Of a stretch of 64,000 bases of DNA, positions 1 through 64,000 are shown in pieces (position 1 is the stretch's first letter; each line of letters starts with the position of its first letter). The position numbers and the translations under genes are program-made. The DNA is taken from contig NZ_VISE01000001.1 in assembly GCF_007827275.1 (NCBI RefSeq), positions 1,426,001-1,490,000 of the forward strand, in the 5' to 3' direction. This stretch comes from Gillisia sp. Hel_I_86 (lineage in GTDB: Bacteria; Bacteroidota; Bacteroidia; Flavobacteriales; Flavobacteriaceae). Below the pieces are notes generated by a model. That model was not told the DNA's origin, ran no database searches, and worked only from the letters and a program-made list of their open reading frames with translations.

Positions 1-1
1 A

Positions 2-775
2 AATGATGGGATGTATATGGAAAAACTCATTTTGGAGCCACGCCATATCGAGATCCAAATTGTAGGGGATAGCACAGGAAAAGCATGTCACCTTTCAGAA
101 AGGGATTGCTCAATCCAAAGAAGGCATCAAAAGCTTACCGAAGAAACCCCTTCGCCTTTCATGACAGATAAGTTGAGAAAGCAAATGGGAGATGCCGCCG
201 TAAAAGCAGCAGAATTCATTAAATATGAAGGTGCAGGAACAATAGAATTCTTGGTAGACAAACATAGAAATTTCTACTTTATGGAGATGAACACTCGTAT
301 CCAGGTAGAACATCCAATAACAGAACAGGTAATAGATTACGATCTTATTCGCGAGCAGATTTTGGTCGCGGCTGGAATTCCGCTTTCGGGAAAGAATTAC
401 TTTCCAAAACTGCACTCCATAGAATGCAGGATCAATGCAGAAGATCCTTATAACGACTTTAGGCCTTCCCCGGGGAAGATCACCAATTTACACGCTCCAG
501 GAGGGCATGGTGTAAGAATAGATACGCACGTTTACAGCGGCTATTCCATTCCTCCAAACTACGATTCCATGATCGCTAAATTGATCACCACTGCTCAAAC
601 CAGGGAAGAAGCTATCAATAAAATGAAACGCGCCTTGGATGAGTTCGTGATAGAAGGGGTTAAAACCACGATTCCGTTCCATAGGCAATTAATGGATCAT
701 CCAGATTATTTGGATGGAAACTACACCACCAAATTCATGGAGTCCTGGAAAATGGATGCCATTAAAGAAGAATAA
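2..775 (+). CDS. accC: acetyl-CoA carboxylase biotin carboxylase subunit, 3' part
   Basis: This is the C-terminal part of a biotin carboxylase; the gene begins before the window and is open from base 2. Biotin carboxylase uses ATP and bicarbonate to carboxylate biotin on the carrier protein, the first step of fatty-acid synthesis. The fragment shows the ATP-grasp core with the family signature [16 protein letters not shown], in which the Glu, Asn and Arg are the catalytic and ATP/Mg-binding residues, followed by NAEDP and the C-terminal biotin-carboxylase domain ([16 protein letters not shown]). An accB gene is expected just upstream but lies outside the window. A hairpin with a T-run follows the stop codon, so accC is the last gene of its transcript. 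Confidence 0.95.
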
Positions 776-782
776 TATATAG

Positions 783-806
783 GCCTCGAATTTTCGGGGC
801 TTTTTT
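783..806 (+). terminator. rho-independent terminator after accC
   Basis: GCCTCGAA pairs with TTCGGGGC (one T-G wobble) and is followed directly by six T. It begins 7 bases after the accC stop codon. Confidence 0.8.
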
Positions 807-810
807 ATGG

Positions 811-903
811 GGTTCCCGCTCCAAAAAGAGCGGTCGGGCTATCCGCTTTTAGTCCCGAGCCACAAAAGTGTCTCGAGAGCTAACCGCTGCTATCCCTAAC
901 CCT
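811..903 (-). repeat. structured intergenic repeat, family A, copy 1
   Basis: Read on the minus strand this copy carries the family boxes GGGATAGCAGCGG, then a variable hairpin (TCTCGAG...CTCGGGA arms), then GCGGATAGCCCGACC and a second hairpin (CGCTC/GAGCG). The same order of boxes and hairpins is found at 15489-15575 and 54762-54870 on the plus strand with different stem sequences. The copy lies in the 430-base gap between accC and the FAD oxidoreductase gene. Confidence 0.7.
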
Positions 904-931
904 TTCTTTTTTAAAATCTAATCAATCCTAT

Positions 932-1131
932 GTGTCACTTCGAGCGGAGTCGAGAAGTCTTCCATTACTTCATAACCATAGCTTAGTATTTAAATGCCAT
1001 TCAGTCCCGATCGCCATCGGGCGCAGTGAAGGATCTCAATGGAGCAACATTCCTGCTATTAAAAAAGATCCCTCCTGCCGGCGGGATGACAAAGAAAAGC
1101 CAATTGTCCCTTCGATTTCGGAGTCGAGAAG
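932..1131. repeat. cluster of short imperfect palindromes, family C, copy 1
   Basis: Several units of about 23 bases related to CACTTCGAGCGGAGTCGAGAAGT lie here: at about 936-958, a diverged unit around 1001-1040 (AGTGAAGGATCTC), a unit at about 1066-1090 (GATCCCTCCTGCCGGCGGGATGAC) and a last one at about 1108-1131 (CCTTCGATTTCGGAGTCGAGAAGTC, shortened here by one base in reading). Related units occur near 14.55, 51.2, 57.25 and 63.35 kb, always between genes. Any reading frame across this stretch is a by-product of the repeats. Confidence 0.65.
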
Positions 1132-1205
1132 TCTAGGGGTTGGAAGTCCTTTAATTCCCAACATTTCTCCAAAACTTTCCGTAATTTCACCCCTAAATCC
1201 ATCAC

Positions 1206-2324
1206 ATGAACTTATCCTACTGGGAGCATAAGTCTTGGCTGTCTAATATAGATCATACTATTATTGGGAGCGGAATTGTAGGTCTTAATACTGCTCTCAG
1301 ATTAAGGGAAAAATTTCCAAAAACCAATATTCTAATTCTGGAACGTGGTTTCCTGCCAAATGGTGCAAGTACCAAGAATGCAGGATTTGCTTGTTTTGGG
1401 AGTCTTTCAGAAATGCTGGACGATCTAAATACACATTCAGAAGAAGAAGTGGTACAACTGGTTCAAAAAAGAGTAGATGGGTTGGCACTTTTGCGCAAGA
1501 CTCTAGGAGATGGAACCATAGATTTTAATCGATGGGGAGGTTATGAACTTTTTACTCCCGAAGATAAAGCGCTATTGGAGGAGTGTGAATCTAAAATAGA
1601 ATATGTAAATAAACTACTATTTCCAATTTTTAAAGAAAACGTTTTTAGCACCGGCCCCAATAAATTCAATTTTAAAAAGATCAAGGAAACGGTGATTTTT
1701 AACAAGTTTGAAGGCCAGATCAATACCGGAAAAATGATGGAAGCCTTGCTTAAAAAGGCTGCAAATACAGGAATCAAGATCTTGAATAATATAAGTGTTG
1801 AAGAGTTTTCAGAAGGAAATACTTCAGTAAAAATCAAGACCGATCAATTTGAATTCACTACAAAAAAGTTATTAATTGCAACCAACGGATTTGCCGTTCA
1901 GTTAGGTTTGGAATCGGTGAAACCGGCAAGAGCACAGGTCCTTATTACCAAACCGATTGAAAACCTTCAAATAAAAGGGACTTTTCACTTGCATAAGGGC
2001 TATTATTACTTCAGAAATATAGATAAGCGTATCTTGTTGGGCGGGGGAAGAAATCTGGATCTTAAAACAGAAGAAACAACCACGTTAGGTGAAACAGCAC
2101 TTATTCAGGATAAATTAGAAGAGTTGCTAAAAGAAACTATCTTACCAAACATGGATTTTGAAATAGATAGGCGTTGGAGCGGGATCATGGGGGTAGGAAC
2201 TCAAAAGAAACCTATCGTAAAACAACTTTCCGATAATACTTTTTGCGGAGTTAGGTTGGGAGGAATGGGTGTTGCCATTGGCAGTTTGGTGGGTAGGGAA
2301 TTAGCAGATTTGATCACTCATTAA
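1206..2324 (+). CDS. FAD-dependent oxidoreductase, DAO family
   Basis: A 372-residue flavoprotein of the D-amino-acid-oxidase (DAO) fold. The N-terminal dinucleotide-binding motif GSGIVGLNTALRLRE (about residues 22-36) binds the ADP part of FAD, and the C-terminal GVRLGGMGVAIGSLVGRELA closes the FAD site as in glycine/sarcosine-oxidase relatives. The substrate cannot be read from the sequence; amino acids or N-methylated amines are usual for the family. No signal peptide is seen, so it is likely cytosolic. The next gene, mtgA, starts 23 bases after the stop, so the two may be co-transcribed together with the Gre-like gene, although their functions do not obviously connect. Confidence 0.8.
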   Translation: MNLSYWEHKSWLSNIDHTIIGSGIVGLNTALRLREKFPKTNILILERGFLPNGASTKNAGFACFGSLSEMLDDLNTHSEEEVVQLVQKRVDGLALLRKTLGDGTIDFNRWGGYELFTPEDKALLEECESKIEYVNKLLFPIFKENVFSTGPNKFNFKKIKETVIFNKFEGQINTGKMMEALLKKAANTGIKILNNISVEEFSEGNTSVKIKTDQFEFTTKKLLIATNGFAVQLGLESVKPARAQVLITKPIENLQIKGTFHLHKGYYYFRNIDKRILLGGGRNLDLKTEETTTLGETALIQDKLEELLKETILPNMDFEIDRRWSGIMGVGTQKKPIVKQLSDNTFCGVRLGGMGVAIGSLVGRELADLITH

Positions 2325-2347
2325 GGGAGTTGACTTTAAACTATTAT

Positions 2348-3019
2348 ATGAAGAAATTTTTCAGGTTCCTTTTAAAGCTAATCCTTGGTTTAATTGCCTT
2401 TAGCATTTTTATAGTGTTGCTTTATAAATGGGTGCCGGTTCCTGCTACGCCGCTTATGGTAATAAGATATTTTGAAAATCCTGAAGAACCCATTAAACAC
2501 GATTGGGTTTCTTATAATGAAATCTCGGGATATTTACCTCTTGCGGTGCTTTCCAGTGAAGATCAGAATTTTTTGAATCATTCTGGTTTCGATATGAAAG
2601 CCATAGAAAAGGCCATTGAAAACAATAAAAACGGAAAGCGGGTTCGTGGTGCAAGTACGATCTCACAGCAAACGGCGAAAAATGTGTTTTTATGGCCTCA
2701 CCGTAATTGGTTTAGGAAAGGAATGGAAGCATATTTCACCTTGCTTATAGAGACTTTGTGGAGCAAAGAACGCATAATGGAAGTATATTTAAACAGCATA
2801 GAAATGGGGAAAGGTGTATATGGAGCGGAAACCGCTTCCCAATATTGGTTTCAAAAACCTGCTTCAAAATTAACCACATACGAAGCTGCTGCCATTGCGG
2901 CGGTACTTCCAAATCCAAGGGTTTATAGAGCCAATCCCGCAAGCAGTTATATCGCGCAAAGAAAAACCTGGATCGTTGGGCAAATGCAGAATTATGGACC
3001 TTTCAGCATTAAAAATTAG
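2348..3019 (+). CDS. mtgA: monofunctional biosynthetic peptidoglycan transglycosylase
   Basis: A family GT51 glycosyltransferase that polymerises lipid II into glycan strands at the outer face of the inner membrane. A single N-terminal membrane segment (FLLKLILGLIAFSIFIVLLY) is followed by the GT51 domain with the motif SSEDQNFLNHSGFD (catalytic Glu in E-D-x-x-F) and the RGASTISQQTAKNVFLWP block, plus KERIMEVYLNSIEMGKGVYG. There is no penicillin-binding transpeptidase domain and the length of about 223 residues fits MtgA. I chose the ATG at 2348; a TTG six codons upstream (2330) is open but gives a less typical N-terminus. It sits 3 bases before the next gene. Confidence 0.92.
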   Translation: MKKFFRFLLKLILGLIAFSIFIVLLYKWVPVPATPLMVIRYFENPEEPIKHDWVSYNEISGYLPLAVLSSEDQNFLNHSGFDMKAIEKAIENNKNGKRVRGASTISQQTAKNVFLWPHRNWFRKGMEAYFTLLIETLWSKERIMEVYLNSIEMGKGVYGAETASQYWFQKPASKLTTYEAAAIAAVLPNPRVYRANPASSYIAQRKTWIVGQMQNYGPFSIKN

Positions 3020-3022
3020 TAA

Positions 3023-3466
3023 ATGAAAGAGGAGCTATATAAAAAATGTGAAAGCTATTTAGAAGAAAAAATAGCAAGGATCTCCCATTCCATACAAGAT
3101 CTGGAAGCGGCTTTAACCAATGAATCCAAGAGCAGCGCAGGGGATAAATATGAAACCAGCCGGGAAATGATCAATATCGAAATCCATAAGCTTTCCACTC
3201 AGCTGCAACAGTTTCAACAACTACAGGTTACTTTAGAAGTGGCAAAGCGAAGTGCAACTGCCGACACAGTAAAAATGGGAAGTTTGGTAAAAGCCACCAA
3301 TGCTGTTTATTTTATATGTATTCCAATAGGGGAGGTAGAAATAGGCGATAAAAAAACATATGTAATTGGCGCTGGTTCTCCCATCGCGCAGGCTTTAATA
3401 GGTAAATCTGTAGGAGATCCTTTTAGCTTCAATGCAGTATCTGGAACAATCGTTTCTATTAATTAG
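3023..3466 (+). CDS. GreA/GreB-family-like transcript cleavage factor, short form
   Basis: A 147-residue protein with Gre-factor architecture: an N-terminal helical region (about residues 1-80, rich in E, K and Q as in a coiled coil) and a C-terminal FKBP-like domain ending in SPIAQALIGKSVGDPFSF, close to the GreA motif SPLARALIGK. The tip sequence AGDKYETSREM keeps the D-x-x-E pair that in GreA (GDLKEN) delivers the metal into the RNA-polymerase active site. The protein is slightly shorter than GreA (158). Such proteins are often mislabelled. A role in rescuing backtracked RNA polymerase is inference. Its end overlaps the convergent ABC ATPase gene by 4 bases. Confidence 0.75.
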   Translation: MKEELYKKCESYLEEKIARISHSIQDLEAALTNESKSSAGDKYETSREMINIEIHKLSTQLQQFQQLQVTLEVAKRSATADTVKMGSLVKATNAVYFICIPIGEVEIGDKKTYVIGAGSPIAQALIGKSVGDPFSFNAVSGTIVSIN

Positions 3467-4434
3467 TTTCGAGTCCTGGACGCTATCAGGTTTTTATCTA
3501 TTGCAATATTCACGGTGTAACCTATTCCAATTTCTTCAGAATTTTCAAAATAAATAATCTGATTTTTTAAGGATGCTTTTATAAGGAAGTTCGATCCTTT
3601 AAAATAGGACGCTAAGACCTTAACTTTTATATCCGAAGTTTTTACCAGTCTTATTTCATGGGGGTATAATAAAATCATTTTTCGGCTTGTCTCTTTAGGA
3701 GAGATCGATCTTAACATCACTTCATTGATATCTCCAAAGAGAGCCGCAATGTACTTATTTGGTGGGTTATTATATAATTCCTGAGGAGTATCATTCGCGT
3801 AGATTTTCCCATTTTTAAGGACTATGGTTCTATCTGCAAAAGATAACGCATCGGTGCTGTCATGGGTTGCAATAATACAGGTAATCTTGTTCTCTTTTAA
3901 ATAGGCAAACAGTTTCCGTCTAAGATTGTTTTTTCTAAAATGATCTATATGGCTAAAAGGTTCATCCAGTAATAATAGTTCCGGTGTGTTTGCCAAAGCT
4001 CTGGCCAAAGCCACTCGTTGTTGTTGTCCACCGCTAAGGTGTCCCGCTTTTACATGGGCAAGCTCTTTCATTTCCACAACTTCCAGAAGCCCCATTATGC
4101 GCTTCTTTTTCTTTCTGGGATATGCATTGCTTAGGTGTTTCCCAACATTTTCGACCACGCTGAGTGGTGGCATGAGGTCGAAATCCTGGGCTAAATATTT
4201 AATAAATGGCTCTCCGGGAACTAAATTATGATTTGGACCTTTCAATTTATTTCCTTTCCAGATCACAGATCCATCGGTATGATGAAGCCCGTAAATCAAT
4301 TGAAGCAAGGTGCTTTTCCCACAACTGCTTTCCCCGATCAGTGAAACGTGATCTCCTTCAGCAATTTGTAATGAAATTTTCTTTAATACCGGTTTTTCAT
4401 TGTAACCAAAAGAGATATTTTTTAGTTTCAACAT
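3463..4434 (-). CDS. ABC transporter ATP-binding protein
   Basis: A 323-residue ATPase of the PotA/FbpC/CysA type: an ABC domain with Walker A GESSCGKST (about residues 35-43), Q-loop LAQDFDL, signature LSGGQQQRVALARAL, Walker B LLLLDEP and the H-loop ATHDS, followed by a C-terminal regulatory region of about 90 residues. Walker A has Ser-Cys where most relatives have Gly-Ser/Ala, but the invariant GKST is intact. No permease or binding-protein gene is adjacent, so the substrate is unknown and the partners must be encoded elsewhere. It is a single-gene unit, convergent with the Gre-like gene. Confidence 0.88.
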   Translation of the reverse strand: MLKLKNISFGYNEKPVLKKISLQIAEGDHVSLIGESSCGKSTLLQLIYGLHHTDGSVIWKGNKLKGPNHNLVPGEPFIKYLAQDFDLMPPLSVVENVGKHLSNAYPRKKKKRIMGLLEVVEMKELAHVKAGHLSGGQQQRVALARALANTPELLLLDEPFSHIDHFRKNNLRRKLFAYLKENKITCIIATHDSTDALSFADRTIVLKNGKIYANDTPQELYNNPPNKYIAALFGDINEVMLRSISPKETSRKMILLYPHEIRLVKTSDIKVKVLASYFKGSNFLIKASLKNQIIYFENSEEIGIGYTVNIAIDKNLIASRTRN

Positions 4435-4516
4435 ATTTTAAATTCAGACTTTTTTAAAAAGTAAAGTCGGAAAAATAATTATTTCCGACTTTATTAAAAT
4501 TATATAATTTTGAGAT

Positions 4517-6676
4517 TTATCCTTTCACTTTGTCGCTTACCTTTTCAGGCAAAACTTCAAATCCCATGTTGTAAAGGGTAAATGAAAAGATATCGGCATA
4601 TTCATCTATGATCATCGCAGTTGGTTTCCCGGCACCATGACCTGCTTTGGTTTCAATTCTAATAAGCACGGGATTGTTCCCGGCTTGTTTTTCTTGCAGT
4701 TCTGCCGCAAATTTAAAGGAATGCGCTGGTACTACACGATCATCATGATCTCCGGTAGTAACCATCGTTGCAGGATATTTTACCCCTTCTTTTACATTTT
4801 GAACGGGAGAATAGCCATATAGATACTCGAACATTTCCTTGTTATCTTCAGAAGTTCCATAATCATACGCCCATCCTGCTCCGGCAGTAAATGTGTGGTA
4901 ACGCAACATATCCATCACCCCAACAGCAGGCAATGCTACCTTCATTAATTCCGGACGCTGCGTCATTGTAGCACCAACCAATAATCCTCCGTTGGAACCA
5001 CCGCGAATTGCTAAGTAGTCACTAGAAGTATATTTCTCTTTTATCAGATATTCTGCTGCAGCTATAAAGTCGTCAAAAACATTTTGTTTTTTCAGCTTGA
5101 TTCCTGCATCGTGCCACTCTTTTCCATATTCCCCACCTCCACGTAAACTAGGTACGGCATAAATACCACCCTGCTCCATCCAAACCGCATTTGCGATGCT
5201 AAAAGAAGGTGTTAAACTGATATTGAAGCCTCCATATCCATAAAGAATGGTCGGGTTCTTTCCGTTTAGCTCGATTCCTTTTTTATGGGTGATGATCATT
5301 GGAACTTTTGTACCGTCTTTAGAAGCAAAGAAAACCTGCTTGCTTTCGTACTCTTCAGGATTAAAATCTATAGTTGGCTTATTGTATAATTCTGAAGTCC
5401 CTTTCTTGATATCATATTTATAGATACTTCCCGGAGTCACATAATTGGTAAAAGAGTAATATAAGTGCTCTTTTTCCTTTTTTGTGCTAAAACCACCAAC
5501 CGATCCTACCCCAGGCAAATCTACATCCCTGACCAATTTCCCTTTATAATCGTATTGTTTTACTTTGGAAACGGCATCTACCATATATTCTGTAAAGAAA
5601 TAGCCACCACCCGTAGATGGAGTTAATACGTTTTCGGTTTCAGGGATAAAATCTTTCCAGTTATCGGAACTTGGATTGGAAGCATCTACCGTTACGATCT
5701 TTTTATTTGGTGCATCCATATTGGTTACAATAAATAATTTACTGCCATCATTCTCGATCACATACGTATCTGTATCTTCATTATCCAGTATGCTGACCAA
5801 TTCTGGATTTGGTTTGGTGAGATCCATCATGAACAATTTACCACCGGAAGTAGAATTCCTAGCAGAAATGAATAAGTAATGGTCATCCTCGGTTACATAA
5901 CCACCAATATATCTATGTTTCTGTTCGGGGGTTCCACCAAATACCAATTTATCCTCGCTTTGCTTGGTTCCTAGTTTATGATAAAAAAGCCTGTGCTGAT
6001 CTGTCTTTGCTGAAAGCTCACTCCCTTTTGGTTTTTCGTAGCTGGAATAGTAAAAACCTTCGTTCCCTTTCCAAGAAATCCCGCTAAATTTAACATCTAT
6101 CAGCGTGTCCTCAATTGCTTTTTTGGATTCCGTATCCATTAGGATTACTTTTCTCCAATCGCTACCTCCTTCAGAAATTGAATAAGCGGCCAGCATTCCA
6201 TCTTTGGAAAAACTCAATCCCCCTAAAGACGTGGTCCCGTCTTTGCTGAATTTATTGGGATCCAAAAACACTTCGGCATCTCCATCATCTCCTTTTTTTC
6301 GATAAACTACATACTGATTTTGAAGCCCATCATTTTTATAGAAATAATCGTAATTCCCTTCAGTGTAAGGTGCTCCAAGTTTTTCGTAGTTCCAAAGCTC
6401 GGTCAATCGTTTATTGAGTTCTTTCCTGTATGGGATTTTAGCTAAATAATCGAAGGTAACCTTGTTTTCAGCCTTTACCCAATCTTCGGTTTCCTTGCTT
6501 CTGTCGTCCTCCAACCATCGATATGGGTCTTTTACTTCGGTTCCAAAATAATTGGTTACGGTATCTACCTTTTTGGTTTCTGGATATTTCAATACTTCTG
6601 CTTCGTCTTGTTGGGAATATACTTCACAAGGATAAAGGGCTCCAGCTGCGATAATTCCGATTAGTAGTTTTTTCAT
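4517..6676 (-). CDS. prolyl oligopeptidase family serine peptidase (S9A), secreted
   Basis: A 719-residue prolyl endopeptidase that cleaves short peptides after proline. The first 20 or so residues form a signal peptide ([21 protein letters not shown]), then a beta-propeller that gates the active site, then the alpha/beta-hydrolase domain. The catalytic triad is visible: Ser561 in GGSNGG, Asp646 in DHDDRV and His680 in AGHGAGK. The length matches the family (about 700). The protein is expected in the periplasm. It stands alone; the gap of 69 bases to asd contains no clear terminator. Confidence 0.95.
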
Positions 6677-6745
6677 AATGATTCCAAGATGTTTTATGTG
6701 ATATATGTAGCAAATAAGAACCCTAAGTTACATTTTTTCAATGAT

Positions 6746-7750
6746 TTAGTTCACCGCGTATTTTACAAAACCTTTTTTCACTAGGTATTCTGCAATCTGA
6801 ATGGCATTGGTAGCAGCTCCTTTACGTAAATTATCGGCTACCACCCACATATTTAAGGTTTTTGGTTGAGAATAATCCCTTCTTATTCTTCCTACAAATA
6901 CATCATCTTTTCCTTCGGCATAAATCGGCATAGGATAGGTGTTGACCGATGGGTTGTCTTGTACGGTCACCCCAGGGAAATCACTTAGTAATTTGCGAAC
7001 ATCGTTTTCATCAAACTCAGCTTCAAATTCCACATTTATGGACTCGCTATGTCCACCTACTACAGGAATCCTGATTGCCGTTGCCGAAACCTGAATAGAT
7101 TGATCTCCCAGAATCTTTTTGGTTTCGTTGGAAAGTTTCATTTCTTCTTTAGTGTAACCATTTTCAGTAAAAACATCGCAATGCGGGATCGCATTTCTAT
7201 GGATAGGATAGGGATATGCCATTTCTCCTTTTGCATCCTGATATTCATTTTCCAATTGCTGTACAGCTTTTACACCAGTCCCTGTTATAGACTGATACGT
7301 AGAAACAACCACCCGCTTTATTTTATATGTATCATGCAATGGCTTTAACGCCATTAACATTTGGATAGTAGAGCAATTGGGATTTGCTATAATTAGATCT
7401 TCTGAAGAAATTTCTTCGGCATTGATCTCCGGAATAATTAATTTTTTTTCAGGATCCATTCTCCAGGCCGAAGAATTATCGATCACTATAGTTCCAACCG
7501 CAGCAAATTTTGGAGCCCATTGTAAAGAAGTATCCCCACCTGCTGAAAAGAGTGCAAGATCTGGTTTTAAGGCCACTGCCTCTTCCAGACCGATTACTTT
7601 AAACTCTTTATTATTGAATGTTATGCTATTTCCGATAGATTTTTGGGAAGCTACAGGGTATAATTCTGAAATTGGAAAATTTCGTTCTTCCAAAATTTTT
7701 AAGATTACTTGTCCTACCATTCCGGTTGCACCAACTACTGCTATTCTCAT
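6746..7750 (-). CDS. asd: aspartate-semialdehyde dehydrogenase
   Basis: Makes L-aspartate-4-semialdehyde from aspartyl phosphate with NADPH, the branch point for lysine/diaminopimelate, threonine and methionine. The N-terminus MRIAVVGATGMVGQ is the NADP-binding motif; the active-site Cys is in NPNCSTIQ and the catalytic His in RIPVVGGHSESI. The start at 7750 is chosen because this is where the conserved Rossmann strand begins; the frame is open 14 codons further upstream but without similarity. A TAnnTTTG promoter element lies 40 bases upstream. A terminator separates it from mscL. Confidence 0.96.
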   Translation of the reverse strand: MRIAVVGATGMVGQVILKILEERNFPISELYPVASQKSIGNSITFNNKEFKVIGLEEAVALKPDLALFSAGGDTSLQWAPKFAAVGTIVIDNSSAWRMDPEKKLIIPEINAEEISSEDLIIANPNCSTIQMLMALKPLHDTYKIKRVVVSTYQSITGTGVKAVQQLENEYQDAKGEMAYPYPIHRNAIPHCDVFTENGYTKEEMKLSNETKKILGDQSIQVSATAIRIPVVGGHSESINVEFEAEFDENDVRKLLSDFPGVTVQDNPSVNTYPMPIYAEGKDDVFVGRIRRDYSQPKTLNMWVVADNLRKGAATNAIQIAEYLVKKGFVKYAVN

Positions 7751-7789
7751 TTGATATTTTTTAAAAAGTTGAATTCTATAATTCTTTTG

Positions 7790-7797
7790 CAAATGTA
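7790..7797 (-). promoter_or_regulatory. candidate -7 promoter element for asd
   Basis: TACATTTG on the minus strand matches the Bacteroidota -7 consensus TAnnTTTG and lies 40 bases before the asd start codon. No TTG is found at the expected -33 position, so support is partial. Confidence 0.45.
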
Positions 7798-7879
7798 TTA
7801 CACAAAAAAATATCCCGGGAATTTAAGCGGGTTAATTTGAAGGAAATAAATCAAATTGCACACATTTCTAATATTGGTT

Positions 7880-7912
7880 AAAAAAAGAACCCTCCACTTT
7901 GGTGAAGGGTTT
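7880..7912 (-). terminator. rho-independent terminator after mscL
   Basis: On the minus strand AACCCT..CAC pairs with GTG..AGGGTT around a short loop with one internal mismatch, and is followed by a run of seven T. It lies 44 bases past the mscL stop codon. Confidence 0.75.
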
Positions 7913-7955
7913 AGGTTGGGAATATATAATGTAGCGGTGATCGAGCTAAATTTAT

Positions 7956-8381
7956 TTAAGAATTTTGTTTTTTCAATTCATCCCTGATCTCAATAAGTAA
8001 TTCTTCTTGAGAAGGTCCTTTTGGTGCTGGTGCAGCTTCCTCTTCTTTCTTCTTGGTCTTTTCGTAGGCCTTTAAAAATAGGAAGACGAAAAGTCCAACT
8101 AATATAAAATATATAATTGCCTGAATAAGGTTTCCATAGGTAAGAACAGCAGCTTCAGCTTCTTGAGCTGCTTCCAATGTGCCATATTTTTGACCATCCA
8201 AAGCGATAAATTTCTGAGTGAAATCTGTTCCACCTGTTAACACGCCTATTACAGGCATAAATATATCTGCAACCACAGAAGATATTACTTTGTTAAACGC
8301 AGCACCAATTACTACAGCAGTGGCTAGGGCAACAATATCCTTTTTTAGTAAAAAAGATTTAAAATCGGCGAAAAACGACAT
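7956..8381 (-). CDS. mscL: large-conductance mechanosensitive channel
   Basis: A 141-residue inner-membrane channel that opens under membrane tension to protect cells from osmotic downshock; it works as a pentamer. The N-terminus [20 protein letters not shown] is the amphipathic helix and start of TM1 ([22 protein letters not shown]), followed by the periplasmic loop, TM2 ([18 protein letters not shown]) and a charged C-terminal helix bundle ([17 protein letters not shown]). The start at 8381 is chosen because it is the usual MscL N-terminus; a longer frame adds ten unrelated residues. Confidence 0.96.
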
Positions 8382-8439
8382 AAATGTTAGGGTTTTGGTT
8401 AGAAAGTGCAATTTACAGAAAAATTAAACAAGGGTGTTT

Positions 8440-9549
8440 TTATTCTTGAACGATCACTCGTTTTACCCTTTGTGAAATTCCCGTAATCAATTCATACGAA
8501 ATCGTATTTCCTGAAGCAGCAAATTGCGTAGCATGATGAGGCCCACCAAAAACAATGACTTCATCACCTTCTTTACAGTCAATTCCAGTGATGTCTATCA
8601 TAAGCATATCCATGCACACATTTCCAATGATGGGCGCATAGTTTCCGTTTATAAAAACTCCGCCCCTGCCGTTTCCATATTGCCTGTTAATGCCATCTGC
8701 ATACCCAATTGGTAAAGTAGCGGACTTCATTTTTTCTGTTGCCGTAAAGGCCCTTTTATATCCTACGCTTTCTCCCGGTACAAGTTGATGGATTTGTGAA
8801 ACAATCGTTTTTAAGGTGCCAATTGGCTTTAGGTGCTTATTGATGTTTTCATCATTTCCAAACCCATAAAGGCCAATTCCGCATCTAACCATGTCGAAAG
8901 CTGCTTCCGGATAATTTATTATTGCTGAGGTATTGCTTATATGAAGCAGCGGTCTATAATCCAGGTTTTGGAACGATCTGAATGCCATTTTCCTGAACTT
9001 GTCCAATTGTTGTAGTGTGAATTCACGTTCCTTCCAATCTTCACTTGCAGCGAGATGAGAGAAAATGGATTTCACTTTAACAGCATCCGATTTTGCCAGA
9101 TATTCAAAAACAGTATTTAATTCTGGAGCTATAAATCCAAGCCTGTTAAGTCCTGTATTTAATTTTAAATGAATGGGATACTCGTTTTGTTCGAGCTTTT
9201 CAGCGGTTTTAATAAATGCCTTAAGAACAAATTCACTATAAATGCTGGGTTCCAGACATCTTTCGATAATTTCTTCAAAATTGATGGATTGCGGGTGCAG
9301 TACCAAAATAGGTGCTGTTATTCCTGCCTCCCTAAGAGCAACCCCTTCTTTGGTATAGGCGACCGCAAAATAACCAACCCCTAGTTCACTTAGTTTTTTA
9401 GCTATTTCAACAGATTCGCTTCCATATCCAAACGCCTTCACAACGGCCATTATTTTTGAGCCTTTGGCAAGTTTAGATCGTAGATAATTATAATTATGTT
9501 CCAGGGATTTTAGATTGATCTCCAGGGTAGTTTCATGTACTGGTGGCAT
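8440..9549 (-). CDS. alr: alanine racemase
   Basis: A PLP enzyme interconverting L- and D-alanine for peptidoglycan. The PLP lysine is in VVKAFGYGS (about residue 39), where most family members have VKANAYGHG, and the second catalytic base region is in the C-terminal beta domain near CGIGLYGFG and GNVCMDMLMIDITG. At 369 residues it is full length. The tdk stop codon and the alr start codon overlap as TAATG, so the two genes are translationally coupled and form a tdk-alr unit. Confidence 0.94.
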   Translation of the reverse strand: MPPVHETTLEINLKSLEHNYNYLRSKLAKGSKIMAVVKAFGYGSESVEIAKKLSELGVGYFAVAYTKEGVALREAGITAPILVLHPQSINFEEIIERCLEPSIYSEFVLKAFIKTAEKLEQNEYPIHLKLNTGLNRLGFIAPELNTVFEYLAKSDAVKVKSIFSHLAASEDWKEREFTLQQLDKFRKMAFRSFQNLDYRPLLHISNTSAIINYPEAAFDMVRCGIGLYGFGNDENINKHLKPIGTLKTIVSQIHQLVPGESVGYKRAFTATEKMKSATLPIGYADGINRQYGNGRGGVFINGNYAPIIGNVCMDMLMIDITGIDCKEGDEVIVFGGPHHATQFAASGNTISYELITGISQRVKRVIVQE

Positions 9550-10190
9550 TATGTAGCAGATTTTCCCGGGTCTATGGTTTCTGCATCTTTTACAGAATAG
9601 TGTTTTACTCGTTCTTTAAGCATCGCCTTAAAATAGGCAGCCCTGCTTAAAGGTTCGTATTCTTCATTTTCCCCCAAAAAAACCAAATCGTCATTGACTG
9701 CTTTTCTATAACTAAACTGGGCAAGGTTCCCAGTTCTTGTGCACACCGCATGAACCTTGGTAACATATTCGGCAGTTGCCATCAAACTAGGCATGGGTCC
9801 AAATGGGTTTCCTTTAAAATCCATGTCCAATCCGGCTACAATCACCCGAATTCCGTTATTTGCGAGATCATTGCAAACGGTCACTATTTCATCATCAAAA
9901 AATTGTGCCTCATCTATTCCTACCACATCGCAGCCATCGGCCAAAATGCGGATATTCGCCGCAGAGGGAACGGGAGTGGACCTAATTTCATTGGAATCAT
10001 GAGACACCACCATTTCTTCATGGTAACGTTTATCTATGGCAGGTTTAAAGATCTCTACCTTTTGTTTTGCAAACGTGGCTCGTTTCAGTCGGCGGATCAG
10101 TTCTTCGGTTTTTCCGGAAAACATCGAGCCACAAATTACTTCTATCCAGCCAAATTGCTCCTTATGATTTACTGTATTTTCGAGAAACAT
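9549..10190 (-). CDS. tdk: thymidine kinase (type II)
   Basis: Phosphorylates thymidine to dTMP in nucleoside salvage. Walker A is GSMFSGKT (about residues 21-28) followed by [10 protein letters not shown]; the Walker-B-like DEAQFF is near residue 94. In most type II kinases four cysteines in two CxxC pairs bind zinc; here the lasso region reads [10 protein letters not shown] and EPLSRAAY, so only one of the four is present and zinc binding looks lost. The N-terminus [18 protein letters not shown] fits the group. The gene overlaps alr by one base and is divergent from the next gene. Confidence 0.93.
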
Positions 10191-10391
10191 TTTGTAATTT
10201 TCAGTGCAGTTTAGGATTTATACCTAATCGGCATAAAGTTGAAACAAATTTATTAAAAATACAACCTAGGTGGCCGTTGGTTAAAGTAAATTTGTAAACC
10301 AATTAATACTTATGGAAGCTAAGATAAATTAAACTTGGTAGCATTATTGCACTTTATAGTATCTATCTTCTAAATAAAAATAATACTTGTG
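10191..10391. promoter_or_regulatory. divergent promoter region between tdk and the unknown gene at 10392
   Basis: Two Bacteroidota -7 elements point in opposite directions: TAAATTTG on the minus strand at 10245-10252, 55 bases before tdk, and TAAATTTG on the plus strand at 10287-10294, about 98 bases before the next gene. Neither has a clear TTG at -33. Nothing else was recognised. Confidence 0.4.
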
Positions 10392-11135
10392 ATGAAAAAG
10401 AAATTGGAATTTGAATTAAAAAACCTTGCAACCAACATACTGGAAGCTCCTTCTGGGTCTTCTACCGCTAACTTAAAAAAGAAGGCGAAAAAGCTCTATG
10501 AAAAATTGACTATCCTAGCGTTTACTGAAGAAAACTTGTCTAAAATGGAAGAATCTTCTTCTGTAAAAATTAAAAGCAGTCAGCCGAAAAAGGAGAAAGA
10601 ATCCGCTAAAGATGAGTATTTACCTGATGGTACAGAATACAATGACTCCGAAGCGATCACAGAACCCAATACCGAAAAAATAAAAGATATCGTTGCCCAA
10701 ATGCCTCCGGAAACAGAGCATATGGATACTATGGTAGATAGCATAATTTCCAAAAGCAGTAACGGTAAGCTCCCTGAGAATTCATCGAATTTTAAAAAGA
10801 ACGATTTTAGGGATATTGGAGTAGATTATGATAATCTTCCAAGTTTTGAATCTGTAAAAAATCAGGAAAAAGAAAAGCCAAGATCCCTAAACGACCGACT
10901 TAAAAAAGGAATCAACATCGGACTTAATGAGCGTTTATCTTTTATAAAGCATTTATTTGAAGGGCACACAAACGATTACAACCGGGTGATCTCGCAATTG
11001 AACACTTTCGATAACCTGGACGATGCACATAAATTTATTCAGCAAGTCGTAAAACCAGACTATAAAAACTGGGTTGGCAAAGAAGATTATGAAGAGCGAT
11101 TTATGGCACTTGTAGAAAATAAATTCAATCACTAG
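10392..11135 (+). CDS. conserved hypothetical protein, flavobacterial
   Basis: A 247-residue soluble protein that I do not recognise as a named family. The N-terminal half is charged and low in complexity (K, E, S runs, about residues 35-90), likely disordered. The C-terminal third, from NDRLKKGINIGLNERLSFIK to the end, looks like a compact helical domain and is the part I would expect to be conserved. No signal peptide or membrane segment is seen. I start at the ATG at 10392; a GTG one codon earlier is also open. It precedes a family B repeat and rsmI. Confidence 0.7.
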   Translation: MKKKLEFELKNLATNILEAPSGSSTANLKKKAKKLYEKLTILAFTEENLSKMEESSSVKIKSSQPKKEKESAKDEYLPDGTEYNDSEAITEPNTEKIKDIVAQMPPETEHMDTMVDSIISKSSNGKLPENSSNFKKNDFRDIGVDYDNLPSFESVKNQEKEKPRSLNDRLKKGINIGLNERLSFIKHLFEGHTNDYNRVISQLNTFDNLDDAHKFIQQVVKPDYKNWVGKEDYEERFMALVENKFNH

Positions 11136-11154
11136 ATCTTTTCCAGAATCAGGA

Positions 11155-11267
11155 ATCTCGGGGGAAATGAGTTATGTCCCTATAATTATCGGGAGAAAAA
11201 ATACTTTTCAAATTTCGAGGTATTCCGATAACTATCGGGACGGGGAATTAAACCCTCAATGAGGGAT
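11155..11267 (+). repeat. intergenic repeat, family B, copy 1
   Basis: The stretch ends in TTAAACCCTCAATGAGGGAT (11248-11267), a 20-base match to the reverse complement of 62044-62063. Upstream both copies share CGGGGAAA, ATGTCCC, TATCG-GAGAAAAAATA and a GAGG box in the same order. This copy also has two CCGATAA-type hairpins (around 11180-11193 and 11224-11241). It ends 14 bases before the rsmI start codon, so if transcribed it would be the rsmI leader. Confidence 0.65.
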
Positions 11268-11281
11268 CAAGGTTTTACTTT

Positions 11282-11953
11282 ATGGCAAAATTATATTTAG
11301 TACCCACACCTATTGGTAATTTGGAAGATATTACTCTTAGGGCAATTCGTGTATTAAAGGAGGTAGATGTTATACTTGCAGAGGATACCCGCACTAGTGG
11401 GAAGTTGTTGAAGCATTTCGAAATTAAGACCCCAATGCAAAGCCACCATATGCACAATGAGCATAGAACGGTGGAAAACATTGTAAACCGAATTAAAAAT
11501 GGGGAAACCTTTGCTCTGATAAGTGACGCAGGAACTCCTGCAATAAGCGATCCAGGTTTTTTGCTCACTCGCGCTTGTGTACAAGAAGGAGTGGAGGTAG
11601 ATTGTTTGCCAGGTGCCACAGCTTTTGTTCCTGCTTTAGTGAACAGTGGGTTCCCCAATGACAAATTTGTTTTTGAAGGTTTCTTACCTCCAAAAAAAGG
11701 TCGACAAACCCGGTTTAAGATGTTGGCAGAAGAAACCAGAACCATTATATTTTACGAATCTCCTCATAAATTATTAAAAACCCTTGCTGGTTTTATGGAA
11801 TATTTTGGGGAAGATAGATTGGTTTCCGTTTCTAGAGAGATTACCAAACTTCATGAAGAAACTATTAGGGGCACCGCCAAAGAAGTGTTGGAATATTATA
11901 CCAATAAGCCCCCAAAAGGTGAAATTGTTATTGTGGTCAATGGGAAGGCATAA
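11282..11953 (+). CDS. rsmI: 16S rRNA (cytidine-1402-2'-O)-methyltransferase
   Basis: Methylates the 2'-OH of C1402 in the decoding centre of 16S rRNA with S-adenosylmethionine. The tetrapyrrole-methylase fold is clear: YLVPTPIGNLEDITLRA at the N-terminus, LAEDTRTSGKLLKHF, then ISDAGTPAISDPG and LPGATAFVPAL, and FEGFLPPKKGRQ. At 223 residues it is shorter than the E. coli protein (286) and ends after the methyltransferase domain, which is common in this phylum. The next gene begins on the following base, so the two form an operon. Confidence 0.94.
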   Translation: MAKLYLVPTPIGNLEDITLRAIRVLKEVDVILAEDTRTSGKLLKHFEIKTPMQSHHMHNEHRTVENIVNRIKNGETFALISDAGTPAISDPGFLLTRACVQEGVEVDCLPGATAFVPALVNSGFPNDKFVFEGFLPPKKGRQTRFKMLAEETRTIIFYESPHKLLKTLAGFMEYFGEDRLVSVSREITKLHEETIRGTAKEVLEYYTNKPPKGEIVIVVNGKA

Positions 11954-12535
11954 ATGCAAAATCTATTAGACACCATAAGGAAGTGTGAAGTTTGTATAAA
12001 TCATTTGCCAAAAGGCACTCGCCCTATTATCGAGGCTTCCAAAGATTCCAAGATATTATTGATTAGCCAGGCGCCGGGTAGGAGAGTGCACGAATCGGGG
12101 ATTGCTTGGAACGATCAAAGCGGCAAGAAATTAAGGGAATGGCTTGGGGTAGATGAAGACACTTTTTACAACACCTCAAATTTCGCCATTCTCCCAATGG
12201 GATTTTGTTATCCGGGCAAAGCAAAGACAGGGGATATGCCACCTAGAAAAGAATGTGCTCCTCTTTGGCATGATCAGGTTTTTTCTGAACTGAATAGCTT
12301 GAAACTAATTCTATTGATAGGTTCCTATGCCTCTGCCTACTATTTGTCTGAGGAAAAATCCACTCTTACCGAAAAAGCGGCAGATTTTGAGAAGCATCTT
12401 CCTAAATTCTGGACTTTACCACACCCATCCCCTGTAAATAGGTTTTGGAGAATGAAAAACCCTTGGTTTGAAGAAACTGTGGTACCAAAGCTTCAGGAAA
12501 AAATTGCTTTAATTTTAGAAAAGCAGTTATTCTAA
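11954..12535 (+). CDS. uracil-DNA glycosylase superfamily protein
   Basis: A 193-residue member of the uracil-DNA glycosylase fold. The motif LISQAPGRRVHESGIAWNDQSG corresponds to motif 1 (GxAPG type), and LPHPSPVNRFW near residue 157 corresponds to the C-terminal DNA-intercalating motif HPSP. Two N-terminal cysteines (CEVCINHLP) resemble the start of the iron-sulfur site of family 4 enzymes, but no second pair is obvious, so whether it binds a cluster or removes uracil is open. It starts directly after the rsmI stop codon and is followed by a terminator. Confidence 0.75.
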   Translation: MQNLLDTIRKCEVCINHLPKGTRPIIEASKDSKILLISQAPGRRVHESGIAWNDQSGKKLREWLGVDEDTFYNTSNFAILPMGFCYPGKAKTGDMPPRKECAPLWHDQVFSELNSLKLILLIGSYASAYYLSEEKSTLTEKAADFEKHLPKFWTLPHPSPVNRFWRMKNPWFEETVVPKLQEKIALILEKQLF

Positions 12536-12545
12536 AAGCTAAAAG

Positions 12546-12576
12546 CACCTCTTGATTTCTTATTAAGGGTGTTTTT
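12546..12576 (+). terminator. rho-independent terminator after the glycosylase gene
   Basis: CACCT(C)TTGAT pairs with ATTAAGGGTG around TTCTT with one bulged base, followed by TTTTT. It lies 10 bases after the stop codon. Confidence 0.65.
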
Positions 12577-12846
12577 GAAATCTACGTTTAATGAATATTT
12601 TAGAATATGTCAGAACTAATTAATAACAATGATTAAGATGAAGTTAACCTGCCCAACCATGGCATTTAGGTGATCCTATTTAGAATATGCTTGTGATACT
12701 TTTTTAATTAGATCCATTTTAATAAATTACTTAAATTTCATGCTTCCCTGTTAACTGTAGTCAAATCTTTTTTCTTGTCTCTAACAGCAAAGCGGTCTTT
12801 AATCTTAAATAATACCTTTGTAAACAGCTTTCAATATTAAAAAAAT
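12577..12846 (+). promoter_or_regulatory. recJ upstream region with a candidate -7 element
   Basis: This 270-base AT-rich gap has no open frame of note. TACCTTTG at 12813-12820 matches TAnnTTTG and lies 26 bases before the recJ start codon, so it may set a short leader. No TTG is seen at the ideal -33 distance. Nothing else was recognised. Confidence 0.45.
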
Positions 12847-14541
12847 ATGCGCTGGACGCTTAAACCAAAACCTAATCGTGATACTGTAAGTAAGCTATCT
12901 TCACAGCTTGGGGTAGAAATTCCAATTGCCTCGTTGCTGGTGCAACGGGGGATAGAAACCTTTGAAGAAGCTAAAAAATTCTTTAGGCCTTCTTTGGAAG
13001 ACCTGCATGATCCTTTTTTAATGAAGGATATGAAGCAAGCCATAGAGCGTATAGAGCGAGCCATAGCACGTGAAGAGAATATCATGGTTTTTGGGGATTA
13101 TGATGTAGATGGAACCACCAGCGTTGCCTTGGTTTCTTCCTATTTAAAAACTTTTTACCCCAATGTGGTTTCTTATATCCCAGACAGATATGAGGAAGGT
13201 TATGGGGTTTCTTATATGGGAATCGATTTTGCGGCAGATAATGATATCTCCCTGATCATTGCTTTGGACTGCGGAATCAAGGCTATTGAAAAAGTGGCTT
13301 ACGCTTCAAAGAAAAAAATAGACTTCATTATTTGCGATCACCACCGGCCGGGAGCAGAAATCCCAAAAGCTGTCGCAGTTTTGGATCCAAAAAGGGAAGA
13401 TTGCGGTTATCCTTATAAAGAATTGTGTGGGTGCGGAGTGGGATTTAAATTGCTGCAAGCCTGGAACATTAAAAATGACGTTCCTTTAGATAATTTATTG
13501 CCCTATTTGGACCTGGTTGCAACGGCAATTGGAGCAGATATTGTTCCAATTACTGGTGAGAACAGGATCTTGGCCTATCATGGTTTGCATGTTATAAATG
13601 TTGCGCCCAGAGCTGGTTTTAAGGCGATTTTGGAGCAGGTAAAAAAAGAAACCCTAACAATAACCGATGTGGTTTTTATCCTGGCACCACGAATCAATGC
13701 GGCAGGGAGGATGAAACATGGGTTGCATGCTGTAAACCTTTTAGTAGAAGAAGACATAGAAAAGGCAAGGCAGTTCGCTTCAGAAATTGAAGCTTATAAT
13801 TCAGAAAGGAGGGAAGCCGATAAAAGTATTACCGTTGAAGCCCTACAGCAAGTAGAAGACCTGGATGAAAAAGAGCGTTTTACAACCGTGGTCTATCAGG
13901 AAGATTGGCATAAAGGGGTAATAGGGATTGTAGCGAGTAGATTGATTGAAACCTATTACCGCCCTACCTTGGTGTTCACCAAAAGTGGCGATAAACTAGC
14001 GGCCTCGGCTAGATCTGTGAAAGGGTTCGATGTGTACAATGCCTTGGAAGCTTGTACAGATCATATCGAGCAATTTGGCGGACATATGTATGCCGCAGGA
14101 CTGACTTTAGCTGAATATCAGTATGAAGATTTCAAGAGAAAATTTGAAGAAGTGGTATCTGGAAGTATCGAAAAATATATGCTAACCCCTGAAATATCTA
14201 TAGATGCTGAAATAAAATTAGCAGACATCACCCCAAAATTTCATAGGATATTGAAGCAATTTGCACCCCATGGCCCGGGAAATATGTCGCCGGTATTCTT
14301 AAGTACCAATCTAAAAGATACTGGATACGGAAAATGTGTTGGGGGAGACGATCTTCATTTAAAATGCACTATTAAACAAGAAAACAATCAGAGTCAGATA
14401 GGAGCTATCGGTTTTAATTTAGGACCTAAAAAAGAGCTGATCACAAATTCACAATCTTTTGATGCTGTGTATTCCATAGATGAGAATGAGTGGAACGGGA
14501 ATGTGAGTTTGCAGTTAAAACTGAAGGATATTAAGGTTTAA
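12847..14541 (+). CDS. recJ: single-stranded-DNA-specific exonuclease RecJ
   Basis: A 5'-3' exonuclease of the DHH family used in recombination and mismatch repair. The phosphoesterase motifs appear in order: FGDYDVDGTTS (about residue 80), ALDCGIKA, ICDHHRPG, the GxGxxFKL region with CGCGVGFKLLQ, and the DHHA1 part with SARSVKGFDVYNAL and FGGHMYAAGLTL; the C-terminal OB domain includes FAPHGPGNMSPVF. The 564-residue length is typical. It stands alone on the plus strand and is followed by family C repeats. Confidence 0.96.
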   Translation: MRWTLKPKPNRDTVSKLSSQLGVEIPIASLLVQRGIETFEEAKKFFRPSLEDLHDPFLMKDMKQAIERIERAIAREENIMVFGDYDVDGTTSVALVSSYLKTFYPNVVSYIPDRYEEGYGVSYMGIDFAADNDISLIIALDCGIKAIEKVAYASKKKIDFIICDHHRPGAEIPKAVAVLDPKREDCGYPYKELCGCGVGFKLLQAWNIKNDVPLDNLLPYLDLVATAIGADIVPITGENRILAYHGLHVINVAPRAGFKAILEQVKKETLTITDVVFILAPRINAAGRMKHGLHAVNLLVEEDIEKARQFASEIEAYNSERREADKSITVEALQQVEDLDEKERFTTVVYQEDWHKGVIGIVASRLIETYYRPTLVFTKSGDKLAASARSVKGFDVYNALEACTDHIEQFGGHMYAAGLTLAEYQYEDFKRKFEEVVSGSIEKYMLTPEISIDAEIKLADITPKFHRILKQFAPHGPGNMSPVFLSTNLKDTGYGKCVGGDDLHLKCTIKQENNQSQIGAIGFNLGPKKELITNSQSFDAVYSIDENEWNGNVSLQLKLKDIKV

Positions 14542-14659
14542 ATGACTTCTCGACTCCGCTTGGAGTGACAAATGGTACTTGTCACATTCCGCGAAGCTTC
14601 GGGATGTCGAAATGTGAGTTTTCTATAAGAACTTTCGGCAAGCTCAGGGTGATGAATCC
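14542..14659. repeat. short palindromic repeats, family C, copy 2
   Basis: Three units lie between recJ and the convergent lpxH-like gene: ACTTCTCGACTCCGCTTGG followed by AGTGAC at 14544-14568, GTCACATTCCGCGAAGC... at about 14581-14610, and CTTTCGGCAAGCTCAGGGTGA at about 14632-14652. They resemble the units at 0.93, 51.2, 57.25 and 63.35 kb. Confidence 0.6.
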
Positions 14660-14679
14660 TAAAGACAATAAAATTTACT

Positions 14680-15435
14680 TTAATCTAGCTTTTTAAGTTT
14701 CAATTCTTCCCCATCAAAAACCCCAAAAGTGTAATGTGAGATCCAGTCTCCCAGGTTGATATATTTAGAAGTCCCGTTGAGGTCTATTTCCATTGGTAGG
14801 TGCCTATGCCCAAACACAAAATAATCATAATGTTTGGTCTCCAATTTTTTTCTGGAATATTGAATAAGCCACTCCTTCTCTTCCCCTAAAAATTTTTGAT
14901 CTTCCACACCAGAGATCATTTTATTTTTTACCGATAAATGTTTTGCTAAAGGCACACCAATATCTGGATGTAACCATCTATAAAGCCATTTAGAGACTGG
15001 GTTGGTAAAGACCTTTTTCATACGTTTATAGCCTAGATCATCTGGACCTAACCCATCCCCATGACCTATCAGGAATTTTTTTGTGTTGAATTCGAATTCC
15101 TTTGCTTCGTGAAACACGGGGATATTGAGTTCTTTCTCAAAATAATCGTGCATCCAGAGATCGTGATTTCCCACAAAGAAATAGATAGGGATCCCACTAT
15201 CCCTAATTTCGGCAAGTTTGCCCAGAGTACGTACAAAACCTTTTGGGACCACATGTTTATATTCGAACCAGAAATCGAAAAGATCTCCCAATAAGAAAAT
15301 TGCGGCAGCATCTTCCTTGATCTCGTCCAGCCACTTTACGAACTTTGCTTCCCTAGGTTTGCTTTCTTCTTGAGTAGGTGCACCTAAATGATTATCGCTT
15401 GAAAAGTATATTTTTTTGCCTTCAGGAATGTTCAT
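14680..15435 (-). CDS. lpxH: UDP-2,3-diacylglucosamine diphosphatase-type metallophosphoesterase
   Basis: A 251-residue calcineurin-like hydrolase of the LpxH type, which cleaves UDP-2,3-diacylglucosamine to lipid X in lipid A synthesis at the cytosolic face of the inner membrane. Metal-binding motifs are all present: FSSDNHLGA, GDLFDFWFEY, VGNHDLWMHDY, IGHGDGLG and FGHRHLPMEI. The FDFWFEY segment and the length favour LpxH over other phosphoesterases, but some Bacteroidota carry paralogues. It is followed upstream by a family A repeat and the QueD-like gene on the same strand. Confidence 0.88.
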   Translation of the reverse strand: MNIPEGKKIYFSSDNHLGAPTQEESKPREAKFVKWLDEIKEDAAAIFLLGDLFDFWFEYKHVVPKGFVRTLGKLAEIRDSGIPIYFFVGNHDLWMHDYFEKELNIPVFHEAKEFEFNTKKFLIGHGDGLGPDDLGYKRMKKVFTNPVSKWLYRWLHPDIGVPLAKHLSVKNKMISGVEDQKFLGEEKEWLIQYSRKKLETKHYDYFVFGHRHLPMEIDLNGTSKYINLGDWISHYTFGVFDGEELKLKKLD

Positions 15436-15488
15436 GTTTCGGGTTTGGACGTGTAAATATAACTAATTTAGGAAAGAAGCTGGATTAC

Positions 15489-15575
15489 TGCGCAAGGGAT
15501 GGCAGCGGCATCCCCCGATTTTTATCGGGGATAGAGCGTACAGCCCGACCTTGCTTTTTCGCAAGGTTGCGCCCT
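15489..15575 (+). repeat. structured intergenic repeat, family A, copy 2
   Basis: Boxes in order: GCGCAAGGGATGGCAGCGG, hairpin CCCCGAT-TTTT-ATCGGGG, AGCGTACAGCCCGACC, hairpin CCTTGC-TTTTTC-GCAAGG, then TTGCGCCC. The right end reaches the stop codon of the convergent-strand queD-like gene (15574-15576). It matches the copies at 811-903 (reversed) and 54762-54870 in layout while the stems differ in sequence. Confidence 0.75.
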
Positions 15576-16026
15576 AAGAATTATCACTGGCAAACCACTC
15601 GGCAAATGAGGTGCCTGTTTCCTGTAGTTTAAGGGAGAACAACTTGATTTGTGGTGGCAACCGATTCTTGATCTTATCGGCAAAGTCCAGCACCATATTT
15701 TCGCTGGTTGGCTGATAACCTACGAGGATCACATTATGATCCCTGCTCTCCAATTCTTTAGCTAATTGGATATGTGGAGTGTTCTTGTTGAAAACCGTAG
15801 CATGATCGAATTTATCCACGATCTCCGATTTCACGATCTTTTTAAGGTCGGTAAAATCTATCACCATCCCATATTTTACGTTGGAAGTATCTGTTATGGG
15901 TGATCCAATAACGGTCACGCTCAGCTTATAACTATGGCCGTGCACATTCTTGCATTTCCCGTCGTAGCCATAAAGTGCGTGCCCGGTTTCAAAAGAAAAT
16001 TGTTTGGTGATCCTAATCTTGTTCAT
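15574..16026 (-). CDS. queD: 6-pyruvoyltetrahydropterin synthase / 6-carboxytetrahydropterin synthase family protein
   Basis: A 150-residue PTPS/QueD-fold enzyme. In bacteria this family usually makes 6-carboxy-5,6,7,8-tetrahydropterin for queuosine. Zinc ligands are the His in SFETGHAL and both His in NVHGHSYKL; the catalytic Cys is in DGKCKNVHGH. The start at 16026 is chosen because MNKIRITKQFSFETGHAL matches the family start; six more codons upstream are open. No other que genes are nearby. Its stop codon lies in the edge of a family A repeat. Assignment to QueD rather than another pterin enzyme is inference. Confidence 0.88.
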   Translation of the reverse strand: MNKIRITKQFSFETGHALYGYDGKCKNVHGHSYKLSVTVIGSPITDTSNVKYGMVIDFTDLKKIVKSEIVDKFDHATVFNKNTPHIQLAKELESRDHNVILVGYQPTSENMVLDFADKIKNRLPPQIKLFSLKLQETGTSFAEWFASDNS

Positions 16027-16086
16027 AACTACAATTTGCTGCAAAGGTATTAATTAAGCGGGCAAAAAAAGATTCTGTTTTTTTAT

Positions 16087-16116
16087 TTTTATTCTAAAAA
16101 ATTTCTTTTAAGTTTG
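16087..16116 (+). promoter_or_regulatory. candidate promoter of the thiamine operon
   Basis: TAAGTTTG at 16109-16116 fits the Bacteroidota -7 consensus TAnnTTTG, and 19 bases upstream there is TTT at about 16087-16089 in place of TTG. A start site about 7 bases downstream would fall just before the TPP riboswitch. Confidence 0.6.
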
Positions 16117-16124
16117 AAAGGTAA

Positions 16125-16210
16125 ACTTTAGGGGTGCTGGTTTTTTTTTAATCCGGCTGAGATAAAACCCGTTGAACCTGATCCGGTTAATACCAGCGAA
16201 GGGAAAAGTG
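16125..16210 (+). ncRNA. TPP riboswitch (THI element)
   Basis: The conserved core is plain: GGGGTGCT at 16131-16138, CTGAGATAAAACCC at about 16157-16170, TTGAACCTGATCCGGTTAAT, and ACCAGCGAAGGGAA near 16192-16204. ACTTT before the core pairs with AAAGT after it as helix P1. It precedes thiS by about 100 bases, so it should shut the operon down when thiamine diphosphate is plentiful. No clear terminator hairpin lies between it and thiS, so control may act on translation initiation; this last point is inference. Confidence 0.95.
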
Positions 16211-16311
16211 TTTCTACTATTTAAATCAATATCCACTTTTGGGAGTTTTGGTTTTAATTACTTTTTCTTAGGGAATCCCCCTGTTGTTTACAGCTATTAA
16301 ATATCGAAATA

Positions 16312-16515
16312 ATGATAACTGTAAACGTAAACAACACCGCCCATACCTGTAATTCACATTCCAGCCTGCAGGATCTGTTGGCTCAGCTTGATATTTCCCA
16401 AAATGGGATTGCTGTAGCCGTAAACAATCAAATTATTTCTAAAACGGAATGGGGCCGGCACGAATTGGCCGAAGGTGAAAAGGTGCTCATTATCAAAGCA
16501 ACCCAGGGAGGATAG
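16312..16515 (+). CDS. thiS: sulfur carrier protein ThiS
   Basis: A 67-residue ubiquitin-like sulfur carrier ending in the required Gly-Gly (ATQGG). The C-terminal Gly is adenylated by ThiF and then carries thiocarboxylate sulfur to ThiG for thiazole formation. It is the first gene after the TPP riboswitch and lies 50 bases before thiC. The N-terminal part (MITVNVNNTAHTC) and the GIAVAVNNQII strand match the beta-grasp fold. Confidence 0.95.
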   Translation: MITVNVNNTAHTCNSHSSLQDLLAQLDISQNGIAVAVNNQIISKTEWGRHELAEGEKVLIIKATQGG

Positions 16516-16559
16516 GTTTTAAAGTTTCTACGGAAGGAAATTATAAATCAATAAACTAA

Positions 16560-18422
<1,863 letters not shown>

Positions 18423-18432
18423 CATCTCAATT

Positions 18433-19029
18433 ATGCTCATTCTCCTTACTTCGGAAAAAAGCAATAATGTTGAAAAAGAGCAGCTCATTCAATTTTTTGA
18501 AAACGGGCTGCAGCTTTTGCACGTGCGCAAACCTGAAATAAAGGAGAAAGAGCTAAAGGCCTGGCTGGCCCAATTTGAAGCGGAACAACAAAAAAAAATG
18601 GTGCTGCACCAACATCATCATTTAGCTGAAGCTTTTCTTCTGAAGGGGGTTCATCTAAAGGAAAGTTTCCGAAGAAACCTGAAGGATGTACCTGAATATA
18701 TAAAGCAGTTCAATATAAAAGGATGTACGGTAAGTGCCTCTTTTCACGATCCTAAAGAAGTGTCCACAGAAACTTCTTTGTTTGACTATGTATTTTTAAG
18801 CCCCCTGTTTTCTTCTATTTCCAAAAGCGGTTATAAAGGCAGGGGCTATAATGTGGAAGCATTGCAGCAAAAAATAGTTGCTTTAGGCGGAATTGAGGCA
18901 GAAAATATTTCAAAGGCAAAGGAATTGGGCTATGCCGGGGTAGCAGTATTGGGAGCCGTTTGGCTGAAGAAAAACAAGCCGAAGGCTTTTGTTGAAATCT
19001 ATAACGAATATCAAAATGTATACAACTAA
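18433..19029 (+). CDS. ThiE/TenI-family protein, divergent
   Basis: A 198-residue TIM barrel of the thiamine-phosphate-synthase/TenI family. It keeps the family outline (LQLLHVRKPE, KGVHLKES, DYVFLSPLFSS, GYKGRG, ALGGIEAENI) but lacks residues needed in ThiE: the IND motif that binds substrate is replaced by LHQHHHLAE, and the TTTK phosphate site is absent. GYKGRG resembles TenI, the thiazole tautomerase, yet the active-site His of B. subtilis TenI seems to be Pro here. A true ThiE lies two genes downstream, so an auxiliary role in thiazole handling is likely but unproven. It overlaps thiD by 14 bases. Confidence 0.75.
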   Translation: MLILLTSEKSNNVEKEQLIQFFENGLQLLHVRKPEIKEKELKAWLAQFEAEQQKKMVLHQHHHLAEAFLLKGVHLKESFRRNLKDVPEYIKQFNIKGCTVSASFHDPKEVSTETSLFDYVFLSPLFSSISKSGYKGRGYNVEALQQKIVALGGIEAENISKAKELGYAGVAVLGAVWLKKNKPKAFVEIYNEYQNVYN

Positions 19030-19777
19030 AAGGCCATTTGTATTGAGCATAGCCGGGTTCGATCCGTCTGCCGGGGCTGGTTTTCTGGCCGATGTTAAAA
19101 CCTTAGAGACTTTGGGATGCTACGGGCTCGCAATTAACACGGCCAATACCATTCAGCATGATGTGACTTTTCAAGCCTGCCATTGGATCCCGAAGGACTT
19201 GATTTTTCAGCAACTGGAGATGCTACTAGATCGGTTTTCTGTGAAAGTGGTGAAAATTGGCATTATTGAGAACCTTTCAATTTTGAACAAAGTGATCGAT
19301 AAACTCTTGAACAGAAATAAAAATATCAGGGTCATTTGGGACCCGGTATTGAAATCCACCAGCGGATATGCCTTTCAGGGCCCGCAAGAATTTCAGGAGC
19401 ACTTGGATGAGGTGCTGGAGAAGGTGTTTCTGGTCACCCCGAATTTTGAAGAGATAAAAATGTTCTACCCTGGGTTCGATTTGGAAGAGAAAATTGGCGC
19501 GATAAGAATGAAGACAAACCTTTATCTAAAAGGCAGGCATCGCACGGAAGCACCGGGACTGGATGAATTGTTTACCACAGGAGGCAATTATTTTTCACTG
19601 GCCCCCGGCAGAAATGATTGTACCGAAAAACACGGGAGCGGTTGCATAGTATCCTCGGCACTTGCCGCATATTTGGTATTTGGCTTTTCCCTTCCGGAAG
19701 CTGCTGAAAAAGCCAAATCTTATACTGAAAGAGTATTGGCATCAAACACAACCCTACTAGGATACCACCACCTATGA
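19016..19777 (+). CDS. thiD: hydroxymethylpyrimidine/phosphomethylpyrimidine kinase
   Basis: A ribokinase-fold enzyme that phosphorylates hydroxymethylpyrimidine and its phosphate to the diphosphate used by ThiE. Signature: SIAGFDPSAGAGFLADVKT at the N-terminus, WDPVLKSTSG, VTPNFEE, and the anion hole KHGSGCIVSSALAAYL where most members have GTGC. Two family features are shortened: the loop after MKTNLYLKGRH is brief. The start at 19016 lies inside the end of the preceding gene (14-base overlap), and the stop overlaps thiE as ATGA, indicating translational coupling. Confidence 0.9.
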   Translation: MYTTKRPFVLSIAGFDPSAGAGFLADVKTLETLGCYGLAINTANTIQHDVTFQACHWIPKDLIFQQLEMLLDRFSVKVVKIGIIENLSILNKVIDKLLNRNKNIRVIWDPVLKSTSGYAFQGPQEFQEHLDEVLEKVFLVTPNFEEIKMFYPGFDLEEKIGAIRMKTNLYLKGRHRTEAPGLDELFTTGGNYFSLAPGRNDCTEKHGSGCIVSSALAAYLVFGFSLPEAAEKAKSYTERVLASNTTLLGYHHL

Positions 19778-20394
19778 TCTCAAAGCTACATTATATTTCG
19801 CAGGGGAATACTCCTGAAGAACATTTGAAAAACATTCACAGGATGTGTTCTGCAGGGGCCAACTGGATCCAGCTACGGCTCAAAAACGAGTCTTTTGGCA
19901 CTATGCTAAAAACCGCAGAAACGGCAAAGAAAATTTGCGATAGTTTTCAGGCAAAACTGGTCATTAACGATTTTCCGGAAGTGGCAAAACAGGTAGGCGC
20001 CCACGGCGTGCATCTGGGAAAAGAAGATAGCTGCCCTTTGGAGGCCAGGAAAGCCCTTGGAGCAAATAAGATCATCGGGGGGACGGCAAACACACTGGAA
20101 GATTGCCAGGTCCTACTCCAAAAAAAGGTGGACTATATCGGGCTGGGGCCGTTTCGGTTTACCACCACAAAGAATAATTTGAGCCCGGTGCTGGGAGTGG
20201 AAGGTTATCGGGAACTTTTAGAAAAGCTGGCGAAAAACGGAAGTTTGGTTCCTGTGATCGCAATTGGCGGGATAACGCCAGCCGATATCCCGCTGCTGGC
20301 ACAGTGCGGGGTGCACGGGGTGGCCATTTCGGGCTGGCTTACTTCCGGCAGGCAGCCTGAAAAAATGTTTCAGGAGATCTTTAATCAATTTTAA
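19774..20394 (+). CDS. thiE: thiamine-phosphate synthase
   Basis: Joins hydroxymethylpyrimidine diphosphate and the thiazole phosphate to thiamine phosphate. Unlike the paralogue at 18433 this copy has all expected motifs: [51 protein letters not shown] and VIAIGGI. At 206 residues it is of normal length. It overlaps thiD by 4 bases and lies 11 bases before thiG. Confidence 0.95.
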
Positions 20395-20405
20395 AAAAAA
20401 CAATT

Positions 20406-21185
20406 ATGAACAAGACAGATCAATTAGTAATAGCAGGAAAGACATTTTCCTCCCGCCTGTTCACGGGAACAGGAAAATTCAGCTCTTCAGAAATAATGCT
20501 TCGGGCAATACTTGCTTCCGAGAGTGAACTGGTGACCGTCGCGTTAAAACGGGTGGAGCCGGGAAATGATGAGGATGAAATGCTTTCAAAATTGCACCAT
20601 CCGCGTATAAATTTATTGCCCAACACTTACGGGGTACGTGACGCCAGGGAAGCCGTGTTTGCAGCCCAAATGGCCAGGGAGGCCCTGGGAACAAACTGGG
20701 TAAAAGTAGAAATACATCCCGATCCCAAATATTTGCTCCCCGATCCTGTGGAGACGTTAAAAGCCTGTGAGGAACTGGTAAAACAGGGGTTTGTGGTGAT
20801 GCCCTACATTCACGCCGACACTGTTTTGTGCAAACGGCTGGAAGAGGTGGGCGCACAGTGCGTTATGCCGTTGGGCGCACCAATAGGAAGTAACAAAGGG
20901 CTCAAAACGCTGGATTTTTTAGAGATCATCATGGAGCAAAGCAACGTGCCGGTTATTATAGATGCGGGAATTGGGAGCCCCTCGCACGCTGCACAGGCTA
21001 TGGAAATGGGAGCTGATGCCGTGCTGGTAAATACGGCAATTGCAGTTTCGCCCAAGCCGGTGAAAATCGCCAAGGCCTTTAAAATGGCGGTGGAAGCCGG
21101 AAGAATGGCTTTTAACGCGCAACTTGCTCCCCAAAAGCAACAGGCAGAAGCCAGTAGCCCGCTAACCAAATTTTTATATGACTAG
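20406..21185 (+). CDS. thiG: thiazole synthase ThiG
   Basis: Forms the thiazole ring from deoxyxylulose phosphate, dehydroglycine and ThiS thiocarboxylate. The 259-residue TIM-barrel protein contains [19 protein letters not shown] (the Lys forms the imine with the sugar), [60 protein letters not shown] and NTAIA. It overlaps thiH by 8 bases. ThiG works as a complex with ThiH or ThiS. Confidence 0.97.
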
Positions 21186-22287
21186 TTTCAAGCATACTTT
21201 AGCAGCGTATTCTTGGGAGGAAGTTTTACAAAGCATCTCCTCCAAGACAGAAGCCGATGTTCGGCTTGCTTTACAAAAACAGAAGCGGAGCCTGGAAGAT
21301 TTTAAAGCCTTTATCTCTCCTGCCGCCCGCCCTTTTCTGGAAGAAATGGCGCAGCAGAGCAGGGCCATCACCAAAAAGCGGTTTGGGAATACCATGCAAA
21401 TGTACGCGCCGCTTTATTTGAGCAATGAGTGCCAGAATATTTGTACTTATTGCGGGTTTAGTATGACCAATAAAATTCCGCGTAAAACTTTGACCGATGC
21501 AGAAATAATAAGGGAAGCCGAATTTTTAAAAGCAAAGGGGTACGAGCATATTTTACTGGTAACAGGAGAGGCAAACAGAACGGTGGGGATAGATTATATG
21601 TGCAATGCGGTGCAGCTTTTAAAGGAATATTTTTCCAATATTTCCATTGAAATCCAGCCGCTGAACCAGGATGAGTATGAGAAACTGATTGAAAAAGGGC
21701 TTTATGCCACCCTGGTCTATCAGGAAACTTATCACCGGGAAACTTACAAGCTCCATCATCCCAGGGGGAAAAAGTCAAATTTCGATTACCGCCTGGAAAC
21801 AGCCGACAGATTGGGAAGGGCGGGAATCCACAAAATTGGGATAGGCGCGCTGTTTGGACTGGAAGACTGGCGGGCCGATAGTTTTTTTACGGCTTTGCAC
21901 CTTAAGCACCTTCAAAAGGCCTACTGGAAGACCAAATATTCTATTTCTTTTCCGCGGTTACGCCCCTTTAGCGGCGGGCTCGAACCTAAGATTGAGATGA
22001 CCGATCCCGATTTGCTGCAGGTGATCTGTGCGTATAGATTGCTGGATGAAGAGGTGGAATTGTCCATTTCCACCCGGGAAAGGGAAATTTTTCGGGATCA
22101 TATTGTGCATTTGGGAATTACATCGATGAGTGCAGAATCCAAAACCAATCCTGGGGGCTATGTGGTAGCGCCCGAATCTTTGGAGCAATTTGAAATTTCT
22201 GATGAGCGAAGTACGGAAATTATCACACAAATGCTCTCCAAAAATGGAATTGAACCGGTGTGGAAAGACTGGGAAAAAAGCTGGTAA
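21178..22287 (+). CDS. thiH: 2-iminoacetate synthase ThiH
   Basis: Radical-SAM tyrosine lyase that supplies dehydroglycine for thiazole synthesis, so this organism uses tyrosine rather than glycine oxidase and needs no oxygen for the step. The SAM cluster motif [11 protein letters not shown] (Cx3Cx2C, with the protein motif starting about residue 85) is present, followed by [12 protein letters not shown] and RLRPFSGG. At 369 residues it is full length. It starts inside the end of thiG. Confidence 0.96.
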
Positions 22288-22289
22288 AA

Positions 22290-23345
22290 ATGTTGACAAC
22301 CAATGAAAAGCAACGCTGCCTTCGGCATATCCTTCTGGAAGAAATAGGGGAAGAAGGGCAGTTAAAACTAAAAAAAGCCAAAGTCCTGGTCATTGGCGCC
22401 GGCGGTCTGGGATGTCCTGTTTTACAATATCTGGCCGCTGCCGGAGTAGGAAAAATCGGGATTATAGACGATGATATAGTTGATATTTCCAATTTACAGC
22501 GACAGGTACTTTTTTCAGAAAAAAATGTGGGACAATCCAAAGTGCTGGCGGCCAGAAACCGCCTGCAGGAAATGAATTCCTCTATTGAAATCGTGACTTA
22601 TAATGAACGGTTGAAAGCAGAAAATGCAGAAGAACTGTTTTCCCGGTATGACCTCATTGTAGAGGGCAGCGACAATTTTACCACGAAATATCTGGCCAAT
22701 GATGCGGCGGTCCTTACGGGGAAACCTTTGGTTTTTGGTGCTATTTTTAAGTTTGAGGGTCAGGTTTCGGTTTTAAATTACCATAATGGACCAACCTATA
22801 GGTGCCTTTTTCCTGAACCTGGTGCTCCCGAAGAAATGCCCAATTGCGGCGAAGCAGGTGTGCTGGGAATCTTACCGGGAATTATAGGAAGCCTGCAGGC
22901 CAATGAAGTGCTAAAGATCGTATTGGGAATTGGGGAGGTGCTTTCGGGAAAGCTGCTTCTGTTCAATGCACTTGAAATGGAAACACAAATCCTTCCATTT
23001 TTAAAAAATCCTGATGTGGCCATAGATAAACTCGAAGAATTTGATTTTTCCTGCAAAACCACCAACCTGGCCTCACTGTCCTATCGGGAATATCAGGCAA
23101 ATCCCGATGATTATACTTTGCTGGACGTGCGTACTTCAGCAGAAAGGGCTGCTTTTGATATGGGTGGTTTTCACATCCCCCTTTCCGAATTAAATACCTG
23201 CTTTCAGGAATTGGAGGCTGAAGATAATTTTTTGGTTTATTGCGCTTCGGGAAAACGGAGTGCAACGGCCATTTCGATACTGCAGAAAATTTTTCCGCAG
23301 AAAATTTTTTACAATTTAGAAGGAGGTCTTCACAAAATTTCTTAA
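22290..23345 (+). CDS. thiF: ThiF/MoeB-type adenylyltransferase with C-terminal rhodanese domain
   Basis: A 351-residue E1-like enzyme that adenylates the C-terminus of ThiS. The N-terminal domain has the nucleotide motif VIGAGGLGCPVLQYLAAAGVG, the Arg-finger region DISNLQRQVLF and DNFTTKYLAND; the C-terminal part (from about residue 260) is a rhodanese domain with LLDVRTSAER and the active-site loop VYCASGKRS, whose Cys would carry persulfide sulfur. Of the four zinc cysteines of MoeB only one remains (TYRCLFPEP), and the C-terminal CxxC is missing. Start taken at ATG 22290, two bases after the thiH stop; an open GTG frame extends into thiH. Last gene of the operon. Confidence 0.92.
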   Translation: MLTTNEKQRCLRHILLEEIGEEGQLKLKKAKVLVIGAGGLGCPVLQYLAAAGVGKIGIIDDDIVDISNLQRQVLFSEKNVGQSKVLAARNRLQEMNSSIEIVTYNERLKAENAEELFSRYDLIVEGSDNFTTKYLANDAAVLTGKPLVFGAIFKFEGQVSVLNYHNGPTYRCLFPEPGAPEEMPNCGEAGVLGILPGIIGSLQANEVLKIVLGIGEVLSGKLLLFNALEMETQILPFLKNPDVAIDKLEEFDFSCKTTNLASLSYREYQANPDDYTLLDVRTSAERAAFDMGGFHIPLSELNTCFQELEAEDNFLVYCASGKRSATAISILQKIFPQKIFYNLEGGLHKIS

Positions 23346-23390
23346 GCAAACCGGAAATATGTAAATTCACCGGATCATTAAACCGTGAAG

Positions 23391-24038
23391 ATGTTGGAAG
23401 CTGAATTATTTGAGCAGTTGGAGTTTCAAGAAAATCCCCTTTATGAGCGTATAATTAAAGATTTGGTTGAAAAGCAATACAGCATTGTGGACAACTTTTT
23501 TGATCTTGAAGAAGTTAGTAAGTTGCGAACCAACCTATTGCGGGAGTACGAAGAGGATAATTTTAAAAAAGCTGCAATTGGAAATAGGATAAATGAGGTA
23601 ATAGAAAAATCTGTTCGTGGAGATTTTATTCTTTGGCTTAATGAGGCTGATGCGGGGGAAAATGAGAAGATCTTTTTTGATAAGATCAATCCGTTTATTT
23701 CCTATTTGAACACCACTTGTTTTTTGGGCATCCTATTTAAGGAGTTTCATTATGCTTTATATCCAAAAGGCACTTTTTATAAAAGGCATCTGGATACTTT
23801 CCAGAATGATGATAGGCGCAAGCTTTCCTTGGTTTGCTATTTAAATGCTGAAGATTGGAAACCCGAAAATGGCGGGGAATTAGTGATCTATAGGGATATA
23901 GAGGGTGCAGAAAACCCAATAACTATTTATCCGTTTCCCGGAAGAGTGGTGGTTTTTGAAAGTCAGATTCTAGAGCACGAGGTAAAACCGGTAAACACCA
24001 TGAGATTGAGCATTACGGGCTGGTTAAAAACGCGTTAG
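23391..24038 (+). CDS. 2-oxoglutarate/Fe(II)-dependent oxygenase, prolyl-4-hydroxylase-like
   Basis: A 215-residue cupin-fold dioxygenase. Iron ligands are visible as H-x-D in YKRHLDTFQ and a distal His in LEHEVKPV; the 2-oxoglutarate-binding basic residue is the Arg in MRLSITGW about ten residues later. The segment NGGELVIY is typical of prolyl-hydroxylase-like enzymes. The substrate is unknown; protein prolines or small molecules are both possible. I begin at ATG 23391; a GTG two codons upstream is open. It is not clearly part of the thi operon because composition drops to the local norm here. Confidence 0.82.
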   Translation: MLEAELFEQLEFQENPLYERIIKDLVEKQYSIVDNFFDLEEVSKLRTNLLREYEEDNFKKAAIGNRINEVIEKSVRGDFILWLNEADAGENEKIFFDKINPFISYLNTTCFLGILFKEFHYALYPKGTFYKRHLDTFQNDDRRKLSLVCYLNAEDWKPENGGELVIYRDIEGAENPITIYPFPGRVVVFESQILEHEVKPVNTMRLSITGWLKTR

Positions 24039-24170
24039 TTATTTTTTGAATTTCTTGTAAAGAACCAGCACAATTAGAGCAACCGCCACGATAATCCAAA
24101 AACCCATTCCGCTTAAAAAACTCAATATATCGTAAGTTTCTTCGCTTACGGGCACATCATTCTGAGTCAT
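24039..24170 (-). CDS. small single-span membrane protein, 43 residues
   Basis: The frame reads MTQNDVPVSEETYDILSF..., then one strong membrane segment (GFWIIVAVALIVLVLY) and a basic tail YKKFKK, the layout of a tail-in small membrane protein with the positive end in the cytoplasm. It lies 4 bases after the 54-residue membrane protein on the same strand and has the same plan, so the two probably form a pair in one transcript with the enoyl-CoA hydratase gene upstream. The function is unknown. Confidence 0.65.
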   Translation of the reverse strand: MTQNDVPVSEETYDILSFLSGMGFWIIVAVALIVLVLYKKFKK

Positions 24171-24174
24171 TTAG

Positions 24175-24339
24175 TTAGTGTTTTTTGATATAATTCCTAG
24201 AATATAAAAATATCCCTACAATGAGTACAATGGCTAAAATGTACCATTTATTCTCTAAGATAAATTCCCAGATGGTAAATCCCCATTCCTGTTCTGGTCT
24301 GGGTTGTTTGTCTTTCGGAATTTCCAATTGAAATGGCAT
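24175..24339 (-). CDS. small single-span membrane protein, 54 residues
   Basis: The frame reads MPFQLEIPKDKQPRPEQEWG..., a polar N-terminus followed by one membrane segment (WYILAIVLIVGIFLYS) and a basic end NYIKKH. Composition and layout resemble the 43-residue neighbour at 24039-24170, suggesting divergence from a common ancestor or parallel function. It starts 47 bases after the enoyl-CoA hydratase stop codon. The function is unknown. Confidence 0.65.
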   Translation of the reverse strand: MPFQLEIPKDKQPRPEQEWGFTIWEFILENKWYILAIVLIVGIFLYSRNYIKKH

Positions 24340-24386
24340 CTTTGTGATTTTTATAGAAATATACTCATTATATTTATTGGTCTCAT

Positions 24387-25154
24387 CTATTTTTTGAATT
24401 TTTTCAAGGCATTTTTTGTAAATGCCGAAAGCACAAGCTCTCCGGATACGGCAGCTCGATCCATCAATAATTTATCCCAATGAGAAGTATTCTCCCAAAG
24501 GATGCTTTTCATTTCTTGTGAGGCCTGCGGATTGTAAGAGGCTAATTTTTCTGCTAAAAGCGCTACTTCCTTATCCATTTCTGAAATTGACTCAAACACC
24601 TTAGCAAAAAGTCCTTTTTCCTGTGCCCAATAGGCGTTCTTCCATTCGTGGGCAGCAAGACTTAATTCAGATAAAGCGGCCAATCCCATTTTTCGCTCCA
24701 CTGCCGGAGCGATCACAAAAGGGCCTATTCCTATAGTTAGTTCAGAAAGTTTGATGGCTGCTGCTTCGATAGCCATGGTATAATCGCAAGCTGCAGCTAA
24801 ACCAACTCCACCGCCAACGGTTTTTCCTTGAACACGCCCGAGAATCAATTTTTTACAAGATCTCATGCTATTTATCACATCGGCGAAGCCTGAGAAGAAT
24901 TGTTTTCCTTGTTCCAAATTCTCAATTGCCACCAACTCATCAAAAGATGCTCCGGCACAGAATGCTTTTTCACCTTCAGATTTAAGGATGATCACATTTA
25001 CTTGCTCATTTTCAGAAAGTTTTTGAAACTCCTTTTGGAGCCTTTTCAGTAATTCCAAAGGAAAGGAGTTGCTGGCAGGATGTCCAAATTCTATCGTTGC
25101 AATTTTATTTTGAATGTTGGTATATAAACTTCCGTTTTGGCGGGTAGTGACCAT
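24387..25154 (-). CDS. enoyl-CoA hydratase/isomerase family protein
   Basis: A 255-residue crotonase-fold protein. The oxyanion-hole segments are FCAGASFDEL (about residues 65-74) and GKTVGGGVGLAAACDY (about 109-124), the second being the classic crotonase stretch. A Glu in LSELTIGIGP matches the hydratase acid/base position, and the overall look is close to methylglutaconyl-CoA or short-chain enoyl-CoA hydratases of fatty or branched-chain acid breakdown. The exact substrate is not decided. Two tiny membrane-protein genes follow on the same strand. Confidence 0.88.
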   Translation of the reverse strand: MVTTRQNGSLYTNIQNKIATIEFGHPASNSFPLELLKRLQKEFQKLSENEQVNVIILKSEGEKAFCAGASFDELVAIENLEQGKQFFSGFADVINSMRSCKKLILGRVQGKTVGGGVGLAAACDYTMAIEAAAIKLSELTIGIGPFVIAPAVERKMGLAALSELSLAAHEWKNAYWAQEKGLFAKVFESISEMDKEVALLAEKLASYNPQASQEMKSILWENTSHWDKLLMDRAAVSGELVLSAFTKNALKKFKK

Positions 25155-25382
25155 AAGAATAAGATTTTATCAAATGTAAAGATAATGTATAAAATTTCAC
25201 AATTTCAGAACACATGAGAGCAGGCTCCATCTATATCATAATCATAAGTAGCTGATAATCGGCATATAAGGATCAATCGAAAAATAAATAGATAAATAAT
25301 CTTATTCATACGCAACCTTTTAAGAATGATAGGTCATATAAGTATAGAAACAATAGCTATTTAATCCTTAAAATTTTAAAAA

Positions 25383-25865
25383 ATGAAAAAATTAATTTTA
25401 GTATTTGTGAGTGCATTGGCACTTATAAGCTGTAATATCGATGACGAGGGCCCAAAAACCCTTTTAGCAGCTTCTATCGTTACTAACATTGATGTTCCTG
25501 AATTCTTTGAGGCGGGAAAAACCTATGATATTGATGTTACCTATTTATTGCCAGACGCATGTCACACTGCCGCAGGGGTAAAGGCCCAACGCGGAAGTAT
25601 TAGCAATGGGGAAGAGGAATTCCGTCAAATCTACGTTACTGGTGTGTCGTCTTTCGATGCCAATCTTACTGAATGTGATAAAGAGGCAGAGGACGAGGAG
25701 CTTATAAAGGAAAGTACTTTTACGATGAGCATTGCCTCCGATGAAGATGAACCTTATACGTTCTACCTTTGGGCAGGATTAGATGAAAATGACGACAACA
25801 TCTTCACTGAGGTGGTTGTACCTGTAGGGGATCCTGGTAGTGCTGGCGTAGAAGCAGCTGAATAA
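25383..25865 (+). CDS. lipoprotein of unknown function
   Basis: A 160-residue lipoprotein: the signal peptide MKKLILVFVSALALISC ends in the lipobox L-I-S-C, so Cys17 would be lipidated. The mature part is acidic, with two further Cys (PDACHTAAG and LTECDKEA) that may form a disulfide, and beta-strand-like stretches. I do not recognise a family by eye. It stands alone between two opposite-strand genes. Confidence 0.75.
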   Translation: MKKLILVFVSALALISCNIDDEGPKTLLAASIVTNIDVPEFFEAGKTYDIDVTYLLPDACHTAAGVKAQRGSISNGEEEFRQIYVTGVSSFDANLTECDKEAEDEELIKESTFTMSIASDEDEPYTFYLWAGLDENDDNIFTEVVVPVGDPGSAGVEAAE

Positions 25866-25941
25866 GGCACACAATTGGAAGAATGAAATCATTATCATGG
25901 TGAGACTAAAATACTCATACACTGATGTTCATTAGAACAGG

Positions 25942-25971
25942 AAGGCACAGGAAACACATTTCCCGTGCCTT
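25942..25971 (+). terminator. terminator-like hairpin after the lipoprotein gene
   Basis: AAGGCAC pairs with GTGCCTT, and GGAAA/TTTCC extends the stem after one mismatch. The stem is strong but the downstream tail is AAATATATA rather than a T-run, so termination is plausible rather than certain. Confidence 0.45.
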
Positions 25972-26091
25972 AAATATATAGGGAGCTACCGGAGACTGAG
26001 GATAATCCGTAATTTAATAAAAGATATCTCCATGCAAAGGGAAGGTTCTTTTAAGCAATATGGCTTGTGAGTGCAGCCATCTATTTTAGAT

Positions 26092-27426
26092 TTAAATTTC
26101 TTTCTTCAAATATTTTCTTCGGAATTGAAATACCAGTGCGCTACTTCTAATGAGCATCCACGCAAAAAAAGCGATCCAGATGGCATACAATTTCAGGCCG
26201 AAATAATCCCCAATCAATAGAATTGGAGTAAATACCAAGAAAGTGGCTACCAATAAGAGGTTTCTTAGATACTTTGCTTCTCCCAGCCCTTTAAAGATTC
26301 CATCGAACATAAAGGCAATGGCGTTTATGGGTTGCATGAGCAGTACCAGCCAAAACACAGATGAGAACAATACCAAGACACTCGCTTCTTTATTGAATAT
26401 AAGACCGATCTCATTATAGAACAATGCACAAATACCCATTAAAATAAGGGCAATTAACACAGAGTATTTGCTTATCTTCTTACTGAGTTCCCAAAGGCTT
26501 ACATAATCTTTGGCTCCCAATAATTTTCCTCCAATGGCATTTCCGGCATTGGCATAACCATCGATAAAAAAGGCAAAGAACAACCAGATATTCATAAGTA
26601 TACTTTGCGCCGCGATATAATTCTTGCCATAACCTGTTGCATATGCGTTTGCGAGATATATGGCAAAATTAAGTGCAGCTGTTCTAATAAAAAGATTGCC
26701 TGCCATTAACAACAAGCCTTTTAATTGTGGATTGATATTAAAACTCAGTTTTAAATGAAAGGGAGTCTTTTTAAAGAAGAACCATAAGGCCATGATGAGC
26801 ATCACAGCCTGTGCGACCAAACTGGCAATGGCAGCGCCTTTTAAATGCATGGCAGGAATATAACCTTCTACTCCATAAACCAATAAATAATCCAATCCAA
26901 CATTTACCAACGCTCCCGTAAGACTGCATTTCATTGCCCAGAGCGTGTTTTGTAATCCACGAAAAACCCCAAAAATAGCGAAGGTCACCAAGGTCAATGG
27001 ATAGCCTATTGCTCGTATTTGGTAATATTCTTCAGCATAGTTCAAAATTAATCCCTCTGCATTGTATGCACTAAAGATGCTATTGGCAAAAAAGGCAGTA
27101 ACCGCATAAATAACCAAACTAAATAGAAAGTTGAAGGCTATGGCTTGCGGGATCAAGGTCTTTACTGCATGAAGCCTATTGGAGCCCAAATGTCGTGAAA
27201 CGATTGATGAGATCGCAGTTTTTGTTTGTGCCACGATCCAAACAATAGCTGAGAGAAAGGAACCTACAATTCCGGCTGCTGCCAATGCTTCAATAGGATT
27301 TGTATCTACATTCCCAATAATTGCGATATCGGTTAGCGAAATAAGCGGTTCTGCAATCCCGGCGATAATTGCCGGAATAGCAAGTCTATTGATATTCTTA
27401 AAACTTATTGCGGAAGTAGTAGACAA
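26092..27426 (-). CDS. MATE family efflux transporter
   Basis: A 444-residue multidrug-and-toxin-extrusion carrier with about 12 membrane segments. The N-terminal region NINRLAIPAIIAGIAEPLISLTD and the repeat GIFKGLGEAKYLRNLL in the second half show the two-lobed MATE pattern; it falls in the DinF-like branch by length and the LTDIAIIGN segment. It probably expels cationic drugs or metabolites in exchange for Na+ or H+. The GNAT gene lies 15 bases upstream on the same strand, so the two are likely one transcript. Confidence 0.92.
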   Translation of the reverse strand: MSTTSAISFKNINRLAIPAIIAGIAEPLISLTDIAIIGNVDTNPIEALAAAGIVGSFLSAIVWIVAQTKTAISSIVSRHLGSNRLHAVKTLIPQAIAFNFLFSLVIYAVTAFFANSIFSAYNAEGLILNYAEEYYQIRAIGYPLTLVTFAIFGVFRGLQNTLWAMKCSLTGALVNVGLDYLLVYGVEGYIPAMHLKGAAIASLVAQAVMLIMALWFFFKKTPFHLKLSFNINPQLKGLLLMAGNLFIRTAALNFAIYLANAYATGYGKNYIAAQSILMNIWLFFAFFIDGYANAGNAIGGKLLGAKDYVSLWELSKKISKYSVLIALILMGICALFYNEIGLIFNKEASVLVLFSSVFWLVLLMQPINAIAFMFDGIFKGLGEAKYLRNLLLVATFLVFTPILLIGDYFGLKLYAIWIAFFAWMLIRSSALVFQFRRKYLKKEI

Positions 27427-27441
27427 AAGAGGTTTATATAT

Positions 27442-27960
27442 TTAGAGCGTGTCCTTTTTTAATACCAGCTCATAACAATGAAACGGCGCAGCGCTTTGCT
27501 TTGGAAAGTAAATATCTTCTAATTTTTTATACCCCCGGGTTTCGTAGAATTTCTGATTTCTTTTGTTAAGACTGAAAGTATCCAAACGAACAGATGTAAA
27601 ATTGAAGTTTCTGGCGAATTCTTCGGCAAAATCCATCAGTTTTTGCCCGTATCCTTTTCCCCAAGTATCCGGATGTGTTGCCAGCCGGTGGATGTAAAGA
27701 TTTTTTTCTGAAGGGGTTAACCATGAAACTGGAACATATTCTTCATCCATGATGTTGGAAAGTACAACGATCCCTAAGATTTGATTGTTTTCTTCCAATA
27801 CATAAAGCTCTTTGCAGGCTATGTCTTGCTGCAACTTTTCTACTGAAGGATAAGGCTCGTTCCATTGAAAGATGCCCTTTTCCTGCATGGCAGTCGCGCA
27901 AACCCTTGTAAGAGCCTTTGCTTTTAAAAGATCTTCTTGATATGCTTGGCGAATTTTCAT
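27442..27960 (-). CDS. GNAT family N-acetyltransferase
   Basis: A 172-residue GNAT-fold acetyltransferase. The acetyl-CoA pyrophosphate loop is HPDTWGKGYGQKLMDFA (the R/Q-x-x-G-x-G/A pattern) with the preceding strand IHRLAT, and the C-terminal motif NKRNQKFYETRGYKK is typical of the family. The acceptor is unknown. It is followed closely by the MATE gene. Confidence 0.88.
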   Translation of the reverse strand: MKIRQAYQEDLLKAKALTRVCATAMQEKGIFQWNEPYPSVEKLQQDIACKELYVLEENNQILGIVVLSNIMDEEYVPVSWLTPSEKNLYIHRLATHPDTWGKGYGQKLMDFAEEFARNFNFTSVRLDTFSLNKRNQKFYETRGYKKLEDIYFPKQSAAPFHCYELVLKKDTL

Positions 27961-27981
27961 GATCGCATAAAGTTAAGATGA

Positions 27982-28015
27982 TAAAATAAAAAAACCATCC
28001 TAAAAAGGATGGTTT
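27982..28015 (-). terminator. rho-independent terminator downstream of tRNA-Ala
   Basis: On the minus strand AAACCATCC pairs with GGATGGTTT around TTTTTA and is followed by TTTTTATTTTAT. It terminates transcripts coming from the tRNA gene about 95 bases upstream. Confidence 0.75.
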
Positions 28016-28110
28016 CCCTCATCGAGGTTTTAATTTAAATAGATTTGTCTCTACTTTTAAAAGCAATTTCCAAATACATGCCTCATGGACTTGCCCTGAG
28101 GTCTTGTTTG

Positions 28111-28184
28111 TGGAGAATATCGGAGTCGAACCGATGACCTTTTGGCTGCCAGCCAAACGCTCTAGCCAACTGAGCTAATCCCCC
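28111..28184 (-). tRNA. tRNA-Ala (anticodon GGC)
   Basis: A 74-nucleotide cloverleaf: acceptor GGGGGAT/ATTCTCC, D arm GCTC...GAGC, anticodon stem TTTGG/CCAAA with the loop CTGGCAG giving anticodon GGC, T arm ATCGG-TTCGACT-CCGAT and discriminator A. The acceptor stem has the G3-U70 wobble that alanyl-tRNA synthetase recognises. CCA is not encoded. Confidence 0.96.
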
Positions 28185-28256
28185 AAATTCGGTTTCAAAG
28201 TTAAACAATTATTTAAATGAACGAAAAATATTTTGACAATCAAATTAGAAATCCAT

Positions 28257-29126
28257 CTATACTGATTTTTGCCCTTTTTCAGCAATAAACTTTAAGGTAC
28301 CATCCAAAACATATTGAAAATTTATCGGTAATTCCTTGCCCTTCCATGGGTGAGAAACATCGTAAACGTGGTCCGCTCCCTCAACCAGTAAAAGTTCTGG
28401 ATCTGGGCTCCATTTAAATAATTTACCAGATTCGCTTAAAGGCACCGAGGTGTCTTTGCTTCCATGAACTATTAAGTGCGGAATTTGAAGCGCCTTTGCA
28501 GCTCTTGAGATGGTTAAGCGTTCCTCATTTGCTTTAAAATTTTTATAAAATTGAAAATGATGAGGTAATTGCTGTTTGGTCCGTGTGTTTACGATATAGC
28601 TTACACCTTTCTTTTCCCATCCATGTAAAACATCTCCAGAAGGAAACCTTGAGGCAAAATCGCTAACTGATGAAAAAGTCACTAATTTTGTGATCCTATT
28701 TTCTTCGGAAGCTTTTATAATGCTGATTCCACCGCCGCGGGAATGCCCGATGAGGGTAATATTTGAAGTGTCCAGGTATTTTAAATATTCGGAATTATAC
28801 TGGAACAACCAATCTATCACCGATTGCAGGTCATCTAGTTCCTTGCTGTAATTATTATCCCCAAAGGCTTCAATATCTAAAAACTCGGTGAGATTTTCCT
28901 TAGTGATTCCGTTATGAGAAAAGTTGAATTTCAAGAAGAAATTTCCTTTTTTGGCAAATTCTTCGGCCATCAAGTCCCACGCACCCCAATCTTTAAAACC
29001 TTTATAACCATGACAAAAGATCACGATTGGATTAGGTTTGGTATCTTTAGAATAGACCACATCCGTTAAAATTGGTTTATCATGCTTTCCTGTGATTTGA
29101 ATATTGTTCTTCTTAATAAGCTCCAT
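28257..29126 (-). CDS. alpha/beta hydrolase
   Basis: A 289-residue alpha/beta hydrolase of the dienelactone-hydrolase/peptidase type. The nucleophile elbow is GHSRGGG (Ser about residue 136); the likely acid is the Asp in HGSKDTSVPL and the His is in GADHVYDV. An oxyanion segment FCHGYKG is near residue 35. No signal peptide. The substrate is unknown; acyl esters or peptides are usual. It overlaps the upstream addB-like gene by 14 bases, so they are co-transcribed, though a functional link is not evident. Confidence 0.85.
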   Translation of the reverse strand: MELIKKNNIQITGKHDKPILTDVVYSKDTKPNPIVIFCHGYKGFKDWGAWDLMAEEFAKKGNFFLKFNFSHNGITKENLTEFLDIEAFGDNNYSKELDDLQSVIDWLFQYNSEYLKYLDTSNITLIGHSRGGGISIIKASEENRITKLVTFSSVSDFASRFPSGDVLHGWEKKGVSYIVNTRTKQQLPHHFQFYKNFKANEERLTISRAAKALQIPHLIVHGSKDTSVPLSESGKLFKWSPDPELLLVEGADHVYDVSHPWKGKELPINFQYVLDGTLKFIAEKGQKSV

Positions 29127-31872
29127 AAGCGGGTTTTATTTCTTTTTCTATAAAAGGGATTTCCGGGTTGCAGATTTCCAAAATCAATTGTGATAATTGC
29201 TTATGAAAATCGTTCAGAATTTCTTCTGTAATCTTTGAGTTTTTAATCGGTTTACCAGCTTGTTTTTCTTTCAAACTAAATTTCATAAAGCCTTCTTTTA
29301 AATTTTTAAAGGAGATGACTCCGGCTTCTACTTCTCCATTGTTTTCAGTACTGTTTAAAAGCATAGTAGCATAGGTTAGGACCTGAAAAGGTTTGGAATA
29401 CTTATCATAATCTGTAGTGAGTAAATCCCAATCTGCTATTTCTAACTGATTTTGCGTCACCTTCCCCGTCTTATAATCTACGATCCTTAAAACTCCATCC
29501 AATAAATCTACCCGATCTACTTTTCCTCTAACATGAACAGGAAAATCGAGACCAGTGATCGAAAGTGCTAAGCTTAGGTCGGATTCCACTTCTTTGACAA
29601 TGATGTTCTTTCCCGCTTCCAATTGTTTGATTTCCATATTCAGGAAATTAATGACATAACGCTTTGCAACCTCAAAGATCAAGAGGTTCTTTCCTAAATT
29701 TAAGGGAGCTTTGCTATAGGTTTTCTCAAACTGAACCTTCACTTCTTTTGCAGTTGATTTTTTGAGATCCTTCAGTTTTTCTATTCTAAGAGGTTTTCCT
29801 ATAAAAGGCTTATAGAACGCTTCCAAAGTATCATGAACTACAGTGCCCAGAGTATTGTAGGCAACGGTTTCTTCCACTTCCTCATTATCTCTAATCCCCA
29901 GGATGTATTGCTTATAAAAGTCTAAAGGATTTCTAATATAAGTGGTAAGGGCCGAAGGTGAAAATCCGCGCCCGGCTAATTGCATTAATTTTTCTAGAAT
30001 TTCAGGAGTTTTTTGAATCTTTTGAAGTTCATTATTAACCACCGGAACTTCAGGAGAAATTATGGATGTAGTTATTTTATGTGCAGGTTGTTGTTCGTGC
30101 AGCAATTGCAATAAAAACCTACTTTTTTCACTTCCCATTTGACTTTCTGTATCGGTATCATGGAGAAGATAAATTTTCTTGGCCCTATGTAATAAATGAT
30201 AAAAGTGATAGGTATAAATGGCATCTTTCTCCTTATAGGTTGGAAGATTGAAGGTTTTTTTAAGGTCGTAAGGGATAAAAGAATTATTGCTTTTTCCTGC
30301 CGGCAGAATCCCTTCGTTTACTGAAGTTAAAATAATGGTTTCAAAATCCAAACCACGGGTTTCCAACATTCCCATTAGCTGTAAGCCTTGAAAAGGTTTC
30401 CCCTGAAAATCCAAGGATTGCTGACTACTAAGTTCCCGGAAATACTGAAGCAGGGAAACCAAAGAGGTAAAATGTGGGAATTCGGTGATTAATTCTGTTA
30501 GTCTTTGTACCACTAGATGATAGTGATATAAAAACTCAAGGGATAAGCTATCCTCGTCTTTATTTAATAGTGCTTTAAAATGCTGTATTATGATTTCAAA
30601 GCGTTGTAAAACCTGTGCTGGTTTAAGTTTAACATCATGGAAACAGGTCGAAATCAATTCTAAATGTTCTGCGGGGAAAAAGCCTTCTATTTGCTGTTTG
30701 CTTAAATAAAGTAAATTTTCAGTTTTAATCTTATTTATAACCTTTTCTGATCCAAAATTGGTCGCCTTGATAACAAGTGGAGAATTTAGAACAGCAATTA
30801 CATCCTTGTAATAGATTTTATTGTTTTCTATTTGATATATTTCGAACAGTTTTTCAAAGAAACTTGAGAATACACTGTATTTTAAGGGATATCCCATGGT
30901 AATATTCAGGTCTTCAATATTTGGAGGGATAGAATTAAGCATTGGCAGCAAAAGCGATTCATCTCCTAGTACCAATGCGGTAGAATTCAATTGATCCTTC
31001 GTTAATTCTGATAAGGTTTCTGCTACAAATTTAACCTGTCCAATATTTTTTGGAACCCCAATAATTTCAATTTCTTTTTCGGTATTGTAGGTATTGGAAG
31101 CAAATTCGAATTTATTGGTTTTGTAATAGGGCCAATTCTCGTGATATTGTCTTATAAACAAAGAGGCATCGTGATTATCGTCTTTTAAAAAGACTTCATC
31201 TATGTCCCAAAAGATCCTTGCCTTGTTCGCCAACATAGATTGGATAATATGCTGCTCGGCATTGTTCAATGCATTGAACCCTAGAAACACATAGTTTTCG
31301 GCATTCAGCTTAGCAAATTCCTCAATGTTCTCTGCTGCATGCCTATATATTAAACCTTGATACCCTTTAGATTTGCTTAATAGATTGCGTTTAAGTAAAC
31401 TGTAATATTCTGGAAGTTTTTTCCAAAAGGTCAAATAGTTCTTTACGATGTCTGTTTGGTTTTCCCCTAGGGACCAGTGGTTCTTATCCTGAATTTCGAA
31501 TAGGTAACTAAAGATTTTCATTGGATCTATTAAATACCTATCTATTTCGTTGAAATCATGGATGAGGGTTTGTGCCCAGTTGCCAAAACTCTCGAAATCT
31601 TCTAGTTGTTCTTTTGGGGTAAGTTCTTTGTAAACCGCATATAATTCGAAGAGCGTATGTACGGAATCTATAGCTTTTAATCCAGATACCTTTTCTGAAA
31701 ACTCTTCAATACTTATAACCTTGGGAGAAATGATGGGCCTATCCACCAAGTTTCCAAGTTCTTTTCTAAGATAGGCACCAGCACGTTTGCTGGGCAATAC
31801 AAAGATCAATGTGGAAATATCCTTTTCTTGGGAAAGGAGTTGTTCAAGGATTTGGGAGATAAAAGACGTCAT
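29113..31872 (-). CDS. PD-(D/E)XK nuclease family protein, AddB-like
   Basis: A 919-residue protein likely to be the second subunit of an AddAB-type helicase-nuclease for double-strand-break repair. The N-terminus (FVLPSKRAGAYLRKEL) is the AddB helicase-like start without a Walker A. The C-terminus carries the RecB-type nuclease motif: GFSPSALTTYIRNP, then GTVVHDTLE, and the active-site D-Y-K in LRIVDYKTGKV (Asp and Lys of PD-(D/E)XK). Cysteines of the iron-sulfur cluster in B. subtilis AddB are not seen. Its likely partner at 34838-37978 is separated from it by kbl and ompA. It is followed by an overlapping hydrolase gene. Confidence 0.82.
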   Translation of the reverse strand: MTSFISQILEQLLSQEKDISTLIFVLPSKRAGAYLRKELGNLVDRPIISPKVISIEEFSEKVSGLKAIDSVHTLFELYAVYKELTPKEQLEDFESFGNWAQTLIHDFNEIDRYLIDPMKIFSYLFEIQDKNHWSLGENQTDIVKNYLTFWKKLPEYYSLLKRNLLSKSKGYQGLIYRHAAENIEEFAKLNAENYVFLGFNALNNAEQHIIQSMLANKARIFWDIDEVFLKDDNHDASLFIRQYHENWPYYKTNKFEFASNTYNTEKEIEIIGVPKNIGQVKFVAETLSELTKDQLNSTALVLGDESLLLPMLNSIPPNIEDLNITMGYPLKYSVFSSFFEKLFEIYQIENNKIYYKDVIAVLNSPLVIKATNFGSEKVINKIKTENLLYLSKQQIEGFFPAEHLELISTCFHDVKLKPAQVLQRFEIIIQHFKALLNKDEDSLSLEFLYHYHLVVQRLTELITEFPHFTSLVSLLQYFRELSSQQSLDFQGKPFQGLQLMGMLETRGLDFETIILTSVNEGILPAGKSNNSFIPYDLKKTFNLPTYKEKDAIYTYHFYHLLHRAKKIYLLHDTDTESQMGSEKSRFLLQLLHEQQPAHKITTSIISPEVPVVNNELQKIQKTPEILEKLMQLAGRGFSPSALTTYIRNPLDFYKQYILGIRDNEEVEETVAYNTLGTVVHDTLEAFYKPFIGKPLRIEKLKDLKKSTAKEVKVQFEKTYSKAPLNLGKNLLIFEVAKRYVINFLNMEIKQLEAGKNIIVKEVESDLSLALSITGLDFPVHVRGKVDRVDLLDGVLRIVDYKTGKVTQNQLEIADWDLLTTDYDKYSKPFQVLTYATMLLNSTENNGEVEAGVISFKNLKEGFMKFSLKEKQAGKPIKNSKITEEILNDFHKQLSQLILEICNPEIPFIEKEIKPAYGAY

Positions 31873-31885
31873 GGGTTAAAAATAG

Positions 31886-31913
31886 AAAACGCCCCGAAGA
31901 ATCGGGGCGTTTT
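31886..31913 (-). terminator. strong terminator between ompA and the addB-like gene
   Basis: AAAACGCCCCGA pairs perfectly with TCGGGGCGTTTT around AGAA; T-runs are found on both strands. It lies 27 bases past the ompA stop and 14 bases before the addB-like start codon, so addB would need its own promoter or read-through. Confidence 0.9.
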
Positions 31914-31939
31914 TTAAAAAACTTTAAAGCTTTTTTATA

Positions 31940-33364
31940 CTACATTTTATCTGTAGAATCTTTTTTAGTTTCTTTCATTTCTTTGTCTTTATCCAAAGAA
32001 ATTTCAACACGTCTGTTATCTTGTCTTCCAGCTGCAGTTTTGTTCGTTGCAATTGGTCTGGACTCACCATATCCTTCAGAAGTCAATCTGTTTGCAGGTA
32101 CTCCGGCAGAGATTAAAAATTCTCTTACAGAAGCAGCACGCTCTTGAGATAATTTCAAGTTGTAAGCATCGCTACCTTGAGAATCTGTGTGACCTTCAAT
32201 ATGGAAAATTGTATTTGAATATTCTTCCATGATGTCTGCGATAGATTTCAAAGCATTACCAGAGTCAGGACGAATAGTAGCTTTGTTAAGATCGAACAAT
32301 ACAGTTTTAGAGTATTCGTTCAATTCTTTGATAGCTTCAGCAGTTGGTTCAGGACATCCATTGTTAGCAACAGTTCCTGCAACATCTGGACACTCATCAT
32401 CTTTGTCCAATACACCGTCGCCATCTTTATCTTTAAAAGGACAACCTTTGTTTTCTTTTGGACCAGCTTCGTTAGGACATTCGTCTTCACTATCTTTTAC
32501 TCCATCGCCATCAGCATCAGGACATCCATTCATTGCAGCAGTTCCAGCAACAGTAGGACATTCATCTTTATTATCTGAAATTCCATCACCGTCAGTATCA
32601 GGACATCCATTAAATTCAGCTAAACCAGCTTCATTAGGACATTCATCTTTACGATCTTCGATTCCGTCACCGTCAGTGTCAGGACATCCGTTGAATTCAG
32701 CTAAACCAGCAACCTCAGGACATTCATCATCCTTGTCATATACCCCATCTCCATCAGTATCTTTTCCTCCGAAGATAAATTTAATACCGGCAGCATGTTG
32801 GAAATGTGAATCTGCTTCATCTTTAAAAGCATATTTATAAGTAGATTGTAAATTTAAAGCGATATTGTCTGAAAACCAGATATTGAAACCAGCTTTACCG
32901 TTTAAAGTTCCGTTACCTTCTGAATCTAACCAGTTGTAACCACCACCAACTCCAAGTTGTGGGTCAAACCATCCGTCGTTCAATAAAGCTCTAAGACTAT
33001 AGTTGGCCATAGCATCAAGAGCATAGTAAGATAAATCGTCTACACCTTGATCTCCAAAAGTATCTATTTGGTTGACAGAACCTGCAACCTCAAAAACGAA
33101 TCCACCACCCACGTATCTAGAAACAGAAAGTCTAGAAACAGAAGGAAGGATGTTCCATTTGTCAGTATCGAAAAATCTGTCTCCAAATTCTCCTCCGGCC
33201 ACGCCGTTACCAATCATTCCTGGGGTGTCGTCACCAGTACCAAAATAGTTAACCGCATTTACACCAATTTCGATGGCCCATGGGTTATTTTCGTCTTGTG
33301 CTTGCATGGAAGAGAAGCCCAAAACAAATAATGAAGCTAATAAAAATCTGCTAAGATGTTTCAT
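31940..33364 (-). CDS. OmpA-family outer-membrane protein with thrombospondin type-3 repeats
   Basis: A 474-residue outer-membrane protein: signal peptide (MKHLSRFLLASLFVLGFSSMQAQ), an N-terminal beta-barrel of about 190 residues, then five or more thrombospondin type-3 repeats (DTDGDGVxDxxDECPxxAG pattern, Ca-binding) and a C-terminal OmpA domain with HIEGHTDSQGSDAYNLKLSQERA and SEGYGESRPI that binds peptidoglycan. The start at 33364 is the ATG before the signal peptide; twelve upstream codons are open. A well-formed promoter lies about 30 bases upstream. This is a major structural protein in the family. Confidence 0.94.
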   Translation of the reverse strand: MKHLSRFLLASLFVLGFSSMQAQDENNPWAIEIGVNAVNYFGTGDDTPGMIGNGVAGGEFGDRFFDTDKWNILPSVSRLSVSRYVGGGFVFEVAGSVNQIDTFGDQGVDDLSYYALDAMANYSLRALLNDGWFDPQLGVGGGYNWLDSEGNGTLNGKAGFNIWFSDNIALNLQSTYKYAFKDEADSHFQHAAGIKFIFGGKDTDGDGVYDKDDECPEVAGLAEFNGCPDTDGDGIEDRKDECPNEAGLAEFNGCPDTDGDGISDNKDECPTVAGTAAMNGCPDADGDGVKDSEDECPNEAGPKENKGCPFKDKDGDGVLDKDDECPDVAGTVANNGCPEPTAEAIKELNEYSKTVLFDLNKATIRPDSGNALKSIADIMEEYSNTIFHIEGHTDSQGSDAYNLKLSQERAASVREFLISAGVPANRLTSEGYGESRPIATNKTAAGRQDNRRVEISLDKDKEMKETKKDSTDKM

Positions 33365-33397
33365 ATTTGTTGATTTAGTTTTAAGTGTTAATTGAAG

Positions 33398-33428
33398 CAA
33401 AAGTATGTGCTAATTCGATATTAACAAA
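33398..33428 (-). promoter_or_regulatory. promoter of ompA, full Bacteroidota consensus
   Basis: On the minus strand TTTG (+ strand CAAA at 33425-33428) is followed after exactly 19 bases by TACTTTTG (33398-33405), matching the Bacteroidota consensus -33 TTG and -7 TAnnTTTG. The start codon is 33 bases downstream of the -7 box. Confidence 0.8.
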
Positions 33429-33612
33429 GATAAAATTAATAAAGTTTTCTTAATTGACCACCATATACACCGTATTTAAAGGGTTTTACTTTGTTTTAAT
33501 GTATAAAAGCAAGGTGTTTTCACGTATTTTATAGCTATGAAATTAACAGAATAAACCATAAATTTTAAGAGAATATCAATATTTTTGATAATATACCGGC
33601 AAGGGTGGTTAT

Positions 33613-34806
33613 TTATACCACTTTTAGTTCCTTTCCAACTTTTGTAAAAGCGGCTATAGCTTTATCCAAATGTTCTTGTTCATGAGCAGCAGAAAGTTGT
33701 ACTCGAATTCTTGCTTTACCTTTGGGAACAACGGGAAAAAAGAAGCCAATCACATAAATTCCTTCCTCTAACAACTTATCTGCCATATCCTGGGATAATT
33801 TTGCATCGTACAACATTACGGGTACAATTGCAGAATCCCCATCTATAATATCAAAGCCTGCCGCTTTCATTTTCTCTTTAAAATACTTCGTATTGCTCTC
33901 CAATTTATCGCGTAAACTAGTATCGTTTTTAAGCATGTCAAAAACCTTGATAGAAGCACCCACTATAGAAGGCGCCAAGGAATTCGAAAATAAATATGGC
34001 CTGGAACGTTGTCTCAATAGGTCAATGATCTCTTTTTTACCAGTTGTATATCCACCCATAGCGCCTCCCAGGGCTTTTCCAAAGGTACCGGTAATAATAT
34101 CTATCCTGCCTAAAACACCTTTTTCTTCCATGGTGCCAATCCCTGTCTTGCCAATAAAACCTGTGGCATGACATTCATCTACCATGACCATGGCATCATA
34201 TTTATCGGCTAGATCACATATTTTATCTAAAGGAGCAACCAGGCCGTCCATAGAGAATACCCCGTCTGTAACGATCAACTTGAACCTAGTACCTTTTTCA
34301 TTGGCAGCTTGCAATTGCTTTTCAAGATCTTCCATGTCGCCATTTGCATATCTATATCTAGCGGCTTTACAAAGCCTTACGCCATCTATAATAGAAGCAT
34401 GGTTCAAAGAATCTGATATTATTGCATCTTCTACAGAAAGCAATGGCTCAAAAATCCCACCGTTGGCATCGAAACAGGCAGCGTATAAGATAGTGTCCTC
34501 AGTACCATAAAAATCTGCCACTTTTAGCTCCAATTCCTTATGGATATCCTGGGTTCCACAAATAAAACGAACACTGGACATTCCGAATCCATGCGAATCC
34601 ATGGTATCTTTAGCGGCCTGAATTACATCTGGATGAGAAGAAAGTCCTAAATAGTTGTTCGCACAAAAGTTTATAACCTCTTGACCAGTAGAAATTTTTA
34701 TGGCAGCTCCTTGAGGAGAGGTAATTATCCGTTCTTTTTTATAAAGTCCGTTTTCTTTTATTTCTTTAATTTCTGCTTGTAAATGCTCCTTTATTGATCC
34801 GTACAT
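33613..34806 (-). CDS. kbl: glycine C-acetyltransferase (2-amino-3-ketobutyrate CoA ligase)
   Basis: A 397-residue PLP enzyme of the alpha-oxoamine synthase family that cleaves 2-amino-3-ketobutyrate with CoA to glycine and acetyl-CoA, the second step of threonine breakdown. The PLP lysine is in [14 protein letters not shown], the PLP-stacking region in [12 protein letters not shown] and the phosphate site in [10 protein letters not shown]. The start at 34806 gives [13 protein letters not shown], the usual N-terminus; thirteen codons upstream are open. No threonine dehydrogenase gene is adjacent. It lies 31 bases after the addA-like stop. Confidence 0.95.
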
Positions 34807-34837
34807 AATTTCATTTTTTTTCAAAAATAAACATCTT

Positions 34838-37800
34838 TTAAACAAATGTGAGGTTCACTTCTGTATTAATATATATCAGTATTTTTTTAATAACGCTATA
34901 TCCCATTTCATTTAGGATATTTTCGTATTGCTCCATTTGGAGCTGATGTGTCTTTTGGAATGCTCCCGTTTTATAATCTATAATTGTAACAAACTTGTCT
35001 TTTATATTCAATCTATCAGGACGCAAAACCTCTCCATTTGGGCTTAGAATATTCCTTTCTTTCACAACTATACTTTTAGCAGTATAATATTCTGACAGTT
35101 CCGGATGAAGAATAACTTCTGAAATTAATTGCTCCAATTCCTGAAGTTCGCTTTCTGGTATATCTTCATCTTGCGTAAATTTCTTAATTGCTGAGGGCAT
35201 ATCTTCCATAGTATCTATTTCTGAAAAGATATCGTGGTACAAATCCCCCTTTATAATCGCTTTTTCCTGAAGCGAACCCCACAACAACCCGGATTTTGTC
35301 ATTATTTGAACCGCATTATTTTGAGTGGAAGAGGAGAAAAAACGATTGTTTTTAAGGTTGCTAGTTACATCTGAAGCTTTATAATTTTCAATATTTTTCG
35401 AACCAAACTCGAAAATATCTTGGCCATCTTCCCATAAATGATTGGCCTTTAAAAACCCAATAAGTAAACCGGATACTTTGTTTTCGTTTATTTCCCCTTT
35501 GGCGTTAATGTCCAAGTTGGAAATTATATACAACTGTTGGGCCGCTCTGGTAAAGGCAACATATAGAATATTGATGCTGTCGAACTCTGTTTTATACAAG
35601 AGCTCTTGATAGGCATTCGCTTCTGTTTCTCCCCAATCCAACATTCCTTTTGAAGCTTTTAAATACCCAATTGGAATCTCGTTCAAACCTTCTGGAAGGG
35701 GGAGCCATATAGATTCCCGGGAGACGTCCTGTAATGCAGAATTCGCAAAAGGATAAATGACGATTGGAAATTCCAACCCTTTGGATTTATGGATAGTCAT
35801 GATTTGGACCGCATCATTCGATGCAGGAGCGAGGATGCTTAATTTTTCACTTTTTTGGCTCCAGAGTTCCAAAAATTCGGAGATACCAATGTTTTTATTA
35901 TTTAAGGAATCAAAAACAAAATCCAAGTAGAACTGGAGGTAGGCATCGGAATCTTTAATTAATGAAAAGGCTCTTATAATATATTCCGCAGCTTCATAAA
36001 TGGATAAAATTTGGATCTTTTTTAGGTCGAAATAAATATCATGCTCTGTAAGCCAAGCAAAAAACCCCTGATGTTCCTTTTCTAAATTTTCTAGGATCAA
36101 TTTATGGGCATCTTTGATCTCTAATTTCTGAACCAGATAATTAAGCAGTTCCCATTTTATATTTTTATCGTGAGGATTTAAAGAAACACTTAAAAGGTTA
36201 TTGATAAAACGAACTTCAGGAGAGTTGGATACCAGCAACGATTCCGAAGAAACTATGGCTACACCTTGCTCATTTAAATAGTTTGCAATCGCAAAACTTT
36301 CTTTTCTAGTCCGGGTTAAAATACAAATATCACTTCTGGAGACACCTTGTTCATCTAGATCTTTGATTATCTCCAGAGATTTTATTGGGTGCAGTTCTAA
36401 TTCCTCCTCCTTCTTTTTAGCTTTAAGAAAAGAAATATTCACATAACCGCCTACTTGCTTGATGGGTTCTTGTGCACTTTTTAGAAAAAGGCTTTTATAA
36501 GTATCACTTTCAAATTTATTGGAAATATACTGGAAGAAAGAATTGTTAAATTCAACCACCTCTTTTGCGCTTCTATAGTTGGAAGGAAGGTCTATTACCT
36601 CTTTTTTCACCTGGAATGGATTTTCAGCCATACACAAATCGATAAACTGTTCTGCTTTCCCGCCCCTAAACCTATAAATAGACTGTTTTGCGTCTCCAAC
36701 CAAGGTGAGGTTCGCCGCTGGTTCGCTATCAGATTGAATGGTATTAAGGTTGTGATCTGCCAGCGGGATTATATTTGTCCATTGCATTTCTGAAGTATCC
36801 TGAAATTCATCTATAAAATAATTTTTATAGCGTTCTCCAAGTCGCTCGTAAATAAAGGGAACTGGCTGATTGTTGATCTCTTTGGCGATGGTTGGATTAA
36901 AATCGGAGATCAAAACCAGGGAGCGTTCTTTCTTTATCTTATCTATTTCATTGGAAATTTCACTTAACAAAGAAAGCGGAATAATGCTTTTATCTATAGC
37001 TTTTAAATAGTCCCGTTTAAGAATGGCCTTTTTGGAGCTATTGAAAAGTGCTGCGATTTCCGATTGATGTTGATCTAAAACGGCTTTTTTGTCATCACTT
37101 AATCTTTGTGGGTAAAGAGCGGAATCTTCTAGTTTATCCTGCCATTTAGCCCCAAATAGTTTTATAAAATTTCGGTTTTTTATTTTAATGAAATATTTAA
37201 ACAAATATCCACCGTTGAAATCCTTTTCGGTGAGATCGAATTTAGCTAGAAGATCAAAAAAAGAGTTGGCAGCTCCAGTAATATCTTCTTCAATTAAAAC
37301 GATTCCCAATTTTACTTTTTCAGAAAAATCAGCGAAATCCTGAAGGTTTTTTCCTTTTAATTGTTGCACATATTGCTGCTGGTTCTCCCGAATAAGCAAT
37401 TTAGAGAAAGAGAATAGGTCCCTGCCAATATCCCAGCTTTTGTCATCGTCGGTTTTATCCAAAGTAAACTTCAGTAGCACCTTGGTGAGTTCTTTTTCTT
37501 CTCCGGCCCTATTTATAACCCGGTCTACGGCCTCTTGTAGAATAAGATCTACATTGAGTTCTACTTCAAAATTAGTAGGGATCCCAAGATCTTTGGCAAA
37601 AGTTCTTATTATTTTATGTGTAAACCTATCTATCGTGGAAATATCGAAAGCGGCATAATTATGAAGTATATTCTTCAGTATTCTTTTTGATCGTTTCTGA
37701 ATTTCATCCTTCTTCAAATTTGTTTCCTTAATAAGAAGCGCCAAAAGAGGTTCGCTACTAGCAGGAGTTTCCTCTTTGGCCAAAGAACTCAATCCAAGAA

Positions 37801-37978
37801 TCACTCTGGATTTCATCTCTCCCACGGCCTTGTTGGTAAAGGTGATAGCAAGGATGTTTTTATAGGCATCATCACGGCTACTATTTAAAAGCAATACCAG
37901 ATAATCTTTTACAAGCGTAAAAGTTTTACCGGAACCTGCCGATGCGTTGTAGATTGTAAAGGTATTGGAATTGGTCAA
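34838..37978 (-). CDS. addA: UvrD/Rep-type helicase-nuclease, AddA-like
   Basis: A 1046-residue superfamily-1 helicase with a C-terminal nuclease, likely the AddA subunit of a recombination helicase-nuclease. Walker A is [11 protein letters not shown] (about residues 13-23); motif II is [12 protein letters not shown]; motif [16 protein letters not shown]; motif [16 protein letters not shown]. The C-terminus has the PD-(D/E)XK nuclease motif [19 protein letters not shown]. The protein starts almost at the N-terminal Walker region, so no extra domain precedes it. The candidate partner (AddB-like, 29113-31872) lies on the same strand behind kbl and ompA. Confidence 0.88.
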
Positions 37979-38082
37979 TTAAAAGATATTTTGTGAAAGT
38001 TCGTGGATCTAAATTAAAGATATATGATAATAAATCACTCTCATTAGAACACAATCTTTAAGTATTTTATAACACAAAAAGA

Positions 38083-38113
38083 TTTAGATTAAAACCCTTA
38101 ATGCCTAAATTTG
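38083..38113 (+). promoter_or_regulatory. candidate promoter of the superoxide dismutase gene
   Basis: TAAATTTG at 38106-38113 fits the -7 consensus, and about 20 bases upstream TTTA (38083-38086) stands in for TTTG. The start codon is 39 bases downstream. Confidence 0.5.
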
Positions 38114-38152
38114 AAACTCTTGAATAAATATTAATTAAAAAAACATATAATT

Positions 38153-38767
38153 ATGGCTTTTGAATTACCAAAATTGAATTATGCTTTTGATGCATTAGAA
38201 CCACATATAGATGCGAAAACAATGGAAATCCATCATGATAAACATCATGCAGGATATACCAGCAAACTAAATGATGCTATTGAAGGCACCGATAACGAAG
38301 GAAAAACAATAGAAAATATCCTTAAAAATCTGGATATGTCCAACAAAGCCGTTCGCAATAATGGTGGGGGTTACTACAACCACAATTTGTATTGGGAGAT
38401 CATGTCGCCAGATGGTGGAGGAAAACCAGATGGAGAATTGGCAAAAGCTATTGATGCGGCTTTTGGTTCTTTTGATGCTTTTAAAGATGAATTCTCTAAA
38501 GCAGGTGCTACGCAGTTTGGATCTGGATGGGCATGGTTATGTGTTCATAAAGGTGGAAAGGTAGAAGTTTGCTCTACTCCAAACCAGGACAACCCATTAA
38601 TGCCAGAAACAGGATGTGGCGGAACACCAATCTTGGGCATGGATGTTTGGGAACATGCTTACTACTTAAAATATCAGAACAAACGTCCAGATTATATTAA
38701 TGCATTCTTTAATGTGATTAACTGGAAAGAGGTTGCTGCAAGATATGCTCAAGAGAAAGAAAAATAG
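38153..38767 (+). CDS. sodB: superoxide dismutase, Mn/Fe family
   Basis: A 204-residue cytosolic superoxide dismutase. Metal ligands are His in [11 protein letters not shown] (first His pair), His in NHNLYWEIM, and Asp and His in [16 protein letters not shown]. The segment [10 protein letters not shown] carries the Gln seen at the manganese-type position, where iron enzymes have Ala-type residues, so it may be manganese-dependent or cambialistic. It is a single-gene unit with its own promoter and terminator. The symbol is used for the family; metal type is inference. Confidence 0.93.
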
Positions 38768-38792
38768 GTTTCAACATTCTAGAATAAAAATG

Positions 38793-38816
38793 GCCGAGGA
38801 AACTCGGCTTTTTTTT
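38793..38816 (+). terminator. rho-independent terminator after sod
   Basis: GCCGAG pairs with CTCGGC around GAAA and is followed by eight T. Confidence 0.9.
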
Positions 38817-38833
38817 GTTCACTATTGCGCATA

Positions 38834-38864
38834 AAAAAAGGTGGATGAGAATCCACCTTTTTTT
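38834..38864 (-). terminator. bidirectional terminator after the purF-like gene
   Basis: AAAGGTGGAT pairs with ATCCACCTTT around GAGA, with A/T runs on both sides. It lies about 145 bases past the stop codon of the minus-strand purF-like gene and faces the sod terminator. Confidence 0.8.
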
Positions 38865-39007
38865 GCCCCAAATCTACCATGAACTTAACCTACTTATGCT
38901 ATGGCTCTGCTAATATATATAATTAAAGCAGTCGCGCAAACACTTTTAGACGAACAACCCAGATATTAGTTAAACGGCAACATCTGCTTTAAAAACCGAA
39001 GAATGAC

Positions 39008-40906
39008 TTAATAAGATCTTCCTTCGTTTCCTTCATAAAAGTTTATAAAGGCCCTATTTACCACACGATTTCCTCCAAAAGTTGGATAGTCCCCAGTAAA
39101 ATACCAGTCCCCTAAATGCTTTGGACATGCTTTATGCAGATTTTCGACTGTTTGATAAATGATCTTCACTTTGGTTTTTACTTCTGGCTCACTTAATAAT
39201 TCAGCGATTTTATCAGAAATTTCTTGATAGGTAAAAGGTTCGTAAATTTCTTTTACAAAATTCTTTACATCCTTATCCTCCAGATGCTCCTGTAATTTGC
39301 ACTTTTTATAAACCTCTTCTATAAGATCATAGTTTCCAGCATCTTTTAAAAGTTCCAATGCAGCCCTAAATGCAACCAATCCTTCAAGCCTGGCCATGTC
39401 TATCCCGTAACAATCTGGATATCTTATTTGTGGTGCAGAGGAAACAACTACCAATTGCTTCGGATTTAACCTGTCCAACATTTTAATGATACTCTTTTTA
39501 AGAGTGGTGCCCCTAACAATACTATCGTCGATGATCACCAAATTGTCCTCGGGTTTTACAACTCCATAGGTCACGTCGTAAACGTGCGCCACTAGATCGT
39601 CCCTGCTGCTATCTTCTGTAATAAATGTTCTTAGCTTTACATCTTTTATCGCAACTTTCTCTGTCCTTAACTTGTAGGCCAAAATTTGCTGAAGTCTTTC
39701 ATCTGTAAGGTTTTCTTTTTCAGAAAGGATTGTTTCGTTCTTTTGCTTGTTCAATTCGTCCTGGGCTGCTTCCACCATTCCATAGAAAGATGTTTCTGCA
39801 GTATTTGGTATAAAGGAGAACACCGTGTTAATGGTGTCGTGGTCTATGGACTTTAATACTTCTGGCATTAACAAACGCCCTAGCATTTTTCGTTCTTTAT
39901 AGATCTCTGCATCACTTCCCCTAGAAAAATAGATGCGCTCGAAGGAACATGCTTTTCTTTCCAATGGCTCTAAAATTTGTTTTATGGAGACTTCCCCGCC
40001 CATCTTGGTGATGATGGCATGTCCAGGCTCCAATTCTTTTACATCTTCAAATTTTACATTGAAAACTGTTTGAATTACAGGTCTTTCTGAAGCTACTACT
40101 ACAACTTCGTCGTCTTGATAATAATAAGCTGGGCGTATTCCTGCAGGATCCCTTAGGACAAAAGAATCGCCATGCCCTAATAAACCGGCCATCGCGTAGC
40201 CGCCATCCCAGTTCTTGGCAGATTTCCTCAAGATCTTCGCAACATTCAATCTATCTGCAATCAAAGGAGATGCCTCTACCTTGGTATAGCCTTCCTTCTT
40301 TAATTTTTTATATAATTTCCTGACTTCATCATCCAGAAAATGCCCGATCTTTTCCATTACCGTAACGGTATCTGCCTTTTCTTTGGGATGTTGTCCCAGC
40401 TCCACCAAATTATCGAAAAGTTGAAAAACATTGGTCATATTAAAATTCCCGGCAACGATTAAGTTTCGGTGCATCCAGTTATTTTGCCTCAAGAAAGGAT
40501 GAACGCTCTCGATACTATTCTTCCCAAAAGTTCCATACCTCACGTGACCAAGAAATAATTCTCCTATATAAGGGATGTTTTTTTTCTGAAGCACAACATC
40601 ATTAACGTATTCTGGGTGTTCGCTCAGTTCAGAATTAATTCGCTCGTTGATTTGAGCAAATATATCCTGAATGGGTTGTGCAGCGTTGGAGCGTAACCTG
40701 CTTATATATCGATCCCCAGGTTCTGTATTCAATTTAATACTGGCAAAGCCCGCCCCGTCTTGTCCACGGTTATGCTGCTTTTCCATCATTAAATACATTT
40801 TGTTCACTCCGTAAAAGGCACTCCCGTATTTTTCTTTATAGAATTCCAAGGGTTTTAATAGTCGGATTTGTGCAATCCCACACTCGTGTTTTAATGCGTC
40901 ACTCAT
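39008..40906 (-). CDS. amidophosphoribosyltransferase family protein, long Bacteroidota form
   Basis: A 632-residue PurF-type enzyme: N-terminal Ntn glutamine amidotransferase domain and C-terminal phosphoribosyltransferase domain. The nucleophile Cys is at residue 9 in HECGIAQIR, implying an eight-residue propeptide; the domain also shows GHVRYGTFGKNS and NRGQDGAGF. The PRPP motif is VIIDDSIVRGTTLKKSI. It is more than 100 residues longer than typical PurF (about 500), with extra helical segments in the middle and C-terminus. Organisms of this group often also carry a standard purF, so whether this one makes phosphoribosylamine or another amine is open. A terminator lies between it and pfkB. 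Confidence 0.85.
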   Translation of the reverse strand: MSDALKHECGIAQIRLLKPLEFYKEKYGSAFYGVNKMYLMMEKQHNRGQDGAGFASIKLNTEPGDRYISRLRSNAAQPIQDIFAQINERINSELSEHPEYVNDVVLQKKNIPYIGELFLGHVRYGTFGKNSIESVHPFLRQNNWMHRNLIVAGNFNMTNVFQLFDNLVELGQHPKEKADTVTVMEKIGHFLDDEVRKLYKKLKKEGYTKVEASPLIADRLNVAKILRKSAKNWDGGYAMAGLLGHGDSFVLRDPAGIRPAYYYQDDEVVVVASERPVIQTVFNVKFEDVKELEPGHAIITKMGGEVSIKQILEPLERKACSFERIYFSRGSDAEIYKERKMLGRLLMPEVLKSIDHDTINTVFSFIPNTAETSFYGMVEAAQDELNKQKNETILSEKENLTDERLQQILAYKLRTEKVAIKDVKLRTFITEDSSRDDLVAHVYDVTYGVVKPEDNLVIIDDSIVRGTTLKKSIIKMLDRLNPKQLVVVSSAPQIRYPDCYGIDMARLEGLVAFRAALELLKDAGNYDLIEEVYKKCKLQEHLEDKDVKNFVKEIYEPFTYQEISDKIAELLSEPEVKTKVKIIYQTVENLHKACPKHLGDWYFTGDYPTFGGNRVVNRAFINFYEGNEGRSY

Positions 40907-40950
40907 AACTGGTACCTTTCGGTTTCAATAGGGTTCAAAAAAATTTTAGT

Positions 40951-40981
40951 CACAAAAAAAACCCTGACATTACAGGGTTTT
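40951..40981 (-). terminator. terminator overlapping the 3' end of the pfkB-like gene
   Basis: On the minus strand AAAACCCTG pairs with CAGGGTTTT around TAATGT, followed by a T-run. The left arm and the loop include the last codons and the stop codon (40970-40972) of the kinase gene, and the purF-like gene begins 45 bases later. Confidence 0.75.
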
Positions 40982-41908
40982 GGTAGGCGTTAATTCTATA
41001 TCGAATTGTGTTAAGCTCTGAAATTCTTGCAAACGGAGTTTTAAATCCTCATTGTCCAGATGTTCCATACGCTCGGTACCAAACTTTTCCACACAAAAGG
41101 AAGCTAAGCTGGAACCATAAATTACTGCATTCTTCATGTTTTCAAAAGAAATGTCTTCCGTTTTGGCCAAATAGCCAGTAAACCCACCTGCAAAAGTATC
41201 TCCTGCCCCGGTTGGATCAAAAACTTCTTCTAATGGCAATGCGGGGGCAAAAAAGATCTGGTCTTTATGAAACAATAGAGCTCCATGTTCCCCTTTTTTG
41301 ATCACCACATATTTTGGGCCCATTTCCCCGATTTTTCTAGCTGCTCTCACCAAGGAATGTTCATCTGTCAATTGGCGTGCTTCTTCATCGTTTATGGTTA
41401 TTGCATCTACTTTGGAAATCACTTTTTTAAGATCTTCCAAAGCATTGTCCATCCAAAAGTTCATGGTATCCAATACCACTAACTTTGGGTTTGTAACTTG
41501 CTCCAAAACGCTTAATTGAACCAAAGGATGCAGGTTTCCCAACATTACAATTTCAGAATCTTTAAACTCTTCAGGAACCACCGGATTAAAATCTGCCAAT
41601 ACATTTAACTGTGTGTCCAGCGTGTCCCTGGTGTTTAGATCGTTGTGATATTTTCCGCTCCAAAAGAAGGTTTTGCCACCTTTTACAACTTCTATTCCTT
41701 GAATATCTATCCCGTTACGAGTTAGCAAATCCATATGTTCTTGAGGGAAATCCTCTCCCACCACAGATACAATTGCACAATTAACATTGAACTGGGAAGC
41801 AGATAAACCTATATATGTGGCAGCGCCACCTAAAATTTGATCGGTTTTTCCAAATGGGGTTTCAATTGCATCGAAGGCTACTGTGCCTACTATCAATAAT
41901 TTGCTCAT
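40970..41908 (-). CDS. PfkB family carbohydrate/nucleoside kinase
   Basis: A 312-residue sugar kinase of the ribokinase/PfkB family. The catalytic and anion-hole motif is FDPTGAGDTFAGGFTGYLA near residue 235 (DTAGAGD signature 2), and the N-terminal GGAATYIGLSASQF is the sugar-binding side. The substrate (ribose, adenosine, inosine or another) cannot be settled by eye. Its closeness to purF-like and purN genes points to nucleoside or ribose metabolism, which is inference from position. Confidence 0.85.
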   Translation of the reverse strand: MSKLLIVGTVAFDAIETPFGKTDQILGGAATYIGLSASQFNVNCAIVSVVGEDFPQEHMDLLTRNGIDIQGIEVVKGGKTFFWSGKYHNDLNTRDTLDTQLNVLADFNPVVPEEFKDSEIVMLGNLHPLVQLSVLEQVTNPKLVVLDTMNFWMDNALEDLKKVISKVDAITINDEEARQLTDEHSLVRAARKIGEMGPKYVVIKKGEHGALLFHKDQIFFAPALPLEEVFDPTGAGDTFAGGFTGYLAKTEDISFENMKNAVIYGSSLASFCVEKFGTERMEHLDNEDLKLRLQEFQSLTQFDIELTPTKTL

Positions 41909-42003
41909 AGTTTAATTTCAATAATTTGCTGCAAATATACGGTTTGTTTCTCAAGACCCTCAGCAATTTTGAAATTTTAGAAAATCAAATTGTGGAACCC
42001 TAT

Positions 42004-42468
42004 TTATTCAACAAAGCCTTCATCGATATGTAGTCGTTTTTCTTTTGAAGCAGCCACGGCAAGGGCATCGCATCGCTCATTTTGTATATGGTTGTTATGT
42101 CCCCGAATCCATCTAAAATCCACCTTGTGTTTTCGGTATTCCACAAGAAATTCCTTCCAGAGATCTGCATTTTTACGGTCTTTAAAGCCTTTCTTCTCCC
42201 AACCAAACACCCAACCTTTTTTAACCGAGTCTGCCACATATTTGGAATCTGTGAACACCAATATTGAAACATCTTGTTTTTTAAGCTTTTTTAGTGCGTC
42301 GACAACTGCTAGCAATTCCATTCTATTGTTGGTGGTGTGCTTAAAGCCTTTGGAAAATTCCTTTCTATAGGGTTTGCCAACCCATTCCATTACAATTCCA
42401 TAACCTCCGGGGCCAGGATTGCCACGAGCGGCACCATCTGTATAAATGTGAACTACAGGATTAGTCAA
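42004..42468 (-). CDS. rnhA: ribonuclease HI
   Basis: Degrades RNA in RNA-DNA hybrids. The four catalytic acids are visible: Asp in YTDGAARGNPGPGGYG, Glu in NNRMELLAV, Asp in FTDSKYVADS and Asp in NERCDALAVAA. At 154 residues it is of normal length and has the RWIRGHNNHIQNERCD stretch containing the His of the family. It overlaps the upstream purN gene by 8 bases, so they are co-transcribed. Confidence 0.95.
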   Translation of the reverse strand: MTNPVVHIYTDGAARGNPGPGGYGIVMEWVGKPYRKEFSKGFKHTTNNRMELLAVVDALKKLKKQDVSILVFTDSKYVADSVKKGWVFGWEKKGFKDRKNADLWKEFLVEYRKHKVDFRWIRGHNNHIQNERCDALAVAASKEKRLHIDEGFVE

Positions 42469-43063
42469 TAGTAGAAGATTCTAATAAATTCTCGATCACT
42501 TCTGGAAAATGGCGATGTTCCAGTTCATGGATCTTTTCAGCAAGGCTTTCAAGGGTTTCTCCAGAAGAAATTGGAAATGCTTTTTGAAATATTATTTGAC
42601 CATCATCATACTTTTCATTCACATAATGAATGGTTATACCCGTTTCTTTTTCCTTATTATCCAGCACTGCTTGGTGCACATTGACACCAAACATTCCTTT
42701 ACCACCAAATTTTGGCAACAAAGCGGGATGGAGGTTTATAACCTTATTTGGGAATTTTTCTAGGATAGAGGGGGGGAACAACCACAAAAAACCGGCCAGT
42801 ACAATAAGATCTGGATTGGTGTCTTCTAAGATATGTAAAACGTCATTTGAGTTATAAAACGCATCCCTATCAAAGCAAAGTGCGGTAATATTTAACTTAT
42901 GGGCCCTCTTTAAAACCTTTGCTGTTGGTTTATTGGACATTATTGATACCACTTGTGCGGTACCGGAAGCTCTAAAATAATGTATAATATTCTCAGCATT
43001 AGAGCCTGAGCCGGATGCGAAGACAACAATTTTTTTTGGGGATGTTCTTTTTGATGCGCTCAA
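42461..43063 (-). CDS. purN: phosphoribosylglycinamide formyltransferase
   Basis: Transfers a formyl group from 10-formyl-tetrahydrofolate to GAR in purine synthesis. The nucleotide motif VFASGSGSNAENI is at the N-terminus, and the catalytic block KVINLHPALLPKFGGKGMFG contains the HP and the loop, followed by TGITIHYVNEKYDDGQIIFQ with the Asp. At 200 residues it is normal length. Its start is divergent from acpP across a 146-base gap. Confidence 0.95.
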   Translation of the reverse strand: MSASKRTSPKKIVVFASGSGSNAENIIHYFRASGTAQVVSIMSNKPTAKVLKRAHKLNITALCFDRDAFYNSNDVLHILEDTNPDLIVLAGFLWLFPPSILEKFPNKVINLHPALLPKFGGKGMFGVNVHQAVLDNKEKETGITIHYVNEKYDDGQIIFQKAFPISSGETLESLAEKIHELEHRHFPEVIENLLESSTID

Positions 43064-43172
43064 AACTTCGCTGTTAACAATTATTAAGTGTAAAAATAAA
43101 GGGTTTAAATGAAAATTCCGTAAATTCCCGTCACATTTTTAAAGTAAAAACCGGTTTTAAAATAAAGTTTTT

Positions 43173-43180
43173 TATTTTTG
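43173..43180 (+). promoter_or_regulatory. candidate -7 element for acpP-fabF-rnc
   Basis: TATTTTTG matches TAnnTTTG and lies 29 bases before the acpP start codon. The expected TTG at -33 is absent (GGTTTT is there). Confidence 0.45.
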
Positions 43181-43209
43181 CCACTTAATCAAAATTAAAA
43201 TAAAATATT

Positions 43210-43443
43210 ATGTCAGACATTGCATCAAGAGTAAAAGCGATTATCGTTGACAAATTGGGCGTAGACGAGAACGAAGTTGTTACAGAAGCAAGTTTCACGA
43301 ACGACCTAGGCGCTGATTCATTAGACACTGTGGAATTGATCATGGAATTTGAAAAAGAATTCGATATCCAGATTCCAGACGACCAAGCAGAAAACATTGC
43401 CACAGTTGGTCAAGCAATTTCTTATATCGAAAAAGCAAAATAA
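43210..43443 (+). CDS. acpP: acyl carrier protein
   Basis: The 77-residue carrier of fatty-acid synthesis. The phosphopantetheine attachment serine is in [16 protein letters not shown] (about residue 36). The protein is acidic with four helices. It is the first gene of the acpP-fabF-rnc cluster common to this group; fabF starts 16 bases after its stop. Confidence 0.97.
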
Positions 43444-43459
43444 AAAAGAATAGTACTAT

Positions 43460-44713
43460 ATGGAGTTAAAGCGAGTAGTAGTTACAGGCTTGGGGGCCCT
43501 TACACCTATTGGGAACAATGTTGAAGAATATTGGAGCGCATTGGTGGCCGGTAAAAGCGGTTGTGCACCTATAACCTATTTTGATGCTGAAAAGTTCAAA
43601 ACAAAATTCGCTTGTGAACTCAAAAATTTTAATGTTCTTGATTTTTTCGACCGTAAAGAAGCTAGGAAACTAGATAGGTTTGCGCAATACGCAATTGTTG
43701 CGTCCGATGAAGCCATTAAAGACTCCGGGATAGACCTAAATGTTGTGGATAAACATAGGGTTGGGGTAATTTGGGGAGCAGGAATTGGAGGACTGGAAAC
43801 ATTCCAAGATGAGGTGATCAATTTCTCTGAAGGAGATGGAACCCCTCGTTTTAATCCATTTTTTATCCCTAAGATGATCGCAGATATTGCCCCAGGCAAC
43901 ATTTCGATCCGTCATGGTTTTATGGGCCCTAACTATACCACGGTTTCAGCTTGTGCTTCTGCTGCCAATGCGATGTTCGATGCTTTAAATAATATTCGCT
44001 TGGGATATAGCGATATCATTATTTCTGGTGGATCTGAAGCTGCGGTAACCAAAGCGGGAATGGGAGGATTTAATGCTATGCATGCGCTGTCTACCAGAAA
44101 CGAGAGCCCGGAAACAGCTTCCAGGCCTTTTGATGCTACCAGGGATGGTTTTGTGTTAGGAGAAGGAGCAGGTGCCTTGGTTTTAGAAGAGTATGAACAT
44201 GCAAAGGCTCGTGGAGCTAAGATCTATGCCGAATTTATTGGCGGTGGACTTTCTTCTGATGCGTACCACATGACGGCGCCACATCCAGAAGGAACAGGGG
44301 TTGTGGCAGTAATGGAGAATTGTTTGCAAAATGCAGGTTTAAAGCCGCAAGATGTAGATGCTATTAATACGCATGGAACTTCTACACCTCTAGGGGATGT
44401 AGCAGAGCTTAAAGCAATTTCCAAAGTTTTTGGAGAGCATGCGAAGAAAATCAATATAAATTCAACCAAATCCATGACAGGCCACCTTTTAGGAGCTGCA
44501 GGAGCTATTGAAGCTATTTCTTCGATACTTTCTATGAAACATGGAATTGTTCCCCCAACGATCAATCACGAACATCGGGATGAAAACATAGATCCAGAGT
44601 TAAATCTTACCTTGAACACAGCGCAAAAACGCAAAGTGAACGTGGTAATGAGCAACACTTTTGGATTTGGAGGTCATAACGCATGTGTACTGTTTAAAAA
44701 ATTGGATGAATAA
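43460..44713 (+). CDS. fabF: 3-oxoacyl-[acyl-carrier-protein] synthase II
   Basis: Condenses malonyl-ACP with acyl-ACP to elongate fatty acids. The catalytic Cys is in TVSACASAANAMFDA, the two His are in NTHGTSTPLGD and FGFGGHNACVLF, and the Lys is in NSTKSMTGHLLGAAG. At 417 residues it is normal. The rnc gene starts 10 bases after its stop. Confidence 0.97.
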   Translation: MELKRVVVTGLGALTPIGNNVEEYWSALVAGKSGCAPITYFDAEKFKTKFACELKNFNVLDFFDRKEARKLDRFAQYAIVASDEAIKDSGIDLNVVDKHRVGVIWGAGIGGLETFQDEVINFSEGDGTPRFNPFFIPKMIADIAPGNISIRHGFMGPNYTTVSACASAANAMFDALNNIRLGYSDIIISGGSEAAVTKAGMGGFNAMHALSTRNESPETASRPFDATRDGFVLGEGAGALVLEEYEHAKARGAKIYAEFIGGGLSSDAYHMTAPHPEGTGVVAVMENCLQNAGLKPQDVDAINTHGTSTPLGDVAELKAISKVFGEHAKKININSTKSMTGHLLGAAGAIEAISSILSMKHGIVPPTINHEHRDENIDPELNLTLNTAQKRKVNVVMSNTFGFGGHNACVLFKKLDE

Positions 44714-44722
44714 CCTATCGCA

Positions 44723-45457
44723 ATGAGTGTTATTCGAAACATATTAAATTCCCGTTCTTCTAAAGACGGGAATTTTTTTATAGCTATGCAAAAGATCTTG
44801 GGTTTTAGCCCGAAGAACATCAATCTCTATAAAAAAGCATTTACTCATAGGTCTTTAAACCAAAGAGATGAAGAAGGAAACGCTATAAATTTTGAGCGGC
44901 TGGAATTTCTGGGCGATGCAATGCTTAGCGCTGTAATTGCCGCCTTTTTATTTAAGAAAGTTCCAGGAGGAAACGAAGGTTATCTTACCAAAATGCGTTC
45001 CAAGGTGGTAAGCCGAAAGCATTTAAACGAACTCGGGAAAGACTTGAACCTTATAGGACATGTGCAAACAAACATTCCAAAAGAACAATTTGGCGCCAAT
45101 ATTCATGGAAATCTCTTTGAAGCACTTATAGGAGCCATTTATTGGGACCGTGGTTATAAGTATTGCAAAAAATTCATTTATGATAGGGTGATAATCCCCT
45201 ATGTGGATATCGAGCAGCTGGAAGGAAAGGTGATTAGTTATAAGAGCCTGCTTATAGAATGGTGCCAAAAGACAAAAAAGGAATTCAGCTACGAGGTTTA
45301 CGACGATTCTGGGCAAGATGAAGTAAAACACTTTGCAGTAAAACTTAGGATAGACGACAAGGTGGTGGCAAAAGCAAGAGCTACTTCAAAAAAGAAGGCA
45401 GAAGAAAAGGCTTCTAAAAGAGCCTATTATGCACTTCAAACTAGGATAGATATCTAA
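44723..45457 (+). CDS. rnc: ribonuclease III
   Basis: Cleaves double-stranded RNA in rRNA processing and regulation. The signature FERLEFLGDAMLSAVIA is near residue 52 and the C-terminal double-stranded-RNA-binding domain includes the SKKKAEEKASKRAYYAL helix. The N-terminus is longer than in E. coli. I begin at 44723; another in-frame ATG at 44786 would also give a complete RNase III domain, and a terminator-like hairpin sits between the two starts (see the hairpin at 44746-44779). It is the third gene of the acpP cluster. Confidence 0.93.
   Translation: MSVIRNILNSRSSKDGNFFIAMQKILGFSPKNINLYKKAFTHRSLNQRDEEGNAINFERLEFLGDAMLSAVIAAFLFKKVPGGNEGYLTKMRSKVVSRKHLNELGKDLNLIGHVQTNIPKEQFGANIHGNLFEALIGAIYWDRGYKYCKKFIYDRVIIPYVDIEQLEGKVISYKSLLIEWCQKTKKEFSYEVYDDSGQDEVKHFAVKLRIDDKVVAKARATSKKKAEEKASKRAYYALQTRIDI
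44746..44779 (+). terminator. terminator-like hairpin inside the first codons of rnc
   Basis: AAATTCCCGT pairs perfectly with ACGGGAATTT around a ten-base loop, and the right arm runs into a seven-T tract (44773-44779). It lies at codons 8-19 of rnc when the start is 44723. It looks like an intrinsic terminator, either for fabF transcripts with rnc starting downstream at 44786, or as an attenuator within rnc. Confidence 0.55.
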
Positions 45458-45567
45458 CAATCAATATCTTCCCACTATAACGATTTCGTAAATATTTATC
45501 AAAAAACCTTATAAATTTCTTAGAATTCTGCATTCTTATTTTATCTTTAACCTTAAAGATTAAGAGT

Positions 45568-46053
45568 ATGTTATCCCATAAATTACCGTTGGATGATGTA
45601 GAGGACAGTTATCATTTATTGGCCATCCATAGTTCTTTAGAAGAATTTAAAATGGCTTTTCTATTGAATAGGAATCTGCAATTAAGCCTTAGGCGTGCTC
45701 CATTCGATGTAGATTTTAATCACGGGGAAATACAAGCTTTATATCCACTTTATTTTTTTAAAGAACCTGCGGAATACCGCACCTATTACTTATTTAAGAA
45801 CAAGTACAAAGGATTTGTGAAAAAGGTGGTTAGTTCGGGGTCGTTGTTCGTAGAAGAAGAAATCTCTACCCAACTCACCTATTTAATTCCGGAGTATAAA
45901 AAGGTGGATTATTTTTTAAAGATAGAAGATGATCTGGAGGAAGGGGTTATTCAAGATTTATTGAATGCCATAAGCAGAATTCCGAAGGTTATCACAACAT
46001 TCGTAGTTGATGTAAATCAGCTAAAATCAAGAAACAATTTAATTGTAGATTAA
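45568..46053 (+). CDS. IPExxxVDY-family protein
   Basis: A 161-residue protein of the family named for the motif IPExxxVDY; here it is LIPEYKKVDYFLKIED. Members are found in Bacteroidota, often beside pyk or rnc, and have no assigned function. No signal peptide or membrane segment is seen; the central region is rich in aromatic and charged residues. It ends 2 bases before pyk, so the two are co-transcribed. Confidence 0.85.
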   Translation: MLSHKLPLDDVEDSYHLLAIHSSLEEFKMAFLLNRNLQLSLRRAPFDVDFNHGEIQALYPLYFFKEPAEYRTYYLFKNKYKGFVKKVVSSGSLFVEEEISTQLTYLIPEYKKVDYFLKIEDDLEEGVIQDLLNAISRIPKVITTFVVDVNQLKSRNNLIVD

Positions 46054-46055
46054 CA

Positions 46056-47486
46056 ATGCCAACAAATAAAAGAACAAAAATTGTAGCCACTTTAGGACCC
46101 GCAACCATCGAAAAATCTGTTTTAAAAGATATGCTGGAAGCAGGAGTAAATGTGTTTAGGGTTAATTTTTCACATGCAGACTATGAAGATGTGAAAGAAC
46201 GAATTAAAATGATCCGGGACCTTAATGAAGAATTTGGATATGCCGCAGCAATACTGGCCGATCTTCAAGGCCCTAAATTAAGGGTGGGAAAAATGAAGGA
46301 AGAAATAGTTGTAAGCCCAGGAGATCAGATTATTTTTGCTACCGGAAAGGAATTTAAAGGAACTGCTGCCCGGGTTTATATGAACTATGAGCAATTTCCA
46401 AGAGATGTGCAGCCGGGAGAACGCATATTGTTGGATGACGGTAAGTTGATGTTTGAAATTGTAAGCACCAATAAGGAAAACGAAGTGGTTGCAAAAGTAA
46501 TTCAAGGCGGGCCTTTAAAGTCCAAAAAAGGTGTAAACCTACCCAACACAAATATCTCGCTGCCAGCACTTACCTCTAAGGATATTAAAGATGCCATTTT
46601 TGCCTGCGAACAAGAAGTGGATTGGATCGCACTTTCTTTCGTGAGAAATGCTGAAGACCTGTTGGAATTACAAAACTTGATCAAGGAACACAGCGAGCAT
46701 AAAATTCCAATCATTGCAAAAATTGAAAAACCAGAGGGCGTAGAGAACATCGATAAAATAGTAGCGTATTGCGATGGTTTAATGGTGGCTAGAGGAGATC
46801 TTGGTGTAGAGATCCCTGCCCAGGAAGTACCACTTATCCAAAAGCAATTGGTGCTTATCGCTAAAAAAGCACGAATTCCCGTGATCATCGCCACTCAAAT
46901 GATGGAAACCATGATCACTAGCCTTACCCCTACACGGGCAGAGGTAAATGATGTGGCAAATTCTGTGATGGACGGGGCAGATGCCGTAATGTTAAGCGGG
47001 GAAACCTCGGTTGGAAATTATCCAGTACAGGTGATAGAAAAAATGACGCAAATTATAAAGAGCGTAGAAAACTCACCGTTAATCAAGGTGCCTCACGATC
47101 CACCCCATGTTAGAACCAATAGGTACATTACAAAATCTGTTTGTTATCATGCGGCTATCATGGCAAATGAAATAAAGGCAACAGCTATTTGTACCTTGAC
47201 CAATAGTGGGTATACGGCATTTCAAATATCTGCCTGGAGACCAGAATCCAATATTTTGGTTTTTACCTCCAACCATAGAATTTTATCCCAGTTGAGTTTG
47301 CTTTGGGGTGTTAAGGCGTTTTTCTACGACAAGTTTTCCAGTACAGATGAAACCATAGAAGATATAAACAACATCGCCCGTGACAACGGATATGCCGGAG
47401 TTGGGGATTTTATGATCAATCTAGCTTCCATGCCCATTGCAAATAAAGGAATGGTTAATACCTTGAGAATTTCTGAAATAGAATAA
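46056..47486 (+). CDS. pyk: pyruvate kinase
   Basis: Makes pyruvate and ATP from phosphoenolpyruvate and ADP. Motifs: KIVATLGPAT at the N-terminus, the catalytic IAKIEKPEGVENID with the Lys and Glu, GDLGVEIP and the ADP-site region TRAEVNDVANSVMDGADAVMLSGET. At 476 residues it is full length with the C-terminal allosteric domain. It is followed by a terminator. Confidence 0.97.
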   Translation: MPTNKRTKIVATLGPATIEKSVLKDMLEAGVNVFRVNFSHADYEDVKERIKMIRDLNEEFGYAAAILADLQGPKLRVGKMKEEIVVSPGDQIIFATGKEFKGTAARVYMNYEQFPRDVQPGERILLDDGKLMFEIVSTNKENEVVAKVIQGGPLKSKKGVNLPNTNISLPALTSKDIKDAIFACEQEVDWIALSFVRNAEDLLELQNLIKEHSEHKIPIIAKIEKPEGVENIDKIVAYCDGLMVARGDLGVEIPAQEVPLIQKQLVLIAKKARIPVIIATQMMETMITSLTPTRAEVNDVANSVMDGADAVMLSGETSVGNYPVQVIEKMTQIIKSVENSPLIKVPHDPPHVRTNRYITKSVCYHAAIMANEIKATAICTLTNSGYTAFQISAWRPESNILVFTSNHRILSQLSLLWGVKAFFYDKFSSTDETIEDINNIARDNGYAGVGDFMINLASMPIANKGMVNTLRISEIE

Positions 47487-47500
47487 TTAACATTAGTTAA

Positions 47501-47548
47501 AACCCACGAACACTCTAATATTATTAGTGGATTCGCGGGTTTTTTTTG
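47501..47548 (+). terminator. rho-independent terminator after pyk
   Basis: AACCCACGAA pairs with TTCGCGGGTT (one mismatch) around an inner CACT/AGTG step, and is followed by eight T. Confidence 0.8.
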
Positions 47549-47557
47549 AGACTAATT

Positions 47558-48139
47558 TTAAAATTGTACTCCCAAACTTATCCCTATAGAATTGAGATAA
47601 ATATCGGCAGGCTCTTCGGTTTCAAAAAGTAGGGCGTCAGCGCCTTTAAGGTCTAAATAATTTTGCTCAAGAAATACATTTGTATTTATATTAAAACTTT
47701 CTCTTTTCAAAATTGGGAATCCAAGACCTATCCTAATATTATTCCCGCTTTTAAAATTAGATTTATCCAAAGAGATATTACCAGCTTCCTGTAAATAGAT
47801 ATAGACATTATCAGGATCTACAAAGAAGAATTTTATAATCCCTCCTAGCCGTAACATAGAAAAATCGGGTTTAAATTGCTGCTCATACCCCGCAAGAGCA
47901 CCCACACTAAACTTTTTAAACAGTAAGTAATTTAGAGTGTATTGAGCGCCCAAGGCTATTTTGGAATTAATCTCAACATCGCTTCCTATATTATCAATAC
48001 TGTAGTCATAACGGGCTTTGGTAGGAATCATTAGTTCCAATTCTGCCGTTGAGTACCATCTATCAGCTTTATTTGTTTCTTGTGCATTTCCAAATATTGG
48101 AAATAAGCATACTAAAATCAGGGGCAATAAATTTTTCAT
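47558..48139 (-). CDS. secreted beta-barrel-like outer-membrane protein
   Basis: A 193-residue protein with a signal peptide (MKNLLPLILVCLFPIFGNAQ) and alternating hydrophobic and polar strands ending in aromatic residues (SIGISLGVQF), as in small outer-membrane beta-barrels. No named family is recognised. It lies 9 bases after the 521-residue gene on the same strand, so both products are probably made together and may act at the cell surface. Confidence 0.7.
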   Translation of the reverse strand: MKNLLPLILVCLFPIFGNAQETNKADRWYSTAELELMIPTKARYDYSIDNIGSDVEINSKIALGAQYTLNYLLFKKFSVGALAGYEQQFKPDFSMLRLGGIIKFFFVDPDNVYIYLQEAGNISLDKSNFKSGNNIRIGLGFPILKRESFNINTNVFLEQNYLDLKGADALLFETEEPADIYLNSIGISLGVQF

Positions 48140-48148
48140 AATTATATA

Positions 48149-49714
48149 TTAATTTCTAATCATTCTATTTCCCTTCCACGTGCTGCCTCTTCTAGCAGCT
48201 CCATAAAAGTCTACTTCGTAATGTGTATAATTTCGGAAATAATCAGTATCTGGTTCTACTTGATATTGCCAATCACTATTACCATTTTTACCTATTGAAA
48301 TTTTAAAACCGACATCTTGGTAAAATTTCTTTTCTATACTATTATCATTGGTATTGTAAAAGTGCTCACCAAAGTATAATGTTTCAATTTTATCGTAACT
48401 TCTTTGATAGGTCACGGAGAAAACTTTAGGATCACCAGCATTAGCTTGGGATTTTAAAAAGTCTATACCCATTTTATAGAGAGCTTTAATATTTGAATTA
48501 CTAGTAATATCGCTCGAATAATAATTAAAACCAACATCTCCTATTAAAGGTATGTTGGGAATATATATATTCAAAATAGGATCATTGTCTAATCTAAAAA
48601 ACGGTAATACGTTTTTAGTTATTTTCAATTTAATGTCACTGTAATAATAACTAACCCCAAAAGTACTTGCCGAAGGTGATCTCACACTAAATTTACCAGC
48701 ATACATATATATTGGGGCTTTATAGGGATTACTAATTAAACCACCTGTAGGTGTGTAAGCATTTATTTGAGGTTGAGGAAAATCATATTTTAATAAAATA
48801 CGATTTATTCCTAGATGAATTTCATCAGATTCTGAAGCCCACCAAATGCCAAGTGTTTTAGTCTGGGTCTTAACCTGTATTCCAACAGATTTATAAAAAC
48901 CAAAAGATTGATCCCAAAATTCAGTTTTTATTCTATCCCCGTCATTATAATAACTTCTACAAACATAACTTTTTCCAAAAAGATTTTGAACCCAATTACC
49001 AGAGGCGTTACCGTCACATATAGGTAAATTTTGAATAATATTTTGAAGTTTTTCTTCTGAGGATAATTGCGATATCGGTGGTGGGGTCGATCCACCACCT
49101 CCACCTCCGTAACCACAATCACCATCAATTGGCATAATATATTGTGTTATTTGCGTATCTATTTGAGTATATCCTCCAGATTCCGCTCTGATATAACAAG
49201 GATCAGGAGCAATTAATTTATTTGTCGATTTTTTGTTGTTTGCTAAATAAGTGAATAGATGTGTTGAATCTTTTACTGCAACGAAAAACAAACCATTTTC
49301 GGTAAACTTGTATAGAGAATCATTAACAACTATTTCATTGTTCTCATTAATAAATGCAGCTAAATAAGGATCAGCAACAATGTTGTTTTGTTCTTCACTT
49401 TCAGTATCTGTATTTTTACTGGATTTTCTTTTTTTATTAATTTCTTCTGAAAGTTTGGATATAAGGTTTTTATTACTTGGGTCTACAAAAGGCTCTAAAG
49501 AGCGAAAACCTTTCTTATAATACTCTTCAAATTTATAAAAATCAACTTTGTCTTGATTTTTTTTCATATTGGAAATAGTAGTTTTCAAATTTTCACTTGA
49601 ATTAAAAATAAACCTACCATTTTCTACTACTCCATTTGCATTTATTTTTTCGATTGAATTAGTATCATTAGGTAGACTTTCATCGAAATTTTCTGTTTGA
49701 CAACTAAAAAACAA
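48149..49714 (-). CDS. secreted protein of unknown family, 5' end apparently frameshifted
   Basis: An AT-rich gene for a secreted protein of about 520 residues. The body has SSCQTENFDES-like start, a Gly-rich linker (YGGGGGGSTPPPIS) and beta-rich C-terminal half with many Tyr. The frame opens at a TTG (49714) giving the stub MFFSCQTE, which is too short for a signal peptide. A better start, ATG at 49736, runs through A7 and two T6 tracts into a stop at 49704-49706; removing one base there gives MKKITMFLFFSCQTE, a normal lipoprotein leader with Cys as lipid site. The given coordinates follow the intact frame. No family is recognised. Confidence 0.6.
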   Translation of the reverse strand: MFFSCQTENFDESLPNDTNSIEKINANGVVENGRFIFNSSENLKTTISNMKKNQDKVDFYKFEEYYKKGFRSLEPFVDPSNKNLISKLSEEINKKRKSSKNTDTESEEQNNIVADPYLAAFINENNEIVVNDSLYKFTENGLFFVAVKDSTHLFTYLANNKKSTNKLIAPDPCYIRAESGGYTQIDTQITQYIMPIDGDCGYGGGGGGSTPPPISQLSSEEKLQNIIQNLPICDGNASGNWVQNLFGKSYVCRSYYNDGDRIKTEFWDQSFGFYKSVGIQVKTQTKTLGIWWASESDEIHLGINRILLKYDFPQPQINAYTPTGGLISNPYKAPIYMYAGKFSVRSPSASTFGVSYYYSDIKLKITKNVLPFFRLDNDPILNIYIPNIPLIGDVGFNYYSSDITSNSNIKALYKMGIDFLKSQANAGDPKVFSVTYQRSYDKIETLYFGEHFYNTNDNSIEKKFYQDVGFKISIGKNGNSDWQYQVEPDTDYFRNYTHYEVDFYGAARRGSTWKGNRMIRN

Positions 49715-49733
49715 AAAACATTGTAATTTTTTT
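49706..49733 (-). repeat. three homopolymer tracts at the start of the secreted-protein gene
   Basis: On the minus strand, A7 (49727-49733) directly follows ATG, then T6 at 49713-49718 and T6 at 49706-49711 precede the lipobox codons. The length of the tracts decides whether the upstream ATG frame joins the long frame; as read, it ends in TAG at 49704-49706. Such tracts are typical sites of slippage. Confidence 0.7.
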
Positions 49734-49872
49734 CATAATAAATTGCTTGATTAAAAAGTTGATTTAGATTATAAACGGTCTCGTCTATAATTTTATCAAA
49801 CATCCGTTTTTATTTTCATATAAACATCTATTTTTATGTTTTTTTTAATTTAATTAAAAGTTTCATTCTTAT

Positions 49873-50973
49873 TTAAAACTCAAACTTCAACTGTACTGCA
49901 ATTTCCTGTACTTTCTCTATAGTTTGCTTTTTCTCAGTATTTAAATTTGAAAGAGTAATTCCCAACAGTCGAACCGAATTTTTCATCCTTTCTTGATATA
50001 ATAAGTCCTTCGCAGTATCCAGGATCACTTCTTTTGACGCAATAAAATAAGGCAGGGTCTTGCTCCTGGTTTGCAAGGTAAAATCACTATATTTTATCTT
50101 TAAAGTAACCGTTTTCCCTGCAACTTTGCTCCTTTTTAGCCTGCGTTCGATTTCTTCGGCGATATTCTCCAAGCGTTCCATCATAAAGATCTCTGAAGCT
50201 ATGTTTTCATTAAAAGTCCTTTCTGCACCAAGGGATTTTCGTATTCTGTCTACTTTTACTTCGCTGGTATGAATGCCACGAACCACATTGTAATAATACT
50301 TGCCGCTTTTCCCAAAATTCTCGGTTAAGAATTCTTCAGATTTTTCTTTTAGTTGAAGTCCTTTAAAGATTCCCAATTGGTACATTTTCTCTGCGGTCAC
50401 TTTTCCAACACCATAGAATTTTCTAATTTGAAGTTGTTCCAAAAATTCCTCAACCTCTTCCGGGTTTATTGTTTTTTGGCCGTTGGGTTTGTTGATGTCA
50501 CTGGCAACTTTCGCTATAAACTTGTTGATGGAAATCCCTGCGGAAGCATTCAATCCAGTCTTCTCCTTTATTTTCTCCCGAATTTCTTTCGCGATTAGAG
50601 TAGCACTGGGAATCCCTTTTTTATTCTCGGTGACGTCCAAATAGGCTTCATCCAAAGAAAGCGGCTCCACCAGATCTGTATACTCCAGGAAGATTGTCCT
50701 AATTTGACTTGATATTTCTTTGTATCGATCGAATCTGGCTTTTACAAAGATGAGCCCTGGGCAATTTCTTTTGGCAATTACACTGCTCATCGCACTTTTT
50801 ACGCCAAATTTCCGGGCTTCGTAGCTCGCTGCAGAAACCACGCCTCTATCTGAACTTCCTCCAACAGCCACTGGTTTGTTCCGCAAGTCGGGATTGTCCA
50901 ATTGCTCTACAGATGCGTAAAATGCATCCATGTCTATATGAATTATCTTTCGAATTGGGAACTGGGTTTTCAC
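49873..50973 (-). CDS. dinB: DNA polymerase IV (Y family)
   Basis: An error-prone translesion polymerase. The N-terminal catalytic motif is IDMDAFYASVEQ, with SAASYEARKFGVKS downstream, the second acidic motif EPLSLDEAYLDVTE, then SINKFIAKVASDINKP and the C-terminal little-finger domain. At 366 residues it is complete. It ends 158 bases from the secreted-protein gene and has no adjacent SOS regulator. Confidence 0.96.
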   Translation of the reverse strand: MKTQFPIRKIIHIDMDAFYASVEQLDNPDLRNKPVAVGGSSDRGVVSAASYEARKFGVKSAMSSVIAKRNCPGLIFVKARFDRYKEISSQIRTIFLEYTDLVEPLSLDEAYLDVTENKKGIPSATLIAKEIREKIKEKTGLNASAGISINKFIAKVASDINKPNGQKTINPEEVEEFLEQLQIRKFYGVGKVTAEKMYQLGIFKGLQLKEKSEEFLTENFGKSGKYYYNVVRGIHTSEVKVDRIRKSLGAERTFNENIASEIFMMERLENIAEEIERRLKRSKVAGKTVTLKIKYSDFTLQTRSKTLPYFIASKEVILDTAKDLLYQERMKNSVRLLGITLSNLNTEKKQTIEKVQEIAVQLKFEF

Positions 50974-51163
50974 AACGTAAATTTAGGGAAACTTGAATTA
51001 CTCCAAGGCTTAGTGGGACTATTAACTAAGATTTTTGGATCGTTTGGAATCCGTTATTTTTGAAGAGTCAATAATTTAATAACTAGCGAAACGGTTTAGC
51101 ATAAGTTTATTTATTGGATGCTGAAATAAGCTACCATTTACGTATTTTTATTTATGCATTATA

Positions 51164-51309
51164 GACCCTGAAACCAGTTCAGGGTGACAATGATGTTTTT
51201 TAGAATTGCCGTCATGCTGAACTTGTTTCAGCATCTTTTTAGATATTCTAAAACATACATTAATTCCCTACACTAGATAAAATTTTTTATCACGGGTCTC
51301 AGGATGACG
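51164..51309. repeat. short palindromic repeats, family C, copy 3
   Basis: In the 377-base gap upstream of the oxidoreductase gene lie CCCTGAAACCAGTTCAGGG followed by TGAC (51166-51188), GTCATGCTGAACTTGTTTCA with GCATC (51211-51235) and GGGTCTCAGGATGACG (51293-51309). The first two are palindromic. They belong to the same type of intergenic unit as the copies near 0.95, 14.6, 57.25 and 63.35 kb. The rest of the gap holds nothing recognised. Confidence 0.55.
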
Positions 51310-51350
51310 AATTATTTAAACAGCAAAAAAATTAAAGTAAATATCACTTT

Positions 51351-52007
51351 ATGAAATCAGCGATATTATTAGGGGCAACAGGATTGACCGGAGGGCACTT
51401 ACTAAAAATAGTATTGAATGACCCTAAATATGATAAGGTAAAGGTTTTTTCAAGATCTAGTGTGGGTGTTAAACATGAGAAATTGGAAGAGCATTTGGTC
51501 GATCTACTAAAGCTGGATGATTATAAAGACAGTTTTCATGCAGATGAAGTGTACTGCTGTATTGGAACCACTAAAAGTAAAACCCCGGATAAGGAAACGT
51601 ATAAAAAAATCGACTTCGGAATTCCGGTGGCCGCAGCTAAACTTTGCAGGAAAAATAATATCGATACCTTTTTGGTGATCTCCGCGCTGGGCGCCGATGC
51701 TAACAGCAGTATTTTTTATAATAAAGTGAAAGGCGAAATGCAGCATCAAGTATTGGAGCAAGGTATTAAGAACACCTATATTTTTCAGCCCTCCTTAATT
51801 GCAGGGAATAGGGAAGAAGAGCGATTTTTTGAAAAACTTGGCATCGAAGGAATGAAGGTATTCAATAACCTTTTGATTGGTTCCTTTAAAAAATATAGAT
51901 CTATACACCCGGAGACTATTGCCAAAGCAATGCATATTTGCGCAAACTCTGGTTATCCAAAAATATTGATAGAATCTGATGAGATCCAGAAATTGGCTTC
52001 AGAATAA
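51351..52007 (+). CDS. NAD(P)H-binding Rossmann-fold oxidoreductase, HTATIP2/CC3-like
   Basis: A 218-residue short-chain-dehydrogenase-type protein. The dinucleotide motif is LLGATGLTGGHLL at the N-terminus, with the second strand VKVFSRSS and a likely active-site YNKVKGEMQ (Tyr-x-x-x-Lys) near residue 123. It resembles the HTATIP2/CC3 group of atypical dehydrogenases. The substrate is unknown. The CYTH gene follows 12 bases after its stop. Confidence 0.82.
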   Translation: MKSAILLGATGLTGGHLLKIVLNDPKYDKVKVFSRSSVGVKHEKLEEHLVDLLKLDDYKDSFHADEVYCCIGTTKSKTPDKETYKKIDFGIPVAAAKLCRKNNIDTFLVISALGADANSSIFYNKVKGEMQHQVLEQGIKNTYIFQPSLIAGNREEERFFEKLGIEGMKVFNNLLIGSFKKYRSIHPETIAKAMHICANSGYPKILIESDEIQKLASE

Positions 52008-52019
52008 TCTTTAAAATTT

Positions 52020-52493
52020 ATGATGGAAATAGAACGAAAATTTTTAGTGACCTCAGATAAATATAAGACAGAAGCATTTAAAACTTCAGAAATAAAACAA
52101 GGCTATTTGAATTCCCATCCAGAAAGGACCACCAGGATCCGGGTTCAGGGTAAAATAGCATTTATTACCATTAAGGGGAAGTCATCAGCAAGTGGTTTAT
52201 CCAGATTTGAATGGGAAAAAGAGATCCCAGCCGATGAAGCTTTGGAGCTTTTAAAACTTTGTGAGCCGGGAGTAATTAAGAAGGTGAGGTATTTCGTGAA
52301 ATCCAAAGAATTTACATTTGAAATTGACGAATTCTCGGGGGATAATAAGGGTCTTATAGTGGCAGAAATCGAATTGAAGTCTGAAAATGACACTTTTGAT
52401 AAACCAGAGTGGCTTGGAGAAGAAGTCACCGGAGATTTGAGATATTATAATTCGCAACTCAGTAAAAATCCATTTAAAAACTGGGGAAAATAG
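52020..52493 (+). CDS. CYTH-domain protein
   Basis: A 157-residue CYTH (adenylate cyclase/thiamine triphosphatase-like) tunnel protein. The N-terminal signature E-x-E-x-K is MEIERKFLV, followed by basic residues for triphosphate binding (GKIAFITIKGKS, FEWEKEIP) and acidic ones at the end (VAEIELKSEND). Members cleave inorganic triphosphate or thiamine triphosphate, or make cyclic AMP; the short length favours hydrolysis. Either of two adjacent ATG codons (52020 or 52023) may be the start. It is likely co-transcribed with the preceding gene. Confidence 0.85.
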   Translation: MMEIERKFLVTSDKYKTEAFKTSEIKQGYLNSHPERTTRIRVQGKIAFITIKGKSSASGLSRFEWEKEIPADEALELLKLCEPGVIKKVRYFVKSKEFTFEIDEFSGDNKGLIVAEIELKSENDTFDKPEWLGEEVTGDLRYYNSQLSKNPFKNWGK

Positions 52494-52576
52494 AAAATTA
52501 TGAAAAAAGCAATTCTTTACGCTGGTAGTAAACACCTTATTTGTCGACAATAAGTCAAATGCGGAAATAAAACAAC

Positions 52577-53410
52577 TTATTGGGATTTCAGGATGTCTAG
52601 AGCAGACGACTTTATTACATATCCAAGGCGTACCATGCTCGTGTATTTATCATAGTCTATTAAGCTTTCTGCATATCCCACAAACCATTCCAGCATTAAA
52701 TATTGGTTTCCGGAATTGTTGAACAGTTTATAAAGAAGACGACTAGAAGCAGCCCCTTTCCAACCTTCTAAACCTTTTCTAACTGTAAGATCGGCGATTA
52801 ACCTGTTGCGGATAATGGTTTGTTCTACTTTAATTTCACCAAGTCCCACATAGTCTAAAATATCTGGATGGTTCTCTTTATATGCTATCGGTGCCCAAGC
52901 TTTAACACTAAGTAAAGTCCTTCTTCCAATTGGAGTATGGAAAGCTCCAGTGATCCTATTCCAACTCCTACTATCTAAACTGTCCCTTCCATTGGATTCG
53001 TGTTCAAATTTTAATTCAGCAAGCCCAAAGATATATCCCTCCTTATTAAAAACCGGTTTTCCAAGACCAATGCCCGGGTTAAAATTGATCTCTTCAAAAG
53101 GACTGGACAAGCTGTATACGTTCCAAAAAGCTTTTTGGGAATAGGTTAGGAATAAGTAACTGTTTAGAGGTAAAGTCGCCCTGCTCACCAATTGCTTAAA
53201 ACTGATCTGGTATTTAATATCTGAATTGTTTTTTGTAATGGCTTTGTTAGTTGGTACCCCGGTAATAAAATAATTATCCTGATAGCTGGAAAAGGCCGGC
53301 ATTTCCTTAATGGTATCATACACCTGTTTTCTCGTTAGACGTTGGCCAAATGCTGTAGAGTGGATAAAAAAAGCAAAAAAGATAAGGCAGGTAAATAGTA
53401 TTCTCTTCAT
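52577..53410 (-). CDS. pldA: outer-membrane phospholipase A
   Basis: A 277-residue OMPLA homologue with a signal peptide (MKRILFTCLIFFAFFIHSTAFG). The active-site block FEHESNGRDSLDSRSWNR matches the OMPLA pattern HxSNG...SRSWNR, giving the catalytic Ser-His-Asn. It hydrolyses phospholipids in the outer leaflet of the outer membrane. It stands alone, convergent with the CYTH gene. Confidence 0.92.
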   Translation of the reverse strand: MKRILFTCLIFFAFFIHSTAFGQRLTRKQVYDTIKEMPAFSSYQDNYFITGVPTNKAITKNNSDIKYQISFKQLVSRATLPLNSYLFLTYSQKAFWNVYSLSSPFEEINFNPGIGLGKPVFNKEGYIFGLAELKFEHESNGRDSLDSRSWNRITGAFHTPIGRRTLLSVKAWAPIAYKENHPDILDYVGLGEIKVEQTIIRNRLIADLTVRKGLEGWKGAASSRLLYKLFNNSGNQYLMLEWFVGYAESLIDYDKYTSMVRLGYVIKSSALDILKSQ

Positions 53411-53516
53411 AATTAGGGTTTATTGCCGTAAGGGCAGCGAAAATTTAAGTCGGCAAAGATACTTCTTACTTTCTAAGGAACCTATAAACTCTAACTCCAT
53501 CTAGTAAATACTAGCA

Positions 53517-53544
53517 TAAAAAAAGCCCCAAATTATTGGAGCTT
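53517..53544 (-). terminator. rho-independent terminator after the isoaspartyl peptidase gene
   Basis: On the minus strand AAGCTCCAA pairs with TTGGGGCTT around TAAT and is followed by seven T. Confidence 0.75.
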
Positions 53545-53566
53545 AAATTGTTATCTGGCTATGAGC

Positions 53567-54670
53567 TTACTCTTTTTCTGCTGTAACTTTCTCATTTTCT
53601 TTATAAATCCCAATAGATAATTCCCCTTTTTTGTTCATCGCAGCGCGGTACATTCCTGCGGAATTAAATTCCATTGCAATATTTCCTTTATGATCTATGG
53701 CTATAATTCCTCCCTCGCCACCCAGCTCTGTTAATTTTGCTTGGATTACTTTTTTTGCCGCTTCTTGTAAGCTCATTTTCTTATACTCCATCATTGCTGA
53801 AATATCGTAAGCCACAACGCCTCTCATAAAATATTCTCCCCATCCGGTTCCAGAAATAGCGCAGGTGGCATTATTTGCATAGGTGCCAGCACCAATAATT
53901 GGCACATCCCCGATCCTGTTCCATTTTTTGTTGGTCATTCCCCCAGTGGAAGTTCCTGCGGCGATATTTCCATTTTTGTCCAAAGCAACACAACCCACGG
54001 TCCCGAACTTGGATTCTTTGATATATGGGTCGTAAAAAGCCGTTCTATTATCGGCACTGTCTGCTTTCATTTTCTCTGCTTCTTTCATTTTTTGAAGGGA
54101 TTGAAACCTATTTTCGGTATAGAAATAGGAAGGATCTACGATCTCTAGCCCGCGTTCTTGGGCAAACTGTTCGGCTCCTTTTCCAGAAAGCAACACATGC
54201 GGAGAATTTTCCATTACCTGAAATGCCAAATTTATTGGATTTTTTACAGTGGTAACTCCCGCGACCGCCCCGGCATTCAATGTTTCCCCATCCATGATGG
54301 CAGCATCCATTTCGTTGGTTCCTTGGTTGGTAAATACAGCTCCTTTTCCTGCGTTAAAAAGCGGGGAATCTTCTAGGACGTTTATGGTAGATTGGATGGC
54401 ATCTATAGCCGTTCCTCCATTTGCAAGAATTTCATGTCCTACCCGGATTGCTTCTTCAAGTTTTTCCTTATACGCGACCTCCAAAGAATCGGTCATATTC
54501 TCTTTTAGGATAGTTCCTGCGCCCCCATGGATCACAATTCCAAAATTGTCGGTTTCTACTTTATCTGATTTTGGTTTTTCGATGGGCTGGTTTATAGGTT
54601 TTTTTTCTTCGGAAGCATAATTACATGCAAACAAGAGTGAAAGAGAGAAGAGAAGTACTAATTTTTTCAT
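53567..54670 (-). CDS. isoaspartyl peptidase/L-asparaginase, lipoprotein
   Basis: A 367-residue Ntn-type threonine hydrolase that removes isoaspartyl residues or amides. The N-terminus is a lipoprotein signal (MKKLVLLFSLSLLFAC). The alpha domain starts FGIVIHGGAGTI, and the autoprocessing site is KFGTVGCVALDKNGNIAAGTSTGG with Thr as nucleophile after cleavage. The IaaA-like length and the GGTAIDAIQ block fit the family. As a lipoprotein it probably acts in the periplasm. It has its own terminator. Confidence 0.92.
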   Translation of the reverse strand: MKKLVLLFSLSLLFACNYASEEKKPINQPIEKPKSDKVETDNFGIVIHGGAGTILKENMTDSLEVAYKEKLEEAIRVGHEILANGGTAIDAIQSTINVLEDSPLFNAGKGAVFTNQGTNEMDAAIMDGETLNAGAVAGVTTVKNPINLAFQVMENSPHVLLSGKGAEQFAQERGLEIVDPSYFYTENRFQSLQKMKEAEKMKADSADNRTAFYDPYIKESKFGTVGCVALDKNGNIAAGTSTGGMTNKKWNRIGDVPIIGAGTYANNATCAISGTGWGEYFMRGVVAYDISAMMEYKKMSLQEAAKKVIQAKLTELGGEGGIIAIDHKGNIAMEFNSAGMYRAAMNKKGELSIGIYKENEKVTAEKE

Positions 54671-54761
54671 GAATTTGGATGTTGAGATGTTTGAATTAAA
54701 AGTACTAAAATTAAGTACAGGTCTTGAATGTGCGCTCCAAATTTATAAAAAATGTAAATTT

Positions 54762-54870
54762 TGCGTAAGCGATAGCAGTGGAAAGCCCGCAGTCACGATC
54801 GTGATATTTATCGTGATTGGGACGAGGACTTGCAACGAATAGCGCGGTGCCCGTTAAGGGCATACGCCCA
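54762..54870 (+). repeat. structured intergenic repeat, family A, copy 3
   Basis: Boxes in order: GCGTAAGCGATAGCAGTGG, a hairpin with arms TCACGAT/ATCGTGA, GAATAGCGCGG, a second hairpin TGCCC-GTTAA-GGGCA and TACGCCC. It matches copies 1 and 2 in order of parts while both stems have different sequences, so base pairing is kept. It lies upstream of the 3-hydroxyanthranilate dioxygenase gene. Confidence 0.75.
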
Positions 54871-54945
54871 AAACATTTAGATTAGCTTTACAACTTTGTG
54901 TGGGAGATTGATTAATTTTATACAACTTTTTTAAACTGAGAGATT

Positions 54946-55482
54946 ATGTCAATAAACAAGCCTTTTAACCTTACTAAATGGGTAGAACAAAATAGGGATT
55001 TGCTGAAGCCGCCGGTGGGGAACAAGAATTTATATAGGGAAAGTGACGATTATATTGTGATGATCGTGGCGGGTCCCAACGCTCGTAAAGATTATCATTA
55101 CAATGAGACGGAGGAACTATTCTTTCAGTTGGAAGGCAACATAGAAATTCATGTGCAGGACAATGGCGAGAAAAAAACGATGGAACTGGGGCCTGGCGAT
55201 ATGTATCTTCACCCTGGAAAAGTGCCACATTCCCCGGTAAGGCATGAAGGTTCTATTGGGCTTGTGGTAGAGCGCAAACGCTTTGGGGAAGAAGGGAAGG
55301 ATGGCTTGTTGTGGTTTTGCGATAATTGCAATACCAAATTGCACGAAGTTTATTTTCCGTTGCACGATATAGAAAAAGATTTTCTGGGCCATTTTAAAAA
55401 TTTTTATGGCAGTAAAGAGTTGCGCACCTGTGATAACTGTGGAACGGTGATGCCTGTAGACGAGCGATTTATTAATTCGTAG
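54946..55482 (+). CDS. nbaC: 3-hydroxyanthranilate 3,4-dioxygenase
   Basis: A 178-residue cupin that opens 3-hydroxyanthranilate in the kynurenine route. The iron ligands are in HYNETEELFFQLEG (His, Glu) and HPGKVPHSPVRH; the C-terminus has the rubredoxin-like CDNCNTKLHE and CDNCGTVMP pairs that the bacterial enzyme uses for an extra metal. Start MSINKPFNLTKW is normal. It is followed after 88 bases by an aldehyde dehydrogenase gene; earlier kynurenine genes are not in the window. Confidence 0.95.
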   Translation: MSINKPFNLTKWVEQNRDLLKPPVGNKNLYRESDDYIVMIVAGPNARKDYHYNETEELFFQLEGNIEIHVQDNGEKKTMELGPGDMYLHPGKVPHSPVRHEGSIGLVVERKRFGEEGKDGLLWFCDNCNTKLHEVYFPLHDIEKDFLGHFKNFYGSKELRTCDNCGTVMPVDERFINS

Positions 55483-55504
55483 GGAATGAAAGTAGATTAA
55501 GGAG

Positions 55505-55532
55505 TTGTTTCCTTTAATATTTATTATTTTCG
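55505..55532 (+). promoter_or_regulatory. candidate promoter of the aldehyde dehydrogenase gene
   Basis: TTG at 55505-55507 is followed after 17 bases by TATTTTCG (55525-55532), one base off the -7 consensus TAnnTTTG. The start codon is 39 bases downstream. Confidence 0.35.
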
Positions 55533-55570
55533 CAACAATTAGTTATAATTAAAGATTAAAATACGAATAA

Positions 55571-57124
55571 ATGAGTGATATAGCAGAAAAGTTTGGGATT
55601 AAACAAGCCTTAAAAGCCTTAGGGATTAAAGATATTAATGAAGGAACTTCTACCGGAAAAGATTTTTTTGGGAGTGGTGAAATTATTGAATCTTATTCTC
55701 CTGTAGATGGTTCTTTAATAGGAAAGGTGAAAACTACCTCAAAAGAGGATTATGAAAAAGTTATGAACGCTGCTACCGAAGGATTTAAATCCTGGAGAAC
55801 AATGCCAGCTCCTTTACGTGGTGAAGTAGTTAGAAAATTCAACGAAGAACTTCGAAGGTTGAAAGAGCCTTTAGGGAAATTGGTTTCTTACGAAATGGGA
55901 AAATCTTACCAAGAAGGTTTGGGAGAAGTACAGGAAATGATAGATATCTGTGACTTTGCTGTGGGATTGTCCCGCCAGTTGCACGGACTTACCATGCATT
56001 CTGAGCGTCCAGGACATAGAATGTACGAGCAATACCATCCACTTGGGGTAGTAGGGATTATTTCTGCTTTTAACTTCCCAGTGGCCGTTTGGGCCTGGAA
56101 CACCGCTTTGGCTTGGGTTTGTGGAGATGCTTGTGTTTGGAAAGGTTCTGAAAAAACACCAATTACCTCTGTAGCTTGCCAAAAAATTGCTGCCAGGGTT
56201 TTTGAAGAAAACAATGTGCCGGCAGGAATTTCTTGTCTCGTAACAGGAGATTATAAAGTAGGGGAAATGATGTCTACAGATAAGCGCATTCCGCTTATTT
56301 CTGCTACCGGATCGACCCGAATGGGTAAGATCGTTGCTTCTAAAGTAGCAGAACGTCTTGGAAAAACTTTATTGGAATTAGGAGGGAACAATGCGATTAT
56401 TGTAACTCCAGATGCCGATATTAAAATGACCGTTATTGGTGCTGTATTTGGTGCTGTAGGAACTGCAGGACAACGTTGTACTTCTACCAGAAGACTTATA
56501 ATTCATGATTCTATTTACGATAAGGTAAAAGATGCGATCCTTGCGGCTTATAGGCAATTGCGTATTGGAAACCCTTTGGATGAAAATAATCACGTGGGAC
56601 CACTTATAGATAAAGATGCGGTTAAAAATTACCAGAACGCTTTGACCAAAGTTGTTGAAGAAGGTGGAAATATCATCGTTGAAGGTGGTGTGTTGGAAGG
56701 TAAAGGATTTGAAAGTGGATGTTATGTAAAACCGGCAATTGCTGAAGCAAAGAACTCTTACGAGATCGTACAGCATGAAACTTTTGCTCCGGTATTGTAC
56801 ATGATGAAATATTCTGGAACTGTTGAAGATGCTTTGGAAGTGCAAAACGGGGTAAATCAAGGGCTTTCTTCTGCAATTATGACCAATAACTTAAGGGAAG
56901 CAGAACACTTCTTATCTGTTAACGGATCTGACTGTGGGATTGCCAATGTAAATATTGGAACCAGTGGTGCTGAGATTGGTGGAGCCTTTGGAGGTGAGAA
57001 AGAAACCGGTGGAGGGAGAGAGTCTGGATCTGATGCATGGAAAGTGTATATGAGAAGACAAACCAACACCATTAACTATACTACGGAATTGCCATTGGCG
57101 CAAGGGATCAAGTTTGATTTGTAG
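55571..57124 (+). CDS. aldehyde dehydrogenase, ALDH7 (antiquitin-like) family
   Basis: A 517-residue NAD-dependent aldehyde dehydrogenase. The catalytic Glu is in LLELGGNNA and the nucleophile Cys in GTAGQRCTSTRR. The N-terminal region SERPGHRMYEQYHPLG and the end AEIGGAFGGEKETGGGRESGSDAWK are close to ALDH7A1, which oxidises alpha-aminoadipate semialdehyde in lysine breakdown. Neighbouring the 3-hydroxyanthranilate dioxygenase might suggest an aminomuconate-semialdehyde role, but the sequence favours ALDH7. Confidence 0.92.
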   Translation: MSDIAEKFGIKQALKALGIKDINEGTSTGKDFFGSGEIIESYSPVDGSLIGKVKTTSKEDYEKVMNAATEGFKSWRTMPAPLRGEVVRKFNEELRRLKEPLGKLVSYEMGKSYQEGLGEVQEMIDICDFAVGLSRQLHGLTMHSERPGHRMYEQYHPLGVVGIISAFNFPVAVWAWNTALAWVCGDACVWKGSEKTPITSVACQKIAARVFEENNVPAGISCLVTGDYKVGEMMSTDKRIPLISATGSTRMGKIVASKVAERLGKTLLELGGNNAIIVTPDADIKMTVIGAVFGAVGTAGQRCTSTRRLIIHDSIYDKVKDAILAAYRQLRIGNPLDENNHVGPLIDKDAVKNYQNALTKVVEEGGNIIVEGGVLEGKGFESGCYVKPAIAEAKNSYEIVQHETFAPVLYMMKYSGTVEDALEVQNGVNQGLSSAIMTNNLREAEHFLSVNGSDCGIANVNIGTSGAEIGGAFGGEKETGGGRESGSDAWKVYMRRQTNTINYTTELPLAQGIKFDL

Positions 57125-57149
57125 AATATTATTTAAAGAATAGTTTGAA

Positions 57150-57177
57150 AAAACCGCCCTTTTCAGGGCGGTTTTTT
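57150..57177 (+). terminator. rho-independent terminator after the aldehyde dehydrogenase gene
   Basis: AAAACCGCCCT pairs perfectly with AGGGCGGTTTT around TTTC, and the T-run continues past the stem. Confidence 0.92.
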
Positions 57178-57240
57178 TGTTTATGGTAGTAGTAGTGATT
57201 AAAATAAGGCTTCTATGAGCTTTCTAGTATCTTTCTGAAC

Positions 57241-57300
57241 GAAATGAAATGGAGTGAAGAATCTCACAGTGGCAAGAGATTCCTCCTTTGTCGGAATGAC
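57241..57300. repeat. short palindromic repeats, family C, copy 4
   Basis: GAAATGGAGTGAAGAATCTCA is followed by AGAGATTCCTCCTTTGTCGG and AATGAC, a divergent pair of the same units. The stretch lies between the convergent ALDH and exonuclease genes. Confidence 0.6.
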
Positions 57301-57382
57301 ATTTTGAATTGTCAGGCTAAGTCTGTCCAAGTCCAAACTGAGATAAATGGAGTCAAGTTCAACAACTTTTCGAAGCTTCGCT

Positions 57383-58096
57383 CTAAACAGAAGTAATCTC
57401 AAAATCCTCCAAAAGTTTTTCTTGCCTGAACTTTAAAATAATTTGTGCGATAGCGATTACATCTTTTTCGCAATAAGTGACAATTCTATCGATGTTCCCT
57501 TCTTCATAATAAACGTCTCTCACCTCCGAACCATCGATATCATCTTTTGGAGTTTGGATTCCCAGAACGTTGGTGAGAAGTTTTAGGGAAGTATAATGCT
57601 TATAATCGCCAAACTTCCATAATTCCAAAGTGTCCAAATGTGGCACTTCCCAAGGTTTTTTTCCGAAAAGGTCCAATTTGGATGGCAGCGGTAATCCATG
57701 AATAAGTATTCTTCTGGCTAGAAAAGGAAAATCGAATTCCTTACCATTATGCGCACAGAGCAAATGCTGAGGTTTATAAAAATGGGTGTTCAATAAATGA
57801 GAGAATTCCTGTAGCAGTGCTAATTCCTCTCCTTTGTACGAAGTGATCCTAAAAGCCCTTTTTTCATCTTTGAATGTGAAATAACCCACCGAAATGCAAG
57901 CGATTTTTCCAAATTCGGCCCAAATTCCTGCACGATCGTAAAATTCTTCAGCTGTAAAATCTTCCTTTCGCTGGTATTTCGATTTATCGTCCCAAAGTTT
58001 TTGTTTCACCTCTGAGAGGTTATTAAAATCCTTTTCTTCGGGAACCGTTTCTATATCCAGAAACAGAACGTTTTCAAGGTGCAGTTTTCGAACCAT
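57383..58096 (-). CDS. DEDDy-type 3'-5' exonuclease (ribonuclease-H-like)
   Basis: A 237-residue nuclease with the polymerase-proofreading fold. The acidic residues are in VLFLDIETVPEE (motif I, D-x-E), CAHNGKEFDFPFL (motif II) and YCEKDVIAIAQ (motif III, Y-x-x-x-D), the DEDDy set. It resembles the predicted PolB-like exonuclease family found in Bacteroidota. It starts inside the end of the serine hydrolase gene (23-base overlap), so the pair is co-transcribed. Confidence 0.85.
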   Translation of the reverse strand: MVRKLHLENVLFLDIETVPEEKDFNNLSEVKQKLWDDKSKYQRKEDFTAEEFYDRAGIWAEFGKIACISVGYFTFKDEKRAFRITSYKGEELALLQEFSHLLNTHFYKPQHLLCAHNGKEFDFPFLARRILIHGLPLPSKLDLFGKKPWEVPHLDTLELWKFGDYKHYTSLKLLTNVLGIQTPKDDIDGSEVRDVYYEEGNIDRIVTYCEKDVIAIAQIILKFRQEKLLEDFEITSV

Positions 58097-59246
58097 TGGC
58101 TAACATTTTATAGGCTTCATCTATATATATAAAGAAATCCTTTGCGTGATTTTCTCCCTCTTTCCTGGGTATTAATTCATGTCCTAATCTAACGATTATA
58201 AGGTCATCTTCGGGAACAACAATTACATATTGCCCCAATATCCCTCGCATATAAAAGATCTCTTTTCCCTTGTAATCGCTTAACCAAAATCCGTATCCAT
58301 ATTGTGGCGAATCCTCAAACCTTGCTTTGGTGGCTGTTTCTACGAATTCCGAGTCTAATAGTTGTTCCCCATTCCATTTTCCGTTGTCCTTGAAAAGTTT
58401 CCCGAAACGTGCAAAATCGCGGGCATTGGAGGCAATGCAGCAATAGGCTTTTTCCATCCCACTTTCCTCAGAGTCCAATTGCCAAAAAGCGTTTTCCTTC
58501 ATCCCTAAGGGTTTCCAAAAACTATCACTTAAATAGGTTGATAGCTCCTGCCCTGTAGCTTTTTCTATTACCATTCCCAGTAAAATGGTGTTTCCGCTTA
58601 AATATTTAAAGGCATTCCCGGGCTCTTCTATCACTTTTAAATTCAAGGCCTCTTTTCTAATATCGTCCCCAAAATATGCTTTTGCTGTTTGAGAGAACGG
58701 ATTGTAATAATCCTCATCCCAATTAAGGCCAGATGACATGGAAGCAAGATCCCCAACTGTCAAGGCTGCCTGTTTATCCTTGTTGAATTCCGGTAGAAAA
58801 TCTCCTACCGGCTGATTTAAGCTCTTAATATATGCATCTTTAATTGCTTTCCCTAAAAGTGCCACCGTAATGGATTTTGCCATTGAAAAAGAATTGGTTT
58901 TGGAATCTATGCCATAATTTGGCGCATACTTCTCATACCAGATACTGTCATTCTTGATAATTAAAAACGCAACGGTTCCCAGTTCCTCATTTGTTTTCTG
59001 AAGGCGTCCTGCGGGGGTTGTCTTATTGTAATCTGGGCTCAAAGGCCATTCATCAAAATTTTCTCCCGATTCAATTACTCTATTCTCAAATTCTGTATAA
59101 TCATCTATATAAGCGGTTTTATGACCTTGAAAATAGACCACCTGGATTCCCTTCAAGAGATAATCGTAATCGAACAAGAACAAGAGCACAACAATTAACA
59201 GAATAGTTGCCAAAAACCCGCCTATAATTTTTAAGAGTAACTTCAT
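58074..59246 (-). CDS. serine hydrolase, beta-lactamase class C family
   Basis: A 390-residue penicillin-binding-protein-like hydrolase. The N-terminus is a membrane anchor (LLKIIGGFLATILLIVVLLFLF). The active site SxxK is in SFSMAKSIT (about residue 120), and the second element Y-x-N is in KYLSGNTIL. Family members include beta-lactamases, esterases and D-amino peptidases; no substrate can be chosen. The domain faces the periplasm. Confidence 0.88.
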   Translation of the reverse strand: MKLLLKIIGGFLATILLIVVLLFLFDYDYLLKGIQVVYFQGHKTAYIDDYTEFENRVIESGENFDEWPLSPDYNKTTPAGRLQKTNEELGTVAFLIIKNDSIWYEKYAPNYGIDSKTNSFSMAKSITVALLGKAIKDAYIKSLNQPVGDFLPEFNKDKQAALTVGDLASMSSGLNWDEDYYNPFSQTAKAYFGDDIRKEALNLKVIEEPGNAFKYLSGNTILLGMVIEKATGQELSTYLSDSFWKPLGMKENAFWQLDSEESGMEKAYCCIASNARDFARFGKLFKDNGKWNGEQLLDSEFVETATKARFEDSPQYGYGFWLSDYKGKEIFYMRGILGQYVIVVPEDDLIIVRLGHELIPRKEGENHAKDFFIYIDEAYKMLANGSKTAP

Positions 59247-59285
59247 AGTTATTAAAATTAGGGCTTTTAAATATAAAATAAAATT

Positions 59286-59756
59286 TTAAAAAAGTTCTTG
59301 CTGTAGTGGAGGGTTTTCGAAATCCAAAAGCCATTTTTTTCTCCATAACCCTCCGGCATATCCAGTTAAGGAACCATCGCTACCTATTACCCGATGACAA
59401 GGAATTACAATCCATAAAGGGTTTTTTCCATTTGCTGCGGCAACTGCACGAATGGCTTTTACATTTCCAAGTTCTTTGGAAAGTTCTAAATAGGAACGGG
59501 TTTCTCCATAAGGGATCTTATTTAAGGCTTGCCAGACTTGTTTCTGAAAATTGGTGCCAGCCGGATTCATCTTAAGAGTGAAATTTTTTAGTTCGCCAGA
59601 AAAGTATCCCTTTAATTGATCTACCGCAGTTTCTAATTCTTTTGGGACCTCTTCCTGTTGAAATTCTTCTTGATCTAAAATCTCAATTTTGCTGATGCCC
59701 AGTTCATCACCAGAGACTTCAGCAATTCCTAATGGTGTTTTAAGTAAGGTCGTCAT
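59286..59756 (-). CDS. ogt: methylated-DNA-[protein]-cysteine S-methyltransferase
   Basis: A 156-residue DNA alkyl-transferase that repairs O6-methylguanine in one suicide reaction. The acceptor Cys is in IVIPCHRVIGSDGSLTGYAGG, preceded by NFQKQVWQALNKIPYGET. The start at 59756 is chosen because MTTLLKTPLGIAEV matches the family; the frame is open for 42 more codons but those belong to the upstream CNNM gene in another frame. It overlaps that gene by 17 bases. Confidence 0.93.
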   Translation of the reverse strand: MTTLLKTPLGIAEVSGDELGISKIEILDQEEFQQEEVPKELETAVDQLKGYFSGELKNFTLKMNPAGTNFQKQVWQALNKIPYGETRSYLELSKELGNVKAIRAVAAANGKNPLWIVIPCHRVIGSDGSLTGYAGGLWRKKWLLDFENPPLQQELF

Positions 59757-60840
59757 TCTTTGTAGATTTTGTCTCAGAATCATTTTGCTGAATAAGACCA
59801 AGTTTTTTGGCGCGCTTTTCCCAGTTTTGCCTAGCCATGAGTTGCATATCTTCAATATGATCGCTCTCATCCATGATTTCAAGTCCTAAGAGCGTTTCAA
59901 TAATGTCTTCCATTGTTACCAACCCAATAGTATTACCGAATTCATCGGCTACTATTGATATATGCGCTTTACGCTTAATAAAAATCTCAAAAAGCTCCGG
60001 AATCGGGGTGTTGCGGTCTGTGATAAAAACCTCTCTTTTTAAGATGCTTAGAGGTTGCTGGCCTTTTTCGTCTATAATTTCCTCAAGAATATCATCTTTG
60101 AGCACGAATCCGGAGATATTATTGGGCTTATCCTTATAAACCGGAATTCTGGAGAATTTTAAATTTTTATGAGTTCGGTGAAATTTTTCAATGGTGGTAG
60201 ATTCATTTTCAATGGTAGCCACAGTAAATGGTGTCATTACATCCTTTGCCATAACCGATTTAAACACAAGTAGGTTTTTGATTACAGTAGTTTCATTTTC
60301 TTCAAAAAAGCCTTCTTCTTCAGCGGCATCAGTAATTGCCAAAAACTCTTCTCTACTCATGGTACTTACATGTGCCGATTTCCCTATTAATTTGGTGGTG
60401 AGCAACATTAACCAAAGTATACCGGTGTATTTCAATGGGAAAAGTAAAATTTTCAAAATTATTGCTGTAAATTTCCCAAGCGATTGCCAATAAGTTGCTC
60501 CAATTGTTTTGGGTATTATTTCTGACAGAATCAGGATTGCAAGGGTCATAATAGCAGATACGATCCCTACCGAATTTCCTCCGCCACCAAAAACTTTCTC
60601 TGCTTGTACTCCTACTAGGATTGCTCCAACGGTGTGAGCAATAGTGTTTACAGTAAGAATAGCGATGAGTGGTTTGTCGATATTTTGTTTGAAATGCTTT
60701 AGGGTGTTTGCATAGGCTTTCCCTTCCCTTTTTTTAACGCGAATATAGGTAGGGGTGATGCTAAGTAAAACCGCTTCTAGAATAGAGCATAAAAATGAAA
60801 AGAAAATTGCCAAAACAGCATAAAGAATAAGTAATTCCAT
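59740..60840 (-). CDS. CNNM/CBS-domain membrane protein (hemolysin C/CorC family)
   Basis: A 366-residue inner-membrane protein: an N-terminal DUF21 region with about four membrane segments (LILYAVLAIFFSFLCSILEA, PLIAILTVNTIAHTVG) followed by two CBS domains (VMTPFTVA, GLVTMEDIIETLLG). Related proteins carry magnesium or cobalt. It lacks the C-terminal transporter-associated domain of longer members. It overlaps ogt at its end. Confidence 0.88.
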   Translation of the reverse strand: MELLILYAVLAIFFSFLCSILEAVLLSITPTYIRVKKREGKAYANTLKHFKQNIDKPLIAILTVNTIAHTVGAILVGVQAEKVFGGGGNSVGIVSAIMTLAILILSEIIPKTIGATYWQSLGKFTAIILKILLFPLKYTGILWLMLLTTKLIGKSAHVSTMSREEFLAITDAAEEEGFFEENETTVIKNLLVFKSVMAKDVMTPFTVATIENESTTIEKFHRTHKNLKFSRIPVYKDKPNNISGFVLKDDILEEIIDEKGQQPLSILKREVFITDRNTPIPELFEIFIKRKAHISIVADEFGNTIGLVTMEDIIETLLGLEIMDESDHIEDMQLMARQNWEKRAKKLGLIQQNDSETKSTKNDDLT

Positions 60841-60910
60841 AGTTCGATTTCATTTTAGAACTCTAAATTAAGAATTCTTTCATATAATTTGTATTAGGGA
60901 GAGTGGAGAT

Positions 60911-60953
60911 AATAAAAAATAATGCTGCTGAAAGAATTCTCTCAACAGCATTA
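60911..60953 (-). terminator. terminator after the 162-residue membrane protein gene
   Basis: On the minus strand AATGCTGTTGAGAG pairs with CTTTCAGCAGCATT (two wobbles) around AATT and is followed by ATTTTTTATT. It lies 23 bases past the stop codon. Confidence 0.8.
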
Positions 60954-60975
60954 GCAAAAAATCTAACAAAAAAAA

Positions 60976-61464
60976 TTAAGCAGATAAATTTTTACGGATC
61001 AAATTATCCCATTTATTGGCGATAAAAAGCTGTGCATCGGCATCCATGCTATCATTATCGTTTTCATCATAAAAGACCACTTCTTTTATTTTTTCTTTGG
61101 AATTATTCTTTAGTAACTCCAATCCGATATGCGTTAATGCCAATTTGCTTTTATTTCCAATTTTTTGCTGATGTCCAGATTTAGATACTGTGCTTTGACT
61201 AACATTTTTTAGATCGATCACATCATATTTTGAGTGATCTTTTGGATCTATCACTAAAAACTTTTTGGAGCTACTATCCAGGCCTAAAAGCAGGGAGTTG
61301 GTAACTTCTATTTGATCCAGCTTCATTTGATGTTGAGCCGCTAGCTTATTCAATAATTTAAGGGTTCTTTTTTCTTTAGCAGCGTGAGCTACGATCATGT
61401 AAAGTATTGGGCCTACAAAAAGAGCTAGTAAGCCGATGCCCATAAGGACTGATGCATTTTCCAT
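60976..61464 (-). CDS. conserved membrane-anchored protein, 162 residues
   Basis: One N-terminal membrane segment (VLMGIGLLALFVGPILYMIV) is followed by a cytosolic domain rich in Lys and Asp with beta-type stretches (FLVIDPKD, EVVFYDEND). I recognise no family. It is followed by its own strong terminator, so it is transcribed alone or with the gene upstream. Confidence 0.75.
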   Translation of the reverse strand: MENASVLMGIGLLALFVGPILYMIVAHAAKEKRTLKLLNKLAAQHQMKLDQIEVTNSLLLGLDSSSKKFLVIDPKDHSKYDVIDLKNVSQSTVSKSGHQQKIGNKSKLALTHIGLELLKNNSKEKIKEVVFYDENDNDSMDADAQLFIANKWDNLIRKNLSA

Positions 61465-61489
61465 TTTAATATAATATTAAGTTGTGAAT

Positions 61490-61612
61490 ATGAAAACCCC
61501 TTTAGATATAGCAACTAAGGATTTTCAAAATTTATTTGATTTCAAAATTTTAGGAATGACTGAAGTAGTAGATGTTATTCTCAAATTTATATTTGAGATA
61601 ATCCCTACTTAA
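61490..61612 (+). CDS. possible 40-residue peptide
   Basis: A plus-strand frame between two minus-strand unknown genes reads MKTPLDIATKDFQNL... and ends with the hydrophobic stretch VVDVILKFIFEIIPT. The composition alternates acidic and aliphatic residues, as in small amphipathic peptides. No RBS or clear promoter was found, so it may be chance. Confidence 0.3.
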   Translation: MKTPLDIATKDFQNLFDFKILGMTEVVDVILKFIFEIIPT

Positions 61613-61631
61613 AATTCAGCATAAATTCTGA

Positions 61632-61982
61632 TCACCAAAAAAATTGAAATGGAAATATATGTTGGGAAAGTAATTGTCGACTATCTCTTAAATAAGCCCA
61701 AGAAGTAGTTTGGCCAAAATGTTTGATTAATGTACCTAGAGAAAATTGAAGCTCAGAAATACGACCAAAAGAAGATAGCTCATTGCTAAATTCTTGTTCG
61801 TATGAGCTAGAAATACTCGTTTCTTCAAAAAAGACCGCTTTTTTATTCTGACCTGCTTGTAGGTAATCAAAATTTCTGGAATCAAGGTCCAGGCCTTCAG
61901 AAGGATATGAAAATGCACCACTGCTGAAAGCATTCAAAAATGCAATCAGCAACAATAAAGAAACAGTATTTAATTTATTCAT
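61632..61982 (-). CDS. secreted protein of unknown function
   Basis: A 116-residue protein with a signal peptide (MNKLNTVSLLLLIAFLNAFSSGA) and a short polar domain rich in Ser, Phe and Glu ending in HIFPFQFFW. I recognise no family. The ATG at 61982 is chosen; a GTG two codons upstream is open. The aromatic C-terminus resembles the end of outer-membrane proteins, but the body is too short for a barrel. Confidence 0.6.
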   Translation of the reverse strand: MNKLNTVSLLLLIAFLNAFSSGAFSYPSEGLDLDSRNFDYLQAGQNKKAVFFEETSISSSYEQEFSNELSSFGRISELQFSLGTLIKHFGQTTSWAYLRDSRQLLSQHIFPFQFFW

Positions 61983-62043
61983 TTTCACTCAACAAATGTA
62001 CATTAAAAGTGAATCCGCAATTAAAAAACAATTATAAATTTTA

Positions 62044-62150
62044 ATCCCTCATTGAGGGTTTAAATCCCCCGAGGTTTTCCTCCAATTTTTAAAATATTTT
62101 TCTCTCGATACTTCGGGACATGTCTCGTGGGCTTTCCCCGAAGTTTTTGA
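62044..62150 (-). repeat. intergenic repeat, family B, copy 2
   Basis: On the minus strand this copy ends in TTAAACCCTCAATGAGGGAT (62044-62063), the same 20 bases as at 11248-11267, and shares the upstream boxes CGGGGAAA, ATGTCCC, TATCGAGAGAAAAATA and GAGG with that copy. It lies between hemB (stop at 62156) and the secreted-protein gene. Confidence 0.7.
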
Positions 62151-62155
62151 TTAGA

Positions 62156-63130
62156 TTATGATATCAATTTTACGGCATCCTTTGCAAAATAACTGGCAAT
62201 CACATTCGCGCCTGCACGTTTAATCGCAATTAATTGCTCCATCATCACCGCATCATGGTCTAGCCATCCTTTTCCTGAAGCAGCTTTTATCATGGCATAT
62301 TCGCCACTAACCTGATATACAGCTACAGGGACATTTACTGCTTCTTTAATATCCCTAACAATATCTAGATAACATAATCCCGGTTTTACCATTACGATAT
62401 CTGCTCCTTCTTCAATATCCATCAAGGTTTCACGAATTGCTTCTTCCCTATTTGCAGGATCCATTTGATAGGTTTTTTTATCGCCAAACCCGGGAGCAGA
62501 GTCCAATGCATCCCGAAAAGGGCCATAAAATGCAGAGGCATATTTTGCGGAGTAGCTCATAATCCCAGTATCATGAAAACCTTCCCCTTCCAACAAACTT
62601 CTAATTTCGAAGATCCTTCCATCCATCATATCGCTGGGTGCCACAAAATCTGCTCCGGAACTAGCGTGAGAAAGGGACATTTCAGCTAAGATCGCAGTTG
62701 TGTCATCGTTAATGATCTTTCCGTCTGCAACCACCCCATCATGACCAAAAGAAGAATAAGGATCTAGGGCAACATCTGTCATCACCAACATTTCGGGAAC
62801 TGCGTTTTTCACGGTTTTTATGGCGCGCTGCATCAAACCTTCAGCATTCAAGGCTTCGGTTCCTGCATTGTCTTTTAAATTATCCGGTACCTTCACAAAA
62901 AGCAAAACCGACTTGAGTCCCATTTTCCAAAGTTCTTTCACCTCCTTATCCAATAGATCCAGACTAAACCTGAAATAATTTGGCATGGAGGCAATCTCCT
63001 CTTTCACACCTTTTCCTTCAACAACAAATAAAGGGACAATAAAATCGTTCGGGCTTATAATGGTTTCACGTACCAAGCTTCTAACAGCTTCGGAGGTGCG
63101 TAATCTTCTATTTCTTCTTAATGGATACAT
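62156..63130 (-). CDS. hemB: delta-aminolevulinic acid dehydratase (porphobilinogen synthase)
   Basis: Joins two 5-aminolevulinate molecules to porphobilinogen in heme synthesis. The two active-site lysines are in MSYSAKYASAFYGPF and VMVKPGLCYLD. The metal loop reads DVALDPYSSFGHDGVV, without the cysteines of the zinc enzyme (DVCFCEYTSHGHCG in E. coli), so it is the zinc-independent, magnesium-type form. At 324 residues it is complete. A 21-codon frame (63118-63183) overlaps its start. Confidence 0.96.
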   Translation of the reverse strand: MYPLRRNRRLRTSEAVRSLVRETIISPNDFIVPLFVVEGKGVKEEIASMPNYFRFSLDLLDKEVKELWKMGLKSVLLFVKVPDNLKDNAGTEALNAEGLMQRAIKTVKNAVPEMLVMTDVALDPYSSFGHDGVVADGKIINDDTTAILAEMSLSHASSGADFVAPSDMMDGRIFEIRSLLEGEGFHDTGIMSYSAKYASAFYGPFRDALDSAPGFGDKKTYQMDPANREEAIRETLMDIEEGADIVMVKPGLCYLDIVRDIKEAVNVPVAVYQVSGEYAMIKAASGKGWLDHDAVMMEQLIAIKRAGANVIASYFAKDAVKLIS

Positions 63131-63225
63131 AGGAAAAAGTCTTTTTTTATTAAACTCCTCAGGAGTACTTTTTTAATGCTCATTAGATCTTTAAACTTAA
63201 AACCTATCCTGAAATTGAGCATTTG

Positions 63226-63233
63226 CAAATATA
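63226..63233 (-). promoter_or_regulatory. candidate -7 element for hemB
   Basis: TATATTTG on the minus strand fits TAnnTTTG and lies about 95 bases before the hemB start. No TTG is found at -33. Confidence 0.35.
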
Positions 63234-63324
63234 AAGCATGCTTAAGAATTTTTTGGTGTTTGATAGGAAGGATTATATTTATGTATATCCGTTTTTTGTC
63301 CAGCAAGACATTTGTTATTTTTAT

Positions 63325-63406
63325 GATTTCGACGAAGGAGGAATCCCTAACACGAAATTTTACTCTATCGAGATTCTTCACTTCGCTGCGCTCCTTTTAG
63401 AATGAC
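63325..63406. repeat. short palindromic repeats, family C, copy 5
   Basis: The stretch contains TTCGACGAAGGAGGAATCCC and GAGATTCTTCACTTCGCTGC with GCTCCTTTTAGAATGAC, two units of the same type as copy 4 in opposite order. It lies in the 422-base gap between hemB and the ABC ATPase; the remainder of that gap holds only the hemB leader and nothing else recognised. Confidence 0.6.
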
Positions 63407-63552
63407 AATAAACCTGAATAGTTGGTTAAAAGCACTTACAGTTACAAAACCGGACAATCAGTTATATTTTCAAATATCAAGATAAAATTGTAACGTTACT
63501 GCTTATTACTTACTAATAGAACTAAAGACAAAATCCAACTAAACCACCCAAC

Positions 63553-64000
63553 TATGCTTTCCATCAAAAATTTGAACAAAACGTATCCAAACGGAACACA
63601 GGCGCTTAACAATGTTAATTTAGAAATCGATAAAGGCATGTTTGGCTTATTAGGCCCAAACGGTGCCGGAAAATCTACCTTAATGCGCACAATTGCCACC
63701 TTGCAACTAAGTGATACTGGTAGCATAGAATTTGATGGAATAGATGTTTTTAACGAGCCGGAAGAACTCAGAAAGGTTTTAGGGTATTTGCCTCAGGATT
63801 TCGGGGTATATCCAAAAGTTTCTGCAGAGATGATGCTGAACCATATTGCAAAGATCAAGGGAATTCATAATAAGTCCGATAGAACTGCTTATGTAGCAGA
63901 TCTTTTGAATAAAGTGAACCTTTATAAATTCAGAAAAAGAAATTTAGGGGATTATTCCGGTGGGATGCGTCAGCGTTTTGGGATTGCTCAAGCTCTAATT
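63553..64000 (+). CDS. ABC transporter ATP-binding protein, 5' part
   Basis: The first 149 codons of an ABC ATPase that runs past the window end. Starting with MLSIKNLNKTYPNGTQALNN, it has Walker A GPNGAGKST (about residues 34-42), a Q-loop YLPQDFGVYP and the signature YSGGMRQRFGIAQ. It resembles the ATPases of ABC-2 type exporters (short spacing, YSGGMRQR). The permease partner is expected downstream, outside the window. Confidence 0.92.

Follow-up and report, generated by a model that had tools for sequence, protein, structure and literature searches.

Flavo-1 copies in a Gillisia genome form a covarying three-way junction and may belong to a dispersed structured element

Three Flavo-1 copies in the window and their neighbors

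The window (the whole stretch of DNA analyzed, 64,000 nt of contig NZ_VISE01000001.1 from Gillisia sp. Hel_I_86) contains three copies of a short intergenic element, here called W1, W2, and W3. W3 (54762-54869, plus strand) lies upstream of an nbaC-like open reading frame (ORF) on the same strand (54946-55482, plus), a name that we take from a first-pass annotation of this DNA. W2 (15489-15574, plus) has as neighbors two ORFs that are presumably lpxH-like (14680-15435, minus) and queD-like (15574-16044, minus; stop codon 15574-15576). These genes had been described as convergent; both are on the minus strand, so W2 is antisense to both of them. W1 (808-903, minus) is antisense to the 3' part of accC (2-775, plus; name from the same annotation) and sits directly behind the accC terminator, a stem-loop at 781-802 (plus; one found, against a shuffle mean of 0.6) whose T-run comes within 1-2 nt of W1. 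The first-pass annotation had recognized three copies with fixed boxes and changing stems, which proved to be real, with ends that agree with ours to within a few bases.

The family has a name, although the first-pass annotation knew of none. Our model R1 detects W1 at 67.4 bits (E 4.2e-15), W2 at 74.1 bits (E 8.3e-17), and W3 at 63.9 bits (E 3.3e-14), and finds 12 matches in the whole genome at E<=0.01. Against the Rfam family Flavo-1 (RF01705), which has a gathering score of 42 bits, W2 reaches 41.7 bits and W3 28.0 bits (E 3.7e-4), and W1 is absent at E<=10 among the 150 of 951 genome candidates that were scored; a search at Rfam gathering thresholds lists none of the three. We nevertheless file them under Flavo-1, because another copy in this genome scores 58.6 bits and orthologs in sister species also exceed the gathering score: those of W2 at the queD locus reach 44.5-44.9 bits in genomes G003, G006, and G009, and those of W1 at the accC locus reach 47.5 bits in G009 and 52.2 bits in G011. 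Window copies and Flavo-1 have in common the P1 stem with its unpaired A.G and 3x3 loops, occurrence in Bacteroidota, and multiple copies per genome. They differ in that the RF01705 consensus, an imperfect hairpin, leaves both ends unpaired, whereas in the window copies the helices P0 and P2 complete a larger fold, a three-way junction. A scan of 54700-54950 at loose settings returned RF01705 and no other Rfam family, and at four loci that match the box pattern, most of which turned out to lack the element, other families appeared only below threshold.

Flavo-1 is a table entry in the portion of Weinberg 2010 that names it (PMC2864571), and since 2010 the family has stayed an orphan RNA; the passages that we found naming Flavo-1 or RF01705 state no function for it. 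The relevant passage of a Flavobacterium psychrophilum transcriptome study says that the data obtained there offered no real clue as to what Flavo-1 does (PMC9723704). The complete junction, the likely unit boundaries, a tmRNA-leader site in six genera, a link to the ends of antisense genes, and an occurrence on Bacillota plasmids, all described below, now make the family testable.

Two other signals were seen in the window. A TPP riboswitch (RF00059, 74.3 bits) lies at 16120-16221 (plus), upstream of an ORF at 16566 that we take to be thiC, and a weak R1 match at 45726-45792 (minus; 18.1 bits, E 0.019) is probably due to chance.

Fold, covariation, and the strand that folds

The element had been described as two stems that keep pairing while their sequences change. 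The pairing stands, but the count does not: there are three helices, since the two ends of each copy also pair with one another. This outer helix, P0 (5 bp), encloses a stem, P1, and a hairpin, P2, to form a three-way junction. In W3, P0 is formed by 54763-54767 with 54863-54867, the base of P1 (P1a) by 54769-54771 with 54843-54845, and P2 by 54848-54852 with 54858-54862; P0 of W2 is 15490-15494 with 15568-15572. The sequence of P0 varies freely, being GCGTA/TACGC, GCGCA/TGCGC, and GGGTT/AACCC in the window copies and GCATT/AATGC, GCGTT/AACGC, and GTGTT/AACAC in other copies of the same genome. P1 carries two 3x3 internal loops and an A.G mismatch that is fixed in 124 of the 126 copies parsed; the 5' loop reads G-N-A in most copies. 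Most copies end, on the 3' side, in CC or CA and a run of A's. Copies come in two architectures: type A has P2 (mostly GCGTT..AACGC), and type B (TAGCC..GCT), seen for example in most copies of G040 and G048 and in some of G032, has none. In five loci (L278, L279, L281, L292, and L033), the apical part of P1 is about 60-70 nt longer; these extensions are unlike each other in sequence, and the base of P1 is kept.

Thermodynamic folding of single copies recovers much of this architecture. Among the seven own-genome copies folded (of eight then known), the RNA minimum-free-energy structure contains P0, P1a, and the P2 hairpin in six, one of which, L030, lacks the P1b pairs; L031 folds otherwise. 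Stability relative to shuffled sequences ranges from a z score of -1.19 (L031) to -5.19, and the copy at 54762 stands at only -1.74, with 12 of 200 shuffles equally stable. P0 and P1a occur together in the minimum-energy structure of 57 of 83 type A copies of up to 125 nt, a set that had been listed for its 5-bp P0.

We aligned 44 sequences, hand-picked from 93 of type A whose P0 has 5 bp; they are 78-99 nt long, except for the window copy of 108 nt. Of the 17 pairs scored, 15 change on both sides. Paired cells make up 97.6%, compared with 78.4% in shuffled alignments and 28.7-42.3% when the two sides are slid against each other; cells with changes on both sides number 132 against 33.6 in shuffles. 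The covariation score of 0.510 compares with 0.159 after shuffling and no more than 0.088 after sliding. These shuffles take no account of relatedness. One pair, columns 13/79, uses all of A-U, U-A, G-C, and C-G. The 100% pairing of P0 in this alignment is partly by construction, because a P0 of five pairs was a requirement of the list from which the rows were drawn. In an unselected check, with the 3' end set by the C[CA]AA box alone, all five P0 pairs formed in 22 of the 44 variant copies considered; 1000 shuffles gave 4.1 such copies on average and never more than 10. P2 pairs less strictly (85.2% of cells), in part because the nbaC copies are shifted by one column there.

A larger set gave a similar picture for P1. 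It was parsed from 105 fetched loci, the 3 window copies, and 21 orthologs, leaving 126 copies (114 distinct) after G029_L284, G021_L315, and G021_L316 were dropped for an ambiguous P1a; it excludes G037, G052, most of G034, loci L050-L077 unless refetched, and some lower-listed RF01705 rows, and the parses of L033 and L034 were set by hand. The parser counted G-U as a pair in a weak tie-break. Across the 114 distinct copies, the P1 pairs that vary keep 94-100% pairing, which at most of these positions greatly exceeds that in shuffles, and P1d4, a position tested beyond these pairs, is not paired (27%, the same as shuffled). Changes at one and the same locus are free of mistaken homology, and they too are compensatory: at the nbaC locus, P0 is GCGTA/TACGC in G000, GCGTG/CACGC in G001, G004, G010, and G011, and GCATG/CATGC in G005; most genomes have GCG/CGC as P1a, and G010 has GGG/CCC. 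Both outcomes on which the first-pass annotation had staked its structural claim, further copies in the genome and covarying stems, were obtained (12 matches; 15 of 17 pairs, with covariation measured against shuffles), and the covariation in the 44 sequences strongly supports selection on the folded structure.

Whether that structure is RNA or a DNA cruciform had been left undecided. A cruciform would tolerate G-U and A-C wobbles alike, whereas G-U is the wobble preferred in a single strand, especially in RNA; an excess of G-U therefore leans toward one strand. Over ten P1 pairs in the 114 distinct copies we counted 1095 Watson-Crick, 24 G-U, 5 A-C, and 16 other cells (760, 22, 3, and 13 over seven P1 pairs). 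Counting wobbles once per pair and genome leaves 16 G-U against 5 A-C, and leaving out pair P1c2, which holds 14 of the 24 G-U cells, leaves 10 against 5. P0 shows 11 G-U and 0 A-C, a biased count because the partner was picked by its pairing. In 60 of 83 copies, folding favors the sense strand over its complement. The wobble pattern is not decisive, but it leans toward one folded strand and so narrows the earlier alternative a little. A cruciform or double-stranded protein-binding site would explain inverted repeats in DNA, and single copies folded as DNA adopt nearly the same junction; however, the G-U excess and the strand-specific fixed letters of the loops disfavor it, and we consider it highly improbable. 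Even less credible is a fork-oriented site on single-stranded DNA that serves as a priming or replication signal. The possibility of single-strand folding and the presence on plasmids would suit such a site, but W1 (minus) and W2 (plus) are 15 kb apart, opposite, and both conserved, a misfit unless the two flank an origin or terminus.

Conserved loci, tmRNA leaders, and gene orientation

Each window copy recurs at the same place in related genomes. The nbaC-locus element is found upstream of the gene in 11 of 14 loci examined and the queD-locus element in 8 of 16, own loci included; the W1 ortholog is present at 6 of the 13 loci examined for the gene that follows accC, again with the own locus, and 2 of the 7 misses (L133 and L134) are near contig ends. 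Among 80 named nbaC loci, 9 have the element, in Gillisia, Salegentibacter, Christiangramia, Mesonia, and one Flavobacteriaceae MAG. At the accC site, 0-2 nt separate the T-run of the terminator from the element in G000, G004, G009, and G011, and four other Gillisia genomes (G001, G002, G010, and G013) have a different hairpin, seen by eye, and no element. Compensatory change at fixed loci across several species argues for a host function there rather than for decaying insertions.

At 14 of 33 tmRNA loci, the element precedes tmRNA in the same orientation, at a distance of up to about 120 nt, namely, in nine Gillisia genomes and five genomes of other genera (G016, G020, G021, G022, and G023). 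The 33 loci come from 30 of the 36 genomes in one set plus G002, G003, and G006, with G037, G039, and G047 left out. In the seven Gillisia ssrA leaders inspected, a promoter-like TATCTTTG box, which we take to be a Bacteroidota promoter box, stands 4-5 nt before P0. Three Gillisia genomes (G002, G010, and G013) have no element at the tmRNA locus. The ssrA loci of G010 (L347) and G013 (L351) have a different short leader between the TATCTTTG box and the tmRNA in place of Flavo-1.

Upstream of the copies in general, promoter-like signals are not clearly enriched. We scanned 102 of the 105 loci with a Bacteroidota-type promoter consensus, taking single-base shuffles as the control and holding the right end of type B fixed. 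Scores of 9-10 occurred at 6 of 102 loci compared with 6.2 in shuffles, which is no general enrichment, and a score of 8 was in mild excess (35 against 20). Since no promoter signal is clearly enriched, transcription of the copies in general is unsupported, and the suggestion that they are a family of small RNAs has positional support at the tmRNA locus only. In the portion of the F. psychrophilum study that treats Flavo-1, several transcribed 5' regions coincided with Flavo-1 hits, and the hits were indistinctly sense or antisense to transcribed regions, with many outside them (PMC9723704).

These data bear on whether Flavo-1 is a host regulatory or structural RNA, in which each copy yields an RNA, either a small RNA or a leader, that binds a shared protein, so that the multicopy family serves the host. 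Such a role would account for the covariation, the retention at syntenic loci, the sense placement before 14 of 33 tmRNAs with the box before seven Gillisia leaders, and the transcribed 5' regions of F. psychrophilum. It sits less well with the lack of general promoter-like enrichment, with the F. psychrophilum hits in either direction and outside transcribed regions, and with gene orientation, half of the loci (39 of 79) being antisense to both neighbors. We regard this explanation as rather unlikely, though stronger than the other alternatives.

Orientation was assessed at 79 non-Gillisia loci (3 of 82 were dropped for ORF overlap), with neighbors taken from our own ORF calls instead of annotation. 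The 39 loci antisense to both neighbors compare with 17 sense to both (P = 0.005), and without five near-identical G048 copies the numbers are 35 and 17 (P = 0.018). A gene whose 3' end faces the 3' end of the element lies a median of 38 nt away, compared with 100-153 nt for the other three arrangements. Terminators read into the element's 3' end at 10 of 102 loci against 0.5 in shuffles, 4 of the 10 being from related G048 copies and 4 from G040, and at the 5' end there is 1 in 102 against 0.8. The proposal of an mRNA end signal gains from this closeness to the 3' end of an antisense gene, but loses from accC, whose own terminator precedes the element. A signal associated with the 3' end or terminator of the antisense gene, acting in stability, as a boundary, or in collision, would be consistent with the 38-nt median, the 10 abutting terminators, and the position of W2 at the queD stop codon. 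However, the wobble lean puts the fold on the other strand, the accC terminator precedes the element, and many copies are away from gene ends, which leaves this an improbable account.

Two identical copies in the own genome, L383 and L384 (2025239 and 2901944), each precede a 16S rRNA gene (of two rRNA operons) by about 0.77 kb, in antisense, and similar copies are near contig starts in G014 and G005.

Dispersal, plasmid copies, and possible origins

R1 matches number 0 to 13 per genome in Gillisia and up to 30 among 40 relatives searched, and RF01705 is present in at least 56 of 395 genomes of a phylum sample, with up to 11 candidates scored per genome; in one genus of that sample (g42), 22 of 23 genomes listed have as many matches as this cap allows. 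Near-identical copies at different sites reveal the likely limits of the unit. Two G048 copies (L326 and L327) are 99% identical, and their flanks, at 64% and 60%, fall within what unrelated flanks give (95th percentile, 65% and 63%); four further G048 copies are identical, with right flanks at 59-64% and left flanks at 68-91%. In G018, 14 copies, those fetched of 25 R1 matches and picked for similar scores, are 93% identical on average, with flanks at 61% and 59%, and identity drops at the first P0 base and just beyond CCC-AAA. Several G018 copies (L386-L399) have diverged left flanks in common (67-88% over 26 to 310 nt; 14 alignments, and 4 for right flanks), perhaps reflecting a fixed 3' end with a variable 5' extent. 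These common left flanks, together with those of the four G048 copies, mean that some copies may belong to larger duplications, in G018 perhaps older ones in which the element was kept. No target duplication was seen by eye at the G018 junctions, nothing clear emerged among coding frames in the G018 left flanks, and no mobilizing gene was identified, the ORFs that separate closely spaced copies (listed for three of four such intervals) being unassigned reading frames.

The family also occurs outside Bacteroidota. Five plasmids of Paraclostridium bifermentans (Bacillota; L404 and L410-L413) carry 8 Flavo-1 copies with R1 scores of 57.3-67.4 bits, and the two on pHD0315_2-5 score 58.1 and 56.0 bits with the Rfam model, above the gathering score. 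They have their own P0 (GAGTT/AACTC) and P2 (TGGC/GCCA), and P1a occurs as both GGG/CCC and GCG/CGC. On three of the five plasmids, two copies in opposite orientation lie about 2-3 kb apart, near genes for an amidase and for DUF1659, DUF2922, and YvrJ proteins. We found no reference to Bacillota plasmids in the passages of the literature that mention Flavo-1. A plasmid search with one Flavo-1 copy had led to the first of these plasmids; two other query copies, one of which (L284) lacks a parseable P1a, and a phage search with two query copies gave no match. Among viral contigs, one stretch holds a full copy (L403), two other stretches have no R1 match, and further scans returned none.

Taken with the fold, these observations lead us to favor, tentatively and with slightly less than even confidence, the reading that Flavo-1 is a dispersed, nonautonomous structured element that acts as a folded single strand and is retained at some loci. 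We infer both that mobility gave rise to the copies and that a trans-acting protein binds the folded strand, which, given its place in tmRNA leaders and the lean of its wobbles, is more likely RNA than single-stranded DNA. Recognition of the fold by such a protein would keep the shape while leaving helix sequence free. Insertion would take place at A/T-rich sites without obvious target duplication, sometimes on the T-run side of a terminator, and some insertions, that in the tmRNA leader above all, would have been retained because a folded leader or processed RNA was useful.

An A-rich 3' junction on a T-run would be in keeping with an RNA copied by target priming, and in this the element resembles eukaryotic SINEs, which are likewise structured, RNA-like units with an A-rich 3' junction and sometimes a T-run target. 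One could go further and imagine a bacterial SINE-like element, for which the tmRNA leader, with a 5' end that would fall near the first P0 base, would be the standing source RNA; copies would be made into DNA at T-runs by a reverse transcriptase acting in trans, primed via the A-rich 3' end, and would have crossed between Bacteroidota and Bacillota plasmids. We offer this extension as a long shot.

MITEs resemble Flavo-1 in being short and nonautonomous, with near-identical copies at different sites, and such dispersed copies do occur in G048 and G018, some of them sharing flanks; unlike MITEs, Flavo-1 has terminal pairing of only about 5 bp, compensatory selection on a fold, and no target duplication visible by eye. 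REP elements mobilized by RAYT transposases are dispersed short extragenic palindromes, and Flavo-1 is likewise small, palindromic, extragenic, and dispersed. Y1 transposase hits (PF01797, E<=0.001) occur in 19 of 35 Flavo-1-positive genomes and in 7 of 25 negative ones, by a hand tally in which some "negatives" (e.g., G002 and G010) do have R1 matches. In the other 16 positive genomes no Y1 hit was found; among these are G018 (80% complete), G032, G037, and G020, with 23, 21, 14, and 13 matches, respectively. Flavo-1 lacks a consistent Y1 transposase and has three covarying helices, and the earlier suggestion of a REP-type element is, in the strict RAYT sense and as far as tested, not supported; we rejected RAYT/REP as a general mobilizer and give this origin very little weight. 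A literature search on REP and RAYT in Bacteroidetes brought up nothing relevant among the matches listed. The own genome does contain, at C1:2130761-2131012 (plus), a distant Y1 transposase match in a 188-aa frame that is unlike the genome's 135-165-aa ones and could be a RAYT.
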